64,000 nucleotides of DNA, taken from Niastella koreensis GR20-10 (GTDB lineage Bacteria; Bacteroidota; Bacteroidia; Chitinophagales; Chitinophagaceae). The notes below the pieces were generated by a model. The model saw nothing but the letters and a program-made list of their open reading frames with translations, did no database searches and was not told where the DNA came from. Positions 1 through 64,000 of this stretch are shown piece after piece. Each line of letters begins with the position of its first letter. Within the stretch, counting starts at the first letter, position 1. The position numbers and the translations under genes were made by a program. Location of the stretch: positions 3,782,001 through 3,846,000 of the forward strand of contig NC_016609.1 in assembly GCF_000246855.1 (NCBI RefSeq), written 5' to 3'.

Positions 1-1
1 T

Positions 2-490
2 GTTATGAATAAACTGCTCGACAATCTTGGCATTGTAACCTTCGAGACCTACATAAAAGGCCGGGAAGAAGTGATTTTGCGGCAATCCGATGAGATCTCC
101 GAGATCTCTACACCCGTTATCAGGGTATGGGACGGCATTCTGGCGCTGCCTATCATTGGTACGCTTGATAGCGCCCGCACCCAGGTGGTAATGGAAAGCC
201 TGTTGCAGAACATAGTCGATACCGGCAGTACCATTGCCATTCTCGATATCTCCGGCGTACCGGCGGTTGACTCCCTGGTGGCCCAGCACATAATTAAAAC
301 GGTGGCCGCTACCCGCTTAATGGGAGCAGAATGCATCATCAGCGGCATACGCCCGGAAATTGCACAAACCGTTGTTCACCTCGGTATCGACCTCTCCAGC
401 ATAGTTACCAAGGCAAGCCTGGCCAATGCTTTAAAGTATGCTTTTGCCATGCTGAAATTAGATGTTAAACGTATTCAAAAAGATAAATAG
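2..490 (+). CDS. RsbR-like STAS-domain protein, 5' partial
   Basis: This is the C-terminal part of a stressosome scaffold protein of the RsbR type. The reading frame is still open at the left edge of the window, so the ATG at position 5 is probably internal. The visible part begins with a helical linker containing a phrase like RQSDEISEISTPVIRVWDG, then a full STAS domain (GTLDS near residue 53, LDISGVPAVDS near 80-92). In the RsbR family the residues around this Asp-Ser are phosphorylated by RsbT. A sensor domain would normally precede the linker and is not visible here. The gene lies 10 bases before the rsbS-like gene, in the same order as canonical rsbRST. Family assignment is strong; the sensed signal is unknown. 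Confidence 0.88.
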   Translation, partial: VMNKLLDNLGIVTFETYIKGREEVILRQSDEISEISTPVIRVWDGILALPIIGTLDSARTQVVMESLLQNIVDTGSTIAILDISGVPAVDSLVAQHIIKTVAATRLMGAECIISGIRPEIAQTVVHLGIDLSSIVTKASLANALKYAFAMLKLDVKRIQKDK

Positions 491-500
491 TTAATCGGTT

Positions 501-926
501 ATGGACAGGATACCTATTCTCAGAATGGGGAATTTTTTACTCGTTACTATACAGATCGATCTGTATGATCGCCTTGCTACCAACCTAGAGAGCGACCTGG
601 TACAAATGGTTAATAAAACGGAGGCTAAAGGTGTTTTGATAGATATTTCCGCCCTTAGTATTGTTGATTCGTTTATGGGTCGCATTTTAGGCAACATTGG
701 CAACATGGCGCGCATTATGGATGCGGAAACAGTGGTGGTGGGCATGCAACCTGCCGTTGCCATTACCCTGGTTGAATTGGGGCTGGAATTAAAAGGCGTT
801 CATACGGCACTGAATGTAGTAAAAGGTATGGAGTTGTTACGAAACAAAATTAATGACCTTGATACCGGTGAAAATGACGAAGAGTCGGCAGAAGAAATAG
901 CAACCAATGAGGATAGTACTGAATAA
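501..926 (+). CDS. rsbS: RsbS-like STAS-domain antagonist
   Basis: A single STAS domain (residues 1-115) with an acidic tail rich in Glu and Asp (about 118-141). RsbS proteins form the core of the stressosome with RsbR and hold the kinase RsbT; phosphorylation of a conserved serine releases RsbT. Here Asp56-Ser57 in IVDSFMGR sits at the expected site. The start is ATG, 10 bases after the previous stop. The end overlaps the rsbT-like gene by 20 bases if that gene starts at 907. The acidic C-terminal extension is longer than in a minimal RsbS and may be lineage-specific. Assignment rests on motif and on the R-S-T gene order. Confidence 0.88.
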   Translation: MDRIPILRMGNFLLVTIQIDLYDRLATNLESDLVQMVNKTEAKGVLIDISALSIVDSFMGRILGNIGNMARIMDAETVVVGMQPAVAITLVELGLELKGVHTALNVVKGMELLRNKINDLDTGENDEESAEEIATNEDSTE

Positions 927-1320
927 GGACTCCATGAAAATAGAAAAGGAACAGGACGTTGTTCCTTTTCGCAACCGCGTAAAAGAATACGCGGTAAAAA
1001 TTGGAATGAGTGTTGTCAATCAAACCAAATTAATAACGGCAGCCAGCGAACTGGTAAGGAATATGTTGAAATATGCCGGTGGCGGCGAAACGAAAATAGA
1101 AGTGATCAGCGAAGGCCGCAACAGCGGCATTCGGCTGGTCTTTGAAGATAAAGGTCCTGGTATAGCCGACATTGCACTGGCTATGAAAGATGGCTTTTCA
1201 ACCGGCAAAAGCCTGGGCCTTGGCCTGCCGGGCACAAAAAGACTGGTAAACGAATTCGACATTAAGAGCAGCGTTGGTGAAGGCACTATCGTTACAATAA
1301 TTAAATGGAAAAATGGTTGA
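907..1320 (+). CDS. rsbT: RsbT-like switch serine/threonine kinase
   Basis: A stand-alone GHKL-type ATPase of the RsbT/RsbW family. It shows an N-box (AASELVRNMLKYAGGG, about residues 42-57), a G1 box (DKGPGI, about 84-89) and a glycine-rich lid (STGKSLGLGLPG, about 98-109). RsbT phosphorylates RsbS/RsbR and, when released, activates a downstream PP2C phosphatase. Two starts are possible: ATG 907, overlapping rsbS, or ATG 934 (MKIEKEQDVV), which fits the usual family length better. It overlaps the next gene by 8 bases, so translational coupling is likely. The target phosphatase is probably encoded by that next gene. Confidence 0.88.
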   Translation: MRIVLNKDSMKIEKEQDVVPFRNRVKEYAVKIGMSVVNQTKLITAASELVRNMLKYAGGGETKIEVISEGRNSGIRLVFEDKGPGIADIALAMKDGFSTGKSLGLGLPGTKRLVNEFDIKSSVGEGTIVTIIKWKNG

Positions 1321-2329
1321 TAATGCACATGTGCTGTTTAAAGCAAACGACAGAAGCTATTTTGCCATCTTAAAAAAAGAGATCCGCGCGCTTGCCCACA
1401 CCCTCAACTTTAACGAACGCCAGATTGGAGAAATAGACATCATTGTTGCTGAGATGGCCAGCAACCTGGTGAAGCATGCCGGGGGCGGACAAATCCTCGC
1501 CAGGCTGGTTCGCCACAACGACAATGAGGGTATCGAGCTTATCAGCATTGATAACGGAGCTGGTATTAATGATGTAAATAAAATGGTGCGGGATGGAGAA
1601 AGTACCGGGAATACCCTGGGTCTTGGCCTCGGCGCCATGCAACGGCTGTCAGATACTTTTCAGATCTACTCAGTGAAAAGCTGGGGCACAATTATTTTAT
1701 GCCGGAAATATGTTAACGGATTAACGCTTCATTTAAAACCACCCTTCGCAGAAATAAGATCGGTAGTAGTTCCAAAGCCCGGAGAAACGAAGTGCGGGGA
1801 TAGTTTCTTCCATATTGAAAACAAAAATCATATAAAGCTTTTCCTGGCCGATGGCCTGGGACATGGCGCAGAAGCCGCCCGGGCAGTACAGGAAGCAGGT
1901 ATTGCTTTTGCCAATTGTCAGGAGCTGGACCCTCCTGATATTTTACGTTATATCAATTTGAACGTTCGTAAAACAAGAGGACTGGTAGGCACCGTGGCCA
2001 TTTATGATATCGCAAAAAAAACCTGGAACCTGTGCGGGGTTGGCAACATTTCCACTAAAATTAGTGGTCCCACAATGAGTAAAAATTATATGTCTTATAA
2101 CGGCATTATAGGTTTAAATCTGCCGCGGGTAATGAACAGTCATCAGATCGTGCATGAAAAAGGTCAGTATTTAATCATGTGCAGTGATGGCCTTCGCAGC
2201 CGGTGGGAAACGTTAAAGTATACCGGCATCTTACGATACGACCTTACTATACTGGCGGCATCACTGAACAAAGATTTTACCCGTACTACCGACGATTCAT
2301 CTGTAGCGATCTGTAAAATAAACACCTGA
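1313..2329 (+). CDS. GHKL ATPase - PP2C/SpoIIE phosphatase fusion
   Basis: Two domains are visible. Residues about 1-135 repeat the RsbT-like ATPase fold, with N-box VAEMASNLVKHAGGG, G1 box DNGAGI and lid STGNTLGLGLG. Residues about 150-338 are a short PP2C/SpoIIE phosphatase with metal-binding signatures (KCGDSFF near 160, LADGLGHGAEA near 178, MCSDGLRSRW near 284 and a terminal TTDDSSVAI). The phosphatase is compact, like RsbX, which resets the stressosome by dephosphorylating RsbS/RsbR. The N-terminal ATPase makes it a bifunctional kinase/phosphatase candidate. The start codon lies inside the end of rsbT (8-base overlap), which fixes the operon. Confidence 0.85.
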   Translation: MVDNAHVLFKANDRSYFAILKKEIRALAHTLNFNERQIGEIDIIVAEMASNLVKHAGGGQILARLVRHNDNEGIELISIDNGAGINDVNKMVRDGESTGNTLGLGLGAMQRLSDTFQIYSVKSWGTIILCRKYVNGLTLHLKPPFAEIRSVVVPKPGETKCGDSFFHIENKNHIKLFLADGLGHGAEAARAVQEAGIAFANCQELDPPDILRYINLNVRKTRGLVGTVAIYDIAKKTWNLCGVGNISTKISGPTMSKNYMSYNGIIGLNLPRVMNSHQIVHEKGQYLIMCSDGLRSRWETLKYTGILRYDLTILAASLNKDFTRTTDDSSVAICKINT

Positions 2330-2335
2330 GCGACC

Positions 2336-3979
2336 ATGGAAGATATTGCAAAAGTTGTCCTTGAAAATGAAATGGATCTGATCATAGCGCACAAACGCTC
2401 CATGAAACTGGCTGAAATGCTGGGACTGTCCCTTTCTGCCCAAACATCTTTTGCAACCGCCGTATCGGAAGTAGCCCGCAACACCATCGAGAACGGCAAA
2501 AGCGGCTCCCTGGTGCTGGGGGTTGATGGTACCAAAATCAATAAACAGGTACAATTTGTTGTAGCCACCATAAAGAATGAAAAGAACTCCTACAATAGCC
2601 TGAACGGCCTTGAATATGCCAAGAAGCTGGTGAATAAATATTCAGTTTCAACCAATAAAGATGCAGAAACCCTGATAGAGTTATTTTATGGCATTCCCCA
2701 CCGCATAAAACTTGACTTTCCCCAGCTGGATGAATGGCGCACCGTGTTCCGGAATGAACCTGCCTTTTCCCCCTACGAAGAAATAAGAAAGCAAAATGAA
2801 CGGTTACAGGAATTGACCGCCCAGGTGCAAAAAAGCGAAGCCCAGTATAAAATGCTCACCAATTCGCTGCCCCTGATGATCTTTTCACTGAACGCAACAG
2901 GCTTGCTGATGTATGCCAATGAATGGCTGCAACGCTATACCGGCGAAAGCATTGAATCGTTAAATACAAGCCAGTGGAAACAGGTAGTTCATCCCGGCGA
3001 TTATGATTCCTTTATCCTGTTCTTCAATAATAAAATACCGCAGGAGGCCGCCTCTATTAAAATTCAGGCGCGCATAAAAGAAAAAGACAATGACGACTAC
3101 CTGTGGCACCAGGTATCGCTGTCGCCCTTTCAGAACGACCGCGGCGAACTGCAATACTGGATAGGTTATCTCGTAGACATCCATGCGCAGAAAGTATATG
3201 AAGAAACCCTGAAGGATAATTTTGAATTAAAACAGGTGCAGGAAGAACTGAAAGACCATCAGAATAAACTGGAACAGTCTATTGCAGAACTGAATCAAAG
3301 TAATTTTGAATTACAGCAATTTGCCTTCGTAGCCTCGCACGATCTGCAGGAGCCCGTGCGCAAACTGATGCTGTACAGCGATTATATGCTTAGCCGGCAT
3401 ACCCATAATATGGATGAAAAAGGTATTGAATACTTAAAGATCATCCATAGTGTGTCTGGCCGCATGCGCAACCTTATTAAAGACCTGCTGGCCTTTTCAC
3501 AAATAAGCAAATCCGAGATCGCCTTCTCTCCCGTTGACCTGAACAATATAGCCCGTTTTGCCCTGCAGGACCTGCAGCTGCCTATTGAAGAAAAAAAGGC
3601 AATAATAAACATTCAGCCCCTGCCATCGGTAACAGGTGATGAAAGCCTGTTGCGCCAGCTGTTTGAAAACCTTATCACCAACTCATTAAAATATTCCCGG
3701 AAGAATGTACCCCCTGAAATAAACATCAGCTATAAGCAGGTGGAAAACAACCATGAGATCATATTTTCTGACAATGGAATTGGGTTCGATGAAAAATATG
3801 CACCGCAGATCTTTAAACTGTTTCAGCGGCTGCATGCCCGCGACCAGTATGAAGGCACAGGGTTGGGACTGGCCATTTGTTTAAAGATTGTTGAAATACA
3901 CCGGGGCGCTATCCGCGCCACCTCCAGCGAAGGGAAAGGAGCCAATTTCTTTGTTTCACTACCAATACGAACTGCATAA
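2336..3979 (+). CDS. PAS-domain sensor histidine kinase with N-terminal anti-sigma-like ATPase domain
   Basis: A cytoplasmic histidine kinase of 547 residues with no membrane segment. Residues about 1-120 look like a degenerate third copy of the RsbT/RsbW ATPase: the N-box-like TAVSEVARNTIENGKSG is present but the G1 glycines are not clear. A coiled linker (about 150-180), a PAS domain (about 180-285), a second coiled coil (about 290-325), HisKA (ASHDLQEPVRK, phospho-His near 337) and a HATPase domain (N-box ENLITNSLKYS, G1 DNGIGF, G2 GTGLGL) follow. The stop codon overlaps the ATG of the receiver gene by one base (TAATG). It likely passes the stressosome state, or a PAS-sensed signal, to that receiver. 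Confidence 0.88.
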   Translation: MEDIAKVVLENEMDLIIAHKRSMKLAEMLGLSLSAQTSFATAVSEVARNTIENGKSGSLVLGVDGTKINKQVQFVVATIKNEKNSYNSLNGLEYAKKLVNKYSVSTNKDAETLIELFYGIPHRIKLDFPQLDEWRTVFRNEPAFSPYEEIRKQNERLQELTAQVQKSEAQYKMLTNSLPLMIFSLNATGLLMYANEWLQRYTGESIESLNTSQWKQVVHPGDYDSFILFFNNKIPQEAASIKIQARIKEKDNDDYLWHQVSLSPFQNDRGELQYWIGYLVDIHAQKVYEETLKDNFELKQVQEELKDHQNKLEQSIAELNQSNFELQQFAFVASHDLQEPVRKLMLYSDYMLSRHTHNMDEKGIEYLKIIHSVSGRMRNLIKDLLAFSQISKSEIAFSPVDLNNIARFALQDLQLPIEEKKAIINIQPLPSVTGDESLLRQLFENLITNSLKYSRKNVPPEINISYKQVENNHEIIFSDNGIGFDEKYAPQIFKLFQRLHARDQYEGTGLGLAICLKIVEIHRGAIRATSSEGKGANFFVSLPIRTA

Positions 3980-4407
3980 TGGAAAACACTGCATTAAAAA
4001 TATTAGTAGCCGACGACGATGCCGATGACCGCGCTATTTTACAGGATGCCATGGCAGAGCTGGAAGCCGGTCAGGTGCTTTGTTTTGCCCAGAATGGTGA
4101 AGATGCCCTGCGTATTCTGGGAAGAGATTTCAATGGCGGTTATAAACCCGCATTGATCATCCTGGACCTGAACATGCCCAAACTGAACGGCACCGAAACC
4201 CTGCGCCACATCAAAAACGACGACCGGTATAAAACAGTTCCGGTGATCATTTACAGCACCTCCTTAAACCCCATGGAAAAGGAAAAATGCATGCTGCTGG
4301 GCGCACACTCCTACATCACCAAACCAGTTACCTTCAAAGAAAGTATGGATACCGCCAGATCATTCCTGGCATTTTGTGAAAAATCGCCTACCGTCCCAAC
4401 AAATTAA
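3979..4407 (+). CDS. Single-domain response regulator (CheY/Rcp1-like receiver)
   Basis: A receiver domain alone, 142 residues, with the acidic pocket Asp12-Asp13-Asp14, phospho-acceptor Asp63 in IILDLNMPKLNG, a Ser/Thr switch in IIYSTS and a conserved lysine in SYITKPV near residue 113. There is no output domain, so it should act by protein-protein contact, as Rcp1-type regulators paired with PAS or phytochrome kinases do. It is translationally coupled to the kinase upstream. Its last 20 bases overlap, antisense, the 3' end of the leftward gene at 4388-7204, so neither gene has a private terminator here. Confidence 0.92.
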   Translation: MENTALKILVADDDADDRAILQDAMAELEAGQVLCFAQNGEDALRILGRDFNGGYKPALIILDLNMPKLNGTETLRHIKNDDRYKTVPVIIYSTSLNPMEKEKCMLLGAHSYITKPVTFKESMDTARSFLAFCEKSPTVPTN

Positions 4408-7204
4408 TTGGTAAAATAAACTCCCACTGGTTGGGATCATATCCGCGCAGCTGGTTCAACATGCGGCTGTAGCGAAAGCCAAAACTTACATTGTACTCGT
4501 TCCACCATTTGGTATCAAAATACACTTCACCGCCGGTTGATTTAAACTCCAGGTAATGATTATCCCGGTACCATTTCAGGTAAGCATAATCATAAAACGC
4601 ATTGCCGCGCACCCGCAGAAAGTATACAATATTCCCAATCCCGAAATCGGGATATACCAGGGGAAAATGATAATTGAAACCCACTTTGTACATATCGGGG
4701 ATCGAGTACTGGTTTACCGCCGGGTACCCGCGTGGAATAGGAAAGCTGCTGCCGAAACTGTAATCGCCAACGGTATCACGCTTCTGGTACGCGCCGGTGA
4801 TTACCAGGCTATGCGTTCGGGCCACGCCCGGCAAATACAGGGCAGCGCTTGTTAACCATTGAAACCCGCTTAAATTGGTTACAATCTGGCGGTACCGCGA
4901 AAGGAAGCTAAAGCCAAACCTGGGATAGATCTGTTGTTTGGCCACCTGCGATTGCAAAGTCAGTGAAACCGAGGCATCGAAAAATTCAAACTGCTCATCC
5001 CTGAATCTGTTCTTGCTGGCCAGTGTATAATTCACCTGGTGATGGTTGATGCCGCCCGTAATATTCAGCTGGCGGTACAGTCTGCCTCCATTGAAAGTAA
5101 AAGGGAACTGCAGGCCCAGGCGGCCGTTCAGTTCGTTCCAGGTCCTGAAGGGCGTGTCGGTTTCTTTACGATCGAAGGTTTCGGCTACGCCCAGGGTGAG
5201 GTAAGGAAACAAAGCACCGTATACAGCGCTTGCGCCTACCTCTTTATACTTTTCATTGGTATTATAATTGAAATAGATCTCGGTTTGCAGCGTGTTCAGC
5301 ACGTTCTCCCCAATAAGGGAGAAGGTATAGTCCGGATCGGAAATATATGGCCGCCAGCTGTGAAAATTAACCAGGTTAAAGGCCTTGTGGTACCGGCTGA
5401 TGGAATATGGCCTGGTAGTATCCACGCCTATAGGCGCATCCTGGTTTAACCCTGCCAGTTCATACGGGATCGCAATAGCCTGCGTAAACGCATCAGCGCT
5501 TACCGGCTGCCAGCTTTCTGCGCCAACGGACTGCTGAACCAGGTGATAACCTGCTGCCGTAAAAGCCGTATAAATGACCTTATTGTTCAACGCGCTCCAC
5601 TGGTAATTGCCGGTGCCTTTATTGGCCGGCGTTTGCACCTGGTATAATTGTTTGTTCACCAGGGCCAGCAGATCGTCCTGCTGATGGCCTGCCGCTGTAA
5701 AGGTGATGGTATCGCCCCGCACCGAAGGAAAACCTACTATCCGTTTTGAAAACGGCAGCAATTCCTCCACCGCGCCATTGTTGATGTTCACCAATGCCAT
5801 CGTGTTATCGCCGTTGCTGGTACGCACGGCTGTAACCACTGTTTGGGCATCATAAAACTTGGGATGGCTATAGAACAGCTGTCTGGGATTGGGAACCTTC
5901 TTCAATACGGCGCCGGTTGTGGCGTCCAGGATGTGTAAACTGGCCGCCCCGCCGGGTTGAACCGCCACCGCTACAATAGCTTTTCCATCGGCAGAAATAT
6001 CTGGCGCAAAGTATTTTGAAAGATGGGTGATAACCCGCTCTTTACCCGTATGTACATCCATCACCCGTACCACACTGTAATCCTTCCAGGCCCACCGTAC
6101 ATCGGCTTCATAGGCGGCGTATACAATGCGCCCGTTGCGGTAGGAGAAATAATTATCCAGCGAAATTGATTTTGTTCTCAGGCGGGTATCGGTACCGGTG
6201 GTAAGGTTGTGCAAATAGAACGCGGGGATTTTTTTATAACTGCTTTTAACCAGCACCACGGTATTGGCATCTACCCATTGCGGAAACTCATCGTCACCGG
6301 CAAAATGTTTTTGTTGTTTGGCCCAGTCGCTCACCGCATCATTGCCAAGGGAATCGCTGCCGGCCTTGAAATAATTGATCGCATTTTTGCGGAACTCTTT
6401 ATAAGTAATGTTGCTGTACTTTTTTATACCGTGCTGGAAAGGATAGAACACCCCGTTGTACCGAACGGCGTCGTCAGTTACCTTCTTCCAGAAATCGGCT
6501 CCGTATTTTTCGCGGCCATAAGCCACCTGCATATAACCCAGCCGGTAATGGTCGGGTACAAAATCGCGCAGGGAGCCATTGCGCAGTTTCATCCAGGAAT
6601 AGTTTTTATCGGCCCGCCACAACGAGCGGTAATCGTTAAAGAAGAACGACAGGCGGCCCCTGCCCTGCTGGCTTTTCAGCGTTTCCTGGTACACGGCATC
6701 CCCCTCCCAGAACCAGTTGGGCACCGCAGCGCTGTTGGCCAGGGAAAGCCCGTCCTGTCCGAACAGGTAATACGCTACCCGCGACAGGCCTTTACGAAAG
6801 TTATTGAACTGCTGCACATGCCTGAACTCATGCAGGGCCAGCGAATGCGACCAGAGCGTGGTGCCCAGGTCGAACGGGTTTTGTGCCGGCATCAGGTTAA
6901 ACTCACTGCGCCAGGGCCCCAATGCCACATAGGCATTGGAGATAGTTGTATATGGTTGTAAAACGATGCTGATCTTGCGCAGGCGGGTTCCAATGGTGGG
7001 GGCAGTTTGGATGGCCAGCTTTTGCACAGTAGCCGCCACATCTGTCGCCTGTTTTTCAAGCCCTAACCCCTGGGGAAAAATAACCCGGATGCTATCATTA
7101 TTGATCTGGTTCCATTTGGTAGCGGGTGAATGACCGCCGAACTGCTGCGCCTGGATAAAACTAATTGCCAACGTGCAACAGGTAAAAAGAAATAGTTTTC
7201 TCAT
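4388..7204 (-). CDS. Secreted peptidase-MA-like / propeller / outer-membrane barrel protein
   Basis: A 938-residue exported protein with a signal peptide (residues 1-19, ending IQAQ). A gluzincin-type zinc site follows: His125-Glu-Phe-Arg-His129, with the expected downstream helix NWFWEGDAVYQE near 162-173, as in peptidase MA-like proteins. Residues about 300-590 carry WD40/TolB-like strands (for example DISADGKAIVAVAV). The last 300 residues alternate aromatic beta strands (for example NGRLYRQLNITGGINHHQVNY) and look like an outer-membrane barrel. The fused arrangement suggests a cell-surface enzyme anchored by its own barrel. Substrate unknown. The region upstream contains a word array (7305-7427). 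Confidence 0.8.
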   Translation of the reverse strand: MRKLFLFTCCTLAISFIQAQQFGGHSPATKWNQINNDSIRVIFPQGLGLEKQATDVAATVQKLAIQTAPTIGTRLRKISIVLQPYTTISNAYVALGPWRSEFNLMPAQNPFDLGTTLWSHSLALHEFRHVQQFNNFRKGLSRVAYYLFGQDGLSLANSAAVPNWFWEGDAVYQETLKSQQGRGRLSFFFNDYRSLWRADKNYSWMKLRNGSLRDFVPDHYRLGYMQVAYGREKYGADFWKKVTDDAVRYNGVFYPFQHGIKKYSNITYKEFRKNAINYFKAGSDSLGNDAVSDWAKQQKHFAGDDEFPQWVDANTVVLVKSSYKKIPAFYLHNLTTGTDTRLRTKSISLDNYFSYRNGRIVYAAYEADVRWAWKDYSVVRVMDVHTGKERVITHLSKYFAPDISADGKAIVAVAVQPGGAASLHILDATTGAVLKKVPNPRQLFYSHPKFYDAQTVVTAVRTSNGDNTMALVNINNGAVEELLPFSKRIVGFPSVRGDTITFTAAGHQQDDLLALVNKQLYQVQTPANKGTGNYQWSALNNKVIYTAFTAAGYHLVQQSVGAESWQPVSADAFTQAIAIPYELAGLNQDAPIGVDTTRPYSISRYHKAFNLVNFHSWRPYISDPDYTFSLIGENVLNTLQTEIYFNYNTNEKYKEVGASAVYGALFPYLTLGVAETFDRKETDTPFRTWNELNGRLGLQFPFTFNGGRLYRQLNITGGINHHQVNYTLASKNRFRDEQFEFFDASVSLTLQSQVAKQQIYPRFGFSFLSRYRQIVTNLSGFQWLTSAALYLPGVARTHSLVITGAYQKRDTVGDYSFGSSFPIPRGYPAVNQYSIPDMYKVGFNYHFPLVYPDFGIGNIVYFLRVRGNAFYDYAYLKWYRDNHYLEFKSTGGEVYFDTKWWNEYNVSFGFRYSRMLNQLRGYDPNQWEFILPINLLGR

Positions 7205-7304
7205 TTAAGGGACTAATGTAGGAATGAAAATAATGCCTTTTTTTCATATTGGATCAATGGGCTTCAAAGAATCGGCAGACGGGAGACTTCTTACTTCATT
7301 CTTC

Positions 7305-7427
7305 CTTTATCAACTCCGTCAACTTTATCAACCCTATCAACCTCCTACTTTCTAAGCTTCTCCTTCCCCGTTAACCTGTCAACGTGTAAACTCGTCAACC
7401 CGTCAACTGGTCAACTCGTCAACTTTA
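7305..7427. repeat. Degenerate GTCAAC-type word arrays
   Basis: Two consecutive arrays fill the gap between divergent genes. About 7305-7342 has 9-base words of the type CTTTATCAA. About 7370-7427 has seven 8-base words of the type GTCAACnn (variants include GTTAACCT, GTCAACGT, GTCAACTG). The words drift but the spacing holds. No complementary arm is visible here. The array ends about 15 bases before the prsW start codon. Confidence 0.7.
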
Positions 7428-7441
7428 CTTATCTTACGCCC

Positions 7442-8173
7442 ATGCTTTCGTTATTAGCTTTGGCTGTAGCGCCCGGCGCCGCTATCACTATCTATATCTA
7501 TTCGCGGGATAAATATGACCGGGAGCCATTAAAGCCCCTGCTGATCTCTTTTTTGCTGGGTATGGTGGCCACTGCACCGGCCATTCTAATTCAAACCCTG
7601 TTAAAACCGGTACTGTTCACCCGGTTCCCCAACCCCGATTCCGATATTACTTATTATTTTTTATTGGCATTTATTATAGTGGCCTGCAGCGAAGAAGGCA
7701 GCAAGTATCTAATGCTGCGGTATTACGCCTATCGCAACGAGGCATTCAACGAGCCATTCGATGGCATTATTTATTCGGTAATGATCAGTATGGGTTTTGC
7801 CACCCTGGAGAATATCGGTTATGTATTGAATTATGGTTTTAAAACCGGGCTTATCCGCATGTTTGTGTCGGTTCCCTCGCATGCCGCATTTGCCGTATTG
7901 ATCGGCTACCATGTTGGACTGGCCAAATTTGATGCGCCCAATGCCATCAAACATATTGTAAAAGGTATTCTGCTGGCCATTGTATTTCATGGCGCCTTCG
8001 ATTTCTTTTTGCTGTTACAGGGCAGCCACCAGGCAAAAAAATATGTCAGCAACTGGCCGTTGATCGGCTGTGCACTGATTGCCTGGTTTATCGCAGTCCG
8101 CATGTCTGTAAGGTCCATCCGCCTGCACCAGGAGCTGTCGCGGAAGCAGCACATCAAAGAAGAAATTAGCTAA
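7442..8173 (+). CDS. prsW: PrsW-family intramembrane metalloprotease
   Basis: A polytopic membrane protein of 243 residues with the PrsW signature: Glu84-Glu85-Gly-Ser-Lys in a membrane-adjacent helix, then FATLENIGYVL, PSHAAFAVLIGY and HGAFDFFLLL, which supply the conserved Glu and two His residues thought to bind zinc. PrsW proteases cut anti-sigma factors within or near the membrane in some bacteria; the substrate here is not identifiable. A weak -7-like box (TATCTTAC, 7430-7437) lies four bases from the ATG, compatible with a leaderless message. The last codons (Ile-Ser-stop) are already part of the repeat at 8165-8246. Confidence 0.88.
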   Translation: MLSLLALAVAPGAAITIYIYSRDKYDREPLKPLLISFLLGMVATAPAILIQTLLKPVLFTRFPNPDSDITYYFLLAFIIVACSEEGSKYLMLRYYAYRNEAFNEPFDGIIYSVMISMGFATLENIGYVLNYGFKTGLIRMFVSVPSHAAFAVLIGYHVGLAKFDAPNAIKHIVKGILLAIVFHGAFDFFLLLQGSHQAKKYVSNWPLIGCALIAWFIAVRMSVRSIRLHQELSRKQHIKEEIS

Positions 8174-8246
8174 TGAGATAATGTGCTGATCAGCTAATGG
8201 AAAACAAATACAAATCCACTGGCAGATTAGCCTATTATCCTAATGG
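8165..8246. repeat. Word-array hairpin element E0 (convergent gene end)
   Basis: Left words TAATGAGA, TAATGTGC and related forms begin inside the last codons of prsW. Right words ATTAGCCT and ATTATCCT are roughly complementary and run into the last codons of the leftward GNAT gene. A short AAATACAAATCC centre lies between them. It resembles a reduced copy of E1-E4 and sits where two genes converge. Confidence 0.65.
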
Positions 8247-8729
8247 CTTCTCCATAACATAATCTATCATAAAGTATCCGTTTCCAATATCCACATCCTC
8301 TTCTTTCTTAATTTCAAACCCAAGCTTTTCGTAAAAGAACCGGGCTTTGTTGTAACGATTTACATTCAATCGTAAGGTGTGAAACGACTGGGGTTTCAAT
8401 TGGTCTATTATATGATCTACGAGCATTTTACCAAGTCCCTGGCCCTGGGTACTTTGGTGTACGTACAGTTTATGCAGTTTGCTTACACCGGGGGCTACGG
8501 TTGAATAAGCGGCAAAACCCACGGGTTTTCCATCCTGTTCAACCAGTAAAAACATATGATCCTGGTTTAGTAACTGGTCGCGCAGGGCTGTGTTGTTGTA
8601 AATAAGGTCAAGCATATAGGCCAGCTGTTGCGGCGGCACAATGCCATCATAGGCAACAGGCCATATTTCCCGCGCCAGCTGTTCAACAGTGGTAAGGTCG
8701 TTTTCGGTTGCGAGGCGAATCTTTATCAT
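8235..8729 (-). CDS. GNAT family N-acetyltransferase
   Basis: A single-domain GNAT of 164 residues. It has the N-terminal IRLATENDLTTVEQLAR strand-helix and the acetyl-CoA pyrophosphate loop QGQGLGKMLV (Q/RxxGxG/A) near residue 100. Near the C-terminus LRLNVNRYNKARFFYEKLGF matches the typical N-x-x-A-x-x-F/L-Y-x-K-x-G-F motif. The substrate cannot be read from sequence. I chose ATG 8729 over an in-frame TTG at 8738, because a TACTTTTG -7 box ends only six bases upstream and covers the TTG. The gene converges with prsW. Confidence 0.9.
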   Translation of the reverse strand: MIKIRLATENDLTTVEQLAREIWPVAYDGIVPPQQLAYMLDLIYNNTALRDQLLNQDHMFLLVEQDGKPVGFAAYSTVAPGVSKLHKLYVHQSTQGQGLGKMLVDHIIDQLKPQSFHTLRLNVNRYNKARFFYEKLGFEIKKEEDVDIGNGYFMIDYVMEKPLG

Positions 8730-8735
8730 AAGGGG

Positions 8736-8743
8736 CAAAAGTA
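8736..8743 (-). promoter_or_regulatory. Bacteroidota -7 promoter box for the GNAT gene
   Basis: TACTTTTG matches the TAnnTTTG consensus exactly and ends six bases before the ATG at 8729. A TTTG about 21 bases upstream, inside element E1, can serve as the -33 box. Transcription would start at or next to the start codon. Confidence 0.6.
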
Positions 8744-8876
8744 ATGTGCAAATGTGAAAATCAGCAAATGAAATACAGAGCTGTCAGCTACTGTAAATGA
8801 AACAGCTCACGCGAAGCACTCACGTGAGCTGTATTTCATTATCACATTAGCACATTATCGAATTATCACATTGGTT
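8739..8876. repeat. Word-array hairpin element E1 with conserved core
   Basis: The core at 8768-8839 is bounded by an 11-base perfect inverted repeat (ATGAAATACAG / CTGTATTTCAT) and contains an inner inverted repeat (AGCTCACG / CGTGAGCT). It is flanked on the left by words such as GTAATGTG and CAAATGTG. On the right are complementary 8-base words (ATTATCAC, ATTAGCAC, ATTATCGA). The same core recurs in E2, E3 and, inverted, E4. Confidence 0.85.
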
Positions 8877-9651
8877 ATTCATTTTCGTGTCCCATGGCCG
8901 CCAACTTCATCTTCTTCGCCACATCATGTCCCAGGTATTTTTCAATTCTGCCTTCAATGAGGTACAAGGTGGGTGTAAGTATAATTGCTACCAGGAATTT
9001 GTAAGTATAGTTCATCATGCCAATAGCCAGGATCTGTTGCCAGGTAAATAAACCGGAGAAGGCAATAAACAATACAATGTAGCTGTCTACCAGCTGCGAT
9101 ACTACGGTAGAACCGGTGGCGCGCAGCCATACATATTTTTCGCCGGTGCGTTTCTTGATCTTATGAAACACTGTCACATCAACCAGCTGGCTTACCAGAA
9201 AGGCTACCAGGCTGCCGACAATGATGCGCATGCCCTGACCAAAGATGCCGCCAAACGCCACCTGCATATTATCGATGCCATTCTTTTTACCCATGCCAAG
9301 CCATACATCAGCAGGAGGAATACCAATGGCCATATAGTACATTAAAAAAGCGTAGGAAATTAAACATACCGCAATAAGACTGATCCTGCGTACCGCTTTT
9401 GGACCATAATATTCATTGATAATGTCGGTCATAACAAACTCCAGCGGCCACAATAAGACCCCGCAGGTAAGGGTAAATGCCAGTCCGGATTGCCCAAACA
9501 TGGTAAAGTTCGCAGGAGGTACGCCCAGTAACTTTTCCAGTGAAAACAGTTTGGTGCCAATGCTTTCCGCAATAAGGGCATTGGCAACAAAAAAAGCTGT
9601 AAAAAAAACAAAGAGACGGGTCGGTTTATCCTTAATAATGGATTGGATCAT
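8875..9651 (-). CDS. yhhQ: Queuosine precursor transporter (YhhQ/VUT family)
   Basis: A 258-residue inner-membrane protein with six or seven hydrophobic segments. It has the YhhQ hallmarks: FFVANALIAESIGTKLF near the N-terminus, FVMTDIINEYYGPKAVRR in the first large loop, and VSQLVDVTVFHKIKKRTG followed by TGSTVVSQLVDSYIVLFIAF. The family imports preQ0/preQ1-type precursors for queuosine tRNA modification. The ATG overlaps the stop of the preceding small gene (ATGA), so the two are co-translated. No riboswitch was recognised upstream. Confidence 0.92.
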   Translation of the reverse strand: MIQSIIKDKPTRLFVFFTAFFVANALIAESIGTKLFSLEKLLGVPPANFTMFGQSGLAFTLTCGVLLWPLEFVMTDIINEYYGPKAVRRISLIAVCLISYAFLMYYMAIGIPPADVWLGMGKKNGIDNMQVAFGGIFGQGMRIIVGSLVAFLVSQLVDVTVFHKIKKRTGEKYVWLRATGSTVVSQLVDSYIVLFIAFSGLFTWQQILAIGMMNYTYKFLVAIILTPTLYLIEGRIEKYLGHDVAKKMKLAAMGHENE

Positions 9652-9968
9652 TTTATAAAAAGTATTATCTGGGGAAATAAAAAAAGAAAATTAGTAATTA
9701 TAAGCCACCCCGGGAAATGTTTCAATACCGGTTTACGTTGCAAAATAAGGGCAAGAATAAAGCCGTTTACCACCAGATTTAGCAGAAACGCTACCAAAAT
9801 ACCTAAAATCAGCACGAGGGATACCATATCGCCCGTTTGCCCTGTTTTAAGAATGGGATAAAAGCGCATGATCCATACCAATACAAAGCAGACATTACAA
9901 ATAAAAGCCACCCGACTGAAAAATATTAAACTTTTCATATTAGACCTCAACTTGCTGTAAAATTGCAT
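9648..9968 (-). CDS. Small membrane protein, unknown function
   Basis: About 106 residues with three hydrophobic segments (roughly 15-35, 50-75 and 88-104) and little between them. I do not recognise a family. Two ATG starts are possible: 9968 (MQFYSKL) and 9938 (MKSLIFF). An apparent longer frame begins with a TTG at 9980 and is less likely. It is fused by an ATGA overlap to the queuosine-precursor transporter, which suggests a shared operon and possibly an accessory role. This is inference from position only. Confidence 0.65.
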   Translation of the reverse strand: MQFYSKLRSNMKSLIFFSRVAFICNVCFVLVWIMRFYPILKTGQTGDMVSLVLILGILVAFLLNLVVNGFILALILQRKPVLKHFPGWLIITNFLFLFPQIILFIK

Positions 9969-9999
9969 TATTTTGCCCAACTATTAATTATTTGCAATA

Positions 10000-12642
10000 A
10001 TGAAGAAAACACTCTGGCAACAGGTAATGCCACATCTGGTATCCATTGCTATTTTTTTAGTGGTCGCCTTATTCTTTGCCAAGCCTGCCCTCGAAAGCGG
10101 CGTAGTGATGAAACAGGGCGATGTTACCAACTGGGAGGGCATGGTTCACCAGTCGAATATATGGAAAGAAACACATGGCCGCTGGCCTTTATGGACACCA
10201 GCCATGTATGCTGGTATGCCGGCTTACCAGATTGCCATGGATGGCCCCTGGACGCCATTGGGTGTTATAGATCTCGTATTGAAGCTGGGATTGCCCAAGC
10301 CAATAAACATGTTCTTCCTGGCCAGCATTTGTTTTTATTTCCTGTGCATTTGTTTGCGAATTCGGCCCTGGGTGGCTGTTATTGCCGGACTGGCATTTGC
10401 CTATAGTACCACCTTCCCTATTTATATCACGGCCGGTCACGATACCCAAATGCTGGCCCTGGCCTACGCACCGGCCGGCCTCGCAGGCGTTATTTTACTA
10501 TTCGATAAAAAATATATTTCCGGTTTTATTGTCACGGCCCTGTTTACCGGTTTGCAGATAGCAGCCGGTCACCAGCAGATCACCTATTATATGTTCATGG
10601 TGATGGGCCTTATGGTATTGTTCTTCCTGGTACAGCACATCAGGGCTGGCAATGCCGTACCGGCGTTAAAAGCCATTGGCCTTTTAGCCGTGGGCTGTAT
10701 CATAGGCATCATGGTAAATGCTGTTACGCTATTGACCGTATATGATTATTCAAAAGAATCGAAACGCAACGGCCAGCTGGTGATGGATAAACAAAACGCC
10801 AACGAGGTAGTAAGCGGCAATAAAACAACAGGCTTAAGTAAGGAATATGCATTTCAGTGGAGTTATGGCTGGCAGGAATCGCTGAGCCTCATGTTCCCTG
10901 GCGCACAGGGTTACGGCTCACACGGAGCAGAACGCGATGGCGAACAATTTATTTATCCCAAACTCACCGAGAACTCACATGTTGCCAAATTCCTGACCGA
11001 AAAATTAAATGTTCCGGAAGAGCAGGCCAGCAATATAGCGCTGCAACAAAGCGGCAGTTTATACTGGGGCGATCAACCCTTTACTGCAGGCCCTGTTTAC
11101 CTGGGCGCTATTGTGTGTATGCTGTTCATTTTCGCCATGGTTTACCTGGATGATAAACACAAATGGTGGATCCTCACGGCCGCTGTCCTGGGCGTATTTA
11201 TGGCCCTGGGCAAACACTTCCCCGGCTTCAACTATTTCCTGTTCGATCATCTTCCGTTTTATAATAAACTGCGGGTGCCTACCCTGGCGCTCGAAATGAC
11301 CGGGCTGGTAATACCCATTGCCCTGGCGCTGGGTTTGGAAAAACTGACAGCCAACACGGCCATCGACATGAAAAAGCTGCAATTGGCCGCGCTTATTACC
11401 GGAGCCATCTTTGTAATCGCAGCTGCCATGTACTTCACCTCCGACTACAGCGTTGAAAATAAAAAGCGCACGGTGGCCATGACCCAGCTGATGAGTGGCG
11501 GCCCCAGGGCCAATATGCAAGCTTCAATGGATTCCATCAACGCGGCATACCCGGCCGAACAGGACAACCACATTTATGAGAACTTTTTATACATGGCCAA
11601 AGGCGATGCAGCTACCGCAAAAGGCCTGCTCACCGCTTTACGCGAAGACCGCCAGAGCGCTTTTGGCGCTACCATCTTACGCTCGCTGATCTTTGTGCTG
11701 CTGGCCATGGCTGCTATTTATCTTTTCGCCATTAAAAAGATCAATGCCGTGATTATGCTGGCCGCGGTAGGATTATTATCTACCATCGACCTGCTGACCA
11801 TGGACAGCAACTACCTGAACAGTTTTAACTTTGGCAGCAAGGATAATTATGAGGCTTCCGAGTTTCCATTAACCCCTGCCGACCAGGCGATATTGAAGGA
11901 CAAAGACCCCAACTTCAGGGTATTGAATACTACAGTGGGTGATCCGTTCGCCGGCGATTCCCGTACCTCTTATTATCACAAATCGATAGGTGGTTATCAC
12001 CCAGCACGCTTGGGCATTTACGACGACCTGATGCAATATCAGCTGAGCGGCTCGCCCAACCTGAACGTGATAAACATGCTGAATACAAAATATGTTATCC
12101 AGCAAACACAACAAGGCGGCGCCGTGGCCGCACCAAACCCCAATGCATTAGGCAATGTATGGTTTGTAAAAAATGTAAAATTGGTAAATGGTCCCATTGA
12201 AGAAATGAAGGCCCTGAACAGTTTCAACCCGGCCGAAACAGCCGTCGTTGACAACAAGTTCAATTCGCAAATCGCCGGCTGGCAGCCTGCCGACAGCAGT
12301 TCCGGCGCTACCATTAAACAAACCGCTTTCGATTTCGAGAACGTTAAATACGAAAGCAACAGCAATGCGCCGCACCTGGCCGTGTTCAGTGAAATCTTCT
12401 ATAAAGACTGGCACGCCTACATCGATGGCAAAGAAGCGCCCATTGCCAAGGCAGACTATGTGTTGCGGACCCTGTTAATACCTGCCGGCAAACATGCCAT
12501 CGAATTCAGGTTTGAACCGAAAATGTATAACACCGGCAGCACGATTACAAGCATTGGCGGCTGGATCATTATGCTGCTTTTACTGACCTTCATCGGTCAG
12601 TTGGTTTGGCCCATGATCAATAAAAAGAAAACTGTAGCATAA
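10000..12642 (+). CDS. YfhO-family integral membrane protein
   Basis: An 880-residue polytopic protein with about twelve hydrophobic segments in the first 600 residues and a soluble C-terminal domain (about 610-830), followed by one last membrane helix (about 850-870). The opening loop GDVTNWEGMVHQSNIWKETHGRWPLW and the later HDTQMLALAYAPAG segment are typical of the YfhO family, a GT-C-like fold implicated in glycosylation of cell-wall polymers in Firmicutes. In Bacteroidota these proteins are common but uncharacterised. A clear terminator follows, and the next gene is a glycosyltransferase, so a shared envelope-glycan role is plausible. Confidence 0.88.
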   Translation: MKKTLWQQVMPHLVSIAIFLVVALFFAKPALESGVVMKQGDVTNWEGMVHQSNIWKETHGRWPLWTPAMYAGMPAYQIAMDGPWTPLGVIDLVLKLGLPKPINMFFLASICFYFLCICLRIRPWVAVIAGLAFAYSTTFPIYITAGHDTQMLALAYAPAGLAGVILLFDKKYISGFIVTALFTGLQIAAGHQQITYYMFMVMGLMVLFFLVQHIRAGNAVPALKAIGLLAVGCIIGIMVNAVTLLTVYDYSKESKRNGQLVMDKQNANEVVSGNKTTGLSKEYAFQWSYGWQESLSLMFPGAQGYGSHGAERDGEQFIYPKLTENSHVAKFLTEKLNVPEEQASNIALQQSGSLYWGDQPFTAGPVYLGAIVCMLFIFAMVYLDDKHKWWILTAAVLGVFMALGKHFPGFNYFLFDHLPFYNKLRVPTLALEMTGLVIPIALALGLEKLTANTAIDMKKLQLAALITGAIFVIAAAMYFTSDYSVENKKRTVAMTQLMSGGPRANMQASMDSINAAYPAEQDNHIYENFLYMAKGDAATAKGLLTALREDRQSAFGATILRSLIFVLLAMAAIYLFAIKKINAVIMLAAVGLLSTIDLLTMDSNYLNSFNFGSKDNYEASEFPLTPADQAILKDKDPNFRVLNTTVGDPFAGDSRTSYYHKSIGGYHPARLGIYDDLMQYQLSGSPNLNVINMLNTKYVIQQTQQGGAVAAPNPNALGNVWFVKNVKLVNGPIEEMKALNSFNPAETAVVDNKFNSQIAGWQPADSSSGATIKQTAFDFENVKYESNSNAPHLAVFSEIFYKDWHAYIDGKEAPIAKADYVLRTLLIPAGKHAIEFRFEPKMYNTGSTITSIGGWIIMLLLLTFIGQLVWPMINKKKTVA

Positions 12643-12656
12643 GCAAACTATAAATA

Positions 12657-12695
12657 AAACCAGTTGCTCCTGTAAGGGCAACTGGTTTCTTTTTT
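12657..12695 (+). terminator. Intrinsic terminator after the YfhO gene
   Basis: A perfect 11-base stem (AAACCAGTTGC, 12657-12667; GCAACTGGTTT, 12678-12688), a 10-base loop and the tract CTTTTTT. The T tract ends at 12695, directly against the ATG of the next gene. Confidence 0.93.
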
Positions 12696-13817
12696 ATGAA
12701 CGCAAAACAGGTACAACTTGCTTCCCTGGTCTCTTATAAGATCTTTCCCCCGGTAATGGGCGGACAAAGGGCTGTTGCTTTATACTGCAAATACATCGCA
12801 AGGCATGTACGGTTTATGATCATTACTACCAGTAATAACGATCCGGCAGCAGCAGATGGTTACGAGGTTTTACCTGTTTGGAATAACTCCCCGCTCCGCT
12901 ACATGAATCTTTTCAAATTCTTTACCATCCGGTCTGTGATCCGGCGGCAACAAATCACCCACCTGCAGTTGGAACATCCGTATTTCGGCTGGCTGGGACT
13001 GTTGTTAAAGTGGTTTACGGGTGTGCGGTTGGTAGTGCGCTCACACAATATTGAAGGCTTGCGCTGGAAAATGATGGGCAAATGGTGGTGGAAGATCCTG
13101 TGGCAATACGAAAAATATGTACACCGGCAGGCAGACTATAATTTCTTTATTACGGACGATGACCGCCGGTATGCCATTGAACATTTTAAATTACTACCAC
13201 AGCGGTGTTTGCTCATTACCTATGGTATTGAATGGAATACCCCACCTGCAGCCAATGAAAAAGAAGCGGCCAGGAAAATATTGTTGTCAAAACATGCCAT
13301 CCCCGCGGACCATTGTATTTTATTATTCAACGGGGCCTTTAATTATAAACCCAACCTCGATGCGCTGGAACGCATAATTAACGAGGTGTACCCGGCCTTA
13401 CAAAAAAACAGTTCCTTTACATACACCATCCTCATTTGCGGTAAAGACATTCCACCAGCTGTCAGTAAGTTAAACCTGCCCAATTTTACTATTGCCGGTT
13501 TTGTTGATGACATTACCACCTACCTCAAAGGCGCCGATATTTTTTTAAATCCCATTACAGAAGGCGGCGGTATAAAAACAAAGCTGGTAGAAGCACTGGG
13601 GTATAATATGAGTGCGGTTTCTACCAGCCATGGCGCTATAGGTATCGATGCAGCTATCTGCAACGGCAAGCTGCAGATCACAGATAATATCTCAACTGAT
13701 TTTGCTGAAAAAATAATACAACTGGCTGCTTACAAAGCCAATATTCCCCCTGCTTTTTTTGATGAATTTTACTGGGACAATATTGCACAAAAAGCAGCCC
13801 GCTTCATAGCAAATTGA
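12696..13817 (+). CDS. Glycosyltransferase, GT4-like
   Basis: A 373-residue GT-B fold enzyme. The N-terminal acceptor domain includes FPPVMGGQRAVALYCKYIA (about 16-34) and an SHNIEGLRW segment. The C-terminal nucleotide-sugar domain begins near LLFNGAFNYKPNLDALERI and has the E-x7-E-like element FLNPITEGGGIKTKLVEALGYN. Donor and acceptor are unknown. The only good start is the ATG at 12696, which abuts the terminator T tract; there is no space for a conventional promoter between the two. It converges with the LytTR gene. Confidence 0.9.
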   Translation: MNAKQVQLASLVSYKIFPPVMGGQRAVALYCKYIARHVRFMIITTSNNDPAAADGYEVLPVWNNSPLRYMNLFKFFTIRSVIRRQQITHLQLEHPYFGWLGLLLKWFTGVRLVVRSHNIEGLRWKMMGKWWWKILWQYEKYVHRQADYNFFITDDDRRYAIEHFKLLPQRCLLITYGIEWNTPPAANEKEAARKILLSKHAIPADHCILLFNGAFNYKPNLDALERIINEVYPALQKNSSFTYTILICGKDIPPAVSKLNLPNFTIAGFVDDITTYLKGADIFLNPITEGGGIKTKLVEALGYNMSAVSTSHGAIGIDAAICNGKLQITDNISTDFAEKIIQLAAYKANIPPAFFDEFYWDNIAQKAARFIAN

Positions 13818-13830
13818 GCAGCCGCGGGGT

Positions 13831-14580
13831 TTATTTGATCCCGAACCGCGCCAGAAATTCATCTTTGCGGCGGGTAGCCACTTCAATCAATACACTGTCA
13901 CTCATTTCTATCACCCCACCCCTTCCCCGGTGGTATTTCTTCACAAAGTTCAGGTTTATGATGTGCGAGTTATGGATGCGGAAGAACAGATCGGGCGGCA
14001 GTATTTCTTCGTACTCCTTAATAATGCGCGATGAAACGTATTTCTGGTTATCGGTGGCATGCACATAAGTATAACCACCTTTGGCCTCAAAGCGAATGAT
14101 CTCCGACAACTGAATAAATACCAGCCCATCGTTATTGGGCAGGGCAATCTTTTGCAGCGACGAATTAGGTCTGTTGATGTTGAACATCAGGTTTTGCAGC
14201 TGCACGTTGATGTTCTTTACCCTGATCCTGTCTTTTGCCTTTTGCACCGCCATTTTTAATTCGTCGATGCTTACAGGCTTTAACAGGTAATCGAGCGCAC
14301 TGTATTTAAAGGCCTTTAAAGTATATGCATCAAATGCGGTAATAAAAATAATTTCAAAGTCAATGGGCATTATTTTGTCAAGCAGGTCAAAAGCATTCCC
14401 ATGCGGCATTTCAATATCCAGGAATACCAGGTCAGGACGGGTTTCAGCAATCAGCGGCATGGCTGTTTCGGCACTTACGGCTTCCCCGATGATACGTACG
14501 TCGGGACAGCTTTCGTTGAGCAGTCCATTCAGGATCCGGATGTTTTTTGGTTCGTCGTCTACGATTAGTGCGTTAATCAT
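13831..14580 (-). CDS. LytTR-family response regulator
   Basis: A 249-residue regulator. The receiver domain (1-120) has Asp8-Asp9, phospho-acceptor Asp55 in LVFLDIEMPHGN and Lys in YLLKPVSIDELK. The LytTR DNA-binding domain (about 145-248) has IIRFEAKGGYTYVHA and FFRIHNSHIINLNFVKKYHRG. It is the last gene of a leftward operon and follows two LytS/YehU-type kinases, the normal partners of LytTR regulators. With only one regulator for two kinases, both probably phosphorylate it. Targets are unknown; the glycosyltransferase genes in the same operon are candidates. Confidence 0.94.
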   Translation of the reverse strand: MINALIVDDEPKNIRILNGLLNESCPDVRIIGEAVSAETAMPLIAETRPDLVFLDIEMPHGNAFDLLDKIMPIDFEIIFITAFDAYTLKAFKYSALDYLLKPVSIDELKMAVQKAKDRIRVKNINVQLQNLMFNINRPNSSLQKIALPNNDGLVFIQLSEIIRFEAKGGYTYVHATDNQKYVSSRIIKEYEEILPPDLFFRIHNSHIINLNFVKKYHRGRGGVIEMSDSVLIEVATRRKDEFLARFGIK

Positions 14581-14601
14581 ACGGCAAAGAAAATGAATAT
14601 A

Positions 14602-17502
14602 TTATAATACCGGAAAATAGATTGTCACCCTTGTACCCAAGGAATTGTGAAAATTATCTTCCAGGTCATCTATCCACATGCGGATTTTCTGCGCATGCTC
14701 GCGGTTGAACATTTCTATCCTGTCGGCAGTTAAGGATAAACCCTTAGACTGGTAATTGATGGGCGACACGCTTTTATACTGCATGGCCGCCTTTCGGCCA
14801 ATGCCATTATCTTCCAGGATGCATACCAGGTAATCGCCTTCGCGTTTTACGGATATAGTCACAACACCGTTTTTGTCTTTCCTGAAACGCAGGCCGTGAC
14901 GTACGCTGTTCTCCACAAACGGTTGCAAAATCATGGGCGGGATGTAATAATCGGTAAGGTCATCAACCGATTTGTCGATATCCACTACCCAGGAAAAAGC
15001 GTCTTCCAGCCGTGTTTTTTCAATATCCAGGTAATTCGTCAGGTAATCCAGCTCTTCTTCCAGCCTGATCTCGGGCCGGGAAGAAAAATCAAGTGTTTGC
15101 CTGATAAGCCGGGAGAACCCTGAAATGAATTTATTAGCGCCCGCCACATCGGCGTCCATTACATATTGCTGAATAGAGTTGAGGCTGTTAAAAATAAAAT
15201 GCGGGTTCATCTGCGCTTTGCGGCTCAATTGCTCCAGCTCATTGATCCGTTTAGTGGTAGCCGTTTTTTCCCGCTCCCTTTTTCTAACGCGTTGAACGAT
15301 GAGCCAAACCACAAAACCCGTAAAGGTCAGGAACAACAGCCCGCATAATATCTGGAACCAGGTTCTTTCGTACAACAGTTTATCTATGGTAAACCTGGTC
15401 ATCAGGATCTTGCTGCATACCCCGAATTTATTGATGGCCTGGATCTGCAAACCATAATCGCCCGAAGGTAATGCGGGGTAATTCAAAAACGTTTCCCTGG
15501 TTTCGTGCCACGCACTGTCCAACCCCAGCAGCCGGTACCGGTAACGGATATCACCGTTCGATTTATAGGAGATCCCCACATAATTCAACTGGATATTATT
15601 TTTTTCATGGGGAATAAGGGAGGGCGCATCGCCCGGATAATACCCTTTTCCGCCCACAGTAACATCTACGATCCGGAGGTCGCAATGTGACTGGCTGGTC
15701 ATTCTATCCTCATCAAAAATGGTAAGACCTTCGGGTGTTCCTAAAAATACCTTCGCGCCCGTTACATACACGCAGTTGATGATATCTGAAGACAGCCCGT
15801 CGTTGGTGGTATATTTCTCTATGGGATAACCCGGTTGCAGTACCTGCACTTTGCTTAATCCTTTATCGGTGCCTACCCATAAATGACCGTTTTCCATAAA
15901 AACCGCGCGGCAAATGTTGCTGCTAAGTCCATCCCGCCAGGTAATATGTTTAACGATCTGGTTATTCTTCCACCCAATCAACCCTTCGCCCAACGTAGCC
16001 ACCCAGATCACATGATTGGAATCTTCGGTGATGCCCGATACCCTGCTTTGAAAAAGCCTGCTGTATTCGCCCATGTATTCACTCCTTTTATCAGGATGGA
16101 TGCGATACAGCCCCTTGAGCGTTCCGAGATAAATCGTATCATTATTTGAAAATATACTGGTGGCCCGCTCATCCCAGATTGTATCGGTCACTTTAAAACT
16201 AACCGGGTCTACTTTCACCACATTTACATCAGTACCAACCAGGATGGAACCTTTATACCCGCACATTGCCTTAACAGAAACGAACCGGATAATCTTGGTA
16301 TAATGCTTCAAATCGGGCGATAGCGTCGCCAGGAAATTCTTACCACCCAAAAACATGTCATTTCCCGAATTGCCGTCCATAAATACGGGGGCCGTAAAGT
16401 TCAGGATAGTAGAAGTGTATCCCTCCAGCTTTCCTGTTTTTGCAGAGAGTTTAAGGAGCTGGTTCATTTTGCCGGCTGCCAATATCCAGCCTTTATATCG
16501 TCCCATGGCCAGGATCTGGTAATCGTGCTGATCTTTTACAACTGACCGCAAATTCAGTACTACGGCAGAGTTCAGCCGGTACACCCCTTTCCCGATTGTA
16601 CTGAACCACCAGTTGCCTTCAGAATCTTTAAACATATTGGACACCGTTATGCCAGGAAGGTATTGCGTAATACTGTCGGGTTTGCTCAGGTCATATACAA
16701 AAGCACCTGCAAGCGTGCAGGCAGCCACATGATCAACATCGGGCATTGCCATATTGATGAAAACATCTATAAGCCGATTCGGATATTGAAGGGTTTGATT
16801 GCCCTGTGGTGTAATAACGGAAAAATGGAGCGAATTTTTCCGCCATACCATGCTTTCCTGGCTAAACGCCGAATAATTGAAATGCCACACCTCGTATTGA
16901 GCAGAACGCCATAAAGTAAACCGGTTATTTTTCAAAATATAAAATCCATTATCCAGCAACACCAGGAAGCCGCCGTCTTTCCACCTGGCGATCGATGAAA
17001 TATAACCAAAGGGTTTGCCGTTGATAGTTGTAAAAGCCGTGATCTGCCCGTTGGTATGGATAAGATGGAAGCCTGATTTTTCCTGCAGTAAAATATTTCC
17101 ATCGCGGTCTTCGGCAAATCGTATTACATTCTCCGGCAAATGCAGCCTTCTTAACGTAGAATCGTTCTCGCTGTTGTAAATGGTGCCTTTATAATAATAG
17201 CAAACGGTTTTCCGGAACGGTGACAGCCAAACCCGGCCTTTTGAATCGGCAAACAACTGAATGATCTCGTTATCGGGCAGCCCGTCTTCCTGGCCAAAGT
17301 TCTTAAAATGCGTGCCATCGAACCGGCTTAAACCCGTTTCGGTAGCAAACCATAAAAAACCTTCCTTATCCTGGGTAATATTGTAAACGGTTGAACCGGC
17401 GAGGCCGTCCTTGCTATCATAATGGGTATAGCTGTACTCCTGGCTGTAAATAAACAGCGGACAAAAAAGAAGGATAAAAGCCAGGAATAAATTACAGTTC
17501 AT
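14602..17502 (-). CDS. Propeller-sensor histidine kinase (Reg_prop, Y_Y_Y, His_kinase)
   Basis: 966 residues. A signal peptide (1-20, ending FIYSQ) is followed by periplasmic propeller blades (about 25-620) with the repeated pattern TQDKEGFLWFATETGLSRFDG and DSKGRVWLSPF. A Y_Y_Y domain (about 650-705, RYRYRLLGLDSAWHETRE) and one membrane helix (about 718-740) come next. The cytoplasmic His_kinase domain has phospho-His in NPHFIFNSLNSIQQY near 766, and the ATPase follows with PPMILQPFVENSVRHG and EDNGIGRKAA. This architecture matches sensors of extracellular glycans in Bacteroidota, minus the fused regulator of hybrid systems. It is a close paralog of the next gene upstream. Confidence 0.93.
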   Translation of the reverse strand: MNCNLFLAFILLFCPLFIYSQEYSYTHYDSKDGLAGSTVYNITQDKEGFLWFATETGLSRFDGTHFKNFGQEDGLPDNEIIQLFADSKGRVWLSPFRKTVCYYYKGTIYNSENDSTLRRLHLPENVIRFAEDRDGNILLQEKSGFHLIHTNGQITAFTTINGKPFGYISSIARWKDGGFLVLLDNGFYILKNNRFTLWRSAQYEVWHFNYSAFSQESMVWRKNSLHFSVITPQGNQTLQYPNRLIDVFINMAMPDVDHVAACTLAGAFVYDLSKPDSITQYLPGITVSNMFKDSEGNWWFSTIGKGVYRLNSAVVLNLRSVVKDQHDYQILAMGRYKGWILAAGKMNQLLKLSAKTGKLEGYTSTILNFTAPVFMDGNSGNDMFLGGKNFLATLSPDLKHYTKIIRFVSVKAMCGYKGSILVGTDVNVVKVDPVSFKVTDTIWDERATSIFSNNDTIYLGTLKGLYRIHPDKRSEYMGEYSRLFQSRVSGITEDSNHVIWVATLGEGLIGWKNNQIVKHITWRDGLSSNICRAVFMENGHLWVGTDKGLSKVQVLQPGYPIEKYTTNDGLSSDIINCVYVTGAKVFLGTPEGLTIFDEDRMTSQSHCDLRIVDVTVGGKGYYPGDAPSLIPHEKNNIQLNYVGISYKSNGDIRYRYRLLGLDSAWHETRETFLNYPALPSGDYGLQIQAINKFGVCSKILMTRFTIDKLLYERTWFQILCGLLFLTFTGFVVWLIVQRVRKREREKTATTKRINELEQLSRKAQMNPHFIFNSLNSIQQYVMDADVAGANKFISGFSRLIRQTLDFSSRPEIRLEEELDYLTNYLDIEKTRLEDAFSWVVDIDKSVDDLTDYYIPPMILQPFVENSVRHGLRFRKDKNGVVTISVKREGDYLVCILEDNGIGRKAAMQYKSVSPINYQSKGLSLTADRIEMFNREHAQKIRMWIDDLEDNFHNSLGTRVTIYFPVL

Positions 17503-17528
17503 TGGAACATTAAAAATATGATATTGAA

Positions 17529-20420
17529 TTATAAAACAGGAAAACTTATGGTAACCCTTGTTCCTAACGCATTTTGCCTGTCATCTTCCAGGTCATCAAT
17601 TTGCATAGTGATCTTTTGCGCATGTTCCTGGTTGAACATGGTAATCCGGTCGGCCGTCAGCGACAATCCTTTCGACTGATAATTGATGGGCGAAATGCTT
17701 TTATACTGCATGGCGGCCTTTCTGCCCACCCCATTATCTTCCAGTATGCACTCCAGGTGATCGCCCACCCGTTTTACCGAAATGGTTACCACCCCGTTCT
17801 TATCTTTCCGAAAACGGAGGCCATGCCGCACACTGTTTTCTACAAACGGCTGCAATATCATGGGTGGAATATAATATTCTGCCGGATCTACCGCCTTATC
17901 AACCTGCACCACCCAGTCAAAAGCACCTTCCAGCCGTGTTTTTTCAATATCCAGGTAATTCGTCAGGTAATCCAGCTCTTCTTCCAGCGTTATTTCCGGT
18001 TTTGAAGAGAAGTCGAGCGTTTGCCTGATCAACCGCGAAAAGCCGGAAATAAATTTATTAGCCCCCGTTACATCGGCATCCATTACATATTGTTGAATGG
18101 AGTTTAAGCTGTTGAAAATAAAGTGCGGGTTCATTTGCGCCTTTCGCGACAATTGTTCCAGGTCGTTGATGCGTTTTATAAAGGCGGATTTTTCCTGCTC
18201 GCGTTTTCTGAAACGCCTGATGATCAGCCACACCGTCAATCCGGTGATGGCCAGGAACAGGGACCCGAGCAAAACCTGGAACCAGGTTTTCTCGATCAAT
18301 AGCTTTTCAATGGTAAACGCACGGGTAAGCAGCCGGCTGCTTACGTCAAATTTATTGATGGCCTGCAATTGCAGGATATAATTACCTGAAGGTAAGGTGG
18401 GATAGGTTAAACTGGTTTCCCGGGTCTCATTCCAGTTACTATCCAGCCCCAGCAACCGGTACCGGTAACGGATATCGCCATTCGATTTGAACGAAATGCC
18501 CACATAATTAAACTGGAGATTATTTTGTGCATGAGGTATATGAACCGGCCCCTCACCCGCATCATAGGTTTTACCGCCTATTGCAATATCAGTGAACAAC
18601 AGGTCGCACCGGGAATGGCTAAATATCTTCCCTTCATCAAAACAGGTAATGCCTTCCGGTGTTCCTGCAAACACTTTATTATTCTCCACGTATATGGTAT
18701 TGATAATATCGGAAGCCAGTCCATCACCGGTGGTGTATTTTATGACCGGGTGACCGGTTCGCGCCAGGTTCACCTTGTTCAATCCTTTATCGGTACCCAC
18801 CCACAGAAAATCACCATTGCTGTACAAAGCACGGCAAACATTGCTTGTTAACCCGTTATGCCGGTTTAAGAGGGCCGTTATACGGCCGTTCTTATAACCT
18901 ATAAGACCATCACCATAAGTTCCTGCCCACAAAACCCCGGCAGCATCCTGGCAAATGGCGGTTATACGGGCTTTTAAAGCAGGCAGTTTTTCGCCCAGGA
19001 ACCTGATTGACTTATCGGGCATGTAACAATACAACCCGTTTAATGTGCCAATATAAACGGTATCGTGACTGGCAAATACAGCAGTTGACCGGGCATGCCA
19101 CACGGTGTCTTTTATTTTAAATGTTTGGGGATCGATCACAAACACGTTTTGATTGGTAGCAACAAATACCTGATCACTTGTAAAAAAAAGGTTCTTTACA
19201 GCAACATGATGAAAGCAATCCACACGTTTAAAATGCGCCTTTAACAGATACATATAGGACTCGGATCCCACCACGATATATTCGTCGTTATAAACACTTA
19301 TAGCACTCACCACGGCGCCCCCCCTGCCACACAGGGGTATCTTTTCATTTTTAAGTGTTCCCGTTGTTCTGTTCAACAGATACAATTCATTCAACTCGGT
19401 GCCTGCAAGAATAGTATTCCTGTAAGGCGCCAATGCAAAAACCTGGGAAAATATATTATTCCGCCTGATCCTGATATTTAAAACAGAGGACGAGCTTAAT
19501 TTGAATAACCCATGCCCCAGTGTAGAAAGCCAGAGATTTCCTTCTGAATCCCTGAACATTTTACTTACTGATAACCCTGGCAAAAAATGATAGGCGCTAT
19601 CGGGCCGGTTTATATTGTACATGTATGCGCCGTTCCTTGTTGATACCCCCACATGCTCCTCATCTATCAAATTAACACTATTATGAATACTCTGAAATGG
19701 GAAAGTTATCGTTTGTTCCTTATTGAATGAGATCCACGCGGCGCGGGCGCTGTCCCTGCGCCAGATCATAGATCCCGCATTTATTGAAAAAGACAGGGGG
19801 TGGCTGGAATAGGCGGAAATCGTTTTTATTAACCGGAAATCTTTATTGATGAGATCATACACCCTTGTATCGTCCACTACTCTAAATCCATTATCGGCGC
19901 GGCCACAGATAGCATTAATACCAACCGCAGGCTTCGCCTGAATTGAATCAATGACAGTAACCTGGCCATTTACCTCAACCAGGTGCATTTTTTTCCTTTC
20001 CTGCATAAGAATATTACCCGCCTTATCTTCTGCAAAACCTAATACATTATCGTCAATGCGCAGGCGCTTTAAAACAGGATCGCTGGCCGGCGTATAGATC
20101 TTTCCTTTATAATAATAACAAACATATTTTTTGAATGGGGCTATCCATACCCGGCCCTTTGAATCGGCAAACACCTGAATGATCTCATTATCAGGCAACC
20201 CGTCTTCCCGGGTGAAATTTTTAAAATGGGTGCCATCGAACCGGCTTAATCCGTTTTCGGTACCTAACCATAAAAAACCGTCCTTATCCTGCGCCATGGA
20301 ATATACTGTAACCCCGGCCAGCCCGTCTTTACTGTCGTAATGGGTATAGCCGTACTCCTGCGCAGAAACAGAATAGGTATACAGAAGAATAATTACTATC
20401 GGGAATAAACTATATTTCAC
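17529..20420 (-). CDS. Propeller-sensor histidine kinase, paralog
   Basis: Same domain order as its neighbour at 14602-17502, with very similar kinase core (NPHFIFNSLNSIQQY, PPMILQPFVENSVRHG) and divergent propeller. I chose the GTG at 20420, one base after the stop of the preceding gene. From there the protein starts as KYSLFPIVIILLYTYSVSAQ, a clean signal peptide, and is 963 residues long, close to the 966 of the paralog. An in-frame ATG at 20489 would add 23 residues lying inside the previous gene and spoil the signal peptide. The sensor half should detect a periplasmic ligand, and signals probably go to the LytTR regulator. Confidence 0.92.
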   Translation of the reverse strand: MKYSLFPIVIILLYTYSVSAQEYGYTHYDSKDGLAGVTVYSMAQDKDGFLWLGTENGLSRFDGTHFKNFTREDGLPDNEIIQVFADSKGRVWIAPFKKYVCYYYKGKIYTPASDPVLKRLRIDDNVLGFAEDKAGNILMQERKKMHLVEVNGQVTVIDSIQAKPAVGINAICGRADNGFRVVDDTRVYDLINKDFRLIKTISAYSSHPLSFSINAGSMIWRRDSARAAWISFNKEQTITFPFQSIHNSVNLIDEEHVGVSTRNGAYMYNINRPDSAYHFLPGLSVSKMFRDSEGNLWLSTLGHGLFKLSSSSVLNIRIRRNNIFSQVFALAPYRNTILAGTELNELYLLNRTTGTLKNEKIPLCGRGGAVVSAISVYNDEYIVVGSESYMYLLKAHFKRVDCFHHVAVKNLFFTSDQVFVATNQNVFVIDPQTFKIKDTVWHARSTAVFASHDTVYIGTLNGLYCYMPDKSIRFLGEKLPALKARITAICQDAAGVLWAGTYGDGLIGYKNGRITALLNRHNGLTSNVCRALYSNGDFLWVGTDKGLNKVNLARTGHPVIKYTTGDGLASDIINTIYVENNKVFAGTPEGITCFDEGKIFSHSRCDLLFTDIAIGGKTYDAGEGPVHIPHAQNNLQFNYVGISFKSNGDIRYRYRLLGLDSNWNETRETSLTYPTLPSGNYILQLQAINKFDVSSRLLTRAFTIEKLLIEKTWFQVLLGSLFLAITGLTVWLIIRRFRKREQEKSAFIKRINDLEQLSRKAQMNPHFIFNSLNSIQQYVMDADVTGANKFISGFSRLIRQTLDFSSKPEITLEEELDYLTNYLDIEKTRLEGAFDWVVQVDKAVDPAEYYIPPMILQPFVENSVRHGLRFRKDKNGVVTISVKRVGDHLECILEDNGVGRKAAMQYKSISPINYQSKGLSLTADRITMFNQEHAQKITMQIDDLEDDRQNALGTRVTISFPVL

Positions 20421-20421
20421 C

Positions 20422-21372
20422 TTACGGCCGAAGTTGGTTACGGTGTAAACAATAATGCACAAACATACTGATCTTGGAAAACAAACCATTGTTCAATACA
20501 AACCGCGGCAGCCTGTTTTGCCAGCGGATCATAGAACCGATCACCTGATGTATGGGACCTGAATAACCCGATTCGCGGATCTCCTGCTCGAATCTGATCT
20601 CCAGGTTACGCATCAACCGCCACCAGGCATCATACACCAGCATGTTTTTCAGGACAGTAATGCCTGTCTTGCCCAGCAGGTAAAAGTTTTCAGGTATTTC
20701 AACCGGCCGCTTTCTAAAACAATCCTGGGTTACCTGGTGCTCACCCATGCCCACATTCACCAGCACTTCCGGGATGAATACTGCTGTGGTGGTTTTTAAA
20801 TAGCGAATATAAAAATCGATATCAACCACCCACTTTACCCTGTTATCATAAAAGAACGTTTTATCATTGCGGTGCAGCACCACGCTGGGAGGCCCCACCA
20901 TATTGCCCGAAAACAGCACGGCGGGTTGTTTCAATAATTCTTTATAGTAGAAGGAATTGATAGCTACGTCTTTCGTACGGCCGCTGCCGATCCAGTTATT
21001 CCGGTAGGCGCAAAAAAAGAAAGCGGCATTGGGATGGGCCTCAATGGCATCGGCAAACCGTTGCAAACTGTTTTCGGTGGCCAGCCAGTCATCGTCGTGG
21101 ATCATTTTTATCCATTTACCCTGTGCCAGGCGCATGCCTTCATTCCAGTTTTCCGGCGTTCCCAATGTCACCGCATTACGGGAATAACGTAAGTGAAGTA
21201 ATTGCTGGAATTGAACACATACATTTTTAACCGAATCATCGGGACTGTCGTCGGTGACCACCACTTCAAAATTCCTGAAGGTTTGAACGGTCAGGGAATT
21301 GAGCAGGCGTTCTAAAAAGTCGATGTGCTTATATGCGGGTATACAAATTGAAATTAATACTGGATCAGACAT
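20422..21372 (-). CDS. Glycosyltransferase family 2
   Basis: A 316-residue GT-A enzyme. The N-terminal strand ISICIPAYKHIDFLERLLNSL and the VVTDDSPDD loop bind the nucleotide, and the DXD-type motif is IHDDDWLA near residue 95. The C-terminal part is aromatic and basic and may bind the acceptor. No membrane helix is obvious. It overlaps the upstream methyltransferase gene by 8 bases and is followed, after one base, by the GTG of a sensor kinase. This places glycan synthesis and signalling in one transcript. Confidence 0.9.
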   Translation of the reverse strand: MSDPVLISICIPAYKHIDFLERLLNSLTVQTFRNFEVVVTDDSPDDSVKNVCVQFQQLLHLRYSRNAVTLGTPENWNEGMRLAQGKWIKMIHDDDWLATENSLQRFADAIEAHPNAAFFFCAYRNNWIGSGRTKDVAINSFYYKELLKQPAVLFSGNMVGPPSVVLHRNDKTFFYDNRVKWVVDIDFYIRYLKTTTAVFIPEVLVNVGMGEHQVTQDCFRKRPVEIPENFYLLGKTGITVLKNMLVYDAWWRLMRNLEIRFEQEIRESGYSGPIHQVIGSMIRWQNRLPRFVLNNGLFSKISMFVHYCLHRNQLRP

Positions 21373-22084
21373 TTTTTACCTTCCTGGCTATGATAACATA
21401 GTTTAATGTTAATAGTTCATCATGGTACTTTTTGTCAAGCCAAAGCCCCACGCGGTTTAACAACGCAGTAAACCGAAGATTAACAAAGATGCCTTTTGCA
21501 ATACGGATCCACCATTTCCTTTTTTTGAATGTAGAATAGACCATATTGATATTCATCTGGAAAATAGCTGCCCATTTGCCGCCATTCGCCTTTATTTCAA
21601 TTACCTCGAACCCATTTTGCTCAAACATTGCCTTCAGCCCGTATTTTGAATACCGGTAGAAATCGTAGGGTTCTTCATGTAGTTCCCAGCAAAAAGGGGC
21701 AGATACGATGATCAGCCCATCGGGTTGCATAACCCGGTTGGCTTCCTGCAGCATTTTAAAAGGGTCGCCAACATGTTCTATTACCTGTGTAGAGAATACC
21801 GTGTCGAATTGCGCATCGGGAAACGCCAGGGCCGTAGCCTCACAAATAACATCTACTTTGTGCTTATCGCTTTGCGCCACATCGCAGCCCACGTAGCCCG
21901 TGATACGGTCTTTAAAGAAAACCTCATAGGGCTTGTTACCGCAACCAATGTCCAGCACCCGGCCACGGGCATATTTACCAATGGCCACCTGCAGGTCCCG
22001 GATCAGGTAATGCATTACGATATAATCCGCCCTGTTCCGGTTCAGGTTCACATCACTGAGCCTGGACAGTCCTTCCTCCCTCAT
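21365..22084 (-). CDS. Class I SAM-dependent methyltransferase
   Basis: 239 residues with the Rossmann SAM site RVLDIGCGNKPYEVFF (about 40-56), acidic GCDVAQSD, and motif IV-like FSTQVIEHVGDPFKML followed by PDGLIIVSAPF. This is a Methyltransf_11-type fold common in polysaccharide and O-antigen clusters. It overlaps the previous gene by 4 bases (ATGA) and the next by 8, so translation is tightly coupled. Substrate unknown; sugar or lipid-linked glycan is likely from its neighbours. Confidence 0.9.
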   Translation of the reverse strand: MREEGLSRLSDVNLNRNRADYIVMHYLIRDLQVAIGKYARGRVLDIGCGNKPYEVFFKDRITGYVGCDVAQSDKHKVDVICEATALAFPDAQFDTVFSTQVIEHVGDPFKMLQEANRVMQPDGLIIVSAPFCWELHEEPYDFYRYSKYGLKAMFEQNGFEVIEIKANGGKWAAIFQMNINMVYSTFKKRKWWIRIAKGIFVNLRFTALLNRVGLWLDKKYHDELLTLNYVIIARKVKNV

Positions 22085-22851
22085 ATGCTTTTTTTATTAA
22101 ACATTTTCCGGAAGCGGACCTTTACGGGATATAAACGATAGCGAACATACCCGATCCACGTTTTCATCCTGTTCAACCGTTCTTCCTTTACTCCGAACAA
22201 AGTGGGATGGATCCGCAGCAGATAGTCGGGTTTGGTATTTTCGTACGCCGCTTTCAATTGCGGGTATTGGGAAAGGCTGTCTTTATGAATGAACAGCAAC
22301 ATGTTTTGTTTATACCACCAGTCCACCTTTTCCATATTCCAGATCAATGGACGCACATAGTCAACCGGAACAAAGCCAAACTTTTCAAACAACCTGCTCC
22401 AGTATTCCGGCATTTGTTCATTGATGTGATAGGTACCCTCCTGGCCAACAATAGCGGCAGAGAACAACACCACATTGCTTAACGAAGTAAGTGACTTCAC
22501 AAATTGTTCGGCATGACTGGCGGGTAAATGTTCCGCTACCTCCAGCGACATGGCCAGGTCAAATTTCCGGTTAAGTTGTACCGGTTCTTTTAAGTCCTGA
22601 AACTGAACAAAGGCCGGGTCTATCTTTAACATGGCCGGGGTTACATACGGCCCTTCAACACCCATCACCTCCTTAACATGCTGCTCTTCCTTCCAAACCT
22701 TTAACCAGTACCCCACGCCACACCCAATATCAACTACAGAGGCGGGATGGAATACATTGGCAATAACAGGTAATATTCGCTGAGCGCTCAGAAAAGAACC
22801 ATCCTGCTGATCTAAATAAAAATCGGTGTTATAATATTTTGATTCTATCAT
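22081..22851 (-). CDS. Class I SAM-dependent methyltransferase
   Basis: 256 residues with SAM motif VVDIGCGVGYWLKVW (about 39-53), GVEGPYV acidic strand and LAMSLEVAEHLPASHAEQFV. The tail (about 215-250) is basic and aromatic. It resembles Methyltransf_23 enzymes found next to glycosyltransferases. It is separated from the upstream GT2 gene by seven bases and overlaps the downstream methyltransferase by four, so it is the second gene of the seven-gene leftward operon. It is not closely similar to its methyltransferase neighbour. Confidence 0.88.
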   Translation of the reverse strand: MIESKYYNTDFYLDQQDGSFLSAQRILPVIANVFHPASVVDIGCGVGYWLKVWKEEQHVKEVMGVEGPYVTPAMLKIDPAFVQFQDLKEPVQLNRKFDLAMSLEVAEHLPASHAEQFVKSLTSLSNVVLFSAAIVGQEGTYHINEQMPEYWSRLFEKFGFVPVDYVRPLIWNMEKVDWWYKQNMLLFIHKDSLSQYPQLKAAYENTKPDYLLRIHPTLFGVKEERLNRMKTWIGYVRYRLYPVKVRFRKMFNKKSI

Positions 22852-22858
22852 AGGTATT

Positions 22859-23692
22859 TTACAATCCGTTCCTAACCTTATTTTTCTTTAATAATTTATT
22901 ATTATAATAACGCGGGAAATAGGTCATTAAAATGAGTTTGGCAATAAACAGTACCGGCGATTTCCTGAACCGTTTTACCCAATGCGCCGTAATATACTGA
23001 TGGCCCATCCTGGTTGCATATTTCTCATGCAGGTAATTTTCGATGCTGTTGGGTTTTGCGTAATTGTTATACAGGGTCTTCGACATGGAGGTGTTCAGCA
23101 CCCGGTAATCGAACAACACTTCGTCAACATACCTGAATTCATACCCGGCAAATGAAATGCGCAACCACATGTCCCAGTCTTCCCATCCCAGCTTCATATT
23201 GGTATCATACAAACCGACCTTATCAAAAACCGACCGCCTGATCACGGCACAGGCATCGATAAAATTGGCGATCATCAGCTTTTGCATATTGTAAGCGCCT
23301 GTTTTCCAGGTGCCCGTTTGCTCGCCAAAATATTCAGCATTGCCATATACCACGGCTACCCGGGGGGCAGCATCCATGACCTCGATGGCCCGGGTAAGAT
23401 ACGCAGGGCGCACTTTGTTATCGGAATCAAGGGGTAAGATATATTCCCCGGTTGCTGCCTGAATACCCGTGTTACGGGCGCCCGACAAACCTTTGTTTTC
23501 CTGAAAAATAACCTGGTACCCTTTTGCCTTCAGTTCGCGGAGCTTATCATTGGTAAATTGATCGGTGGAACCGTCATTCACAATAATCAATTCGTACAAA
23601 TCTGAATTACAATCTCTTATACTATCAAGCAACTCATCCAGAAAATGCCCCTGGTTATAACATGGAATAATGATCGATACTTTAGCGCCCAT
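22859..23692 (-). CDS. Glycosyltransferase family 2
   Basis: 277 residues from ATG 23692 (MGAKVSIIIPCYNQG). The open frame continues upstream to 23902, but those 70 codons have no family character and cross the promoter, so the internal ATG is preferred. Motifs are VSIIIPCYNQGHFLDELL, IIVNDGSTDQ, DXD-like LPLDSDNKVRP and a GWEDWDMWLRI acceptor motif typical of chondroitin-synthase-like GT2 enzymes. It is the first gene of the leftward glycan/signalling operon and diverges from the giant surface-protein gene. Confidence 0.9.
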   Translation of the reverse strand: MGAKVSIIIPCYNQGHFLDELLDSIRDCNSDLYELIIVNDGSTDQFTNDKLRELKAKGYQVIFQENKGLSGARNTGIQAATGEYILPLDSDNKVRPAYLTRAIEVMDAAPRVAVVYGNAEYFGEQTGTWKTGAYNMQKLMIANFIDACAVIRRSVFDKVGLYDTNMKLGWEDWDMWLRISFAGYEFRYVDEVLFDYRVLNTSMSKTLYNNYAKPNSIENYLHEKYATRMGHQYITAHWVKRFRKSPVLFIAKLILMTYFPRYYNNKLLKKNKVRNGL

Positions 23693-23704
23693 AGTATTAA
23701 ACCT

Positions 23705-23712
23705 CAAAAATA
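23705..23712 (-). promoter_or_regulatory. -7 box for the leftward glycan/kinase operon
   Basis: TATTTTTG fits TAnnTTTG, 12 bases upstream of the ATG at 23692. No strong -33 TTTG is visible at the usual distance. Confidence 0.45.
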
Positions 23713-23736
23713 TTGATTTATAGTTAAGTAACCTAT

Positions 23737-23765
23737 AAAAACGGGCGGCTGCCCGCCCGATTTTT
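23737..23765. terminator. Symmetric hairpin between divergent promoters
   Basis: A seven-base G+C-rich stem (CGGGCGG / CCGCCCG) with a four-base loop, flanked by AAAAA on one side and TTTTT on the other, so it has terminator form on both strands. It lies upstream of both divergent genes, behind their putative -7 boxes, which fits an insulator against antisense transcription better than a gene-end terminator. Confidence 0.7.
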
Positions 23766-23768
23766 ATT

Positions 23769-23830
23769 GCACGGTTATCGGCCAAAACTGCACGCTTATT
23801 GCCGAAACAGCACGCTTGTCGGTATTTTAT
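23769..23830. repeat. Three imperfect direct repeats of 20-21 bases
   Basis: Units start at 23769, 23790 and 23810 with GCACGGTTATCGGCC, GCACGCTTATTGCCG and GCACGCTTGTCGG. The spacing is two helical turns, as expected for regulator sites placed on one face of the DNA. They lie 20-80 bases upstream of the -7 box of the giant surface protein gene. Confidence 0.6.
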
Positions 23831-23851
23831 AAACAGCTTGAAATATCTTAA

Positions 23852-23859
23852 TATATTTG
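23852..23859 (+). promoter_or_regulatory. -7 box for the giant T9SS protein gene
   Basis: TATATTTG, a perfect TAnnTTTG match, 41 bases before the ATG at 23901. Confidence 0.5.
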
Positions 23860-23900
23860 GGCGTTTAACCATAGCCCTGTATACATACCCCATACAACCC

Positions 23901-26900
23901 ATGAAGTCTTATATTCTGACTGCCGTACTGTGCTTGACTGTTATATGTTCATTTTCCCAGATAAACTGCAATAATTGGCTCAAAGTGCCCTCCCAGTCTT
24001 CCTACTTTCGGATAGGCGACCTGGATGTACCCGGCAATAAGATCACTGTTGAAGCAGTGATCAACAGAACCAGCCCGTATACGGGTGGACAGCCGTATGC
24101 CGGCGATGTTGTATCTAAACATACCGGCCCCAGTGATGTAAACTATCTGTTGAGGCCCAATGATGCAGAGATCACTACCAGCAACGGGTATTTCAGAACG
24201 CCTGACATTTGTGATATAGAATTGAACAAAACGTACCACATAGCCCTGGTTTATGACGGCAGTACGTTGAAATTTTACCGCAATGGCTTTTTAATGAGCC
24301 AGGTGGCCGCCACCGGAAACCTGTACCAGAATAACTGGAATACGCAGATCGGGATTTATGATGGGTTAACCCTGCCTGAACAATTTATCGGATATGTAAA
24401 TGAAGTTCGTATCTGGAACGTAGCGAGAACGCAGGCCGACATTCAGGCTTACATGAACACGTCACTGCCATCCCCCGCTACCCAAACCGGCCTGCTGGCT
24501 TATTATACCTTCGATGATCTGCTGAATAAACAGGGCAATCCCGCCTGGAATGGCACATTAGGGGGCCCTGCCACCATAAACAATACCAATTCCAATTGTA
24601 CCTATATACCCGACTCCTGTAAAGCAGTAACAATAGGCTTTACCACCCCCGATACAGTTTGTTTGACTTCGCCGGTAACTATTAACAATACGTCCTTAAA
24701 CGCCACCACTTATTACTGGAATTTTTGCGTGGGCAATATCAATACCCCGCCATCAGCAGTCAACATAGGCAATCCCGGTAGCCTGTCGGCTCCGGTGTTT
24801 ATGGATTATGTGTATACGGGCGGTAATTACTACGGCTTTGTGACAAATTACGCTTCAGGGAACCTGGTCCGGCTCAACTTCGGGAACAGCCTGCTCAATA
24901 CCCCCACGTCTACCAACCTGGGTAATTATGGCGGCATCTTACAGTCAGGCTCCGCCACGGAAGGCATTCAGGTGGTACAGAATGAGGGAAACTGGTATGC
25001 TATAATAGTGGGTGGAAATTCAGCGGCGGGTACGCAGCCCAGGCTGGTAAAGATCGATTTTGGCGCCAACATCACCAGTGCGGGCACTGCTACCAACTGG
25101 GGCAACCTGGGTAATATGGACCAGGCGGTAGACCTGCATGTATTTAAAGAAGGCAATAACTGGTATGGGCTTACGGTAAGTGCTGAAAACAATTCCATCA
25201 CCCGGTTCAACTTCACCAATAGTTTCAATAATACACCTACAGGCGTAAACCTGGGTAATATTGGCGGACTACAATACCCCACCGGTATTTATGCCATCAA
25301 CGACAATGGCTTCTGGCGGGTATTTGTTACCAATGGCGGCGACAGAAACCAGATCGGTACGGCCTCTTCCATAACCCGGCTCGACTTTGGCTCCTCGCTG
25401 CTGAATACACCTACAGGGGTGAACCTGGGTAATCCCGGGGGGATCCTGCATCACCCGCGCGATCTCACCATTTTGAAGTTTTGTGGTCAGATAACCGGTT
25501 TTGCGGTGAATGGTAACCCCAGTTACTACGACCTGGTGCGGCTTAACTTTAACAACGACCTTACCACGTCCCCAACGGCCACCTCCCTGGGTAATACCGG
25601 TAATTACAGCTTTCCACATTCCATTTCAAAACTGTTCCGCGTAAATGATGATGTATACGCCTTTATTACAAATGTGGCCAATAATACCATCAGCCGGCTG
25701 CGCTTTGCCGGTTGTACCAATGCCAGTGTTTCCAGCTCAACCTTACAAAACCCGGCGCCGGTTACCTATTCAACTCCTGGCACCTATAACATCAACCTCA
25801 CCATCGACGATGGCTTGCCCACGCAGGCAAGCTTTTGTAAACAGGTAGTGGTGGTGGCGCCGCCGGTGCATACACCCACCCAGTCGTATACACTCTGTTC
25901 GGGTAATACTATCAAGATCGGAACCGGGGTAAAAAATGCAAAGTATACCTGGAATACCGGCGCTACTACCGATTCAATAACTGTTAATACCGGTGGCGTT
26001 TACTGGGTACAAACAGACGTATTTGGCTGTACAAACAGGGACAGCATTATAGTATCATCCTGTGTACCGGTCACGGCACAATTCACTACTCCCGATAGCG
26101 TTTGTTTAAACACACCGGTAAACATTACCAATACCACCACAGGGGCCACTACTTATTACTGGAATTTTTGTGTAGGCAATATCAATAACCCACCGTCGGC
26201 TGTCAACATAGGAAATCCGGGTAACCTTTCTGTACCGGTGTTCATGGATTATGCGTATGCGAACGGGAATTACTACGCTTTTGTGTCAAACCATACTTCC
26301 GGGAGTTTAGTGCGGCTCGACTTTGGGAACAGTTTACTCAATACGCCTGCTTCTGTGAACCTGGGTAACTATGGCGGTATCTTACAAACCACCTCTGCAG
26401 CCGAAGGCATACAGGTAGTACAAAATGAAGGGAAGTGGTATGTTATAATAGTGGGCGGAAGTACGATCTCCGGTACGCAGCCCAGGATCGTAAAGATCGA
26501 TTTTGGCGCCAATATCACCAGTGCGGGCACTGCTACCAACTGGGGCAACCTCGGTAATATGGAACAACCGATAGACCTGCATGTATTTAAAGAAGGCAAC
26601 AACTGGTATGGTTTCACTGTAAATGCCGACAACTATACGCTCACGCGGTTTAACTTCACCAATAGTTTCAATAATACGCCTACTGCCATAAACATGGGTA
26701 ATATTGGCGGACTATCCTACCCCACTGGTATTTATGCCATCAACGACAATGGCTTCTGGCGGGTGTTTATTACCAATGCCGGGGTCACCTCCAGCCCTTC
26801 CATAACCCGGCTCGACTTTGGCGCCTCGCTGTTGAATACCCCCACACCCGTAAACCTCGGTAATCCCGGAGGCAAGCTGCACTCGCCGCGCGACCTCACC

Positions 26901-29900
26901 ATTATGAAGTTCTGCGGCCAGATCACCGGTTTTGTTGTTAATGGCGACCAGAGCTACAACGACCTGGTACGACTTAACTTTGGCAACGACCTCACCGCCA
27001 CCCCAACTGCAACCTCACTGGGTAATACCGGTAACTACAGCTTTCCGCATTCTATTTCAAAACTGTTCAGGGTAAATGATGATGTTTATGCATTTATCAC
27101 CAATGCGGCCAGCAATACCATCAGCCGGCTACGCTTTGCCGGTTGTACCAATGCCAGTGTTTCAAGCTCAACGTTAAAAGATCCGCTGCCCGTTACTTAT
27201 TCAGCACCGGGCACTTACAATATCAACCTCACCATCGATGACGGGTTACCCACCCAGGCAAGCTTTTGTAAACAGGTTGTGGTGATGGCGCCGCCTACCC
27301 ACACGCCTGCACAGACGTATACCATTTGTTCGGGTAACAGTATAAAAATTGGCACCGGGGTAAAAAATGCAAAGTACTCCTGGAATACCGGCGCCACTAC
27401 CGATTCAATTATTGTAAACACCAGCGGCATCTATTGGGTACAAACAGACGTATTTGGCTGTACAAACAGGGATAGCATCATAGTATCCTCCTGTAACCCG
27501 GTTATCGCCCAATTCAGCGCCCCCGATACCGTTTGCATAACCACACCGGTAACCATCGCCAATAACTCATCGTCCAACGCCAGTTCGTATTACTGGACGT
27601 TTTGTACCGGCAACTTAAATGCTCCGCCGGCTGGCGCCAACCTGGGGGTATTGAACGGCTCCCTTACATCGCCCGTTTACATCGACTATGTACAGGATAA
27701 CGGAAAATATTATGGTTTCATGACCGATAACTATACCGGTCAGTTGTTCCGCCTTGAATTTGGTACCAGCCTGTTGAATACACCTACCACCTATAACCTG
27801 GGCAATTTCGGCAGCATTATACCCGTTGGGGCAGAGGGCATCCAGGTAATAAAAAATGAGGGGAAATGGTATGCCATCATTGTGGGTGGTACTGTTGCCA
27901 ATAATACGGTCCCCCGCATCTTAAAAATTGAATTCGGTACTAACATCGCCAATAATACGCCGGTTGCCACCAACTGGGGTAACATTGGCGGCCTGGCCTA
28001 TCCACACGACCTGTATGTATTCCCCGATAATAATGGAGTTTGGTACGGGCTTACCGTAAACTCGGACAACAACACCATAACCAGGTTTAATTTCACCAAC
28101 AGCTTCTCCAATACGCCCACCGGCACCAACCTGGGTAATATTGGCACCTTGAGCGGCCCAACAGGTATTTATGCCATCAACGACGGCGGCAACTGGTATG
28201 CATTTGTGACCAATGCGGTAAGCAGCACCTTAACAAGACTGGATTTTGGCAGCTCATTATTGAATAACCCAACAGGCACCAACCTGGGCAATATCGGCGG
28301 CCAGTTTCATAGCGTATGGGATATCCAGGTAATAAAATATTGCGGTAACCTGCTGGCCTATGTTATCAACGCCGATCAAAGTTATAATAGCATTCTTAAG
28401 CTCGACTTCAACAACAACATAACCAGCATCCCTACTGCTGTAAACTTTGGCAACATCGGGAATATGAAGTTCCCGCATTGCCTTTCAAAAATATTCAGGG
28501 CGGGTGCAGATCTGTATACGTTTGTTCCAAACGTAGCCAATCAAACCGTTACCAGGATAAGTTTTGCCGGTTGTAACAACGCAAGTATTCCCAACTCAAC
28601 CGCACAAAATCCCGGGCCCATTACCTACAACACTCCTGGCACTTACAATATCAATCTCACCCTCGATGATGGCCTGCCTACGCAAACGGCCTTTTGTAAA
28701 CAGGTAGTGGTATTGCCCGAACCGGTTCATACCCCCACAAAAACTATTAATCTCTGTACAGGCGATAGTGTAAAGATTGGTACGGGCGTAAAATATGCGC
28801 AGTATACCTGGAACACCGGCGACAAAACCGACTCCATCACCGTGAAAACGGCTGGCACCTATTGGGTTCAGACAGACCGATACGGTTGTTCAAACCGCGA
28901 CAGTGTGATTATAAATATTGTTGCCAAACCAGTGGTGAACCTGGGGGCAGATACACTGGTATGTACCTTTACTCCTTTTACCCTGGATGCCGGGAATGCA
29001 GGCGCTACTTATTTGTGGCAGAATGGATCAACCGCGCAAACTTTCACGCCCGCCGGCGTTGGAAAATATTATGTACGGGTTACTAATGCTGCTGGTTGTG
29101 TAGGGTCAGATACGATCGTAATATCCCAGCAAACCAAAGGCAATACAGATTACGTTTACAAACAGGACGTGTGTAATCCGTTGAATGTTCAGTTCATCCC
29201 GGCAGGTAATCCCCTCACCAACCCATCCTGGGATTTTGGTGATGGCAATACCACTACCGGCAGTCTCAACACCACCCATTCTTATGCGGCTTTTGGTACT
29301 TACACGGTCAAATTCGCCATTGCAAACGGGGTTTGTAAAGACACCATTATTAAAAATATTTCGGTAAACGTAACGCAGAGCGACATCGTTCTTACGCCCG
29401 ATACCACCATATGCTTTAACGGTACCGGTCAGTTGCGTGCCAAACCGGCCCTCAGCTTCTGCTGGTCGCCCACTACATACCTTAATAACCCGAACATACC
29501 CAACCCGGTTACCAGTACCCCGGGCACAACTACTTATTACTATACAGCCGAGGTACCCGGTACCAACCTGGTTGTAAACAGCGATTTCAACCTGGGCAAT
29601 ACCGGTTTCGGCTCGGGCTATGCGTATACTACCCGCAACATCAATGAAGGTGAATATTATGTAGGCCCCAGGCCACAAGCCTGGAACCTGCTGCTGGGAA
29701 CCTGTACCGATCATACTACCGGTACCGGTAATATGCTGCTGGTAAATGGTGCGTCCCAGCCCAATGTAGCTGTATGGACCCAGACAATCAACATAACGCC
29801 CAATACCAACTATGCGTTCTCGGCCTGGCTGCAGAACATCAATGTGAACAATGCAGCCAGTAACCCGCCCAACTTACAGTTCTCGATAAATGGCATTCCC

Positions 29901-32879
29901 ATTGGGAACAACCTGCAGGGAAGGAACGCCATGTGCGTTTGGGACCAGTTTTATACAACCTGGAATTCGGGAAATAATACAACGGCCAACATCTCTATTG
30001 TGAATAAGAATACAGTGGCTTCCGGTAATGATTTTGCACTTGACGATATTTCCTTTGCCCCGGTATTTATTCAGCGGGATAGTGTTATTGTAACCGTAGA
30101 CACGCCCCTGGTAAAAACCATCAACGACACCACCATCTGTAAAAACACCCCGGTTCAGTTACAGGCAACCGGCGCTGTTACCTGGTCGTGGCTACCGGCA
30201 ACAGGTTTATCCAATGCCACCATCAGCAATCCAATTGCCACGCCGTTAGCCAATACCCAATATATTGTTACCGGAACAAATGTACATGGCTGTACTGCCA
30301 AAGACACCGTACAGATCAACCTGTTCCCCGAACCGGTGATCTTTACCAGTCATGATACCATTATCTGTCCTAATACGTCTGTTCACTTATCAGCAAACCC
30401 TGCCCTGGCATCCTGGAACTGGACACCGCCGGCCACGTTAAGCAACCCGGCCATTCCTGATCCGGTGGCAACACCAACCGCCACTACCACTTACACCGTG
30501 GCAGTTACAGATGGTAATACCTGTAATTATACCGACACCATCAGGGTAGCTATTAAAAAGATGAACGTTACAGCCTCCGTGTTGAATGCAGCTGTTTGTC
30601 AGGGTGATTCTACCCAACTGTCTGCATCCGGAGGAGTTACTTATCAGTGGAGCCCGGCCACCGGGGTAAACAATACAGCTATAGCCAACCCCAAAGTGGC
30701 GCCAACCGTAACAACAGATTATAAAGTGATTGTTACAGATGCCACGGGTTGTATAGATTCAGCTACCGTACAGGTGGTGGTAAAACCAGTACCACCTCAC
30801 ACGCCCATTCAATCAGTATCTATCTGTACAGGATCCAGCATAAAGATCGGCACAGGCATTTTGAATGCCCAATACACCTGGAATACCGGCAACAGCAACC
30901 AGGATTCAATGGTAGTAAATACGGGCGGAACATATTGGGTACAGTCGGTAGTAAATGGCTGTAGCAATAAGGACAGTATAACAGTTACCCTGCTGCCAAA
31001 CCCGGTGGTAAACCTGGGGCCCGACGTTACCGATTGCGCCATAAACAACCTGGTGTTGAATGCAGGCAATGCAGGCAGCCAATTCCTGTGGCAGGATGGG
31101 TCCATTGCACCAACCTTTACCGCCAATGCATTTGGAAAATATTATGTACGGGTAACCGATGCCAATGGCTGTTTCAACTCGGATACCATCAACCTTATAA
31201 AAACAACCGCCCGGCTGGGTGATTTTACCTTTAAAATTGATGCCTGTAACCCGCTGTCGGTACAGTTTACCGGCACCGGCGCTACTATCCAGAACCCCTA
31301 CTGGGCTTATGGCGATGGCAATACAACAACCGGCACTGCAACCACTACCTACGTTTATCCTGCGTATGGAGATTATACGGTGAAGTTTGGGCTGCAAAGC
31401 GGGTACTGTAAAGACACCATTACCAAAACGGTTCCGGTACATGTAACACCAGCCAATATTATAGCCACCAGCGACACCACCATCTGTTTCAATACCACCA
31501 AACAGTTGCAGGCGCAGCAGGCAACCAATTTCTGCTGGTCACCAACAACCTGGCTCAGCAATCCGAATGTAGTCAACCCGGTTACCTCCACGCCATCAAC
31601 AATAACGTATTATTATACGGCTGAAATAAATGGCGCCATCCTGCGCGACAGTGTAACCATCACCATCGATTCGCCGGTTGTAAAAACGAATAATGATACT
31701 ACCATCTGTAAAGATGCGCAGGTACCCTTACACGCAACCGGGGCTGTCAGCTGGTCGTGGCTGCCTGTAACCGGTTTGTCAAATGCCGCCATCGGTAACC
31801 CGGTGGCCACCCCAACAGCCACTACGCAGTATATTGTAACCGGTACAACCATACATGGCTGTTCGGCAAAAGACACCGTAAACATCACCCTGTACCCGGT
31901 ACCAACGGTTATCAGCAACCACAATCTGATAGCCTGCCGCAATACCCCGGTGCAGTTGAACGCCAACAGTGCTCTTACGGCATGGACCTGGTCACCGGCG
32001 GCTACCTTAAACAACCCGGCCATAGCCAATCCCGTTGCCACACCCGCGGCAGACACCAAATACCTGGTAAAGGTTACCGATGCTAATAACTGTAACTATA
32101 CCGACTCAGTAACCGTACAGTTGCAAACCACTCAATTCACGGTATCAAATAATAAACCCCAGGCCATTTGTAAGGGCGAATCGGTGGTGTTAAAAGCAAC
32201 AGGGGGCAATACCTATCTATGGAGCCCGGCAGGTTCACTCAGCAATGCCGGCCTGCCTAACCCTATAGCTACACCCGATACCAGTACGTTGTACAGCGTT
32301 TATATAAAAGAAAATGTTTGTAACAACGATACTACCATCAATGTACAGGTAGTGGTAAAACCATCGCCCATTGTAACCGCAGAAAAATCGAATGACCTTG
32401 ATTGTGTAACCCATACAACCAGGTTGAGCGCTACGGGTACGCCAGGCAATACTTATGTATGGTCGCCTGCCAGTGGTCTGGACCATCCATACTCACCCAA
32501 TCCTGTTTCATCAACCGATACTACTGTTACGTATGTGGTAGCAGGCACTAAAGATGGCTGTACCACCCTGGATAGCATAACAGTAAATGTTACCTCAACC
32601 GGCAAAGTATCTTTTGAAATACCCAATGCCTTCACGCCTAATAACGATGGACGCAATGATTGTTTTGGAGTAAAAACCTGGGGCGGAGTGGTTATTGAAG
32701 AATTTACCATCTTTAACCGTTGGGGACAGAAAGTATTCAGTTCCAACAAAGAAAACGCCTGCTGGGATGGCCGCTTTAATGGTATACCCCAGCCGGGCGG
32801 AGGGTATGTGTATGTGATAAAAGCCAAAACCTATTGCGGGCCAATAAAACGAACCGGTACGCTGATACTGGTAAGGTAA
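23901..32879 (+). CDS. Giant T9SS-secreted LamG/PKD/propeller/Ig-like surface protein
   Basis: 2,992 residues from ATG 23901; the longer frame from 23799 lacks a signal peptide, whereas this start gives [20 protein letters not shown]. Order: signal peptide; LamG/concanavalin-like domain (about 25-210); three near-identical repeats of about 480 residues (24627-28911), each a PKD domain with a beta-propeller-like insertion plus an Ig-like domain. Next come PKD and Ig-like modules (28912-32600), one carrying a jelly-roll insertion. The type B (gliding-motility-associated) sorting domain ends the protein ([34 protein letters not shown]). It should be exported by T9SS and attached or released at the cell surface. 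An adhesin or matrix role is likely; the ligand is unknown. A strong terminator follows. Confidence 0.93.
   Translation: [2992 protein letters not shown]
24627..28911 (+). repeat. Three tandem coding repeats of about 1.43 kb
   Basis: Repeat 1 runs about 24627-26069, repeat 2 26070-27500, repeat 3 27501-28911. Repeats 1 and 2 are near-identical over long stretches at the DNA level (for example the segment encoding [14 protein letters not shown]), while repeat 3 is more diverged. This pattern suggests a recent duplication of unit 1/2 after an older one. Each repeat encodes one split PKD domain, about six propeller blades and one Ig-like domain. Confidence 0.92.
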
Positions 32880-32886
32880 AAACCAA

Positions 32887-32928
32887 CAACTGCACAGCTT
32901 CAATAAAAACTGTGCAGTTGCTTTTTTT
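32887..32928. terminator. Bidirectional intrinsic terminator
   Basis: Perfect 11-base stem CAACTGCACAG (32887-32897) / CTGTGCAGTTG (32910-32920), then CTTTTTTT on the plus strand; the loop and flank are T-rich on the minus strand too. It serves the giant gene and the convergent LamG gene, whose stop codon touches the T tract. Confidence 0.93.
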
Positions 32929-33751
32929 AGCGGATAGCTACAGAGCCTTTGAAGCCTGATATTTGTTCAACAGCCGCAGCCAGTTTGGCAATTTCGCACT
33001 CATTGATAACGCGGTTATAAAGCCGTACTTCATCTAATTTTCCATCAATAGATACAATATCGGCTTTCCACCAGCCACCGATCATCAGATCGGAATTATT
33101 ACATTTCTTGGCATATTGAAAAGACCTTTTTTTGGTTGAATGCAACACCCCGTCAACATACAGTTTCTGTATACCTTTCCCAAATGTAGCAACAACACTG
33201 TACCACCTGCCAGCTGCTATGCCACCACTTGAATAACAGGCCATCGACGGATCGTAGCCATAAGTACTGCTGCAGGGGTCCAGCCCGGAAGCCATCCCGA
33301 AATTCCATTTATTGTCTGTTGGCAGGCTTTCGTGAATACCAAAGGTCAGCGATTCACCGGTTTCAAAGTTGATGCGGCTGATTGTTACATTCCTGCGCCG
33401 GGAGTTGTTTACCAGCACATAAAAACAAACGGATAAGGAGTCGGCATTCAGTTTGCGGTTACCCGGCACAATCAGGTAATCATCCTTCCCGTCAAAACCC
33501 GCTGCGTGGTACAGCCGGCCTTTGCAGTCAGTAGTTAAATAAGCGCCGTTCTTTGGAATGGCATGGTTGCCATTACCGCTGGCATCATTGAAATTAGCAT
33601 TGAAAGGATAATAAGCCAGTAACCCCTTTTTCAGGTCAGAGGCACAGGTAGGCTCACTAAGAGGGGACTTGACAATTATATCACCACGGCCATCTTTTTT
33701 GAAGGCAGTCAGTACCATAACCGTACTACAACACAAGATAATTTTTTTCAT
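32927..33751 (-). CDS. Secreted LamG/concanavalin-like domain protein
   Basis: 274 residues from ATG 33751 (MKKIILCCSTVMVLTAF), a likely signal peptide; an ATG four codons upstream (33763) is the alternative. Residues about 45-255 form a LamG-like jelly roll: KGLLAYYPFNANFNDASGNGNHA, AGFDGKDDYLIVP, WYSVVATFGKGIQKLYVDG and GKLDEVRLYNRVINECEI. No T9SS tail or lipobox is clear. It converges on the giant protein, which starts with the same domain class, so a shared glycan or matrix ligand is possible. That link is inference. Confidence 0.85.
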   Translation of the reverse strand: MKKIILCCSTVMVLTAFKKDGRGDIIVKSPLSEPTCASDLKKGLLAYYPFNANFNDASGNGNHAIPKNGAYLTTDCKGRLYHAAGFDGKDDYLIVPGNRKLNADSLSVCFYVLVNNSRRRNVTISRINFETGESLTFGIHESLPTDNKWNFGMASGLDPCSSTYGYDPSMACYSSGGIAAGRWYSVVATFGKGIQKLYVDGVLHSTKKRSFQYAKKCNNSDLMIGGWWKADIVSIDGKLDEVRLYNRVINECEIAKLAAAVEQISGFKGSVAIR

Positions 33752-33821
33752 AGCAAAGGGCATTGGGCACCGGTAAGATTTCCGGCTGTACAGAACGTGG
33801 CGTGCACATGCTTATTGCCTG

Positions 33822-34601
33822 CTATTTAGCAGCCTGGGTTTGGGAAACAGTTAGAAATTCCAGGAACTTTTCCAGTCCCTTTCGCTTGTTGGGCGTTAGT
33901 TCATAGCTGATATGTTCAGTCCAGTATTTGCGCAGGTCAAAAACCGGGTAAGGATTTTCCTCCACGGCCATTTCAATATGCTGCAGCCCCTGTTTATTGG
34001 CCGCATCAAAGGCGGTAATAAAATCGGCGGGCAATTGTTTATTGCTCACCCAGGCGGCAAAAACAAATGGCAGACCGGTCATGGCAATCCAGGCCTCGCC
34101 CAGGTCATATATATAGGGGGAAACTTTACGTTGTTCCAGCGCCCGGTCGCCAATAACCACCCCGGCGGTGGTGCCTTTTATTTGTGAGCGGTAGTCGTCC
34201 TTGGTATCAATCAGCTCCACGTCTTTTTTCCAGTACTTGCGCAACAGCACTTTGGCCAGGGCCACGGAGGTGCGGCTCTGGTAATCGAGTAGTACTTTTT
34301 CTACCTTTTCCAACGGAACTTCACTAAAAATAGCGACCGAAGCCACCGGACCTTCACAACCAATACAGTAATCGGTTATTATATGATGTTCTTTCAGGTG
34401 CGGGATCACCGCCACGGGAACCAGGCCCACATCAATTGTTCCCTCCACCAGCATACGCGCAATATTAGCAGGATAATCTTCGATCAGCAACAATTGGTCA
34501 ACCACCGGCGCACGCTGAATTCCAAATATTAAAGGCTTCGTATTGAGATAATTAACAATTCCAACCTTAATCTTATTCAATTGATTTAATTTTGCGGGCA
34601 C
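33822..34601 (-). CDS. mqnA: Menaquinone biosynthesis protein MqnA (chorismate dehydratase)
   Basis: About 250-259 residues with the MqnA/MqnD periplasmic-binding-like fold. It has KVGIVNYLNTKPLIFGI, a VEGTIDVGLVPVAVIPHL hinge, SRTSVALAKVLLRKYW, AGVVIGDRAL and WIAMTGLPFVFAAWVSN. MqnA turns chorismate into 3-enolpyruvoyl-benzoate, the first step of the futalosine route to menaquinone. The outermost start is GTG 34601. However, a perfect -7 box (TACCTTTG, 34608-34601) overlaps that GTG, so the true start may be the TTG at 34580, giving NKIKVGIVNYLN. It diverges from purB. Confidence 0.92.
   Translation of the reverse strand: MPAKLNQLNKIKVGIVNYLNTKPLIFGIQRAPVVDQLLLIEDYPANIARMLVEGTIDVGLVPVAVIPHLKEHHIITDYCIGCEGPVASVAIFSEVPLEKVEKVLLDYQSRTSVALAKVLLRKYWKKDVELIDTKDDYRSQIKGTTAGVVIGDRALEQRKVSPYIYDLGEAWIAMTGLPFVFAAWVSNKQLPADFITAFDAANKQGLQHIEMAVEENPYPVFDLRKYWTEHISYELTPNKRKGLEKFLEFLTVSQTQAAK
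34587..34594 (+). promoter_or_regulatory. -7 box for purB
   Basis: TAATTTTG matches TAnnTTTG, 45 bases before the purB ATG. It overlaps the beginning of mqnA, so the two divergent promoters overlap. Confidence 0.4.
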
Positions 34602-34608
34602 AAAGGTA
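34601..34608 (-). promoter_or_regulatory. -7 box at the mqnA start
   Basis: TACCTTTG on the minus strand is an exact TAnnTTTG match. Its last G is the first base of the annotated GTG, which argues for a downstream start at 34580. Confidence 0.5.
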
Positions 34609-34639
34609 CTCGACGTATTGTAATAAACAACAATTGTTC

Positions 34640-35986
34640 ATGGAACTAAAAGCACTTACGGCCATCTCTCCTATCGACGGACGCTATCGTCATCAGGTTC
34701 AACATCTTGACGAATATTTCTCTGAATTTGCATTAATTAAATACCGGGTACTGGTAGAAGTAGAGTACGTTCGGTTCCTGGCCGATAAGAAATTCTTTTC
34801 CCTGTCTGCTGCGCAGAAAAAAGCCCTGCAGGAGGTGTGTGATAACTTCTCCGTAGACGATGCGCTGAAAATAAAAGACACCGAAAAGATCACCAACCAC
34901 GATGTAAAAGCCGTGGAATACTTTCTAAAAGAAAAAATGGCTGCCATGGATGCCGAAGCCATCCAGGAATGGGTGCATTTTGGCCTTACCTCGCAGGATA
35001 TTAATAATACCGCCATTCCGCTTTCGTGGAAACAGGCTATCGAGATCGAATATCTCCCCGCCGTACTGAACTTTAACCGGCAACTGGAGATCCTGGCCAC
35101 CGATTGGAAGGACGTGCCCATGCTGGCCCATACCCATGGACAGCCCGCCAGTCCAACCCGCCTGGGTAAGGAGATCATGGTTTTTGTAGAACGCATCGGC
35201 AACCAGGTAGAGCAGGTTATTTCGGTACCTGTTACCGCCAAGTTTGGCGGCGCCACCGGAAACTTCAACGCCCATGCCGTTGCCTTCCCCGAAAAAGACT
35301 GGGTTAGCTTCGGTAACGAATTTGTAGAAGGCGTACTGGGTCTGCAACGCCAGCAGTTCACTACCCAGATAGAACACTACGATAACCTGGCCGCGCATTT
35401 TGATGCCATGAAACGCATCAACAACATCCTCATCGATCTTTGCCGCGACATCTGGACATACATCTCCATGGAATATTTTAAACAGCGTACGCTGAAGGGC
35501 GAAATTGGCTCCAGCGCCATGCCGCATAAAGTAAACCCCATCGATTTTGAAAATGCCGAAGGCAACCTCGGCATCGCCAATGCGCTGCTCGAACACCTGG
35601 CCGCCAAATTACCGGTAAGCCGCCTGCAACGCGACCTCACCGATTCAACCGTATTGCGCAACATCGGCGTTCCGTTCGCACACATTATTCTCGCCATAAA
35701 ATCAATTGAAAAAGGATTGAGCAAACTGGTGTTGAACACCAATGCCCTCAATGCCGACCTGGAAGACAACTGGGCCGTAGTAGCCGAAGGTATTCAAACC
35801 ATCCTTCGCCGTGAAAACTACCCCCAACCATACGAGGCGCTCAAAGAACTGACCCGTGGCAAGAATGGCATTACGCAGGAAAGCATTCATGCGTTTATTG
35901 AAGGCTTGAAGGTTTCAGCTTCTATTAAGAAGGAGTTGAAGCGGATAACACCGCAAAACTACACAGGAGTAAATCCGGAATTCTAA
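34640..35986 (+). CDS. purB: Adenylosuccinate lyase
   Basis: 448 residues from ATG 34640 (MELKALTAISPIDGRY); the frame extends 16 codons upstream without family similarity. PurB splits succinylaminoimidazole carboxamide ribotide and adenylosuccinate, giving fumarate, in purine synthesis. Fumarase/aspartase-superfamily marks are visible: TSQDINNTA, LAHTHGQPASPTRLGKE with catalytic His, and the signature loop GSSAMPHKVNPIDFENAEGN with catalytic Ser. Length and all three conserved regions are normal for the EcPurB-like subgroup. The stop codon runs into repeat E2. Confidence 0.97.
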   Translation: MELKALTAISPIDGRYRHQVQHLDEYFSEFALIKYRVLVEVEYVRFLADKKFFSLSAAQKKALQEVCDNFSVDDALKIKDTEKITNHDVKAVEYFLKEKMAAMDAEAIQEWVHFGLTSQDINNTAIPLSWKQAIEIEYLPAVLNFNRQLEILATDWKDVPMLAHTHGQPASPTRLGKEIMVFVERIGNQVEQVISVPVTAKFGGATGNFNAHAVAFPEKDWVSFGNEFVEGVLGLQRQQFTTQIEHYDNLAAHFDAMKRINNILIDLCRDIWTYISMEYFKQRTLKGEIGSSAMPHKVNPIDFENAEGNLGIANALLEHLAAKLPVSRLQRDLTDSTVLRNIGVPFAHIILAIKSIEKGLSKLVLNTNALNADLEDNWAVVAEGIQTILRRENYPQPYEALKELTRGKNGITQESIHAFIEGLKVSASIKKELKRITPQNYTGVNPEF

Positions 35987-36108
35987 TGAGATAATGTGAT
36001 AATTGAATACAGAGCTGTCAGCTTCTGTAAATAAAAAAGCTCACGCGAAGCATTCACGTAAGCTGTATTTCATTAGCTAATTATCGAATTAGCACATTAT
36101 CACATTAT
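35981..36108. repeat. Word-array hairpin element E2 with conserved core
   Basis: Left words TAATGAGA and TAATGTGA start at the purB stop. The core (36004-36073) opens GAATACAGAGCTGTCAG and closes AAGCTGTATTTCAT. The right words are complementary 8-mers (CATTAGCT, AATTATCG, CATTATCA). It lies between convergent purB and the tandem GNAT gene. Core spacing and sequence match E1. Confidence 0.85.
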
Positions 36109-37127
36109 CTTGTGTGTCTCCACCACAACATATCTCCCTTTTGCGTGAACTGCATAAACTGATTCTTCTCCAGCACCCGCATAGAGGCTTTATTCCCCGC
36201 ATAGGTTTCCGCCAGCACCGTGGTAATATCCGGGCGGGTGGCAGTCCATTGTAATAAGCCTTTAACCGCTTCGGTCATATAACCTTTGTTCACCATGGCG
36301 GGCATGGTACCATAGCCGATCTCTACACAACCATCAATGGCGGGCGGACCTTTAAACCCGATCTCGGCTACAATGGTATGGCTTAGTTTATCAACCACCA
36401 GCCAGAAGGTGAAGAACAGGTAATCGGGTTCGGCGGCGCGCCGCATGGCGGGCAGCGTTACCTTCATTACTGTATCATGTACCTGGGGCGACATGTTACG
36501 GCCAAAGGGCATCAGGTTAAGCGCGTGTTCCAGTTCGTCACTGCCCTTGCAGTACAACTCTAATTGTGGGATGGTAAGTGGAAATAAATGAAGCCGTTCT
36601 GTTTCTATTGCATTGGGATTGCGGCTGCTGAAATAACACAGGGTTTTATTGCCCTCCCGGAAGTTGGCCTGTTGCTGAAATCCGCACCGCAGCAGTACAT
36701 TTTGCGAAGCGGTGTTGGCTTCTTCGGTGATGGCCACTATTTTCGGCAGCTTCATAACGTCAAAGGCGTATTGCCGCCCGGCCAGGGTGCTTTCCGTAGC
36801 AAAGCCCTTGCCCCAGTAATCCTTCAGCAGGGCATACCCTAATTGTATTTCGTGATTCCGTTTAGAGTCGGCGCTTTCAACGGGAATAATGGCAAAGGAG
36901 CCAACAAAAGCGCCGGTAGCTTTTTCATCCATGGCCCAGCGGCCCATCAGCGGCCGTTGCTGGTAGTTTACAATGTTTCGCCTTAAAAACAGCGAACATT
37001 CTTTCCGGTCCCGGGCCTCGCGAATGTACCGCATCAGCTCCGGGTCACCATTCAGTTTGAAGAAGTTCTCTTCATCTTCCAGGGTATACCTGCGTATAAT
37101 TAACCGGTCTGTCTCGAATATAACCAT
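36105..37127 (-). CDS. Tandem GNAT acetyltransferase (two domains)
   Basis: 340 residues made of two GNAT-like halves. The first half (1-170) is RimJ/RimL-type: FETDRLIIRRYTLEDEENFF, then LGYALLKDYWGKGFATES with the acetyl-CoA loop, and NTASQNVLLRCGFQQ. The second half (about 175-340) starts again with IETERLHLFPLTIPQLELY and has IGYGTMPAMVNKGYMTEAVKGLLQ and NKASMRVLEKNQF. Both halves keep the C-terminal N-x-A/S-S-x-x-V-L-x-x-x-x-F motif. Either an internal duplication or a fusion made it. Substrate unknown. Confidence 0.9.
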   Translation of the reverse strand: MVIFETDRLIIRRYTLEDEENFFKLNGDPELMRYIREARDRKECSLFLRRNIVNYQQRPLMGRWAMDEKATGAFVGSFAIIPVESADSKRNHEIQLGYALLKDYWGKGFATESTLAGRQYAFDVMKLPKIVAITEEANTASQNVLLRCGFQQQANFREGNKTLCYFSSRNPNAIETERLHLFPLTIPQLELYCKGSDELEHALNLMPFGRNMSPQVHDTVMKVTLPAMRRAAEPDYLFFTFWLVVDKLSHTIVAEIGFKGPPAIDGCVEIGYGTMPAMVNKGYMTEAVKGLLQWTATRPDITTVLAETYAGNKASMRVLEKNQFMQFTQKGDMLWWRHTR

Positions 37128-37322
37128 AATTAATTTGCTAATGTGCTAATTTGCTAATGTGCCAATGAAAGCCAAAAACCAATGAGATAATTAGCTAATT
37201 CGATCATTCGATAATGGAATACAAAGCAGTCTGCTTCTGTGAATAAAAAAAGCTCATGCGTAGCATTCAAAAATGCTGTATGGCATTATCACATTAGCAA
37301 ATTATCACATTATCACATTCTT
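37128..37322. repeat. Word-array hairpin element E3 with diverged core
   Basis: On the left, four 8-base words alternate TAATTTGC and TAATGTGC, then TAATTAGC, TAATTCGA and TCATTCGA. The core (37215-37286) is a diverged relative of E1/E2 (opens GGAATACAAAGCAGTCTG, contains AAAGCTCATGCGTAGC). Right words are ATTATCAC and ATTAGCAA. The element spans the whole gap from the tandem GNAT start codon to the prfC stop. Confidence 0.85.
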
Positions 37323-38924
37323 CTACACCGCCTCTTTGTGGATTTCGCTGGTAAAATGGAACTCAATATCCGGATTGTTACTCCGTTCGGTATTCAGGAA
37401 CCATTCGCTTTGCGCCAGGTATACCAGGTGACCGTCTTTATCGGTAGCGATGTTGTTCGATTTAAAACGGGTGAAATCATCCAGCTTTTTGGGATCGGCG
37501 CTGGTGATCCAGCAGGCTTTGTAATAGGGCATGGTCCTGAATTCGCAGGAAGCGCCATACTCCTGTAATAACCGGTACTGGATCACTTCAAACTGCAGGT
37601 CGCCCACACAGCCAATGATCTTTTTGTTGCCGCCAAACTGGGTGAACAGCTGGGCCACGCCCTCGTCGGTAAGCTGTAAAAGACCTTTCTCCAATTGCTT
37701 GGTTTTCATCGGGTCTTTATTTATCACCTCTTTAAATATTTCAGGGCTGAACGAAGGAATACCGGTATAGTAGAAATTTTCTCCTTCGGTGAGGGTATCA
37801 CCGATCTTGAAGTTGCCTGTATCAAATAAACCTACCACATCGCCGGCAAAAGCTTCCTCGATCACATCCTTATCGCGGGCCATGAAAGTGTAAGGGTTGC
37901 TGAACCGCACGTCTTTATCGAGCCGTACGTGGTGGAAGTATTTGTTGCGCTCGAACCTGCCACTGCATACCCGTAAAAAGGCAATACGGTCGCGGTGTTT
38001 GGGATCGAGGTTGGCGTGGATCTTGAAAATAAAGCCACTGAACTTATCTTCGGTAGGCGGTACTTCCCGGGCTGAGGTAGCGCGCGGGCGGGGAATCGGC
38101 GCAATGCGGATGAAGGTATCCAGCATTTCCCTTACCCCAAAGTTGTTGATGGCAGAACCGAAGAATACGGGCGCCACTTTTCCGTTCAGGTAATCGGTGG
38201 TATTCAATTCGCCATAAACTCCGTCTACCAGTTCCACATCTTCCCGCAGAATAGCAGCATCTTTATCCCCCAGCTTTTCATCGAGCACAGGCAGACTGAG
38301 ATCTGTAATTCTTACGGTATCCTCATCATCGGCCACCGCCTTTGTATTGGCAGTAAACAACAACAGGTTTTTATCGTACAGGTTGTACACCCCTTTAAAG
38401 TCTTTACCGCTGTTGATGGGCAGGGTCATGGGGTGCAGGCTGATCTTTAATTCGTTTTCGATTTCTTCCAGCAGGTCGAACCGGTTCTTACCATCGCGGT
38501 CCATTTTATTGATGAACACGATCACCGGGGTATCGCGCATGCGGCACACCTCCATCAGGCGGCGGGTTTGATCCTCTACCCCGTTCACGCTGTCCACCAC
38601 CAGGATAACGCTGTCCACGGCAGTGAGGGTGCGGTAAGTATCCTCTGCAAAATCCTTGTGACCAGGGGTATCCAGCAGATTGATGAGAATATTTTTATAT
38701 TCGAAACTCATTACCGACGTGGCTACCGAGATACCTCTCTGGCGCTCAATTTCCATAAAGTCACTGGTAGCGTGTTTTTTGATCTTGTTGCTTTTTACCG
38801 CCCCGGCCGTTTGAATGGCACCCCCAAACAGGAGGAATTTCTCGGTAAGGGTGGTTTTACCGGCGTCAGGGTGCGAAATAATAGCAAAAGTGCGTCGCTT
38901 ATGAATTTCGTTATTGTATTTCAT
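37323..38924 (-). CDS. prfC: Peptide chain release factor 3
   Basis: 533 residues, the usual RF3 length. G-domain motifs are complete: G1 [13 protein letters not shown] (17-29), switch region [13 protein letters not shown]3 [12 protein letters not shown], and G4 NKMDRDG. RF3-specific C-terminal sequence includes [33 protein letters not shown]3 is the GTPase that recycles RF1/RF2 from the ribosome. ATG 38924 is the only sensible start. Its stop is followed immediately by repeat E3. Confidence 0.97.
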
Positions 38925-39002
38925 TGTGTTATATCAGATTGTGCTTTCCGGTCATAAACCATTTAGCCGCGCAAAGGTACGGTTTTTATGGGGGCGGATA
39001 CC

Positions 39003-39010
39003 TACATTTG
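39003..39010 (+). promoter_or_regulatory. -7 box upstream of the epimerase-like gene
   Basis: TACATTTG, exact consensus, 19 bases before ATG 39030. It lies between the divergent prfC and epimerase-like genes and rules out starts upstream of 39010. Confidence 0.55.
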
Positions 39011-39029
39011 CACTCTAAAAAAAAGAAGC

Positions 39030-39725
39030 ATGGTTGTTGGCAACGGACTTATTGCAAAGGCATTTGACCCGTGGTATTCGAAAGATGACAGATTCCTGGT
39101 CTTTGCATCCGGCGTGTCCAATTCCGGCACGGCCGACCCCGCCCAATTTTCCCGCGAGGCCAGGCTGCTGGAACAGACCCTGCAACAACACCCCGAAAAA
39201 ACCCTGGCCTACTTCAGCACCTGCAGCGTATACGATGCTTCTCTTTCGAATTCGCCCTACGTACAACACAAGCTGGCCATGGAAAACCTGATACGGACCA
39301 GCCATACAGGCTATCATATTTTCCGCATCTCTAACCTGGCAGGCAACACCAGCAATCCCAATACCTTTCTGAATTATTTTGCACAGCACATTCAATCGGG
39401 CAGTTTCTTTTATCTGTGGCACAACACCTGGCGCAATGTGCTGGATGTAACCGACCTGGTAGCCATTTGTAATCATATATTGCAACAGGGATTGTATAAA
39501 AATGAGATCGTCAATATCGCCAACCCCATCAGTAATAATGTAGAAGAGATCGTCAATATCCTGGAGACCGTACTACAAAAAAAAGGGAATTACGAATTGA
39601 TCGAAAAAACAAGCAAGCCAATAATTGATACCACTATTGTGCAGGAACTGGCGCCCGGATTGGATATTGCTTTCAATGAAAAGTACCTGTTCAATATCGT
39701 TAAAAAATATTTTGCCGCATTATGA
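39030..39725 (+). CDS. Short NAD(P)-dependent epimerase/dehydratase-like protein
   Basis: 231 residues from ATG 39030; a longer frame from 38988 crosses a -7 box and is unlikely. A Rossmann start MVVGNGLIAKAF (GxGxIA) is followed by FSTCSVYD, a YxxxK pair in YVQHKLAMENLI, FRISNLAG and NTWRNVLDVTDL. This is an abbreviated extended-SDR fold, shorter than the usual 300 or more residues. It is coupled by an ATGA overlap to a glycosyltransferase, so nucleotide-sugar or glycan modification is the likely setting. Exact reaction unknown. Confidence 0.78.
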   Translation: MVVGNGLIAKAFDPWYSKDDRFLVFASGVSNSGTADPAQFSREARLLEQTLQQHPEKTLAYFSTCSVYDASLSNSPYVQHKLAMENLIRTSHTGYHIFRISNLAGNTSNPNTFLNYFAQHIQSGSFFYLWHNTWRNVLDVTDLVAICNHILQQGLYKNEIVNIANPISNNVEEIVNILETVLQKKGNYELIEKTSKPIIDTTIVQELAPGLDIAFNEKYLFNIVKKYFAAL

Positions 39726-40903
39726 GTTACCAGCAGTCAAAAAGAAAATTGAGGTGGGAGCTGGCGCTCATGTTCCCGTTTGTTTGGCTGGGCAAATGCT
39801 ATGGATGGCTGTTTCCCTTAAAGACCCGGCATAAGGCCTTCCTGTTTTATCCCAACGGCGACATCGGCGGATCGCCCCGGGTGAATATAGATATTGCAAC
39901 AGCCATCCAGGACGCCCATCCGCTTATTATTTTTTCCAAGAAACCCAAAAACAACCAGTTCAGGGAACTGTACAACATACCCGGTGTACGGGTGATTGAC
40001 CTGCAGGCTTATATTGATAAAAAAGCCCTGCACTTTATCAACTTTTTTTTCCGGGGGGTTATTGCCGCATGGATCAACCGGGAAAGCAACCCGGTGGTAT
40101 TTGGCGGAGAGTCTATGTTCTTTTACAAGATTGTACCCCATTTGCGAAAAGGTATCCGTTGCGTGGAACTGTGCCATCTGGCCACCTGGATCAATTATAC
40201 CCTTGCCTATATTGACCGCATTGACCTGCGCATTTTCAGCACGCAGAAGCTGAAAGAAAATGTAGAAGAACTATACCGGCAGAACCACGTTCCTGCTCAT
40301 TTGTACAACCGCCTGCGTTTTATTGATAACGCCATAGATATCCCGGTATACAAAGCCATCTACAATCCCTTGCTGGAAGTAGTGTTCGTAGGCCGCGGGG
40401 CCCCGCAAAAAAGAGTGCCCCTTATTGCCGCTATTGCACAACGCATGCATGAAGCCGGAGACCCGGTACATTTCTCTTTTGTTGGCGATGTGGAAAAAGT
40501 GATAGATCCCGGCCAATACCCTTATTGCAAATTTTATGGCAATGTGAACGACAATGCGCTTATGGAGCGTATTTATGAGCAATCTGATGTGTTGTTGCTC
40601 ACCTCCGCTTTTGAAGGGTTACCTATTGTGGTCATGAAAATGATGGCTTATGGCAGAATAGTAGTGTCTACTGCGGTGAATGGCATTCCGGACTATATTA
40701 AACACCAGCAAAACGGCCTGCTTATTTATGCTACAGACGAAACCGCGATAGTTGAAGAAGGCGTGCAACTGATCCGTTACATCGTGGCGAACCGGGATGC
40801 AGCCACGCAGCTGGGTCATCAGGCACATCTCGATGCAGCAGCCCTGTTCAGCCCGGATGTGTTTAGTAAAACTTACAGAGAAATATTGCTTGGGCAGCCA
40901 TGA
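39722..40903 (+). CDS. Glycosyltransferase, GT4-like
   Basis: 393 residues, GT-B fold. N-terminal YPNGDIGGSPRVNIDIATAI resembles the acceptor-domain glycine loop. The C-terminal domain has EVVFVGRGAPQKRVPLIAAIAQRM and the donor-binding stretch TSAFEGLPIVVMKMMAYGRIVVSTAVNGIPDYI with the E-x7-E-like pair. The start codon overlaps the epimerase-like stop (ATGA). It converges with the MgtC-like gene with only ten bases between the stops and no hairpin terminator. Confidence 0.9.
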   Translation: MSYQQSKRKLRWELALMFPFVWLGKCYGWLFPLKTRHKAFLFYPNGDIGGSPRVNIDIATAIQDAHPLIIFSKKPKNNQFRELYNIPGVRVIDLQAYIDKKALHFINFFFRGVIAAWINRESNPVVFGGESMFFYKIVPHLRKGIRCVELCHLATWINYTLAYIDRIDLRIFSTQKLKENVEELYRQNHVPAHLYNRLRFIDNAIDIPVYKAIYNPLLEVVFVGRGAPQKRVPLIAAIAQRMHEAGDPVHFSFVGDVEKVIDPGQYPYCKFYGNVNDNALMERIYEQSDVLLLTSAFEGLPIVVMKMMAYGRIVVSTAVNGIPDYIKHQQNGLLIYATDETAIVEEGVQLIRYIVANRDAATQLGHQAHLDAAALFSPDVFSKTYREILLGQP

Positions 40904-40913
40904 GGCAGGAGTT

Positions 40914-41546
40914 TTAAAACACAAACTTCTGCACCGCCGCATCATTCAGGATATGACTGATAAACGCGTGATGGTTCTTTTTGGAACCAGCGGCATCCCA
41001 GGTGGCCTGGCAGGTTTGATTTTCCTTACTGAACTGGCCTCTTTTAAAGGTGAGGTGATAGCGTTTCATCAGGTCTTCATAATGGTCAAATACCTGGTCG
41101 TGGTAAGCACAGGTGATCTCATACGTATGCACCCGGTTAATGCGGTCAATCCATTCCTCCACCAGCTTGAATGATTGTAAAATGCCCACCAGCACAATAC
41201 AACCCGCCAGCGCTATATACTGGTGACCGGCCCCTACCCCTACCCCCAATGCAGCCGTGGCCCAGATGGTGGCAGCCGTGGTAACACCGTTAATGCCGGT
41301 TCCCCCCATAAAGATCACCCCGGCGCCCACAAAACCAATCCCGGTAACAATATTACTGGCAATACGGTCGGGCGAAGTACGCTCGCCCAGCTCCATCGAA
41401 AAAATGGTAAACAGGGTGGCGCCCAAACAGATCAGCATCAGCGTACGCAAACCCGCCGATTTGTTATGATATTCCCGTTCAGACCCTATTATAGCGCCAA
41501 TTAAAATTGAAATAAGCAGTTTTGTTACGATATCCAACGTATCCAT
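40914..41546 (-). CDS. MgtC/SapB family membrane protein
   Basis: 210 residues with four or five membrane helices in the first 135 (LLISILIGAIIGSEREYHNKSAGLRTLMLICLGATLF, IVTGIGFVGAGVIFMGG, TAATIWATAALGVGVGAG) and a small soluble C-terminal domain. The SEREYHNKSAGLRT and GIGFVGAG motifs define the family. MgtC proteins help cells at low magnesium or in acid and can restrain the F-ATPase; the role here is not shown. No leader or Mg-sensing element was recognised. Confidence 0.93.
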   Translation of the reverse strand: MDTLDIVTKLLISILIGAIIGSEREYHNKSAGLRTLMLICLGATLFTIFSMELGERTSPDRIASNIVTGIGFVGAGVIFMGGTGINGVTTAATIWATAALGVGVGAGHQYIALAGCIVLVGILQSFKLVEEWIDRINRVHTYEITCAYHDQVFDHYEDLMKRYHLTFKRGQFSKENQTCQATWDAAGSKKNHHAFISHILNDAAVQKFVF

Positions 41547-41631
41547 CCATTGAAGATATTAAAAATCAGTAAACGGGTTAACTGTTTAAAGAAAATTGTA
41601 TCACCGAAAGTATAGCCTTGTTATTTCGTCC

Positions 41632-41680
41632 TCAACGTATTAACTTGTCAACTTTTCAACCTGTGAACATATCAACTACC
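41632..41680. repeat. TCAA-type 8-base word array upstream of the mutarotase gene
   Basis: Words CGTATTAA, CTTGTCAA, CTTTTCAA, CCTGTGAA and CATATCAA keep an 8-base register with drifting sequence. It is the same style as the array at 7305-7427 and ends seven bases before the ATG at 41687. No complementary arm is visible. Confidence 0.65.
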
Positions 41681-41686
41681 TCCATT

Positions 41687-42556
41687 ATGTTAACGATAGA
41701 AAATAACCAGATAAAAGCCGTTATAAACGCCAAAGGCGCCGAGCTTACCCAACTGATCCTAAAAGAACATCAACTGGACTATATGTGGGGCGGCGACCCG
41801 GCCGTATGGGGCAAACACTCACCCGTATTGTTTCCCATTGTAGGCTCGTTAAAAAACAATACCTACTACTACAACGGACAGGCGTACCAGCTGCCCCGGC
41901 ATGGATTTGCCCGCGATAAACAATTTGCGGTAGAAAGCCAGTCGGCCGATACCATTAGCTTTTTATTACGCAACGATGCCGAAACCGCTACCGTGTATCC
42001 CTTTGCGTTTGAGTTTCGTATCCGGTACACCCTGGTAGATAATTCCCTGGCTGTTGCCTATGAAGTAGTGAATCCGGACAAAACAGACCTGTATTTTTCC
42101 GTAGGCGCCCACCCGGCCTTTAAGATCCCGGTAGTACCAGGTACAGAATACACCGATTACTATTTACAATTCAACCAGGTTGAAACCACGCCGCGCTGGC
42201 CCATTTCACCCGACGGACTGATAGAACAAACGCCCTTACCGCTGTTACAAAACACCAACCGCCTCAACCTTACAAAAGACCTCTTTCAAAAAGATGCGCT
42301 GGTGTTAAAAGGCATGCCGTCTACCATTGTAACCCTCGGTTCTGCCAAAACACCCCACGGTTTCCGCTTCGATTATCCCGGCTTTCCCTTTATGGGCATC
42401 TGGGCCGCCAAAAACGCCGATTTTGTTTGCATAGAACCCTGGTGTGGAATAGCAGACAGCGTTGCTACATCACAACAGTTACAGGAAAAAGAAGGTATTA
42501 ATAAACTGGCCGCCGGGGAAACATTTACGCGTACGTGGACTATAACACTAATGTGA
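41687..42556 (+). CDS. Aldose 1-epimerase family protein (LacX-like)
   Basis: 289 residues from ATG 41687 (MLTIENNQIKAVINAKGAEL); 23 upstream in-frame codons fall inside a word array and are rejected. Galactose-mutarotase-like fold with WGKHSPVLFPIVGSL, RHGFARDKQF (catalytic His candidate), SVGAHPAFKIP (second His) and FVCIEPWCG near the end (catalytic Glu). The LacX branch acts on aldoses of unknown identity. The last codons, Leu-Met-stop, already belong to repeat E4. Confidence 0.92.
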   Translation: MLTIENNQIKAVINAKGAELTQLILKEHQLDYMWGGDPAVWGKHSPVLFPIVGSLKNNTYYYNGQAYQLPRHGFARDKQFAVESQSADTISFLLRNDAETATVYPFAFEFRIRYTLVDNSLAVAYEVVNPDKTDLYFSVGAHPAFKIPVVPGTEYTDYYLQFNQVETTPRWPISPDGLIEQTPLPLLQNTNRLNLTKDLFQKDALVLKGMPSTIVTLGSAKTPHGFRFDYPGFPFMGIWAAKNADFVCIEPWCGIADSVATSQQLQEKEGINKLAAGETFTRTWTITLM

Positions 42557-42692
42557 TAATTTGCCAATATGCTAATGTGCTAATAGAATACAATTTTTTG
42601 AGTGCTTCGCGTGAGCATTTTTATTTACAGAAGCTGACAGCTCTGTATTTCATTAGCAAATTAGCACATTATCACATTAGCTAATTTGCCCC
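42545..42692. repeat. Word-array hairpin element E4, core inverted
   Basis: Left words (CTAATGTG, ATAATTTG, GCTAATGTGC) begin in the last codons of the mutarotase gene. The core (42586-42653) is the reverse complement of the E1/E2 core: GTGCTTCGCGTGAGC, TTTACAGAAGCTGACAGC and CTGTATTTCAT occur in that order. Right words ATTAGCAA, ATTAGCAC, ATTATCAC follow. The opposite orientation shows that the core can be placed either way. Confidence 0.85.
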
Positions 42693-42752
42693 TCTCTTCA
42701 GCCTAAGCAACCATTTAACACTACAGTTACCTAATAATCAGGTGTTTCCTAT

Positions 42753-42760
42753 TATATTTG
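42753..42760 (+). promoter_or_regulatory. -7 box four bases from the ABC permease ATG
   Basis: TATATTTG, exact consensus. The start codon is at 42765, so transcription would begin at about the ATG itself. No good -33 box is visible. Confidence 0.6.
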
Positions 42761-42764
42761 GTGT

Positions 42765-44015
42765 ATGCGCCGAGTCCTTGAAATTCTGGGCAGTAGCCTC
42801 AACTTAACCTGGCAGGAATTTAAATCCCATAAAATTCGCACCTTGCTCTCATTGACCGGGGTGGCCTTTGGTATTTTTTGCATTATCAGCGTGCTGGCCA
42901 CGGTAGATAGTCTTAAATACCAGGTTAAAAAAGACATTCAGGCGCTGGGCACCAATACCGTGTACATCGATAAATGGGTGTATGCCGGTGGTCCCGACTA
43001 TCCCTGGTGGCGCTATGTAAAACGTCCCTCCCCCAGCTACGACGAAATGAAGCTGCTGAAAGAAAGAGTGCCTGCCGCCGCCAATGTGGCTCTCAATATC
43101 AATACCAACAGTTATGTAGGGTTCCAGAACGATGTCATAAACAGTGTGAACTACTATGGCATCACCGATGAGTTTATAAATATTCAACCTGTAGAAATTG
43201 AACTGGGCCGGTATCTGCAACCCGCCGATTACGACTTTGCCGCCAATGTAATCGTGATGGGTTATACCATTGCCGAAACGCTGTTTGGCAAAGCCGAAAA
43301 AGCAGTGGGCACCACCGTTATTCTCAAAGAAGGCAAACGCGCCCTGGTGGTTGGACTCATAAAAAAACAGGGCAAAAGCTTTGTAGGCGGTTGGGAATAC
43401 GACAACAGCATCCTGATGCCGCTGGGCTTTATGAAACAAATGGTACGCGAAAAAACCAGCAGTCCCATCATAATGGTACAGGGCCGGGAAACGGTGCCCA
43501 TGAACCAGTTGCGCGATGAGCTTACCGGCGCCATGCGTTCCATCCGCAAATTAAAACCCACGCAGGAAGATGATTTTGCCCTGAACGACATTGATGCCTT
43601 CAGCAGTTTCGCCGATGAGATCTTTGGCGGCATCAATAAAGGCGGCTGGGCCATTGCCTGTCTCTCGCTGGTAGTTGGCATGTTTGGCGTAGCCAATATC
43701 ATGTTTGTGACCGTACGCGAACGCACCTCACAGATCGGACTGAAAAAAGCCATCGGCGCCAAAAGCTCTATGATCCTCACCGAATTCCTGCTCGAAAGCG
43801 CCTTCCTGTGTATTATGGGCGGCATACTAGGGCTGTCTATAGTATTCGCACTCACCCTGGCTTCCAAAGCCATCTTTGGGTTCACCGTGTTTATAGCGCC
43901 CGGCATCCTCATACTGGCTATCTCCATTTGTATTATCGTAGGCGTATTGGCCGGAATTATTCCCGCCAGGATCGCTGCTAAAATGGACCCGGTAGTAGCT
44001 ATCAGAAGCAAATAG
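42765..44015 (+). CDS. MacB-like ABC transporter permease
   Basis: 416 residues with MacB/FtsX topology: one N-terminal helix (about 28-50, TLLSLTGVAFGIFCIISVLATV), a periplasmic MacB_PCD domain (about 55-290), then three helices in the FtsX domain (about 300-325, 350-380, 385-405). The coupling region VRERTSQIGLKKAIGAKSSMILTEFLLES is typical, as is the ending IPARIAAKMDPVVAIRS. These permeases work with a MacB-type ATPase, and neither ATPase nor membrane-fusion partner is in the window. It may export peptides or act in lipoprotein or toxin transfer. Confidence 0.92.
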   Translation: MRRVLEILGSSLNLTWQEFKSHKIRTLLSLTGVAFGIFCIISVLATVDSLKYQVKKDIQALGTNTVYIDKWVYAGGPDYPWWRYVKRPSPSYDEMKLLKERVPAAANVALNINTNSYVGFQNDVINSVNYYGITDEFINIQPVEIELGRYLQPADYDFAANVIVMGYTIAETLFGKAEKAVGTTVILKEGKRALVVGLIKKQGKSFVGGWEYDNSILMPLGFMKQMVREKTSSPIIMVQGRETVPMNQLRDELTGAMRSIRKLKPTQEDDFALNDIDAFSSFADEIFGGINKGGWAIACLSLVVGMFGVANIMFVTVRERTSQIGLKKAIGAKSSMILTEFLLESAFLCIMGGILGLSIVFALTLASKAIFGFTVFIAPGILILAISICIIVGVLAGIIPARIAAKMDPVVAIRSK

Positions 44016-44157
44016 CTTCAGGCTGCACGCAAATACAGGGCGAAAGTTGAAAGCCTAAAGCTAAAAGCAAATACAATTTCTTTTTTTTCGCTTTAGCCTT
44101 TAACCTTTGGGCTTTTACCTCGTTGCCTTTATGCCTTGTTGCCTTGTTGCCTTTTTC
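44013..44157. repeat. Word-array hairpin element E5 (AAAGC / GCTTT type)
   Basis: Left words are of the type AAAGCCTAAAGCTAAAAGC and right words complementary (GCTTTAGCC, TTTAACCTTTGGGC). They surround a GCAAATACAATTTC centre, and a second GCAAATACAGGG lies further left. A run of TTGCCTTn 8-mers (44122-44152) follows and supplies TTG sequences at the -33 distance from the tsaD -7 box. The word family differs from E1-E4 but the AATACA anchor is shared. Confidence 0.75.
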
Positions 44158-44165
44158 TATATTTG
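44158..44165 (+). promoter_or_regulatory. -7 box four bases from the tsaD GTG
   Basis: TATATTTG, exact consensus; the GTG start is at 44170. A TTG at 44136-44138 leaves a spacer of about 19 bases. Predicts a leaderless tsaD message. Confidence 0.65.
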
Positions 44166-44169
44166 CAAG

Positions 44170-45213
44170 GTGAGTATTACAATTCTAGCAATCGAATCAT
44201 CGTGCGATGAAACAGCCGCTGCTGTTTGCCGTGATGGCGTCATTCTTTCCAATTTTATTGCCAATCAAACCGTGCATGAACAATATGGCGGGGTGGTGCC
44301 CGAGCTGGCCAGCCGCGCTCATATGCAGCATATAGTGCCGGTGGTATATGCCGCCCTGCAAAAAGCCAATCAGCAAAGCGGTGAACCCACGGATGAAAAA
44401 TCCATTCACAACCTGTTACAAAGCGTAAACGCCATTGCCTTTACCCAGGCGCCGGGCCTCATTGGGTCGCTGCTGGTGGGGGCGCAATTCGCCAAATCGC
44501 TGGCGCTGGCGCTGAACGTGCCGTTGATTGCCGTGCATCATATGCAGGCGCATGTGCTGGCCAACCTCATTGAAGATCCCAAACCGGAATTCCCCTTCCT
44601 GTGTTTAACGGTAAGCGGTGGCCATACCCAGATCGTGTTGTGCGAATCGCCGCTTTCGCTGAAAGTGATTGGCGAAACCATGGACGACGCCGCCGGCGAA
44701 GCATTTGATAAATCTGCCAAATTATTGGGTCTGCCCTACCCGGGCGGGCCGCTTATTGATAAATACGCCCAAACAGGCGATCCCAACCGGTTCAAATTTC
44801 CCGAACCGCAGATCCCCGGTCTGAACTTCAGCTTTAGCGGATTAAAAACCGCCATCCTGTATTTCCTGCAGGAGAACACAGCCAGTAATCCCAAATTCGT
44901 AGAAGAGAACCTGGCCGATATTTGCGCTTCCATTCAACACCGCATCATCAGCATTTTGCTGAACAAGGTAAAGGCTGCAGCGCGCACTACCGGTATCGAT
45001 CAGATCTGTATTGCCGGCGGCGTTAGCGCCAACAGCGGCTTACGCAAAGCCCTTACCGAAATGGGTCAAAAACACAACTGGCGCACCTTTATTCCCGCCT
45101 TTCAATACTGTACCGACAATGCCGCTATGATTGCCATGACAGCTTATTATAAGTTTTTGGAGAATGATTTTTCGGAATTAAGCGTTAGTCCTACTGCCAG
45201 AGCGGAATGGTAA
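44170..45213 (+). CDS. tsaD: tRNA N6-threonylcarbamoyladenosine transferase TsaD
   Basis: 347 residues from GTG 44170 (SITILAIESSCDETAAAV), matching the family N-terminus; an upstream TTG at 44107 would add 21 codons read from repeat sequence. The ASKHA fold motifs are all present: ESSCDET, the metal-binding HxxxH (His124, His128 in HHMQAH), SGGHTQIVL, DDAAGEAFDK, CIAGGVSANSGLR and CTDNAAMIAM. With TsaB, C and E it makes t6A37 in ANN-decoding tRNAs and is normally essential. A leaderless promoter is predicted. Confidence 0.97.
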   Translation: MSITILAIESSCDETAAAVCRDGVILSNFIANQTVHEQYGGVVPELASRAHMQHIVPVVYAALQKANQQSGEPTDEKSIHNLLQSVNAIAFTQAPGLIGSLLVGAQFAKSLALALNVPLIAVHHMQAHVLANLIEDPKPEFPFLCLTVSGGHTQIVLCESPLSLKVIGETMDDAAGEAFDKSAKLLGLPYPGGPLIDKYAQTGDPNRFKFPEPQIPGLNFSFSGLKTAILYFLQENTASNPKFVEENLADICASIQHRIISILLNKVKAAARTTGIDQICIAGGVSANSGLRKALTEMGQKHNWRTFIPAFQYCTDNAAMIAMTAYYKFLENDFSELSVSPTARAEW

Positions 45214-45420
45214 TTAGCTACAAGCATCAAGCTGCAAGCGAATACAGGCTTTAAGCCGTAAGCTGTAAGCTGTAAGCTGTAAGCAAATACAGGGTTAAAG
45301 CAGAAAGCCCAAAGCCGAAAGAATATACAGCATTCCAGCCTTTGGCTTTAACCTTTTGGCTTTTACCTGCCTTCATCCTTTTTCATTTCTCATTTCTAAT
45401 TTCTCATTCTTCATTTCCCC
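45213..45420. repeat. Word-array element E6 with repeated AATACAG anchors
   Basis: Anchors AGCGAATACAGG, AGCAAATACAGGG and GAATATACAGC separate arrays of different words. Four tandem copies of GTAAGCT (7-mer) lie between the first two. After the second come AAAGCAGAAAGCCC-type words, which are complementary to the CCTTTGGCTTTAACC-type words right of the third anchor. A final CATTTCTC/CATTTCTA-type array runs to the start codon at 45422. Nothing else is seen in this 208-base gap. Confidence 0.75.
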
Positions 45421-45421
45421 C

Positions 45422-46135
45422 ATGCCTAACTCATATTTTAAGTTTAAACAGTTTACAATAAATCAGGGAAAATGTGCAATGAAAGTCTGCACCGATGCCT
45501 GTATCCTTGGCGCCTGGTTCTCCCATAAAATTCCGCAGGATGGGATGGTGCTGGATATTGGGGCGGGAACCGGGCTGTTGATGATGATGCTCGCTCAGCG
45601 CTCCCAGAGCGGGATCCACGGCTTCGAGATCGATCCGGCCGCTTATGCGCAATGCCAGGACAACATCGGCCAAAACGACTGGCAGGAACGCCTGACCGTA
45701 TTCCACGGCGACGCCCGCGACTTTCAATCTCCATTTAAATACGATTTCATTATTTCCAACCCGCCTTTTTTTGAATCTGACCTGCATTCGGCCAGTGACC
45801 AGGAAAAAATAGCCAAACACAGCACCCACCTTACCCTGGAAGAACTGATCCGGGTGATGGACACCAACCTGAAACCAGACGGGTCCTTTGGCATCCTGCT
45901 TCCCTACCACCGGTGGGAATATTTCGATCAACTCGCCCGCAGGCAAAACTTCTCCCTAAAAGAACAACTGGTGGTAAAACAATCGCCCAAACATACCCCT
46001 TTCCGGTCAATTTTACATTACACGCGCGCCAAAGTCCATTTTGCCACCACCCACCACCTCACCATCCAGGAAATTGACCGCGTTTATACCCCTGAGTTCG
46101 TAGAAATGCTGAAAGATTACTATCTCTACCTCTGA
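45422..46135 (+). CDS. tRNA1(Val) (adenine37-N6)-methyltransferase-like (TrmN6/YfiC)
   Basis: 237 residues from ATG 45422 (MPNSYFKFKQFTINQGKCAMKV). The FTINQG-x-CAMKVCTDACILGAW opening, SAM motif LDIGAGTGLLMMMLAQR and catalytic NPPF in IISNPPFFESD identify the YfiC group, which methylates N6 of A37 in tRNA1(Val). Other N6-adenine MTases share NPPF, but the N-terminal signature is specific. The longer frame from 45356 reads through a word array and is rejected. Adjacent to tsaD, another position-37 tRNA modifier. Confidence 0.9.
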   Translation: MPNSYFKFKQFTINQGKCAMKVCTDACILGAWFSHKIPQDGMVLDIGAGTGLLMMMLAQRSQSGIHGFEIDPAAYAQCQDNIGQNDWQERLTVFHGDARDFQSPFKYDFIISNPPFFESDLHSASDQEKIAKHSTHLTLEELIRVMDTNLKPDGSFGILLPYHRWEYFDQLARRQNFSLKEQLVVKQSPKHTPFRSILHYTRAKVHFATTHHLTIQEIDRVYTPEFVEMLKDYYLYL

Positions 46136-46277
46136 GGAACAAGATTTGCAATAGTCAATGGTCAATGTTCAAAGGTGGGCCGGGAGGGGGCTTTCTTACA
46201 TCATGATAACCAAAAGAATAAATAGCAGCGTAATATATATTCGTGTATTATTATCCAAAAATCGAATATTTGTCATT

Positions 46278-46309
46278 CCGTATTCGTTTGAATCCGTATC
46301 CGTTTGAAG
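46278..46309. repeat. Two 16-base direct repeats
   Basis: CCGTATTCGTTTGAAT (46278-46293) is followed directly by CCGTATCCGTTTGAAG (46294-46309), 14 of 16 identical. It lies about 70 bases upstream of the lipoprotein gene. To its left, 46155-46178 has a short GGTCAATG-type word array. The rest of the 46136-46375 gap shows nothing clear. Confidence 0.6.
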
Positions 46310-46375
46310 TACGGTGATACACGCGCCTGACCAACCTTGTCTGTAGTTTGATTCCCGCGTAAAACCGAAAAATAC

Positions 46376-47299
46376 ATGAAAAGCAGACTGTGCACTTGCC
46401 TACTCCTGTTTTCGTTCGCATTATTTCTTGCATTTGCTGCCTGCAGCAAAGCAAACCGTTCCGGCACCGATGCGGAAACGAATACTGATCCCCTGGTAGA
46501 TTCGCCCCTCAGCGGAAGCACTACCCCCACTTTACCTACCAATCCTAATTTATGTCCCAATGCGCCCAGCTATGGCGACAGCATCATATACCTGCAACCG
46601 GTAAACGGACAATACACGGTTAACCCGGTGAATAATACCGGCATAACCGGTACCTATCTTTCCTGGCCCGAAGGACTCAGCATCAATAAAAACACAGGTG
46701 TTATCAATGTCTCAAAAAGCGAAACCGGGGTACGCTACCTCGTGGGTTTTGTAAAAGATGGCACAAAGGATACCTGTATCAGCCAGCTGATTCTGGGTGG
46801 TATCACCTACATGGACAGCATTTATGTGATGGAGAAGAACGACACGCTGGCCAAACCTGTTTTCAACGCCAACCCCAACGCAGCTCCTGCCTGTGATCCC
46901 AGCGACGATACCGACTATCCCGGTAATAACGGCAATGGCAACAACAAGTGCTCGTTCGATGACGATGCGCCCGGTTCAAAAGCCAATGACCAGAAATTAC
47001 GCGTGCGCACGCTGAATGGGTACATCAACCTGAAAAAATCACTCAACGACGGACTGTTTGGTCCCAACGTAAAGAACGGCGATTCCAAAACAATAAAGAT
47101 CTTATACGCACTCAACGATAACAGTAAAAAGGCGCAGCAACAGATCTCAGTGAAGGTGATCTACTACGATAAGGTGTCGAGCATTCCGTTCTCCTTATCA
47201 AATGAAGTAGCTACCAAGCGCCTGACCATGATGGATTACCACATCGTAAACGGAAAGCCGCGGCCACCATTACTCATCATTGCCGGGCTCGCTAAATAA
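46376..47299 (+). CDS. Lipoprotein with putative Ig-like domain, unknown function
   Basis: 307 residues with a lipoprotein signal peptide (lipobox LAFAAC, Cys23) and a low-complexity Ser/Thr/Pro linker (about 28-60). A cadherin/Ig-like segment follows (about 75-135; SWPEGLSINKNTGVINVSKSETGVRYLVGFV, the usual form of putative Ig domains). A Gly/Asn/Asp-rich stretch follows (about 175-200, DYPGNNGNGNNKCSFDDDAPG), possibly metal-binding, then an unrecognised C-terminal domain. It is 17 bases upstream of the CHAT gene, so they are probably co-transcribed and may act together at the envelope. Confidence 0.8.
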   Translation: MKSRLCTCLLLFSFALFLAFAACSKANRSGTDAETNTDPLVDSPLSGSTTPTLPTNPNLCPNAPSYGDSIIYLQPVNGQYTVNPVNNTGITGTYLSWPEGLSINKNTGVINVSKSETGVRYLVGFVKDGTKDTCISQLILGGITYMDSIYVMEKNDTLAKPVFNANPNAAPACDPSDDTDYPGNNGNGNNKCSFDDDAPGSKANDQKLRVRTLNGYINLKKSLNDGLFGPNVKNGDSKTIKILYALNDNSKKAQQQISVKVIYYDKVSSIPFSLSNEVATKRLTMMDYHIVNGKPRPPLLIIAGLAK

Positions 47300-47316
47300 C
47301 GGCCATTAAATACTCC

Positions 47317-50154
47317 ATGGGAGAACAGGTGAAGGCAACAATACGGGGCATCGTATGGAAAGGCTGGCTGCTGCTGGCAACCCTGTTGGTTTGCTCGTAT
47401 CGTACCGGTAACCCGGCTCAGCCCTCGCCCGCCCTACTGGCGTTGTACAAAAAAGCCAGCCGGTTGTTTCATTTGCCCAACCCCACCGATGCTACCGACA
47501 GCCTGGCGATGACTGCCTACCAACAGCTGATTGCACAGCACAATAAAACCGGCGAAGTACCGGACACGATGCTGTTCTATGCCCATAAAAACCTGGGCAT
47601 CCTGCTTGATGTGCAAACCAGTTATGCAGCTGCCATTAAAGCGTATCTGCAGGCGCAACGCATCAAACAACAGCACCCGCAATGGAGCGATAGCTTATTA
47701 TACGAAATAGCCGAACACGCCGGTTCTGCCTATTATCACCTGAACAATTTTGATTCGGCCAGTTATTTTTTACACCAGGCCGAAGCCCTGGCGCAACGGT
47801 TTCCCCATATTCCTGAAAAAGAAAGGTTGTACAACGACCTCGGTGTTTTATACTACGAGAACGGCAATTACCTGCAAAGCCGCAATTACTTTACCCAGGC
47901 GCTGGACATCATCAATAAACGGCCGCCGAAAGACGCCACCTGGGTGGTAAACATCGAGAACAATATGGCAGCCGCCAGCTACAAACTGGGTCAATACCAG
48001 CAGGCCATCACCATCTACAAAACCATTTGCTCGCAAAAAGTATTTACCAGCCAGATCTTTTTAAACCTGGGACTGGCCTATAAAGCCATGGGCAATTATG
48101 CAGAGGCGCTAAAATGGTTTCACCAGGTAAATACCACTACCCTGCCGCGCGTATTTAACGAACTGGCGCATACGCATCTGTTGTTGCAGCACCCCGATTC
48201 AACCGGTTATTACCTGCAGCAGTTTGCCCGTTCCACTTCGCCCAATAAAGCGCCGCCCAACAGCATGTATACGGGTATGTATTATTTGTACCGGGGCTAC
48301 TGGCAGATTGATCAACGGCAATACAACGACGCATTAAAAAGCCTGCAACAGGCCATCATCGTTTTCAGCGGACATTTCAACAATCCCAACGTACAGGCGA
48401 ACCCCGTACAGTTTACCGGCGCCTTTACCTCCTACCGCCTCTTTGATGCGCTGTTTAAAAAGGCTGCCACGTTCGAAGCCATATACAAAGCCACCCATAC
48501 CGAAACCTGGCTGCAGGCAGCTTTACAAACATATTCCAGCGCTATCACCCTGTTGCGGTTTATTGAAAAAAGTTACGATACCGACGAGGCCAAATTATTT
48601 TTGAAGAACAACAGCCAGCAGGTGTATCAGAACGCCGTAACGGTTTGCCTACAGTTACATGCCTTACATCCCAACAAAGGCTATGCGCAGCAGGCCTTTG
48701 TAATGGCAGAACGCAACAAGGCATCGGTCATGTACAGCGGCATCACCCAAAAAGGGTTCCGCAAATTAGCCGGCATCGATCCCGCCCTGTTGCAGCAGGA
48801 ACGGAACATCAAATACAACCTGGCCCGCTTAAGCATCCGCAACGATCAAACGCAGGACAGCGCCGCACTGGTTTCACTGGCCAATGAAAAAGCGGGGTAC
48901 GAGATTCAGCTGGCGCAGGTACAGCATGCCCTGGAGCAAAACAGTTTGTATTATCAACTCAAATACCAGGAAACCTATCCCCGACCCGATTCACTGCAAC
49001 AATACCTGGGCCGTAACCAGGCGGTGATCAGCTTTTATGCAACGGGCAATACCCTTCACCTCTTTGTTATTACCCGCTCGCGGTTTCAACAGGCCGGCAT
49101 CGATTCGTTTGCTTCGCTGCAACAGGCCATTACCTATTGGTTAACGGCATTACAGCACCCCGAAAACGGCCGCCGCTTCAAGGGTGCGCCCTGGGGGCAA
49201 CAATTGTATCAGCGCCTGGTAAAACCCTTACAGGCCTTAACCGGCGATGCCACCGAATGGATCATTATCCCGGATAACATCCTGTATTACCTGCCGTTTG
49301 AATCATTACCCCGCGAAGCGGGGGGAGCCGATGCCCCGCCATTGCTGGAAACAACCGAGATCAGTTATCAGTTTTCCACCCGCTTTATTGTAGCGCAGGC
49401 GGCGCGAAAACATTCGCTCAATACCAGTTTGCAAACCCTGGCCTTTGCGCCCTTTGCGCAGGCGGGTAAACCCTTTCCGCATCCGGAATATACGTTTATG
49501 CAGCAATTACCGGCCTCTGCGCAGGAGATCGCGCATTTACCGGGACTTTCCTTTACCAATCAGCAGGCCACCAAAGAAAAGTTCCTGCAACACCTGCAGC
49601 AATACCCGGTGATACACCTGGCTACGCATGCCATTGCCGATACCGGCAACAGCGCGGCCTCCTTTATTGCCTTCTATCCGCAAACCGGGGAGCGCACCCA
49701 GGATGCATTATACCTGGAAGAACTGTATGGGTTGAATATGGAAAAAACGCAACTGATGATCATCAGCGCCTGTGAAACGGGGCACGGACAACTGGTGAAC
49801 AGCGAAGGCGTGCTGAGCCTTACGCGCGGTTTTGCCTATGCCGGTTGTGCGAGTATGGTAAACAGTTTATGGAAAGCCGATGATAATTCCACGGCAGCCA
49901 TTCTACATCAATTTCATATCTACTTACAGAAGGGTTATACAAAATCAAAAGCATTGCGGCAGGCAAAGCTCGATTACCTGCATAGCAATGCTTTATACAA
50001 AACGCCCGACTATTGGGCACATTTAATTCTCACAGGGGATAACCAGCCGTTGGTGAAAGCGGTTACCTGGTACTGGTGGTTGCTTGTTATAGGCGCCCTG
50101 GTGGCAGTGGTATTGGGAATGAGCTGGCTTAAAAGAAGAAAAAAGTCGACGTAG
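47317..50154 (+). CDS. TPR-CHAT caspase-like protease protein, membrane-anchored
   Basis: 945 residues. An N-terminal hydrophobic segment (about 13-28) precedes TPR repeats (about 30-330; for example AYYHLNNFDSASYFLHQAEALAQ and LGLAYKAMGNYAEALKWFHQV) and a helical region (about 400-560). A CHAT domain (about 600-905) has the catalytic dyad His771 (HLATHA) and Cys819 (IISACETGHG) and SEGVLSLTRGFAYAG. A C-terminal membrane helix (about 912-932) is followed by a basic tail. CHAT proteins are caspase-family proteases; in bacteria some execute defence or regulated proteolysis (for example Craspase TPR-CHAT). Next to an ECF/anti-sigma pair, proteolytic signalling is an attractive inference. Confidence 0.93.
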   Translation: MGEQVKATIRGIVWKGWLLLATLLVCSYRTGNPAQPSPALLALYKKASRLFHLPNPTDATDSLAMTAYQQLIAQHNKTGEVPDTMLFYAHKNLGILLDVQTSYAAAIKAYLQAQRIKQQHPQWSDSLLYEIAEHAGSAYYHLNNFDSASYFLHQAEALAQRFPHIPEKERLYNDLGVLYYENGNYLQSRNYFTQALDIINKRPPKDATWVVNIENNMAAASYKLGQYQQAITIYKTICSQKVFTSQIFLNLGLAYKAMGNYAEALKWFHQVNTTTLPRVFNELAHTHLLLQHPDSTGYYLQQFARSTSPNKAPPNSMYTGMYYLYRGYWQIDQRQYNDALKSLQQAIIVFSGHFNNPNVQANPVQFTGAFTSYRLFDALFKKAATFEAIYKATHTETWLQAALQTYSSAITLLRFIEKSYDTDEAKLFLKNNSQQVYQNAVTVCLQLHALHPNKGYAQQAFVMAERNKASVMYSGITQKGFRKLAGIDPALLQQERNIKYNLARLSIRNDQTQDSAALVSLANEKAGYEIQLAQVQHALEQNSLYYQLKYQETYPRPDSLQQYLGRNQAVISFYATGNTLHLFVITRSRFQQAGIDSFASLQQAITYWLTALQHPENGRRFKGAPWGQQLYQRLVKPLQALTGDATEWIIIPDNILYYLPFESLPREAGGADAPPLLETTEISYQFSTRFIVAQAARKHSLNTSLQTLAFAPFAQAGKPFPHPEYTFMQQLPASAQEIAHLPGLSFTNQQATKEKFLQHLQQYPVIHLATHAIADTGNSAASFIAFYPQTGERTQDALYLEELYGLNMEKTQLMIISACETGHGQLVNSEGVLSLTRGFAYAGCASMVNSLWKADDNSTAAILHQFHIYLQKGYTKSKALRQAKLDYLHSNALYKTPDYWAHLILTGDNQPLVKAVTWYWWLLVIGALVAVVLGMSWLKRRKKST

Positions 50155-50563
50155 TTTACACAAGTATACGGATTAAAATTGCTCTGATGTGTGTACTCCG
50201 GACTAATGCAGATACTGCGTTATCCTTTGAGGTCAAGACGTCGACTTTTAGAGTTGTCCTCCTGTAACAGGATGGAATTATTTTATTATTAGTAGCATTT
50301 GTATTTTACAGTGTATGCTTAAGGCAGAACGCTTGTTCCCCGAATTTCACCCCCCCGCCAATTAGCGGGGACTACAAAAATCGGGAGGTAGCCTTTAGCC
50401 TTTGGCTTTGAGCCTTAAGCTTAAAAAGGTAACCGGACTACCAACAAGCGGGTCCGGTTACCGAAAACTAAATCATTGTGTGCAAATCAGGTGCAGGGCA
50501 TCAAGAGTGACGCCCAACCATTTAGAGTTTAGGGTTAAACAACGCATAAGAGCGTCATAAAAA
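50155..50563. other. Intergenic stretch with hairpins, no gene seen
   Basis: A small stem CCCCGC (50353-50358) / GCGGGG (50365-50370) lies about 200 bases after the CHAT stop. A short TAGCCTTT-type word array spans 50391-50421. A perfect 11-base inverted repeat, GGTAACCGGAC (50428-50438) / GTCCGGTTACC (50452-50462), follows. No open frame with coding character was found. Confidence 0.6.
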
Positions 50564-50960
50564 ATTCGTGAGAAATGAACCATCCAGGTTTCTCTGTCGT
50601 ACACTGCAATGAGCGACTCAGGTTTCCGATGTTATGATCCGTTCCTCACGAATGCAAAGTATTATTCGTGAAGATGGAACCATCCAGGTTTCTCTGCCGT
50701 AACCGCAATGAGCTACTCAGGTTTCCGATATTATGATCCGGTCCTCACGAATGTTAAGCATAATCCGTGAAGATGGAACCATCCAGGTTTCTCTGTTGTA
50801 GTTCCGCCAGCTGGCGGACTACCCAGGTTTCCGATGTTATGATTCAGATCCTCACGAATGCGTAGGGATAATCCGTGAAGATGGAACCATCCAGGTTTCT
50901 CTGTAGTAACCACAATGAGCTACTCAGGTTTCCGATATTATGATTCAGATCTTCACGGGT
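50564..50960. repeat. Four tandem hairpin repeats of about 100 bases
   Basis: Units start at 50564, 50664, 50763 and 50871. Each begins ATTCGTGA or ATCCGTGA and ends with the complementary TCACGAAT or TCACGGGT. Inside each are GAACCATCCAGGTTTCTCTG and, later, CAGGTTTCCGATnTTATGAT. The centre varies: in units 1, 2 and 4 it is a CGCAATGAG-like loop, in unit 3 a palindrome (CCGCCAGCTGGCGG). The outer stems stay paired although their sequences differ. Could be structured RNA genes or DNA hairpins; strand unknown. Confidence 0.9.
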
Positions 50961-51057
50961 GAAAGTATCATTTAAAAGAGCTGGTTCTATTAATTAGTAA
51001 AAGCTGAGGAAAGGGATGTAACCGCGTAACCGGACTTTTTTTAAAAAATATTTCCTT

Positions 51058-51834
51058 TTAGCGGTTTGCCTTGATTTTCAATAATTCAAGATCCATCTTT
51101 CCCACCTGCATCGCCTGTTGGTGATACAAATGGTTTTTATCAGCCCGTATTTGTTGTAACAACGCAATAGCCTGCACGGGATGGTTATTGGCCAGGTTAC
51201 TCATAGCCAGGTAAAACTGGGCTTCGTCCCGGAAGTAATCATCACCCGTTTGGGAATTGTTACGCAATACCTGTTCAAACAATTGGTTTGCTGCTGCAAA
51301 GTTTTTTAGCTGCAGGTGGGCCATAGCGGCCAGGAATAAGGCTTTATTATCAGATAAGGAAGAAGACGAATTAGCGGCGGCAATTACTCCGTTCCAGTTC
51401 TGGTTACGGTATGCCTGCTCAAGATCAGTGATGGTTGCCTGTCCCCTGGAAGTTGACAGGTTGTACGCAATAAACGTTTTATCGTACACGTGTGTTGCAC
51501 TTACCGTAAAATATTTATAGGCAACGGTGCCAACGATCAATGCTACAACCGCTGCAGCAACCCGCATGAACGGACGTACTATGCTGCGCACATTTTTTCT
51601 GTTAGCCGGCAGTAATACTTCAACCGGTTGTATGGTCCTGAAATTTTCTTTCACCGCAGCCACCTGGTCGTACAATGCCGCATACTCCACTGCTTCAACA
51701 GCCAGTTGCAGGTATTGCCATTGCTTACGCACTTCCAGGTCGGTATTGATCAATTCTTCCACTTCGCGCATTTCCCTTTCTTCCAGGGTCCTGTCGAAAT
51801 AATTGATCAGTAAATGTTCGTTGCGGTCTTCCAT
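51058..51834 (-). CDS. Anti-sigma factor-like membrane protein with TPR-like periplasmic domain
   Basis: 258 residues. N-terminal cytoplasmic part (1-85; LLINYFDRTLEEREMREVEELINTD) resembles the anti-sigma domain of Bacteroidota ECF partners, without a zinc motif. One membrane helix (about 90-108) follows. The C-terminal domain (about 130-255) has TPR-like helices (ALFLAAMAHLQLKNFAAANQLFEQVL, FYLAMSNLANNHPVQAIALLQQI). It follows the ECF gene by seven bases. The TPR part could sense periplasmic partners, for example the TPR-containing CHAT protein nearby; that is inference. Confidence 0.82.
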   Translation of the reverse strand: MEDRNEHLLINYFDRTLEEREMREVEELINTDLEVRKQWQYLQLAVEAVEYAALYDQVAAVKENFRTIQPVEVLLPANRKNVRSIVRPFMRVAAAVVALIVGTVAYKYFTVSATHVYDKTFIAYNLSTSRGQATITDLEQAYRNQNWNGVIAAANSSSSLSDNKALFLAAMAHLQLKNFAAANQLFEQVLRNNSQTGDDYFRDEAQFYLAMSNLANNHPVQAIALLQQIRADKNHLYHQQAMQVGKMDLELLKIKANR

Positions 51835-51841
51835 AAAGTTA

Positions 51842-52441
51842 TCACAGTTTGTTCACCAGCCGGGCAATTACGGGGTTTTGTTTTATCATTTCCGTAAGTG
51901 ATTGCAGGCATTTATATTTTTTATTTCGTACCACCTGTTCATTCTCGTATGGCAGGTGATGCAGAATTTCTTTCATCGACATATTCTCGTAATAGAAAAG
52001 GGTAAGCAGTTTTTTACAGGACTCACCCAGTTTCCCCAGCACTTCCTGGAACTGTTGATTCACTTCCCGGTTTGCCATGTGCTGGCTGATATCCGGTTCA
52101 GTAACATCGCGGCTGTTCTCAAACGCTTTCTCCCGCACTTCGCTCCGTTCACGCTTTTTCAATTCATTCAACCACAGGTGACGGGCAATGGCAGCTAAAA
52201 AGGTCTTTACACTGGATTCACCGCGGAACCTGTCTTTTTTCACCGAATCGATGAAGGTGACCACCGTTTCCTGGAAGATGTCTTCTGCATCTGCCGGGTT
52301 ACCGCTGTTGGCCAGAATAAAAGCCTGGATCGTTTGTGAATACTGCTGATAAATGAAATAAATGGCGTTGTTCAGCTGATCCCCTCTTCTGATGGCGGTT
52401 AGTAACTCCGCATCAGCATACGTCGTACTGCCTTTTATCAT
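51842..52441 (-). CDS. ECF RNA polymerase sigma factor
   Basis: 199 residues from ATG 52441 (MIKGSTTYADAELL); an upstream in-frame GTG is less likely. Sigma region 2 is visible at about 15-90 (NAIYFIYQQYSQTIQAFILANSGNPADAEDIFQETVVTFIDSV), then region 4 at about 125-185 (LGESCKKLLTLFYYENMSMKEILHHLPYENEQVVRNKKYKCLQSL). It is expressed ahead of its membrane anti-sigma partner in a two-gene operon, convergent with the CHAT gene. The motif GTCCGGTTAC lies about 30 bases upstream of the start and recurs around the locus. Confidence 0.93.
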   Translation of the reverse strand: MIKGSTTYADAELLTAIRRGDQLNNAIYFIYQQYSQTIQAFILANSGNPADAEDIFQETVVTFIDSVKKDRFRGESSVKTFLAAIARHLWLNELKKRERSEVREKAFENSRDVTEPDISQHMANREVNQQFQEVLGKLGESCKKLLTLFYYENMSMKEILHHLPYENEQVVRNKKYKCLQSLTEMIKQNPVIARLVNKL

Positions 52442-53248
52442 AGTAATAGTAAACGCCGGGGTTGTTTTTGTAACCGGACTGATCACTTTTTATTGAATTT
52501 TTTAGATGTCCCTTAAGAAGGGCGCAAAAATAACGAAGGAAGAAGCAGAATCTGTTAGAAATCTGTTCAAACTTTGTAGAATAACCCAGCAAGTTGATAC
52601 AGGTCAATAATTTCCCGGACTACACCATACCTATTTACCCTTATATTAACCTTAACACTAATAAGTCACCATCCCTCCGCTTTCTTTTTGCCGGCAGCCC
52701 CTTTATCCGCTTTTATCAAAAACGCCGGTTTATGAACTAACCCTTACCCATATTCTATGATTTCTGGCTTCAAAACCTGTCATTTTAACCCGATTCTGCC
52801 CGAAAAAAAATATTTTTCTTTTGAATAAAGGTGAACATACCTGTTGTATTCCCATATATAAACCGCTTTCTTTCAGAAACCCCTACGAAATTAGTCCCCT
52901 AAACAAGTAGGGAACAAAACCACCTTTATTCCGGATTTTGCCAAAAAGGTGAAAATCGAAAATCAAAAGTGCAAAACATGAACTGATTGATTCTTAAAAT
53001 AATAACGGGCTAATTAACTTGCATTAGGAAAGTTGAAGCCGGCGCCCGGCCTTGGAAGCGGGACAATTTGTAGCGCCCTGTCCATATCATTGAATGTTTT
53101 GCTGAAGTAGTAAGCGGGTGGCTGCAGCTACAGTACTTACCTGTTAAAAACAAGCGGGAGGCAATGCAGTATAGATGAATGTGGTTGCGGAGGCATGCAA
53201 CAAGTGACGGAATGACACTTATCCGCCCCATTACATTTAAACAGCGGC
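52442..53248. other. Intergenic region between ECF operon and HTH cluster
   Basis: About 800 bases without a credible gene; minus-strand open frames here lack coding character. Two weak hairpins are visible: CCCTAC (52881-52886) / GTAGGG (52907-52912), and CACCTTT (52921-52927) / AAAGGTG (52945-52951). TACATTTA (53232-53239), one base from the -7 consensus, lies nine bases before the HTH gene. Promoters for both divergent units must lie here. Confidence 0.5.
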
Positions 53249-53599
53249 ATGGCCAGTAATAATAAATATATTAGGAAGGAGATCCTGAATGTGGCAAAAC
53301 GGGTGAAGAAATTAATTGACGACGACCCCACCACCCGCATCAGTACGGCTGCGCTGGCCAACGAAGCAGGGATTAGCCGCAATATGTTGCAGATCGTATT
53401 CAAAAACCGGTATGGCTCGCCCATTGGCCGGTATAAGTTGAGAATGCGTATGGCACATGCCAAATACCTGTTAACCACCGGCAAATCGATCAAGGAAATC
53501 GCGATCATGCTGCATTATTCGAGCATCAGTTCTTTTAACAACGCTTTCAGGACCTTTTATGGACAAAGTCCATCAGAGTGGCGGGTACGACGACGGTAA
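53249..53599 (+). CDS. HTH-only AraC-type DNA-binding protein
   Basis: 116 residues, nearly all an AraC double helix-turn-helix: ISTAALANEAGISRNMLQIVFKNRYGSPIGRYKLRMRMAHAKYLL for the first HTH and SIKEIAIMLHYSSISSFNNAFRTFYGQSPSEWR for the second. No ligand-binding domain is present, so it would act as a constitutive or partner-controlled regulator. A basic N-terminal helix (about 5-25) precedes. A related HTH-only gene closes the same cluster at 54658. The three downstream genes run in the same direction with gaps of about 30-60 bases. Confidence 0.85.
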   Translation: MASNNKYIRKEILNVAKRVKKLIDDDPTTRISTAALANEAGISRNMLQIVFKNRYGSPIGRYKLRMRMAHAKYLLTTGKSIKEIAIMLHYSSISSFNNAFRTFYGQSPSEWRVRRR

Positions 53600-53655
53600 T
53601 ATAACGTTCACACGTATGTTATAAAAGGAACCAGGAGACCATTAAACCATTGCAG

Positions 53656-54126
53656 ATGAAACCAGCCAACAAACAACCAGCTGACAATGCAATAGCACAA
53701 TTCCTGAAAAGCCAGCTGGGTTACTATACCAACCCGTTTGGCGTACAAAGCGACCTGTTGGAGGACGGCGCGTTTAATATGACGGCCCCCTACCCTGGCA
53801 TTTACCTGGCAGATGGGTATGCGATAGAAATATGTATAGAAGACAGCACCATAGCCGAATTTACCAACCTGACGGGCATTACCACTGTAGAACAATTACA
53901 TTTTGCCAGTCCGCAGCTGCTGTTGGAGCTGTATCACCGGGGCGCCGCCTTTTTAAGTGTATTGTACGACAATGGCGACAATTGCTGGGAACTGGTTTTT
54001 CAGAAAAAGGATGGCCGCATACAGGTAAGAGATGAAGACGAAGACCGGAAATGGATAGCCCGGAAGAAACTGGAGAAGCCGAAAGATTTTATCAATTACA
54101 TCACCAACTATTCAAAGAAACATTGA
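53656..54126 (+). CDS. Small protein of unknown family (cluster member 1)
   Basis: 156 residues from ATG 53656; a TTG two codons earlier is the alternative. I recognise no family. Soluble, acidic; contains FLKSQLGYYTNPFGVQ near the N-terminus, a central FASPQLLLELYHRGAAFLSVLYD, and a charged RIQVRDEDEDRKW with DFINYITNY at the end. It is visibly related to the next gene (FLDDHLGIYDNPQGIE, NRMIVRDDYDRE, QFLDYTQSHF), so the pair arose by duplication. Lying between two HTH-only regulators suggests a dedicated partner or effector. Confidence 0.75.
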   Translation: MKPANKQPADNAIAQFLKSQLGYYTNPFGVQSDLLEDGAFNMTAPYPGIYLADGYAIEICIEDSTIAEFTNLTGITTVEQLHFASPQLLLELYHRGAAFLSVLYDNGDNCWELVFQKKDGRIQVRDEDEDRKWIARKKLEKPKDFINYITNYSKKH

Positions 54127-54158
54127 TACAATAACCATTTATAAACCATTACCCGGAT

Positions 54159-54617
54159 ATGACCAGGGCAGCCAAACATATCTATACGTTTTTAGATGAC
54201 CATTTAGGCATCTACGACAATCCCCAGGGTATTGAGTTTATAATGAATTTAGATGACAGTGTATTTGTGGTGAGCCCCATTAACCCGCCCCCGGAGCCAT
54301 ATGTCGATTTTGGTTTGATATACCCCGGCCAGCCCTTTAACACGTTTGTAGACGATTTTCAATTCTCCGGTACCCGCGCCTTGCAGGCACTGACCCCTGA
54401 AAAAATGTGGGCCCTGTACAATAAAGGCAAGGTGGAAATTTACTGTACCCTTGTTGTAAAGGTGATCTTTTATGCATTGTATTTCCGGTTGGCGAAAAAC
54501 AACCGGATGATCGTACGGGACGATTATGACCGGGAGCACCAGTTGGAGATGGTATTTACCAATCCGCAGCAGTTCCTGGATTATACCCAAAGCCACTTCT
54601 ACCAGGAAGGCGGCTAA
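54159..54617 (+). CDS. Small protein of unknown family (cluster member 2)
   Basis: 152 residues, ATG 54159. Paralog of the preceding protein: same N-terminal FLxxxLGxYxNPxG pattern, same middle (TPEKMWALYNKGKVEIYCTLVVKVIFYALYF, more hydrophobic here) and same C-terminal VRDDYDRE...QFLDYTQSHF. No signal peptide or clear membrane helix. The middle section could bury in a partner or form a hydrophobic core. It is 32 bases downstream of its paralog and 40 bases upstream of an HTH-only gene. Function unknown. Confidence 0.75.
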   Translation: MTRAAKHIYTFLDDHLGIYDNPQGIEFIMNLDDSVFVVSPINPPPEPYVDFGLIYPGQPFNTFVDDFQFSGTRALQALTPEKMWALYNKGKVEIYCTLVVKVIFYALYFRLAKNNRMIVRDDYDREHQLEMVFTNPQQFLDYTQSHFYQEGG

Positions 54618-54657
54618 ACAAGGCCAATTATATCGTTTACCATTAAACCAATGTAAC

Positions 54658-54996
54658 ATGAAAAATGGCACGCGGCGAACGCTGTCAGCAGCAATCTGGT
54701 ACAAACAAATCCTGGACAGCGAATGCAAAGTTGGCCTGCCGGCCAACAAACTCTGCCTGCAATTAGGCATGAACCGGAATACCCTGCAATCAACATTCAA
54801 AAAATTATACGGCAAAAGCATCCGCGAATACCAGGTACAGATCCGGATGGAGAAGGCCCTGCAATTACTCGAAACCGGTATCGACGTAACACAAGTAGCC
54901 GAAGAACTGAATTACGCCAAGATGAGTGCATTTACCAATGCATTCACCGCTTACTTTGGCTTCGCCCCCTCTGCCCTGATCAAACCGGTAGAATAA
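54658..54996 (+). CDS. HTH-only AraC-type DNA-binding protein
   Basis: 112 residues from ATG 54658 (MKNGTRRTLSAAIWYKQIL). The longer frame from 54526 overlaps the previous gene by 92 bases without similarity, so it is rejected. AraC-type HTHs are clear: LPANKLCLQLGMNRNTLQSTFKKLYGKSIREYQVQIRMEKALQLL and DVTQVAEELNYAKMSAFTNAFTAYFGFAPSALIKP. It mirrors the first gene of the cluster in size and architecture. No sensing domain. Confidence 0.85.
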   Translation: MKNGTRRTLSAAIWYKQILDSECKVGLPANKLCLQLGMNRNTLQSTFKKLYGKSIREYQVQIRMEKALQLLETGIDVTQVAEELNYAKMSAFTNAFTAYFGFAPSALIKPVE

Positions 54997-55154
54997 ACAG
55001 CACCACACCATAGCAAAACCATAAAAATATTTGCCAATGGAAACCTTATTCCTGCCTGTGCACACCTGCCAGGCAAGCAGCAGCTCATGAACGATCCCCA
55101 TACCAGCGAATCAACTCCACAAACAGATTCTTTACAGCATGTAAACCTTGTTCC

Positions 55155-55645
55155 ATGAGCATAAAGCATACAGATGTTAAAATTGTTACGCAGGTAGTAG
55201 CATACCTGTTGGTACAGGATGCCGACCTGGAATATGACCCGGGCGAGTACAACACACTCTTAAACCTATAGTACTCGGCTCGGCAGGTGTGGTATACGGC
55301 TCAAGATTTATCGGCGGCAATCCTCACCGTATCCTGTTCTTCTGGCATAGTATCAGCAATCGGGTGTTGACATTTCTCTCGAATATGTTCAGCAACCTGA
55401 ACCTGAAGGATATGGGAACGGGGTATAAGTTGTTCCGGACTTCGATCATACAGCGGATCTATTTGCATGAGAAGCGATTTGGGTTTGAACCTGAGGTGAC
55501 ACAAAAGGTGTCGATGATACCGGGGATAAGAATTTATGAAGTGGGAATATCTTATTACGGGAGAACGTTTGCTGAGGGGAAGAAGATTGGGTGGAAATAT
55601 GAACACTCAATGACTGTTCAATCTAAATACCTCAATTCCGTCTGA
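55155..55645 (+). pseudogene. Remnant of a DPM1-like family 2 glycosyltransferase
   Basis: From ATG 55155 the frame encodes a short unrelated lead, then VQDADLEYDPGEYNTLLN, the DxD region of dolichol-phosphate-mannosyltransferase-like GT2 enzymes, before a TAG at 55269. The homologous protein continues in another frame from about 55265 (PIVLGSAGVVYGSRFIGG, then MGTGYKLFRTSIIQRIYL and FGFEPEVTQKVS), so a single-base frameshift is present. The N-terminal nucleotide-binding part (about 90 residues) is missing. The end after GKKIGWK diverges into repeat sequence. Inactive in all likelihood. Confidence 0.85.
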
Positions 55646-55700
55646 ACTGGGATTTATGGGATGCACGGGATTTGGTAGGACATGGCCATCTGACTGTAGT

Positions 55701-55832
55701 GTTATTGCCTGGGTATTGCCTAAGTATTGTCTGGGTATTGTCTGAGTATTGCCTTGCGCACTAGTATATCCAGGCAGTCTCCAGGCGGTCTGTTTACAGT
55801 ATCCAGGCAATATCCCTACCATTACCCTACCA
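55701..55832. repeat. Word-array hairpin with 11-base words
   Basis: Left arm: five 11-base words of the GTATTGCCTGG / GTATTGTCTGA type. Right arm: 11-base words of the complementary ATCCAGGCAAT / CTCCAGGCGGT type. A short TGCGCACTAGT loop separates them. Same architecture as E5/E6 with a different word and period. Confidence 0.75.
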
Positions 55833-55845
55833 TATCACCACTGTT

Positions 55846-56221
55846 TGAACTGGGATTCATGAGATGAATAGGATGTTTGAGATTGTAGATTGCGTAAATA
55901 AAACACCTACAGATACTAACAGGCTTCGGATCCACCCGGGTCCAGGCCAAGACTCCCCGACTTTTTCGAGGCTCTTCCGGGACTGACCAGAGACAGCGCT
56001 TACTCATCTTCGCAAATGCTTCGCAAGTTGTTCGCAAATTTGCGAAGAAGCCCAAGGGAATGCTAAGAGCAATCTAAAAGGATTTGCGAAGAAAGTTGCT
56101 TTGCCCGCCGAAGCTAAAGCTTCGGCGGGCCTATTTTTAGGCCCCGGAATACGCATCAGCCTCTGACGATACATTATCCATACCCCAAACATCTCACTAA
56201 TCCTATAAATCCCAGTTCAGA
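55846..56221. repeat. 376-base interval with 35-base inverted ends of 9-base words
   Basis: Left end TTGAACTGGGATTCATGAG, right end complementary (ATCCTATAAATCCCAGTTCA). Both are made of 9-base words of the GGGATTnAT type. A third copy of the end sequence (GTCTGAACTGGGATTTATGG) starts at the pseudogene stop near 55640. The interior holds a TTCGCAAAT-type array (56009-56050) and a strong hairpin (56103-56130). No transposase gene is present. Confidence 0.7.
56103..56138 (+). terminator. Strong hairpin, terminator-like
   Basis: A perfect 13-base stem GCCCGCCGAAGCT / AGCTTCGGCGGGC with a two-base loop, followed by CTATTTTT. There is no intact gene directly upstream on either strand, so it may terminate a lost gene or be part of the repeat element. 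Confidence 0.7.
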
Positions 56222-56249
56222 CAAGCTATGGCGTTATAGAAAACTTTAG

Positions 56250-56378
56250 CAATTTGTTTTGGAAGAAACTACCGGGGAAGGTATTTTAGAAGAACTATCA
56301 GGCTCCTATATCGTTGTAGATTTTGATCTAAAGCTAACTGTCATAGGTTCCTGGAAAAAGACTAAGCTTGGTGATTAG
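56250..56378 (+). pseudogene. Possible C-terminal gene remnant
   Basis: A 42-codon open stretch with protein-like composition (EETTGEGILEELSGSYIVVD near the start, TVIGSWKKTKLGD at the end) between stop codons and without an ATG. It may be the tail of a deleted gene. Family not recognised. The surrounding 56222-56477 shows nothing else apart from A+T-rich sequence leading to the next gene. Confidence 0.3.
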
Positions 56379-56477
56379 TTAATCCTATAAATAACATACA
56401 TTCAAAACCAACAGACTGCCAACAAAATACAGGAATAACCCCTATTTTTAAACTATTAAATCCTTGAATATTAATAC

Positions 56478-57203
56478 ATGCCGACTCCGCACTCAAAATC
56501 GACCTCCGCTTTTATCCTGTCATTATACCGGGAATCCGTAAAAAAAATCCCGATCCTGAAATTCTCCTGGGTACTCATTTCCACCATTTGCATCCTTAGC
56601 ATTTCGGCCTACTTAAAACTTAAAAACGGCGATGTATTCTTTTATGCGATCGGCGTTTTGATTATCTCGTTCCTGGCTTTTGTCTTTTCTTTGATGCTGA
56701 AGATAAAAGACGTGGTTATAAAAATAGCCGTTTACATTATAGTTTACTGTATAATAATCACTATGTCCGTTGCGGTTTTGGGATTCGCCAGTTTTATCAT
56801 CCAGGAGAAGCCTTCATTTTACAAAAGATGGTTTCCTGCTGAAGCAGATAAAAAAGAGGTGCTGACCCAAAAAAGCAGCGACTCTATCCCCATTAAAAAA
56901 GATACTCCAATAAACAACAAGGCTATAGTTCATCCCAAACAAACAAAAACTAACCTTACCTGTGCCGGCAGGGTTATAGATGCTGAAACTGACAAGACCC
57001 TGGGAAATGTAAAAATTCTCGTTGATGGGTCGGCGTATTATACTGATAGCTATGGAAATTTCAGCTTTGATATCAACGCGCTCAATCCGGAAGTAATTAT
57101 CAAATTATTTATAAGCAAAAGTGATTACCAAAGCATCAATAAAATGGTAAGGCTGCCCAACGATCGCTTAACTATACAACTGAGTAAAATTGAAGAACAA
57201 TGA
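56478..57203 (+). CDS. Membrane protein with C-terminal carboxypeptidase-regulatory-like domain
   Basis: 241 residues. Three or four hydrophobic helices lie in the first 115 residues (about 28-48, 54-76, 80-110), then a polar linker rich in Lys and Ser (about 120-155). A beta-sandwich follows (about 158-240): CAGRVIDAETDKTLGNVKILVDGSAYYTDSYGNFSFDI is the classic CarboxypepD_reg start seen in TonB-dependent transporters and Bacteroidota surface proteins. No enzyme domain. The stop overlaps the start of the next gene (ATGA), which has a related sandwich. A+T-richer than the core genes. Confidence 0.8.
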   Translation: MPTPHSKSTSAFILSLYRESVKKIPILKFSWVLISTICILSISAYLKLKNGDVFFYAIGVLIISFLAFVFSLMLKIKDVVIKIAVYIIVYCIIITMSVAVLGFASFIIQEKPSFYKRWFPAEADKKEVLTQKSSDSIPIKKDTPINNKAIVHPKQTKTNLTCAGRVIDAETDKTLGNVKILVDGSAYYTDSYGNFSFDINALNPEVIIKLFISKSDYQSINKMVRLPNDRLTIQLSKIEEQ

Positions 57204-58093
57204 AGTTGCTTTTATTACCGCTGTTCCTGTTATTGTATACCCCGGGTTTCTGCCAGAATATAATCTTAAATGGAAAAGTAGTTGACGAAAGCGGACAATC
57301 AATTTCCGGTGCCTTAATCAGCATTAATGGTCTCCTGGGCGAAGCTACATCTGACCAGGACGGGCGTTTTGTGCTGAAATTATCTAAAACCGTTAAACCG
57401 GGAACGTCTATAGTTGTACGATGCGACAAAAATAAATTTAACCCTTACATAAAGAATATCGTTGCCTCCAATGAGCAGATAATTGAAATAAAATTAGCTG
57501 CTGCCATTTCAAATGAATTTAAAATTGACACCATCTATCACCTGGCTTCAAGGGACGAATCAAAAATGGCATTGGAAATATTGGTATCGAATTTCACCAA
57601 CCAGGACATCTGGCTGAAAGAATTGAAACTGTATAACCTTGTTGAAAGTAGTCAATCCGGCCACCTTCCATTTTACCATATTGAAACCTACGAGGTTATT
57701 ATTGATTCCATTACTCAAATAAAAATCAATGATACTGCTGCAAAAGGGAATCTGAATGGCAGGGCATTCGAACAAATGGATACCGCATGGGCTTATAAAA
57801 TAAAAGGGAATTTTGAATTTGTGAACTCAAATGACGAGCAACATTTTAAAGTAAACATGCAAATGCCGTTGGTTTTAAAACTTCCCAAAAACGATAAAAC
57901 CAGGATCCGGATGAATTTTTCTTCCGCCAAAAAAGTGCTGCTACAATCGAAAGGAAATAATGGCACAGTTAATTCTTCTCCACTTGTAAAGAAACTACTA
58001 CGGACAACATTAATAACCGATCGCAACAAATCTATTTCTTTTAGCAGCGATGATGATTACTTAATAGAAAAAGTTGTCAATTCTACCTTATAA
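57200..58093 (+). CDS. Exported protein with CarboxypepD_reg-like domain, unknown function
   Basis: 297 residues. Signal peptide (1-19, LLYTPGFCQ). Residues about 20-100 form a carboxypeptidase-regulatory-like sandwich (NGKVVDESGQSISGALISINGLLGEATSDQDGRFVLKL). The remaining 190 residues are an unrecognised beta-rich domain (MALEILVSNFTNQDIWLKEL, KVNMQMPLVLKLP). Translationally coupled to the upstream membrane protein, which has the same kind of sandwich facing the same compartment, so they probably form one complex. The interpretation beyond that is open. Confidence 0.8.
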   Translation: MKLLLLPLFLLLYTPGFCQNIILNGKVVDESGQSISGALISINGLLGEATSDQDGRFVLKLSKTVKPGTSIVVRCDKNKFNPYIKNIVASNEQIIEIKLAAAISNEFKIDTIYHLASRDESKMALEILVSNFTNQDIWLKELKLYNLVESSQSGHLPFYHIETYEVIIDSITQIKINDTAAKGNLNGRAFEQMDTAWAYKIKGNFEFVNSNDEQHFKVNMQMPLVLKLPKNDKTRIRMNFSSAKKVLLQSKGNNGTVNSSPLVKKLLRTTLITDRNKSISFSSDDDYLIEKVVNSTL

Positions 58094-58222
58094 ATAACTA
58101 CTCTCCTTTATTCCTGTCCGGCCCTTCTACCCCAAAAAAAATCCGGCTCATGTGGTTAATATTGGGGGAACCCACTAAAATTAAGGCATGGTGGCGATGA
58201 AATTATTACCTTCCCCAACCCG

Positions 58223-58852
58223 TTATTTACCGATCTCCACCGGTTGGTGATCGCGGTCTCCGGGTAGGAGAACCTGCACCTGTAAGATCCTTTTAAAACC
58301 ATACGCCACCACCAACGCCGCAGGTGTACTGATGGAGATCCAGGTGGCCAGGTCGCGCGCAATTCCGGGCCAGTTCTTATAGTACAGCAAATGAAGCCCC
58401 AGCCCGATTACAATACCCGTTATAGCTGCGAGTAAATAAATGCCAATGCACTGACGTACCCATTTTGTGGGGAATTTAACCAGCGGTTTTAACTGGATGG
58501 CATTGATCACCCCAATTGACCCGAACATAAACAGGATGTCGAACGGAATGAACAGCGTATAATAACCCAGCCAGAATGCCCATGGTGTTACAAATAAATA
58601 CATCCAGATGCCGGCCCCGCTTTTCCGCTCACCTGTAATTTGAAACGTTTTGTTTTGTGTTCGCACCAGCAGGAAAACAAACACAAATAACGACCCGGTA
58701 TGCATGATAAACTGCGGAGTGGTTAACAGTTTGTCGTGATCGCCGGTAATACCGTGCGCAATAAGCGGATGCAACACGCCCAATGCCCCGGAATAAACGG
58801 CCAGGTTGCCGGTTACCCATTTTTTTAAAAATTTGTTCTTAGCAGATTCCAT
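58223..58852 (-). CDS. Polytopic membrane protein, unknown function
   Basis: 209 residues from ATG 58852 (MESAKNKFLKKW); in-frame ATGs at 58870 and 58885 are alternatives. About five or six membrane helices (roughly 15-35, 48-68, 85-108, 112-130, 145-168, 180-198). A GAGIWMYLFVTPWAFWLGYY stretch and WISISTPAALVVAYG are notable, but I do not recognise a family. Divergent from the AraC-type regulator at 58938, with only about 85 bases between them. That arrangement often means the regulator controls the membrane protein. Confidence 0.7.
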   Translation of the reverse strand: MESAKNKFLKKWVTGNLAVYSGALGVLHPLIAHGITGDHDKLLTTPQFIMHTGSLFVFVFLLVRTQNKTFQITGERKSGAGIWMYLFVTPWAFWLGYYTLFIPFDILFMFGSIGVINAIQLKPLVKFPTKWVRQCIGIYLLAAITGIVIGLGLHLLYYKNWPGIARDLATWISISTPAALVVAYGFKRILQVQVLLPGDRDHQPVEIGK

Positions 58853-58937
58853 ATATTTTCGTTTTACCATACAAAGCACGCCCATTTTACCGGCGGGGAA
58901 AGGGGTATTTTCTGCCTAAAATGATATATATTACGAC

Positions 58938-59936
58938 ATGGGGTTACAGGGAACGGTCATCCGCACTATTTTTCAAACGGCTACTTCATTTGGATTAGCG
59001 TTCGATACCCTTTGCCAGCAATCGGGCATCGACCCCGCAGAAATCGGCGACTCGGAAAAGATGTTGGAATGGGAAAAAGCAGCACTTATTTGGGCGCCGC
59101 TGTTAAAGCTGTCGGGCGATCCGTTGATCGGTCTGCATGTAGGCATGGGCGTTGAAAAAAACCTGCACGGCATGATCGGCTTTTTGATCCAGAGCTGCAA
59201 AGACCTTGACCAGGGTTTCCAGGTTTTATGCCGGTATGGCCAAATGGTGACGCCGATGGTTGAATACAGGTACCTCCTCCATGAGGTGGCTGTTGTGGAG
59301 ATAGAACAGAACAAGATCTGGCTGATGAAACACCCGGAACCGGCCAGGCATGCCAACGACTTTCTGATTGCCTCCATGGTCAATACCTTCCAGGCCCTTT
59401 CGGGAAAACGCATTGTTCCATTACGGATAGAACTGGCATTCGAAATGCGGGGAATTTCCACCTACCGGGAGTTCTTTGGCTGTGAGGTGCTTTTCAATGC
59501 ACCGGTGAACCGCATTGTTTTAAGTAAAGAAGCCGTTGCCACGCCCATCCTCACCAGCGATCAAAGCATGTTTGCCCTTTTCAACTCCATTTTGGCCGAC
59601 AAACAGGCGCTGCTGCAAACCAACAGCACCACGCAAAATTTAAAACAGGTATTGTTCATGCAGTTCAAGGGAAGAATACCCACCATTGAAGAAGCGGCCG
59701 CTGCCCTGAATACAACACCCCGCAATTTGCAACGCCGGCTGCTGCAGGAACAAACCACCTTCCGCGATATTGCCGGCGCCATAAGAAAAGAAATTGCCTT
59801 CCAGTTAATGCAGAACCCGGCTATAAAGATCTCCGAAGTGAGCGACATCCTTGGCTATTCGGACCTTACTGCATTCAGAAAAGCCTTTAAATCGTGGACG
59901 AATACCACGCCGAGGGCAATGAGGAAGGCTACTTAA
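58938..59936 (+). CDS. AraC-family regulator with Arabinose_bd-like N-terminal domain
   Basis: 332 residues. N-terminal domain (about 1-190; GDPLIGLHVGMGVEKNLHGMIGFLIQSCKDLDQGFQVLCRY and FEMRGISTYREFFGCEVLFNAPVNRIVL) is the Arabinose_bd/OruR type. C-terminal HTH_18 (about 245-330): PTIEEAAAALNTTPRNLQRRLLQEQTTFRDI and KISEVSDILGYSDLTAFRKAFKSWTNTTPRAMR. Likely binds a small molecule and activates genes, possibly the divergent membrane protein. TATATTAC, a near -7 box, lies three bases before the ATG. Confidence 0.92.
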   Translation: MGLQGTVIRTIFQTATSFGLAFDTLCQQSGIDPAEIGDSEKMLEWEKAALIWAPLLKLSGDPLIGLHVGMGVEKNLHGMIGFLIQSCKDLDQGFQVLCRYGQMVTPMVEYRYLLHEVAVVEIEQNKIWLMKHPEPARHANDFLIASMVNTFQALSGKRIVPLRIELAFEMRGISTYREFFGCEVLFNAPVNRIVLSKEAVATPILTSDQSMFALFNSILADKQALLQTNSTTQNLKQVLFMQFKGRIPTIEEAAAALNTTPRNLQRRLLQEQTTFRDIAGAIRKEIAFQLMQNPAIKISEVSDILGYSDLTAFRKAFKSWTNTTPRAMRKAT

Positions 59937-59944
59937 AAAACCAT

Positions 59945-60484
59945 CTATTTAACATGCCCCTTCGGGTCGTAGGCAATGGTAAATGACGACACACTGGTAT
60001 CATTGATCCGGATATATTTTATTGCCGGCGCGCTCATACCTTTCGCTTTGCTGTAAGCATTCTGTAACTTATCAGCGTCCCACTTATTATCCTGCTCAAA
60101 CTCCTTCATCAGTTTATAGAGCGGGCCATCCGTATCTACCCCTTTCCAAAAATTCAGCGTTGCATTGAGTTTTTCCTGGCTAAAAGAAAAGAACTTCTTC
60201 CTGTCATGCAAATAGACCAAACCGGTTCTACGCTGGTTTATAAAAGAGATCATTTCGATATAGGTGATGTGGTTATAATCACTTACATGCGCACATAATT
60301 CCTGCCTCAGCGGCATTAAATAGCGATTATCGTTAATGTAATGGTTTACCAGGGTGTCGGTATAAATTCCTTTGGTAAGCAGGGAGTCGAAGCGTTGGAA
60401 ATCCTTATCATTGAAACAATCGGAGATCTGAGAAGTACAGCTGCTTCCAAATAATAGAAAAATTACTAAAGCCTGTTTAATCAA
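59945..60484 (-). CDS. Small lipoprotein, unknown function
   Basis: About 179 residues. The frame has a lipoprotein signal peptide (IKQALVIFLLFGSSC, Cys16), but the only initiator that preserves it is a TTG at 60484. The mature part is helical and charged (YIEMISFINQRRTGLVYLHDRKKFFSFSQEKLNATLNFW). No family recognised. It is the last gene of the leftward RHS-associated run, converges with the AraC gene (stops eight bases apart) and could be an immunity-type or envelope accessory protein. That role is only positional inference. Confidence 0.65.
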   Translation of the reverse strand: MIKQALVIFLLFGSSCTSQISDCFNDKDFQRFDSLLTKGIYTDTLVNHYINDNRYLMPLRQELCAHVSDYNHITYIEMISFINQRRTGLVYLHDRKKFFSFSQEKLNATLNFWKGVDTDGPLYKLMKEFEQDNKWDADKLQNAYSKAKGMSAPAIKYIRINDTSVSSFTIAYDPKGHVK

Positions 60485-60502
60485 GGGAGGTTTATTTTTG
60501 GT

Positions 60503-61024
60503 TTACTTAACAAGTACTACTGCGCCCGTTTCATCGTCAGTACGGCAGGCCACTTTGTTTTCAAATAACTTTCTGACAATCCTATTCCGGTCGTTAAAAG
60601 TAATGCCGGATCTCATTACCGATATTTCGCCAGGCGTAAAATATAATTTCACTATTTCATTAGCACTTAGCGAGTCCACTTTAATTTCAGATGTAAAAAA
60701 GCAATGACCACTTTTGATATATTGATCATCCAAACGAATAGTATCATCGGCATTTAATCGTTCGCGCAAAAAATTGACGTACTCATTTTTCTGCCACCCA
60801 TGCGTTTCATTATAATAACGATACAAACAGAAATTTTCAGTTACTACAGTACCCGTGAAACTTTTTGATTTTACTTTGAGGGCCAAAAAAGCACCATAAC
60901 GGCCGTTATCGTTTAAAACCTTTGTGAAGAAATCAACCCCGGACTCTTTTTCCTGCGCCCGGGAAACCTTGCCATATAACAGGCTAATGAATACCATCAA
61001 AATGAGGAGGAAGTTCTTTTTCAT
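60503..61024 (-). CDS. Exported protein, unknown function
   Basis: 173 residues from ATG 61024 (MKKNFLLILMVFISLLYGKVSRAQ), a clear signal peptide; the longer frame from 61084 is rejected for lacking one. Mature part: GVDFFTKVLNDNGRYGAFLALKVKSKSF, a YNETHGWQKNEYVNFLRERLN helix and a C-terminal TPGEISVMRSGITFNDRNRIVRKLFENK. No family recognised. It is encoded 18 bases before the lipoprotein at 59945, so the two are probably co-expressed downstream of the RHS gene. Confidence 0.7.
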   Translation of the reverse strand: MKKNFLLILMVFISLLYGKVSRAQEKESGVDFFTKVLNDNGRYGAFLALKVKSKSFTGTVVTENFCLYRYYNETHGWQKNEYVNFLRERLNADDTIRLDDQYIKSGHCFFTSEIKVDSLSANEIVKLYFTPGEISVMRSGITFNDRNRIVRKLFENKVACRTDDETGAVVLVK

Positions 61025-61174
61025 GCGCAAGGCCGATTTGGTTAAATGGGTTGGGACTGTACGAATATAAGCCACCGAAAGCATCTAAAAAAGAAACGGC
61101 AGCCCCGATTGGCAGGTGTGTAATATCAGGCGATAAGTGTGTGAATTTGGCTTCAGATTGACTAACAGCCAAAG

Positions 61175-61468
61175 TTATTTGGTATGAGTATTAAGCAAAA
61201 CCCTACCTGTCCACCTGTCTATCAAAGCATAGGGAGTTCCACCTCTATCAGTATGAAGCGTTCCCTTAACTATCCAAATCGAATCATTCTTGAGAGTTGC
61301 ATAAAAAGGCTTTGACAGGTTGACTGTCTTGCCAAACTTTTTCACCCAAGCTTTTTTGGCTATTTTGACAGCCATTAAACTATCCACGTCAACGGCTTCT
61401 CGTCCTTTGTCTTGTGCATGGACAGTATACCCACAACAAATTAACCCCAACATGATAATCAGCTTCAT
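61175..61468 (-). CDS. NTF2-fold immunity-like protein (Imm-NTF2-2 type)
   Basis: 97 residues with a signal peptide (1-18, GYTVHAQ). The mature part (AVKIAKKAWVKKFGKTVNLSKPFYATLKNDSIWIVKGTL, then GGTPYALIDRWTGRVL) follows the pattern of the NTF2-fold immunity family found beside polymorphic toxins. Being periplasmic, it would protect the producer against a toxin entering or leaving through the envelope. It lies in the gene run behind the RHS protein. Family assignment is by pattern from memory and should be confirmed with a profile search. Confidence 0.7.
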   Translation of the reverse strand: MKLIIMLGLICCGYTVHAQDKGREAVDVDSLMAVKIAKKAWVKKFGKTVNLSKPFYATLKNDSIWIVKGTLHTDRGGTPYALIDRWTGRVLLNTHTK

Positions 61469-61548
61469 TCTTAACCATTATTTTTTAGTCGATATTTCAT
61501 AAATTTCTATTTGCATTTACTGTGGACTGCATTCTTAATGTTGTCAAA

Positions 61549-61908
61549 TTATAATTCTGCTGGACATGGAATGAAAAATGAAGATGCCAGTGAAACAATA
61601 ACCTGGACGCACTTTATTCCTGGGGCACCCATCACTTTTATTTCACTGTAAGCATTCTTAAAATTTTCGATCAGTATCGCTTTCAAAGCATATTTTCTTC
61701 CGGCAACATGATATTTTCTATCCAAAAGTCTTAATGCCCTGTGATACACCATCGACATATGTTCCGGCGGCAAATTCAAAGAAATAACTGGCAAGTCGAC
61801 ATCTTCACTTCTGCTGTTTGTACCAAACTCCACGGTAGGCTGAGTATGTGCTGCAGATGTGTGCGTATTTATTAACGTCTGAGCAATGTTATCTGAATTA
61901 TCATACAA
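61549..61908 (-). CDS. Hypothetical protein without a normal start, candidate immunity or remnant
   Basis: An open frame of about 119 codons from a TTG at 61908. It is actually open back to the stop of the DUF1493-like gene (61963-61965) and lies in the same frame as it. There is no ATG before residue 51 (EHMSMVYHRALRLL). Content: NLPPEHMSMVYHRALRLLDRKYHVAGRKYALKAILIENFKNAYSEIKVMGAPGIKC, soluble and protein-like. Options are initiation at TTG or ATA after reinitiation, stop-codon readthrough, or a decayed gene whose start is lost. Confidence 0.5.
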   Translation of the reverse strand: MYDNSDNIAQTLINTHTSAAHTQPTVEFGTNSRSEDVDLPVISLNLPPEHMSMVYHRALRLLDRKYHVAGRKYALKAILIENFKNAYSEIKVMGAPGIKCVQVIVSLASSFFIPCPAEL

Positions 61909-61962
61909 TATTGTTGCAAGTACCTTTGCTCTATCTAAATTCGCATCGATACTACCATTTTG

Positions 61963-62277
61963 TTATTCCAGTTTCCCTTTTATTACTGCATACTCTAAAT
62001 CACCCAAAGTTAACGGCTTATATGACATCTTCTTCTTTTTAAACAATCGCATTATTGACGCAATCACAGCATCGCCTTCCGGCTCAAAATATTCCTGCAA
62101 TTTGAAGTCTGAAATATCTACATTAAACTCTTTACCAAATGCAATAATAATTTCAGCCGCATCATCGCCATAAATCTTCAGGTCTTTTTGTAAAGAGGTA
62201 TTTCTAGTTAGAGGAAAATCGTAATCCCATCGGTTTGCTACAACAAATTTTATTATTCGATCAAATATTTCATCCAT
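61963..62277 (-). CDS. DUF1493-like small protein, candidate immunity
   Basis: 104 residues from ATG 62277 (MDEIFDRIIKFVVANRWDYDF). The pattern TSLQKDLKIYGDDAAEIIIAFGKEFNVDISDF plus the terminal LTLGDLEYAVIKGKLE matches DUF1493, a small acyl-carrier-like helical fold. Directly behind the RHS C-terminus (25 bases after its stop), it sits where the cognate immunity gene normally lies. Whether it neutralises the RHS toxin domain or merely accompanies it is inference. Confidence 0.7.
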   Translation of the reverse strand: MDEIFDRIIKFVVANRWDYDFPLTRNTSLQKDLKIYGDDAAEIIIAFGKEFNVDISDFKLQEYFEPEGDAVIASIMRLFKKKKMSYKPLTLGDLEYAVIKGKLE

Positions 62278-62302
62278 AATCAAAGCAATATTTTACTGAA
62301 CA

Positions 62303-64000
62303 TCATAAACTCCCAGTTGATGAAGAACTTACTTCGTGTAAATTTGTATTAACGGGGGAATCTTTAAATTTCTCTTTGTTTCCGTCATCAATATATTCAT
62401 TTAATACATTATTTACAGAAGTATCAAGATCCAATATAAAGATAGCCCACCCGATAATAGGTACCACTCTTCCGGCCGCACCTCCCAATCCCTTGGTTGC
62501 CAACCTTCCTTGCACAGCACTCCCTAGTCTTTCACCCAACTTAGTACCTAATAATTTGGTAAATGTTCCTTTAATTGTATACTCTGAAGGAATAATCTCA
62601 CGAAGAAGAATTGATGCAATAGAGGTTCCCCATGTGGCACCTCGCATTTGGAAACGTTTTCTTATTATAGGAGACCCCAGAGTTATTAGATCAATTGCAG
62701 TTCCTTTCCTTATGTAAGAATCATAAAAATTGTCATCTAATCTCTGCGACAGCCCTATAGGCATAAAAGTTTGCCCTATATTTAATAAAGAGGACCACCC
62801 ACTATGCCCTTTACTTTTTTTGACTCCTGAAATGGTTACAGCAGCTAAATTCCCCCAGCCTGGATCACTATTTGTAGAGGCCCCATCCTCATTCCACCAG
62901 GTTTTATTGCCATTTACATCTGTTGTAACAATTCTTTCCCCTAAATATGTCAATCCTGGTGTAATAATATCATCTTGTTTGTGAACATTTGGATCGTATG
63001 AGATTTGCTTTTTTTGGGGGTCATATATATATCCCTGATTACCTGTATAATCCTGACTACTTAACCCTAACGGGTCATTAAATTGAATGGGGTTATTATC
63101 TGCAAAACCATAAGGAGTTATACCATCGCCCAACTCCAATAAAGGATCTATCTGATGCCATCTTCCAATTTGCGGATCAAGATTTCGGTAAATAGCATCA
63201 TATTGATTAAGTCCCAAGTCAGTAGCTTGCTCTATTCCATTATACTTATACCTGTTCTCCGGTGCAATCGTAGCCGCCTTCGTACTTATTCCCGGCATCG
63301 CCAACCCAAACGGATAATAATGCGTTTCTTCTACCAATGCACTCTTATTATGGAAAACCTGCAAATTGTCAAAATATACATCATACGCACTTTCGTTGCT
63401 ACAATATACAAAAACGTAACCATTCCTGGGAGCAACTAAATCTGATTGATTTATCAGTGTATGGTCTGTCATTCCCACAGAGGAACTTATTCGCCGGAAA
63501 CTACCTCCGGCATAATTAAATTGCTCATCAAAAAATATCCAGTTAATATAGGCCCACGGCGCATCCGCCACATCAGTACGGTTTTTAAAAATATTCAGTG
63601 CGCCGCCAAGATAGGGTGAAAGCGCGGGTGTAGTCAGCCCCTTGCCTATCATAGTCGGACTGCCCAGTAAGGCATCAATTATTCCATCCACCGGCACTGG
63701 GAACTGAACATTGTAGTTACCACCATTTTTAAACCAATAGGATTTCCCCATAATATCTATCTGGTCACCCACCATCACCTTTAACGTTATACCTAGCCCG
63801 GTTTTGTTAGTGGTTGCGTTTAATTTATATAATTTTTGACTGTTGTCATTTACCTGACTGTTGGGATTGGGATTATAAGTGCCATTATTGTTCTGATAAG
63901 TTGGCAAACCCGGAAGCGAAGTAGTGCTTATATCAACGATATAATTACCATCGATATTATAAAAATCTTTCTCCTTGTAAACGGCATCGGCGCTATTTGA
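62303..64000 (-). CDS. RHS repeat-associated core protein with variable C-terminal domain, 5' partial
   Basis: The frame is open at the right edge (64000), so the TTG at 63907 is not the start; only the last 565 residues are visible. They contain a carbohydrate-binding-like segment, ETHYYPFGLAMPGIS and the RHS core (NRYKYNGIEQATDLGLNQYDAIYRNLDPQIGRWHQIDP, YGFADNNPIQFNDPLGLS). About 250 residues after the DPLGL boundary form the variable tip, with a glycine-rich hydrophobic stretch (GGAAGRVVPIIGWAIFILDLD). Such tips are usually toxins, but I do not recognise this one. It is A+T-richer than the housekeeping genes, as expected for exchangeable toxin cassettes. Confidence 0.9.
   Translation of the reverse strand, partial: SNSADAVYKEKDFYNIDGNYIVDISTTSLPGLPTYQNNNGTYNPNPNSQVNDNSQKLYKLNATTNKTGLGITLKVMVGDQIDIMGKSYWFKNGGNYNVQFPVPVDGIIDALLGSPTMIGKGLTTPALSPYLGGALNIFKNRTDVADAPWAYINWIFFDEQFNYAGGSFRRISSSVGMTDHTLINQSDLVAPRNGYVFVYCSNESAYDVYFDNLQVFHNKSALVEETHYYPFGLAMPGISTKAATIAPENRYKYNGIEQATDLGLNQYDAIYRNLDPQIGRWHQIDPLLELGDGITPYGFADNNPIQFNDPLGLSSQDYTGNQGYIYDPQKKQISYDPNVHKQDDIITPGLTYLGERIVTTDVNGNKTWWNEDGASTNSDPGWGNLAAVTISGVKKSKGHSGWSSLLNIGQTFMPIGLSQRLDDNFYDSYIRKGTAIDLITLGSPIIRKRFQMRGATWGTSIASILLREIIPSEYTIKGTFTKLLGTKLGERLGSAVQGRLATKGLGGAAGRVVPIIGWAIFILDLDTSVNNVLNEYIDDGNKEKFKDSPVNTNLHEVSSSSTGSL

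Follow-up and report, generated by a model that had tools for sequence, protein, structure and literature searches.

The window analyzed here is a 64,000-nucleotide stretch of the genome of Niastella koreensis GR20-10 (9.03 Mb, one contig), a culturable soil bacterium. On the minus strand, a gene for an ECF sigma factor (51842 to 52441; TIGR02937 over the cut-off) begins with an ATG at 52441, while the listed ORF reaches to a GTG at 52486. It is followed on the same strand by a gene for a TPR protein (51058 to 51834) that, based on family and hydropathy scans, has one TM-like segment (approximately amino acids 84 to 111) and is a putative anti-sigma factor. Convergent to these genes, the plus strand carries a gene for a TPR-CHAT protein with a C-terminal TM-like segment (47317 to 50154; family and hydropathy scans). 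The N-terminus of this protein is hydrophobic, resembles a signal peptide by eye, and is below the hydropathy cut-off. Upstream of the CHAT gene and on the same strand lies a gene for a protein that by eye is lipoprotein-like (46376 to 47299), for which no Pfam or NCBIfam family was found; this gene order is the same in relatives. No Cas family was detected among the four neighbors scanned. Between the TPR and CHAT genes lies a tandem array of hairpin units, and the order ECF sigma gene, TPR gene, array, and convergent TPR-CHAT and lipoprotein-like genes was found in 10 of 10 genomes of the genus, including one split genome in which it holds across two contigs. In the G008 metagenome assembly, the CHAT gene is present as two ORFs (L034, 5089 to 7296 and 7333 to 7923). 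At the end of the CHAT gene in the window, an inverted repeat is formed by AAAAAGTCGACGT (50140 to 50152) and ACGTCGACTTTT (50238 to 50249), the arms of which are ~85 bases apart; similar pairs are located at the same place in loci L154 and L157 from other genera, and this repeat may serve as a bidirectional terminator whose loop is long.

The array consists of four units (50561 to 50965) with spacings of 100, 99, and 108 bases and a score of 492 in the tandem-repeat scan (TRF), which confirms the four tandem ~100-base hairpin repeats described in a sequence-only reading of this DNA. That reading numbered the units 1 to 4 in plus-strand order, while the order of transcription on the minus strand is the reverse. 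Based on unit bounds, covariance-model matches, and folds, the minus-strand hairpin units are located, from first to last transcribed, at 50868 to 50965, 50760 to 50864, 50661 to 50758, and 50561 to 50659, the last being of a terminal type. The end stems that had been described are present in the sequence, as is the change on both sides of the end stem in unit 4, and so are the paired centers GTCG/CGAC in unit 1 and GTAG/CTAC in unit 4. The single GGAACC ascribed to each unit does not hold for unit 1, which has TGAACC instead. The center of unit 3 is a palindrome, as had been stated. This palindrome, CCGCCAGCTGGCGG, is a dispersed repeat with 45 sites in the genome, and its copy at 50804 to 50817 forms the tip of the apical stem in the second-transcribed unit; the same palindrome forms tips in loci L028 and L035. 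The sense strand of the array contains stops in all three frames, and a tRNA/tmRNA search gave no match at the array. Elsewhere in the window, short tandem repeats of 7 to 8 and 11/22 bases are located at 7369 to 7424, 37131 to 37167, 45248 to 45284, and 55703 to 55754.

On the minus strand, each of the four units in the window folds into one long hairpin with z scores of −2.9 to −4.5, compared to −1.1 to −2.2 on the plus strand. To extend this analysis, we aligned 45 of the 46 units identified in the 10 genomes; the excluded unit is cut at a contig end in L026 and by eye is identical over its length to the last unit of L027. The z score was below −2 in 45 of 45 units on the minus strand and in 30 of 45 on the opposite strand, and the sense strand was the more stable strand in 32 of 45 units. 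Whole predicted transcripts, folded for 8 arrays not including the split one, are 335 to 750 nt long and had z scores of −3.5 to −9.9. Of 1,349 cells in the named structure, 94.5% form a pair, and sliding the partner by 1 to 3 columns reduced pairing to 40 to 47%. All 10 arrays are from one genus-level group, and relatedness inflates some of the covariation controls. Two-sided changes were present at 12 of 30 pairs (shuffled mean, 9.5; 12 of 500 shuffles reached or matched the observed count), and the covariation score was 0.290 compared to 0.155 after shuffling, with none of 500 shuffles reaching the observed value.

The types of pairs identify the strand. Outside the apical stem, we counted 956 Watson-Crick, 102 G-U, 2 A-C, and 19 other cells, with 38 of the 102 G-U cells falling at one pair. 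Because a G-U pair on one strand is an A-C mismatch on the other, the excess of G-U over A-C cells indicates that selection acted on the RNA of the minus strand; for instance, what reads as a C/A mismatch in the plus-strand end stem of unit 3 becomes a G-U pair in the minus-strand RNA. This result, together with the better fold of the minus strand in all four units of the window, makes the plus strand, on which the sequence-only reading was based, the less likely one. In the apical stems, the strand bias is weak (196 Watson-Crick, 21 G-U, 13 A-C, and 40 other cells). The loop strands GGAAACCTG and CAGAGAAACCTG are nearly invariant across the aligned units, while the tips vary.

Upstream of the array on the minus strand, we identified a predicted ECF promoter (50995 to 51023) consisting of a −35 box GGTTACA and a −10 box TTTACTA separated by 15 nt. 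A two-box promoter that matches the array promoter precedes the sigma gene (52447 to 52475), which predicts that the sigma factor would be autoregulated. In ECF −35 boxes, an AAC is often present on one of the strands. Allowing at most one mismatch, all 10 genomes carry the motif GGTTACR-N15-TTTACTA upstream of both the array and the sigma gene; the spacing between the boxes was 15 every time, and one base is off in the leader promoter of L032. The exact motif with a spacing of 15 occurs at three sites in the N. koreensis genome, two of which are at this locus. The third (L100), as well as a fourth match with a spacing of 13 (L097), was judged to have arisen by chance because the surrounding sequence looks coding by eye. 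In 220 kb of fetched loci, we found 36 matches with at most one mismatch on both strands, of which 35 were located before a sigma gene or after a TPR gene. The 36th is an exact match before the lipoprotein-CHAT operon of G011 (L161, 1522 to 1550). An exact two-box promoter also precedes this operon in G129 (L205, 1710 to 1738), and the distribution of the promoter matches suggests that the whole module is one regulon. In the window, no match with at most two mismatches was found before the CHAT operon. The −10 box of the sigma gene ends 5 bases before the ATG (52441 to 52475), and the sigma mRNA may therefore be leaderless or nearly so.

Between the predicted promoter and the first hairpin lies a conserved 5′ leader (50966 to 50994, minus strand; ATTAATAGAACCAGCTCTTTTAAAT...), with transcription predicted to start a few bases past the −10 box. 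The leader is nearly identical across the loci of the genus, with short deletions in L028 and L034. At the other end of the array, a run of six T residues directly after the last stem (50559 to 50564, minus strand) is predicted to be part of an intrinsic terminator. Nine of the 10 arrays have a run of 6 to 8 T residues after the last unit, while L035 has only 4. Thus, as would be expected of an ECF-sigma-dependent small RNA, a predicted promoter of the cognate sigma factor precedes the array in all 10 genomes, and a predicted intrinsic terminator follows it in 9 of the 10 arrays. In the window, the predicted RNA would be about 430 nt long. Between the array and the CHAT gene, we observed a hairpin formed by GGTAACCGGAC and GTCCGGTTACC (50428 to 50462), the arms of which include most of the sigma −35 box; a similar hairpin is present in L074.

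A DNA search of 59 genomes detected the array in N. koreensis, in each of the 9 other genomes of its genus, and in none of the 49 further genomes; the carriers are named as Niastella and Longitalea. Using a covariance model built from the 45 aligned units, we identified 46 units in 10 of 394 genomes of the family, all from that genus and with one locus each; these 394 genomes were drawn from a larger group, and the stricter filters used may have lost weak matches. The number of units per array varies from 3 to 7, and the array that is split over two contig ends (L026 and L027) has 6, a number that is uncertain since two of them are possibly the same unit. A scan of the genome_contigs collection with a 22-base pattern identified species of the genus plus two single matches, with about one chance match expected in 257 Gb by our estimate. 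Both were considered chance matches, i.e., a single copy in a gammaproteobacterial MAG (L043; 17.9 bits, E of 0.062 over the 93 kb searched) and a single copy in a Thermoclostridium MAG (L051; 20.7 bits, E of 0.012 over the 93 kb searched). The array is therefore a real feature far beyond chance, with homologs in all nine other genomes of the genus. The RNA does not belong to a cataloged Rfam family: Rfam gave no match at gathering score in the window, and for 50200 to 51060 with E values up to 5, it gave two sub-threshold matches, SmY and SOX2OT_exon4. In the literature searched, in which coverage of subscription journals was thin and an earlier description may exist, we found no description of this RNA.

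Arms and tips of the hairpins differ in how they relate to one another. Among the 45 apical segments, 40 different sequences occur. The nearest apical segment is in the same genome for 31.5 of 45 units (shuffled labels: mean, 3.9; maximum, 11.5), compared to 11.7 of 45 for the arms (mean, 4.0; maximum, 11.3); fractional counts arise from ties. Conversely, for terminal units, the closest arms are those of terminal units from other genomes in 9.5 of 10 cases, compared to 2.0 of 10 for the tips. These patterns support that the arms hold a fixed place along the array and that the tips undergo exchange and homogenization within genomes. Compared to shuffles of the same segment, 25 of the 45 apical segments have a better fold than 95% of them and 20 do not. 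We also considered a CRISPR-like array serving the TPR-CHAT protein and rejected it, as its variable part is an apical stem that largely pairs with itself and is homogenized within genomes, and no Cas protein was found among the four neighbors scanned.

The promoter shared by the sigma gene and the array, together with the T-run, makes a terminated noncoding RNA in the sigma factor's own regulon the most likely product of the array, and we consider it highly probable from these sequence features that the array is transcribed as such an RNA. The suggestion that the repeats are a tandem array of structured RNAs thus gained support from the homologs, from covariation that persisted with more sequences, from the conserved position of the array, and from the predicted promoter and terminator; overall, the sequence-only interpretation is partly supported. 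Overall, our favored explanation, which we regard as probable, is that the array specifies one minus-strand RNA that is controlled by the sigma factor and acts by multivalent protein binding. The TM-like segments of the TPR and CHAT proteins suggest an envelope-sensing anti-sigma factor and, possibly, an exported protease. In the mechanism we propose, envelope stress would act on the membrane-bound TPR protein to free the sigma factor, with the TPR-CHAT protein perhaps serving as a protease in this release. The freed sigma factor would bind GGTTACR-N15-TTTACTA and transcribe its own operon as well as the RNA, and the last hairpin would terminate the transcript. Every hairpin would present the internal-loop motif AUAUCGGAAACCUG/CAGAGAAACCUG and, since this motif is the same in each hairpin, one transcript would offer 3 to 7 near-identical sites. 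Multivalent binding to these sites might titrate or assemble an RNA-binding protein, which is the most likely action and a guess that goes beyond what the sequence can prove; titration specifically is a tentative proposal. Because the genome has 12 matches to RRM (RRM_1), an RRM protein is a candidate partner. If the CHAT protein is exported, the RNA would not be its cofactor, a role that we consider unlikely in that case.

The predicted RNA resembles known regulatory RNAs in several respects. Like the titrating RNAs CsrB/RsmZ and CrcZ, it would be a single transcript that is controlled by a regulator and contains one binding motif in many copies, and as in CsrB, this motif is highly repeated (46 units in 10 genomes, with near-invariant loop columns). 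The CsrB motif is a GGA hairpin loop and that of CrcZ is A-rich; the motif of the array differs from both, and its hairpins are about 100 nt long and combine an internal loop that is fixed with tips that vary. RybB and MicA of enterobacteria are SigmaE-dependent small RNAs that are single and short with one seed. The array RNA would likewise belong to an envelope-type ECF sigma regulon, but it has 3 to 7 tandem 100-nt hairpins instead of one short RNA. To our knowledge, few small RNAs are understood in this phylum. FopS comprises 14 paralogous sRNA genes in Bacteroides and is described with RbpB (PMC11697453); the array shares with FopS/GibS-RbpB the presence in Bacteroidota, a multicopy RNA motif, and RRM candidates, but is one tandem transcript rather than a set of paralogous genes. 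The type III-E CRISPR system Csx29-Csx30-CASP-sigma provides an example of a sigma inhibitor being acted on by a TPR-CHAT protease (PMC10028731). Similarly, the array locus combines a TPR-CHAT protein, a putative sigma inhibitor, and an ECF sigma factor with an RNA at the locus; compared to type III-E, it is without CRISPR-like repeats and without Cas proteins among the neighbors scanned, and unlike Csx29, its CHAT protein has a C-terminal TM-like segment and may be exported. We suggest that the array represents a structured RNA family that is new and whose predicted anatomy is unusually complete, i.e., promoter, leader, repeated domain, terminator, and regulator, and that is tied to an uncharacterized module of TPR-CHAT protein, TPR protein, and ECF sigma factor. 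The repeated motif lends itself as bait to recover an RNA-binding protein, and the link between the sigma factor and the RNA is directly testable.

The main rival to protein binding is pairing with mRNA. In this scenario, which we regard as possible and somewhat unlikely, the RNA would be a sigma-dependent antisense small RNA whose unpaired leader or loops pair with and repress mRNAs for envelope proteins, the hairpins mainly providing stability and dosage. The sigma promoter before the RNA, the membrane-type partner protein, and the leader, which is well conserved in the genus and the start of which is partly kept elsewhere, are in agreement with this idea, as is the repression of susC-like mRNAs in Bacteroides by FopS sRNAs (PMC11697453). 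However, a seed would not need 3 to 7 large hairpins. Moreover, 9 of the 10 genomes contain an exact 13-nt complement of the leader, which in 8 of these is confined to the array locus, and the two sites elsewhere are both in G008; exact 15-nt complements of the conserved 3′ loop strand were found only within the arrays, in 9 of 10 genomes. Long exact antisense targets in the 10 genomes were therefore rejected, while short seeds of 7 to 9 nt are beyond the reach of these searches.

The array lies downstream of the TPR gene on its strand and between convergent genes, and it ends in a terminator-like unit; accordingly, it might be an element in the 3′ untranslated region of the sigma/anti-sigma operon, or else an insulator or terminator block, with no role as a free RNA. 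We consider this improbable because all 10 genomes have promoter boxes after the TPR gene and ahead of the first hairpin, the T-run is on the last unit only, and loci L160 and L161 have the CHAT gene directly after the TPR gene, so that no such block is needed there. Least probable is a mobile or recombination element (REP/MITE or attC-like hairpins) or a functionless satellite: tandem repeats homogenized internally and a dispersed palindrome in one apical stem would fit, but the single locus per genome, the G-U asymmetry and preserved pairing, and the absence of the array from matches in plasmid, phage, and viral searches argue against it, and an integron attC or REP/MITE was rejected for want of dispersed copies and recombination context. 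With one locus per genome, no dispersed unit copies, and a clear RNA-strand asymmetry, the "recombination hairpins" alternative of the sequence-only reading gained no support.

The locus of sigma and TPR genes convergent to a CHAT gene is more widespread than the array, with 17 of the 23 matching genomes viewed through flanks of up to 1.5 kb only. Among 18 non-genus loci scanned, 7 have a promoter match with at most two mismatches after the TPR gene; 5 of these matches precede a noncoding stretch (L075, L083, L139, L140, and L141) and 2 are inside or before an ORF on the same strand (L147 and L149). We also analyzed nine other-genus loci with more flank, which were not chosen at random: most were included since earlier scans had shown such a stretch, G182 is a genus mate of G107, and G205 and G011 are close loci without the stretch. 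Six of the nine (L153 to L158) have the promoter with at most one mismatch, L159 has a poorer version recognized by eye only, and L160 and L161, in which the CHAT gene directly follows the TPR gene, lack it. The stretches after the promoter in L153 to L158 are noncoding and G-poor, fold no better than shuffles (z scores of −0.2 to +3.0), and contain, to varying degrees, repeats of the ATCC and GAAA types. The presence of a structured protein site is therefore not a general rule. By eye, a 45-nt tandem repeat is present in L139/L154. The start of the leader is recognizable in some other genera.

Because the AUCC/GAAACC patterns were picked after reading L075, L139, and L141, the motif counts are partly post hoc, and they were mixed. 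In an enrichment test of six other-genus regions, L140 had no enrichment, L077 was enriched for ATCC only, and L075 was not enriched for GA3-5CC. L153 was enriched for ATCC (3 of 1,000 shuffles) and TCC..GAAA (21 of 1,000) and not for GAAACC-type patterns (518 and 283 of 1,000), while the two Niastella/Longitalea arrays tested, L073 and L074, were enriched for GAAACC-type patterns and not for ATCC or TCC..GAAA. These mixed counts fail to establish homology between the bodies of the RNA in Niastella and the stretches in the other genera, which share only position, promoter, and leader start. It is a doubtful, speculative idea that a repeat-rich noncoding RNA is a recurring output of CHAT-linked ECF sigma systems in the family, in which G-poor, unfolded stretches with AUCC...GAAA-type motifs in several genera would have the same multivalent function as the tandem hairpins, with tips swapped and homogenized per genome, in Niastella/Longitalea. 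If so, a multivalent RNA would mediate the action of a sigma factor triggered by a protease. In the other-genus loci L081, L082, L086, L087, L088, L090, and L096, by eye, promoter-like boxes of this type after the TPR gene precede small lipoprotein-like genes rather than an RNA.
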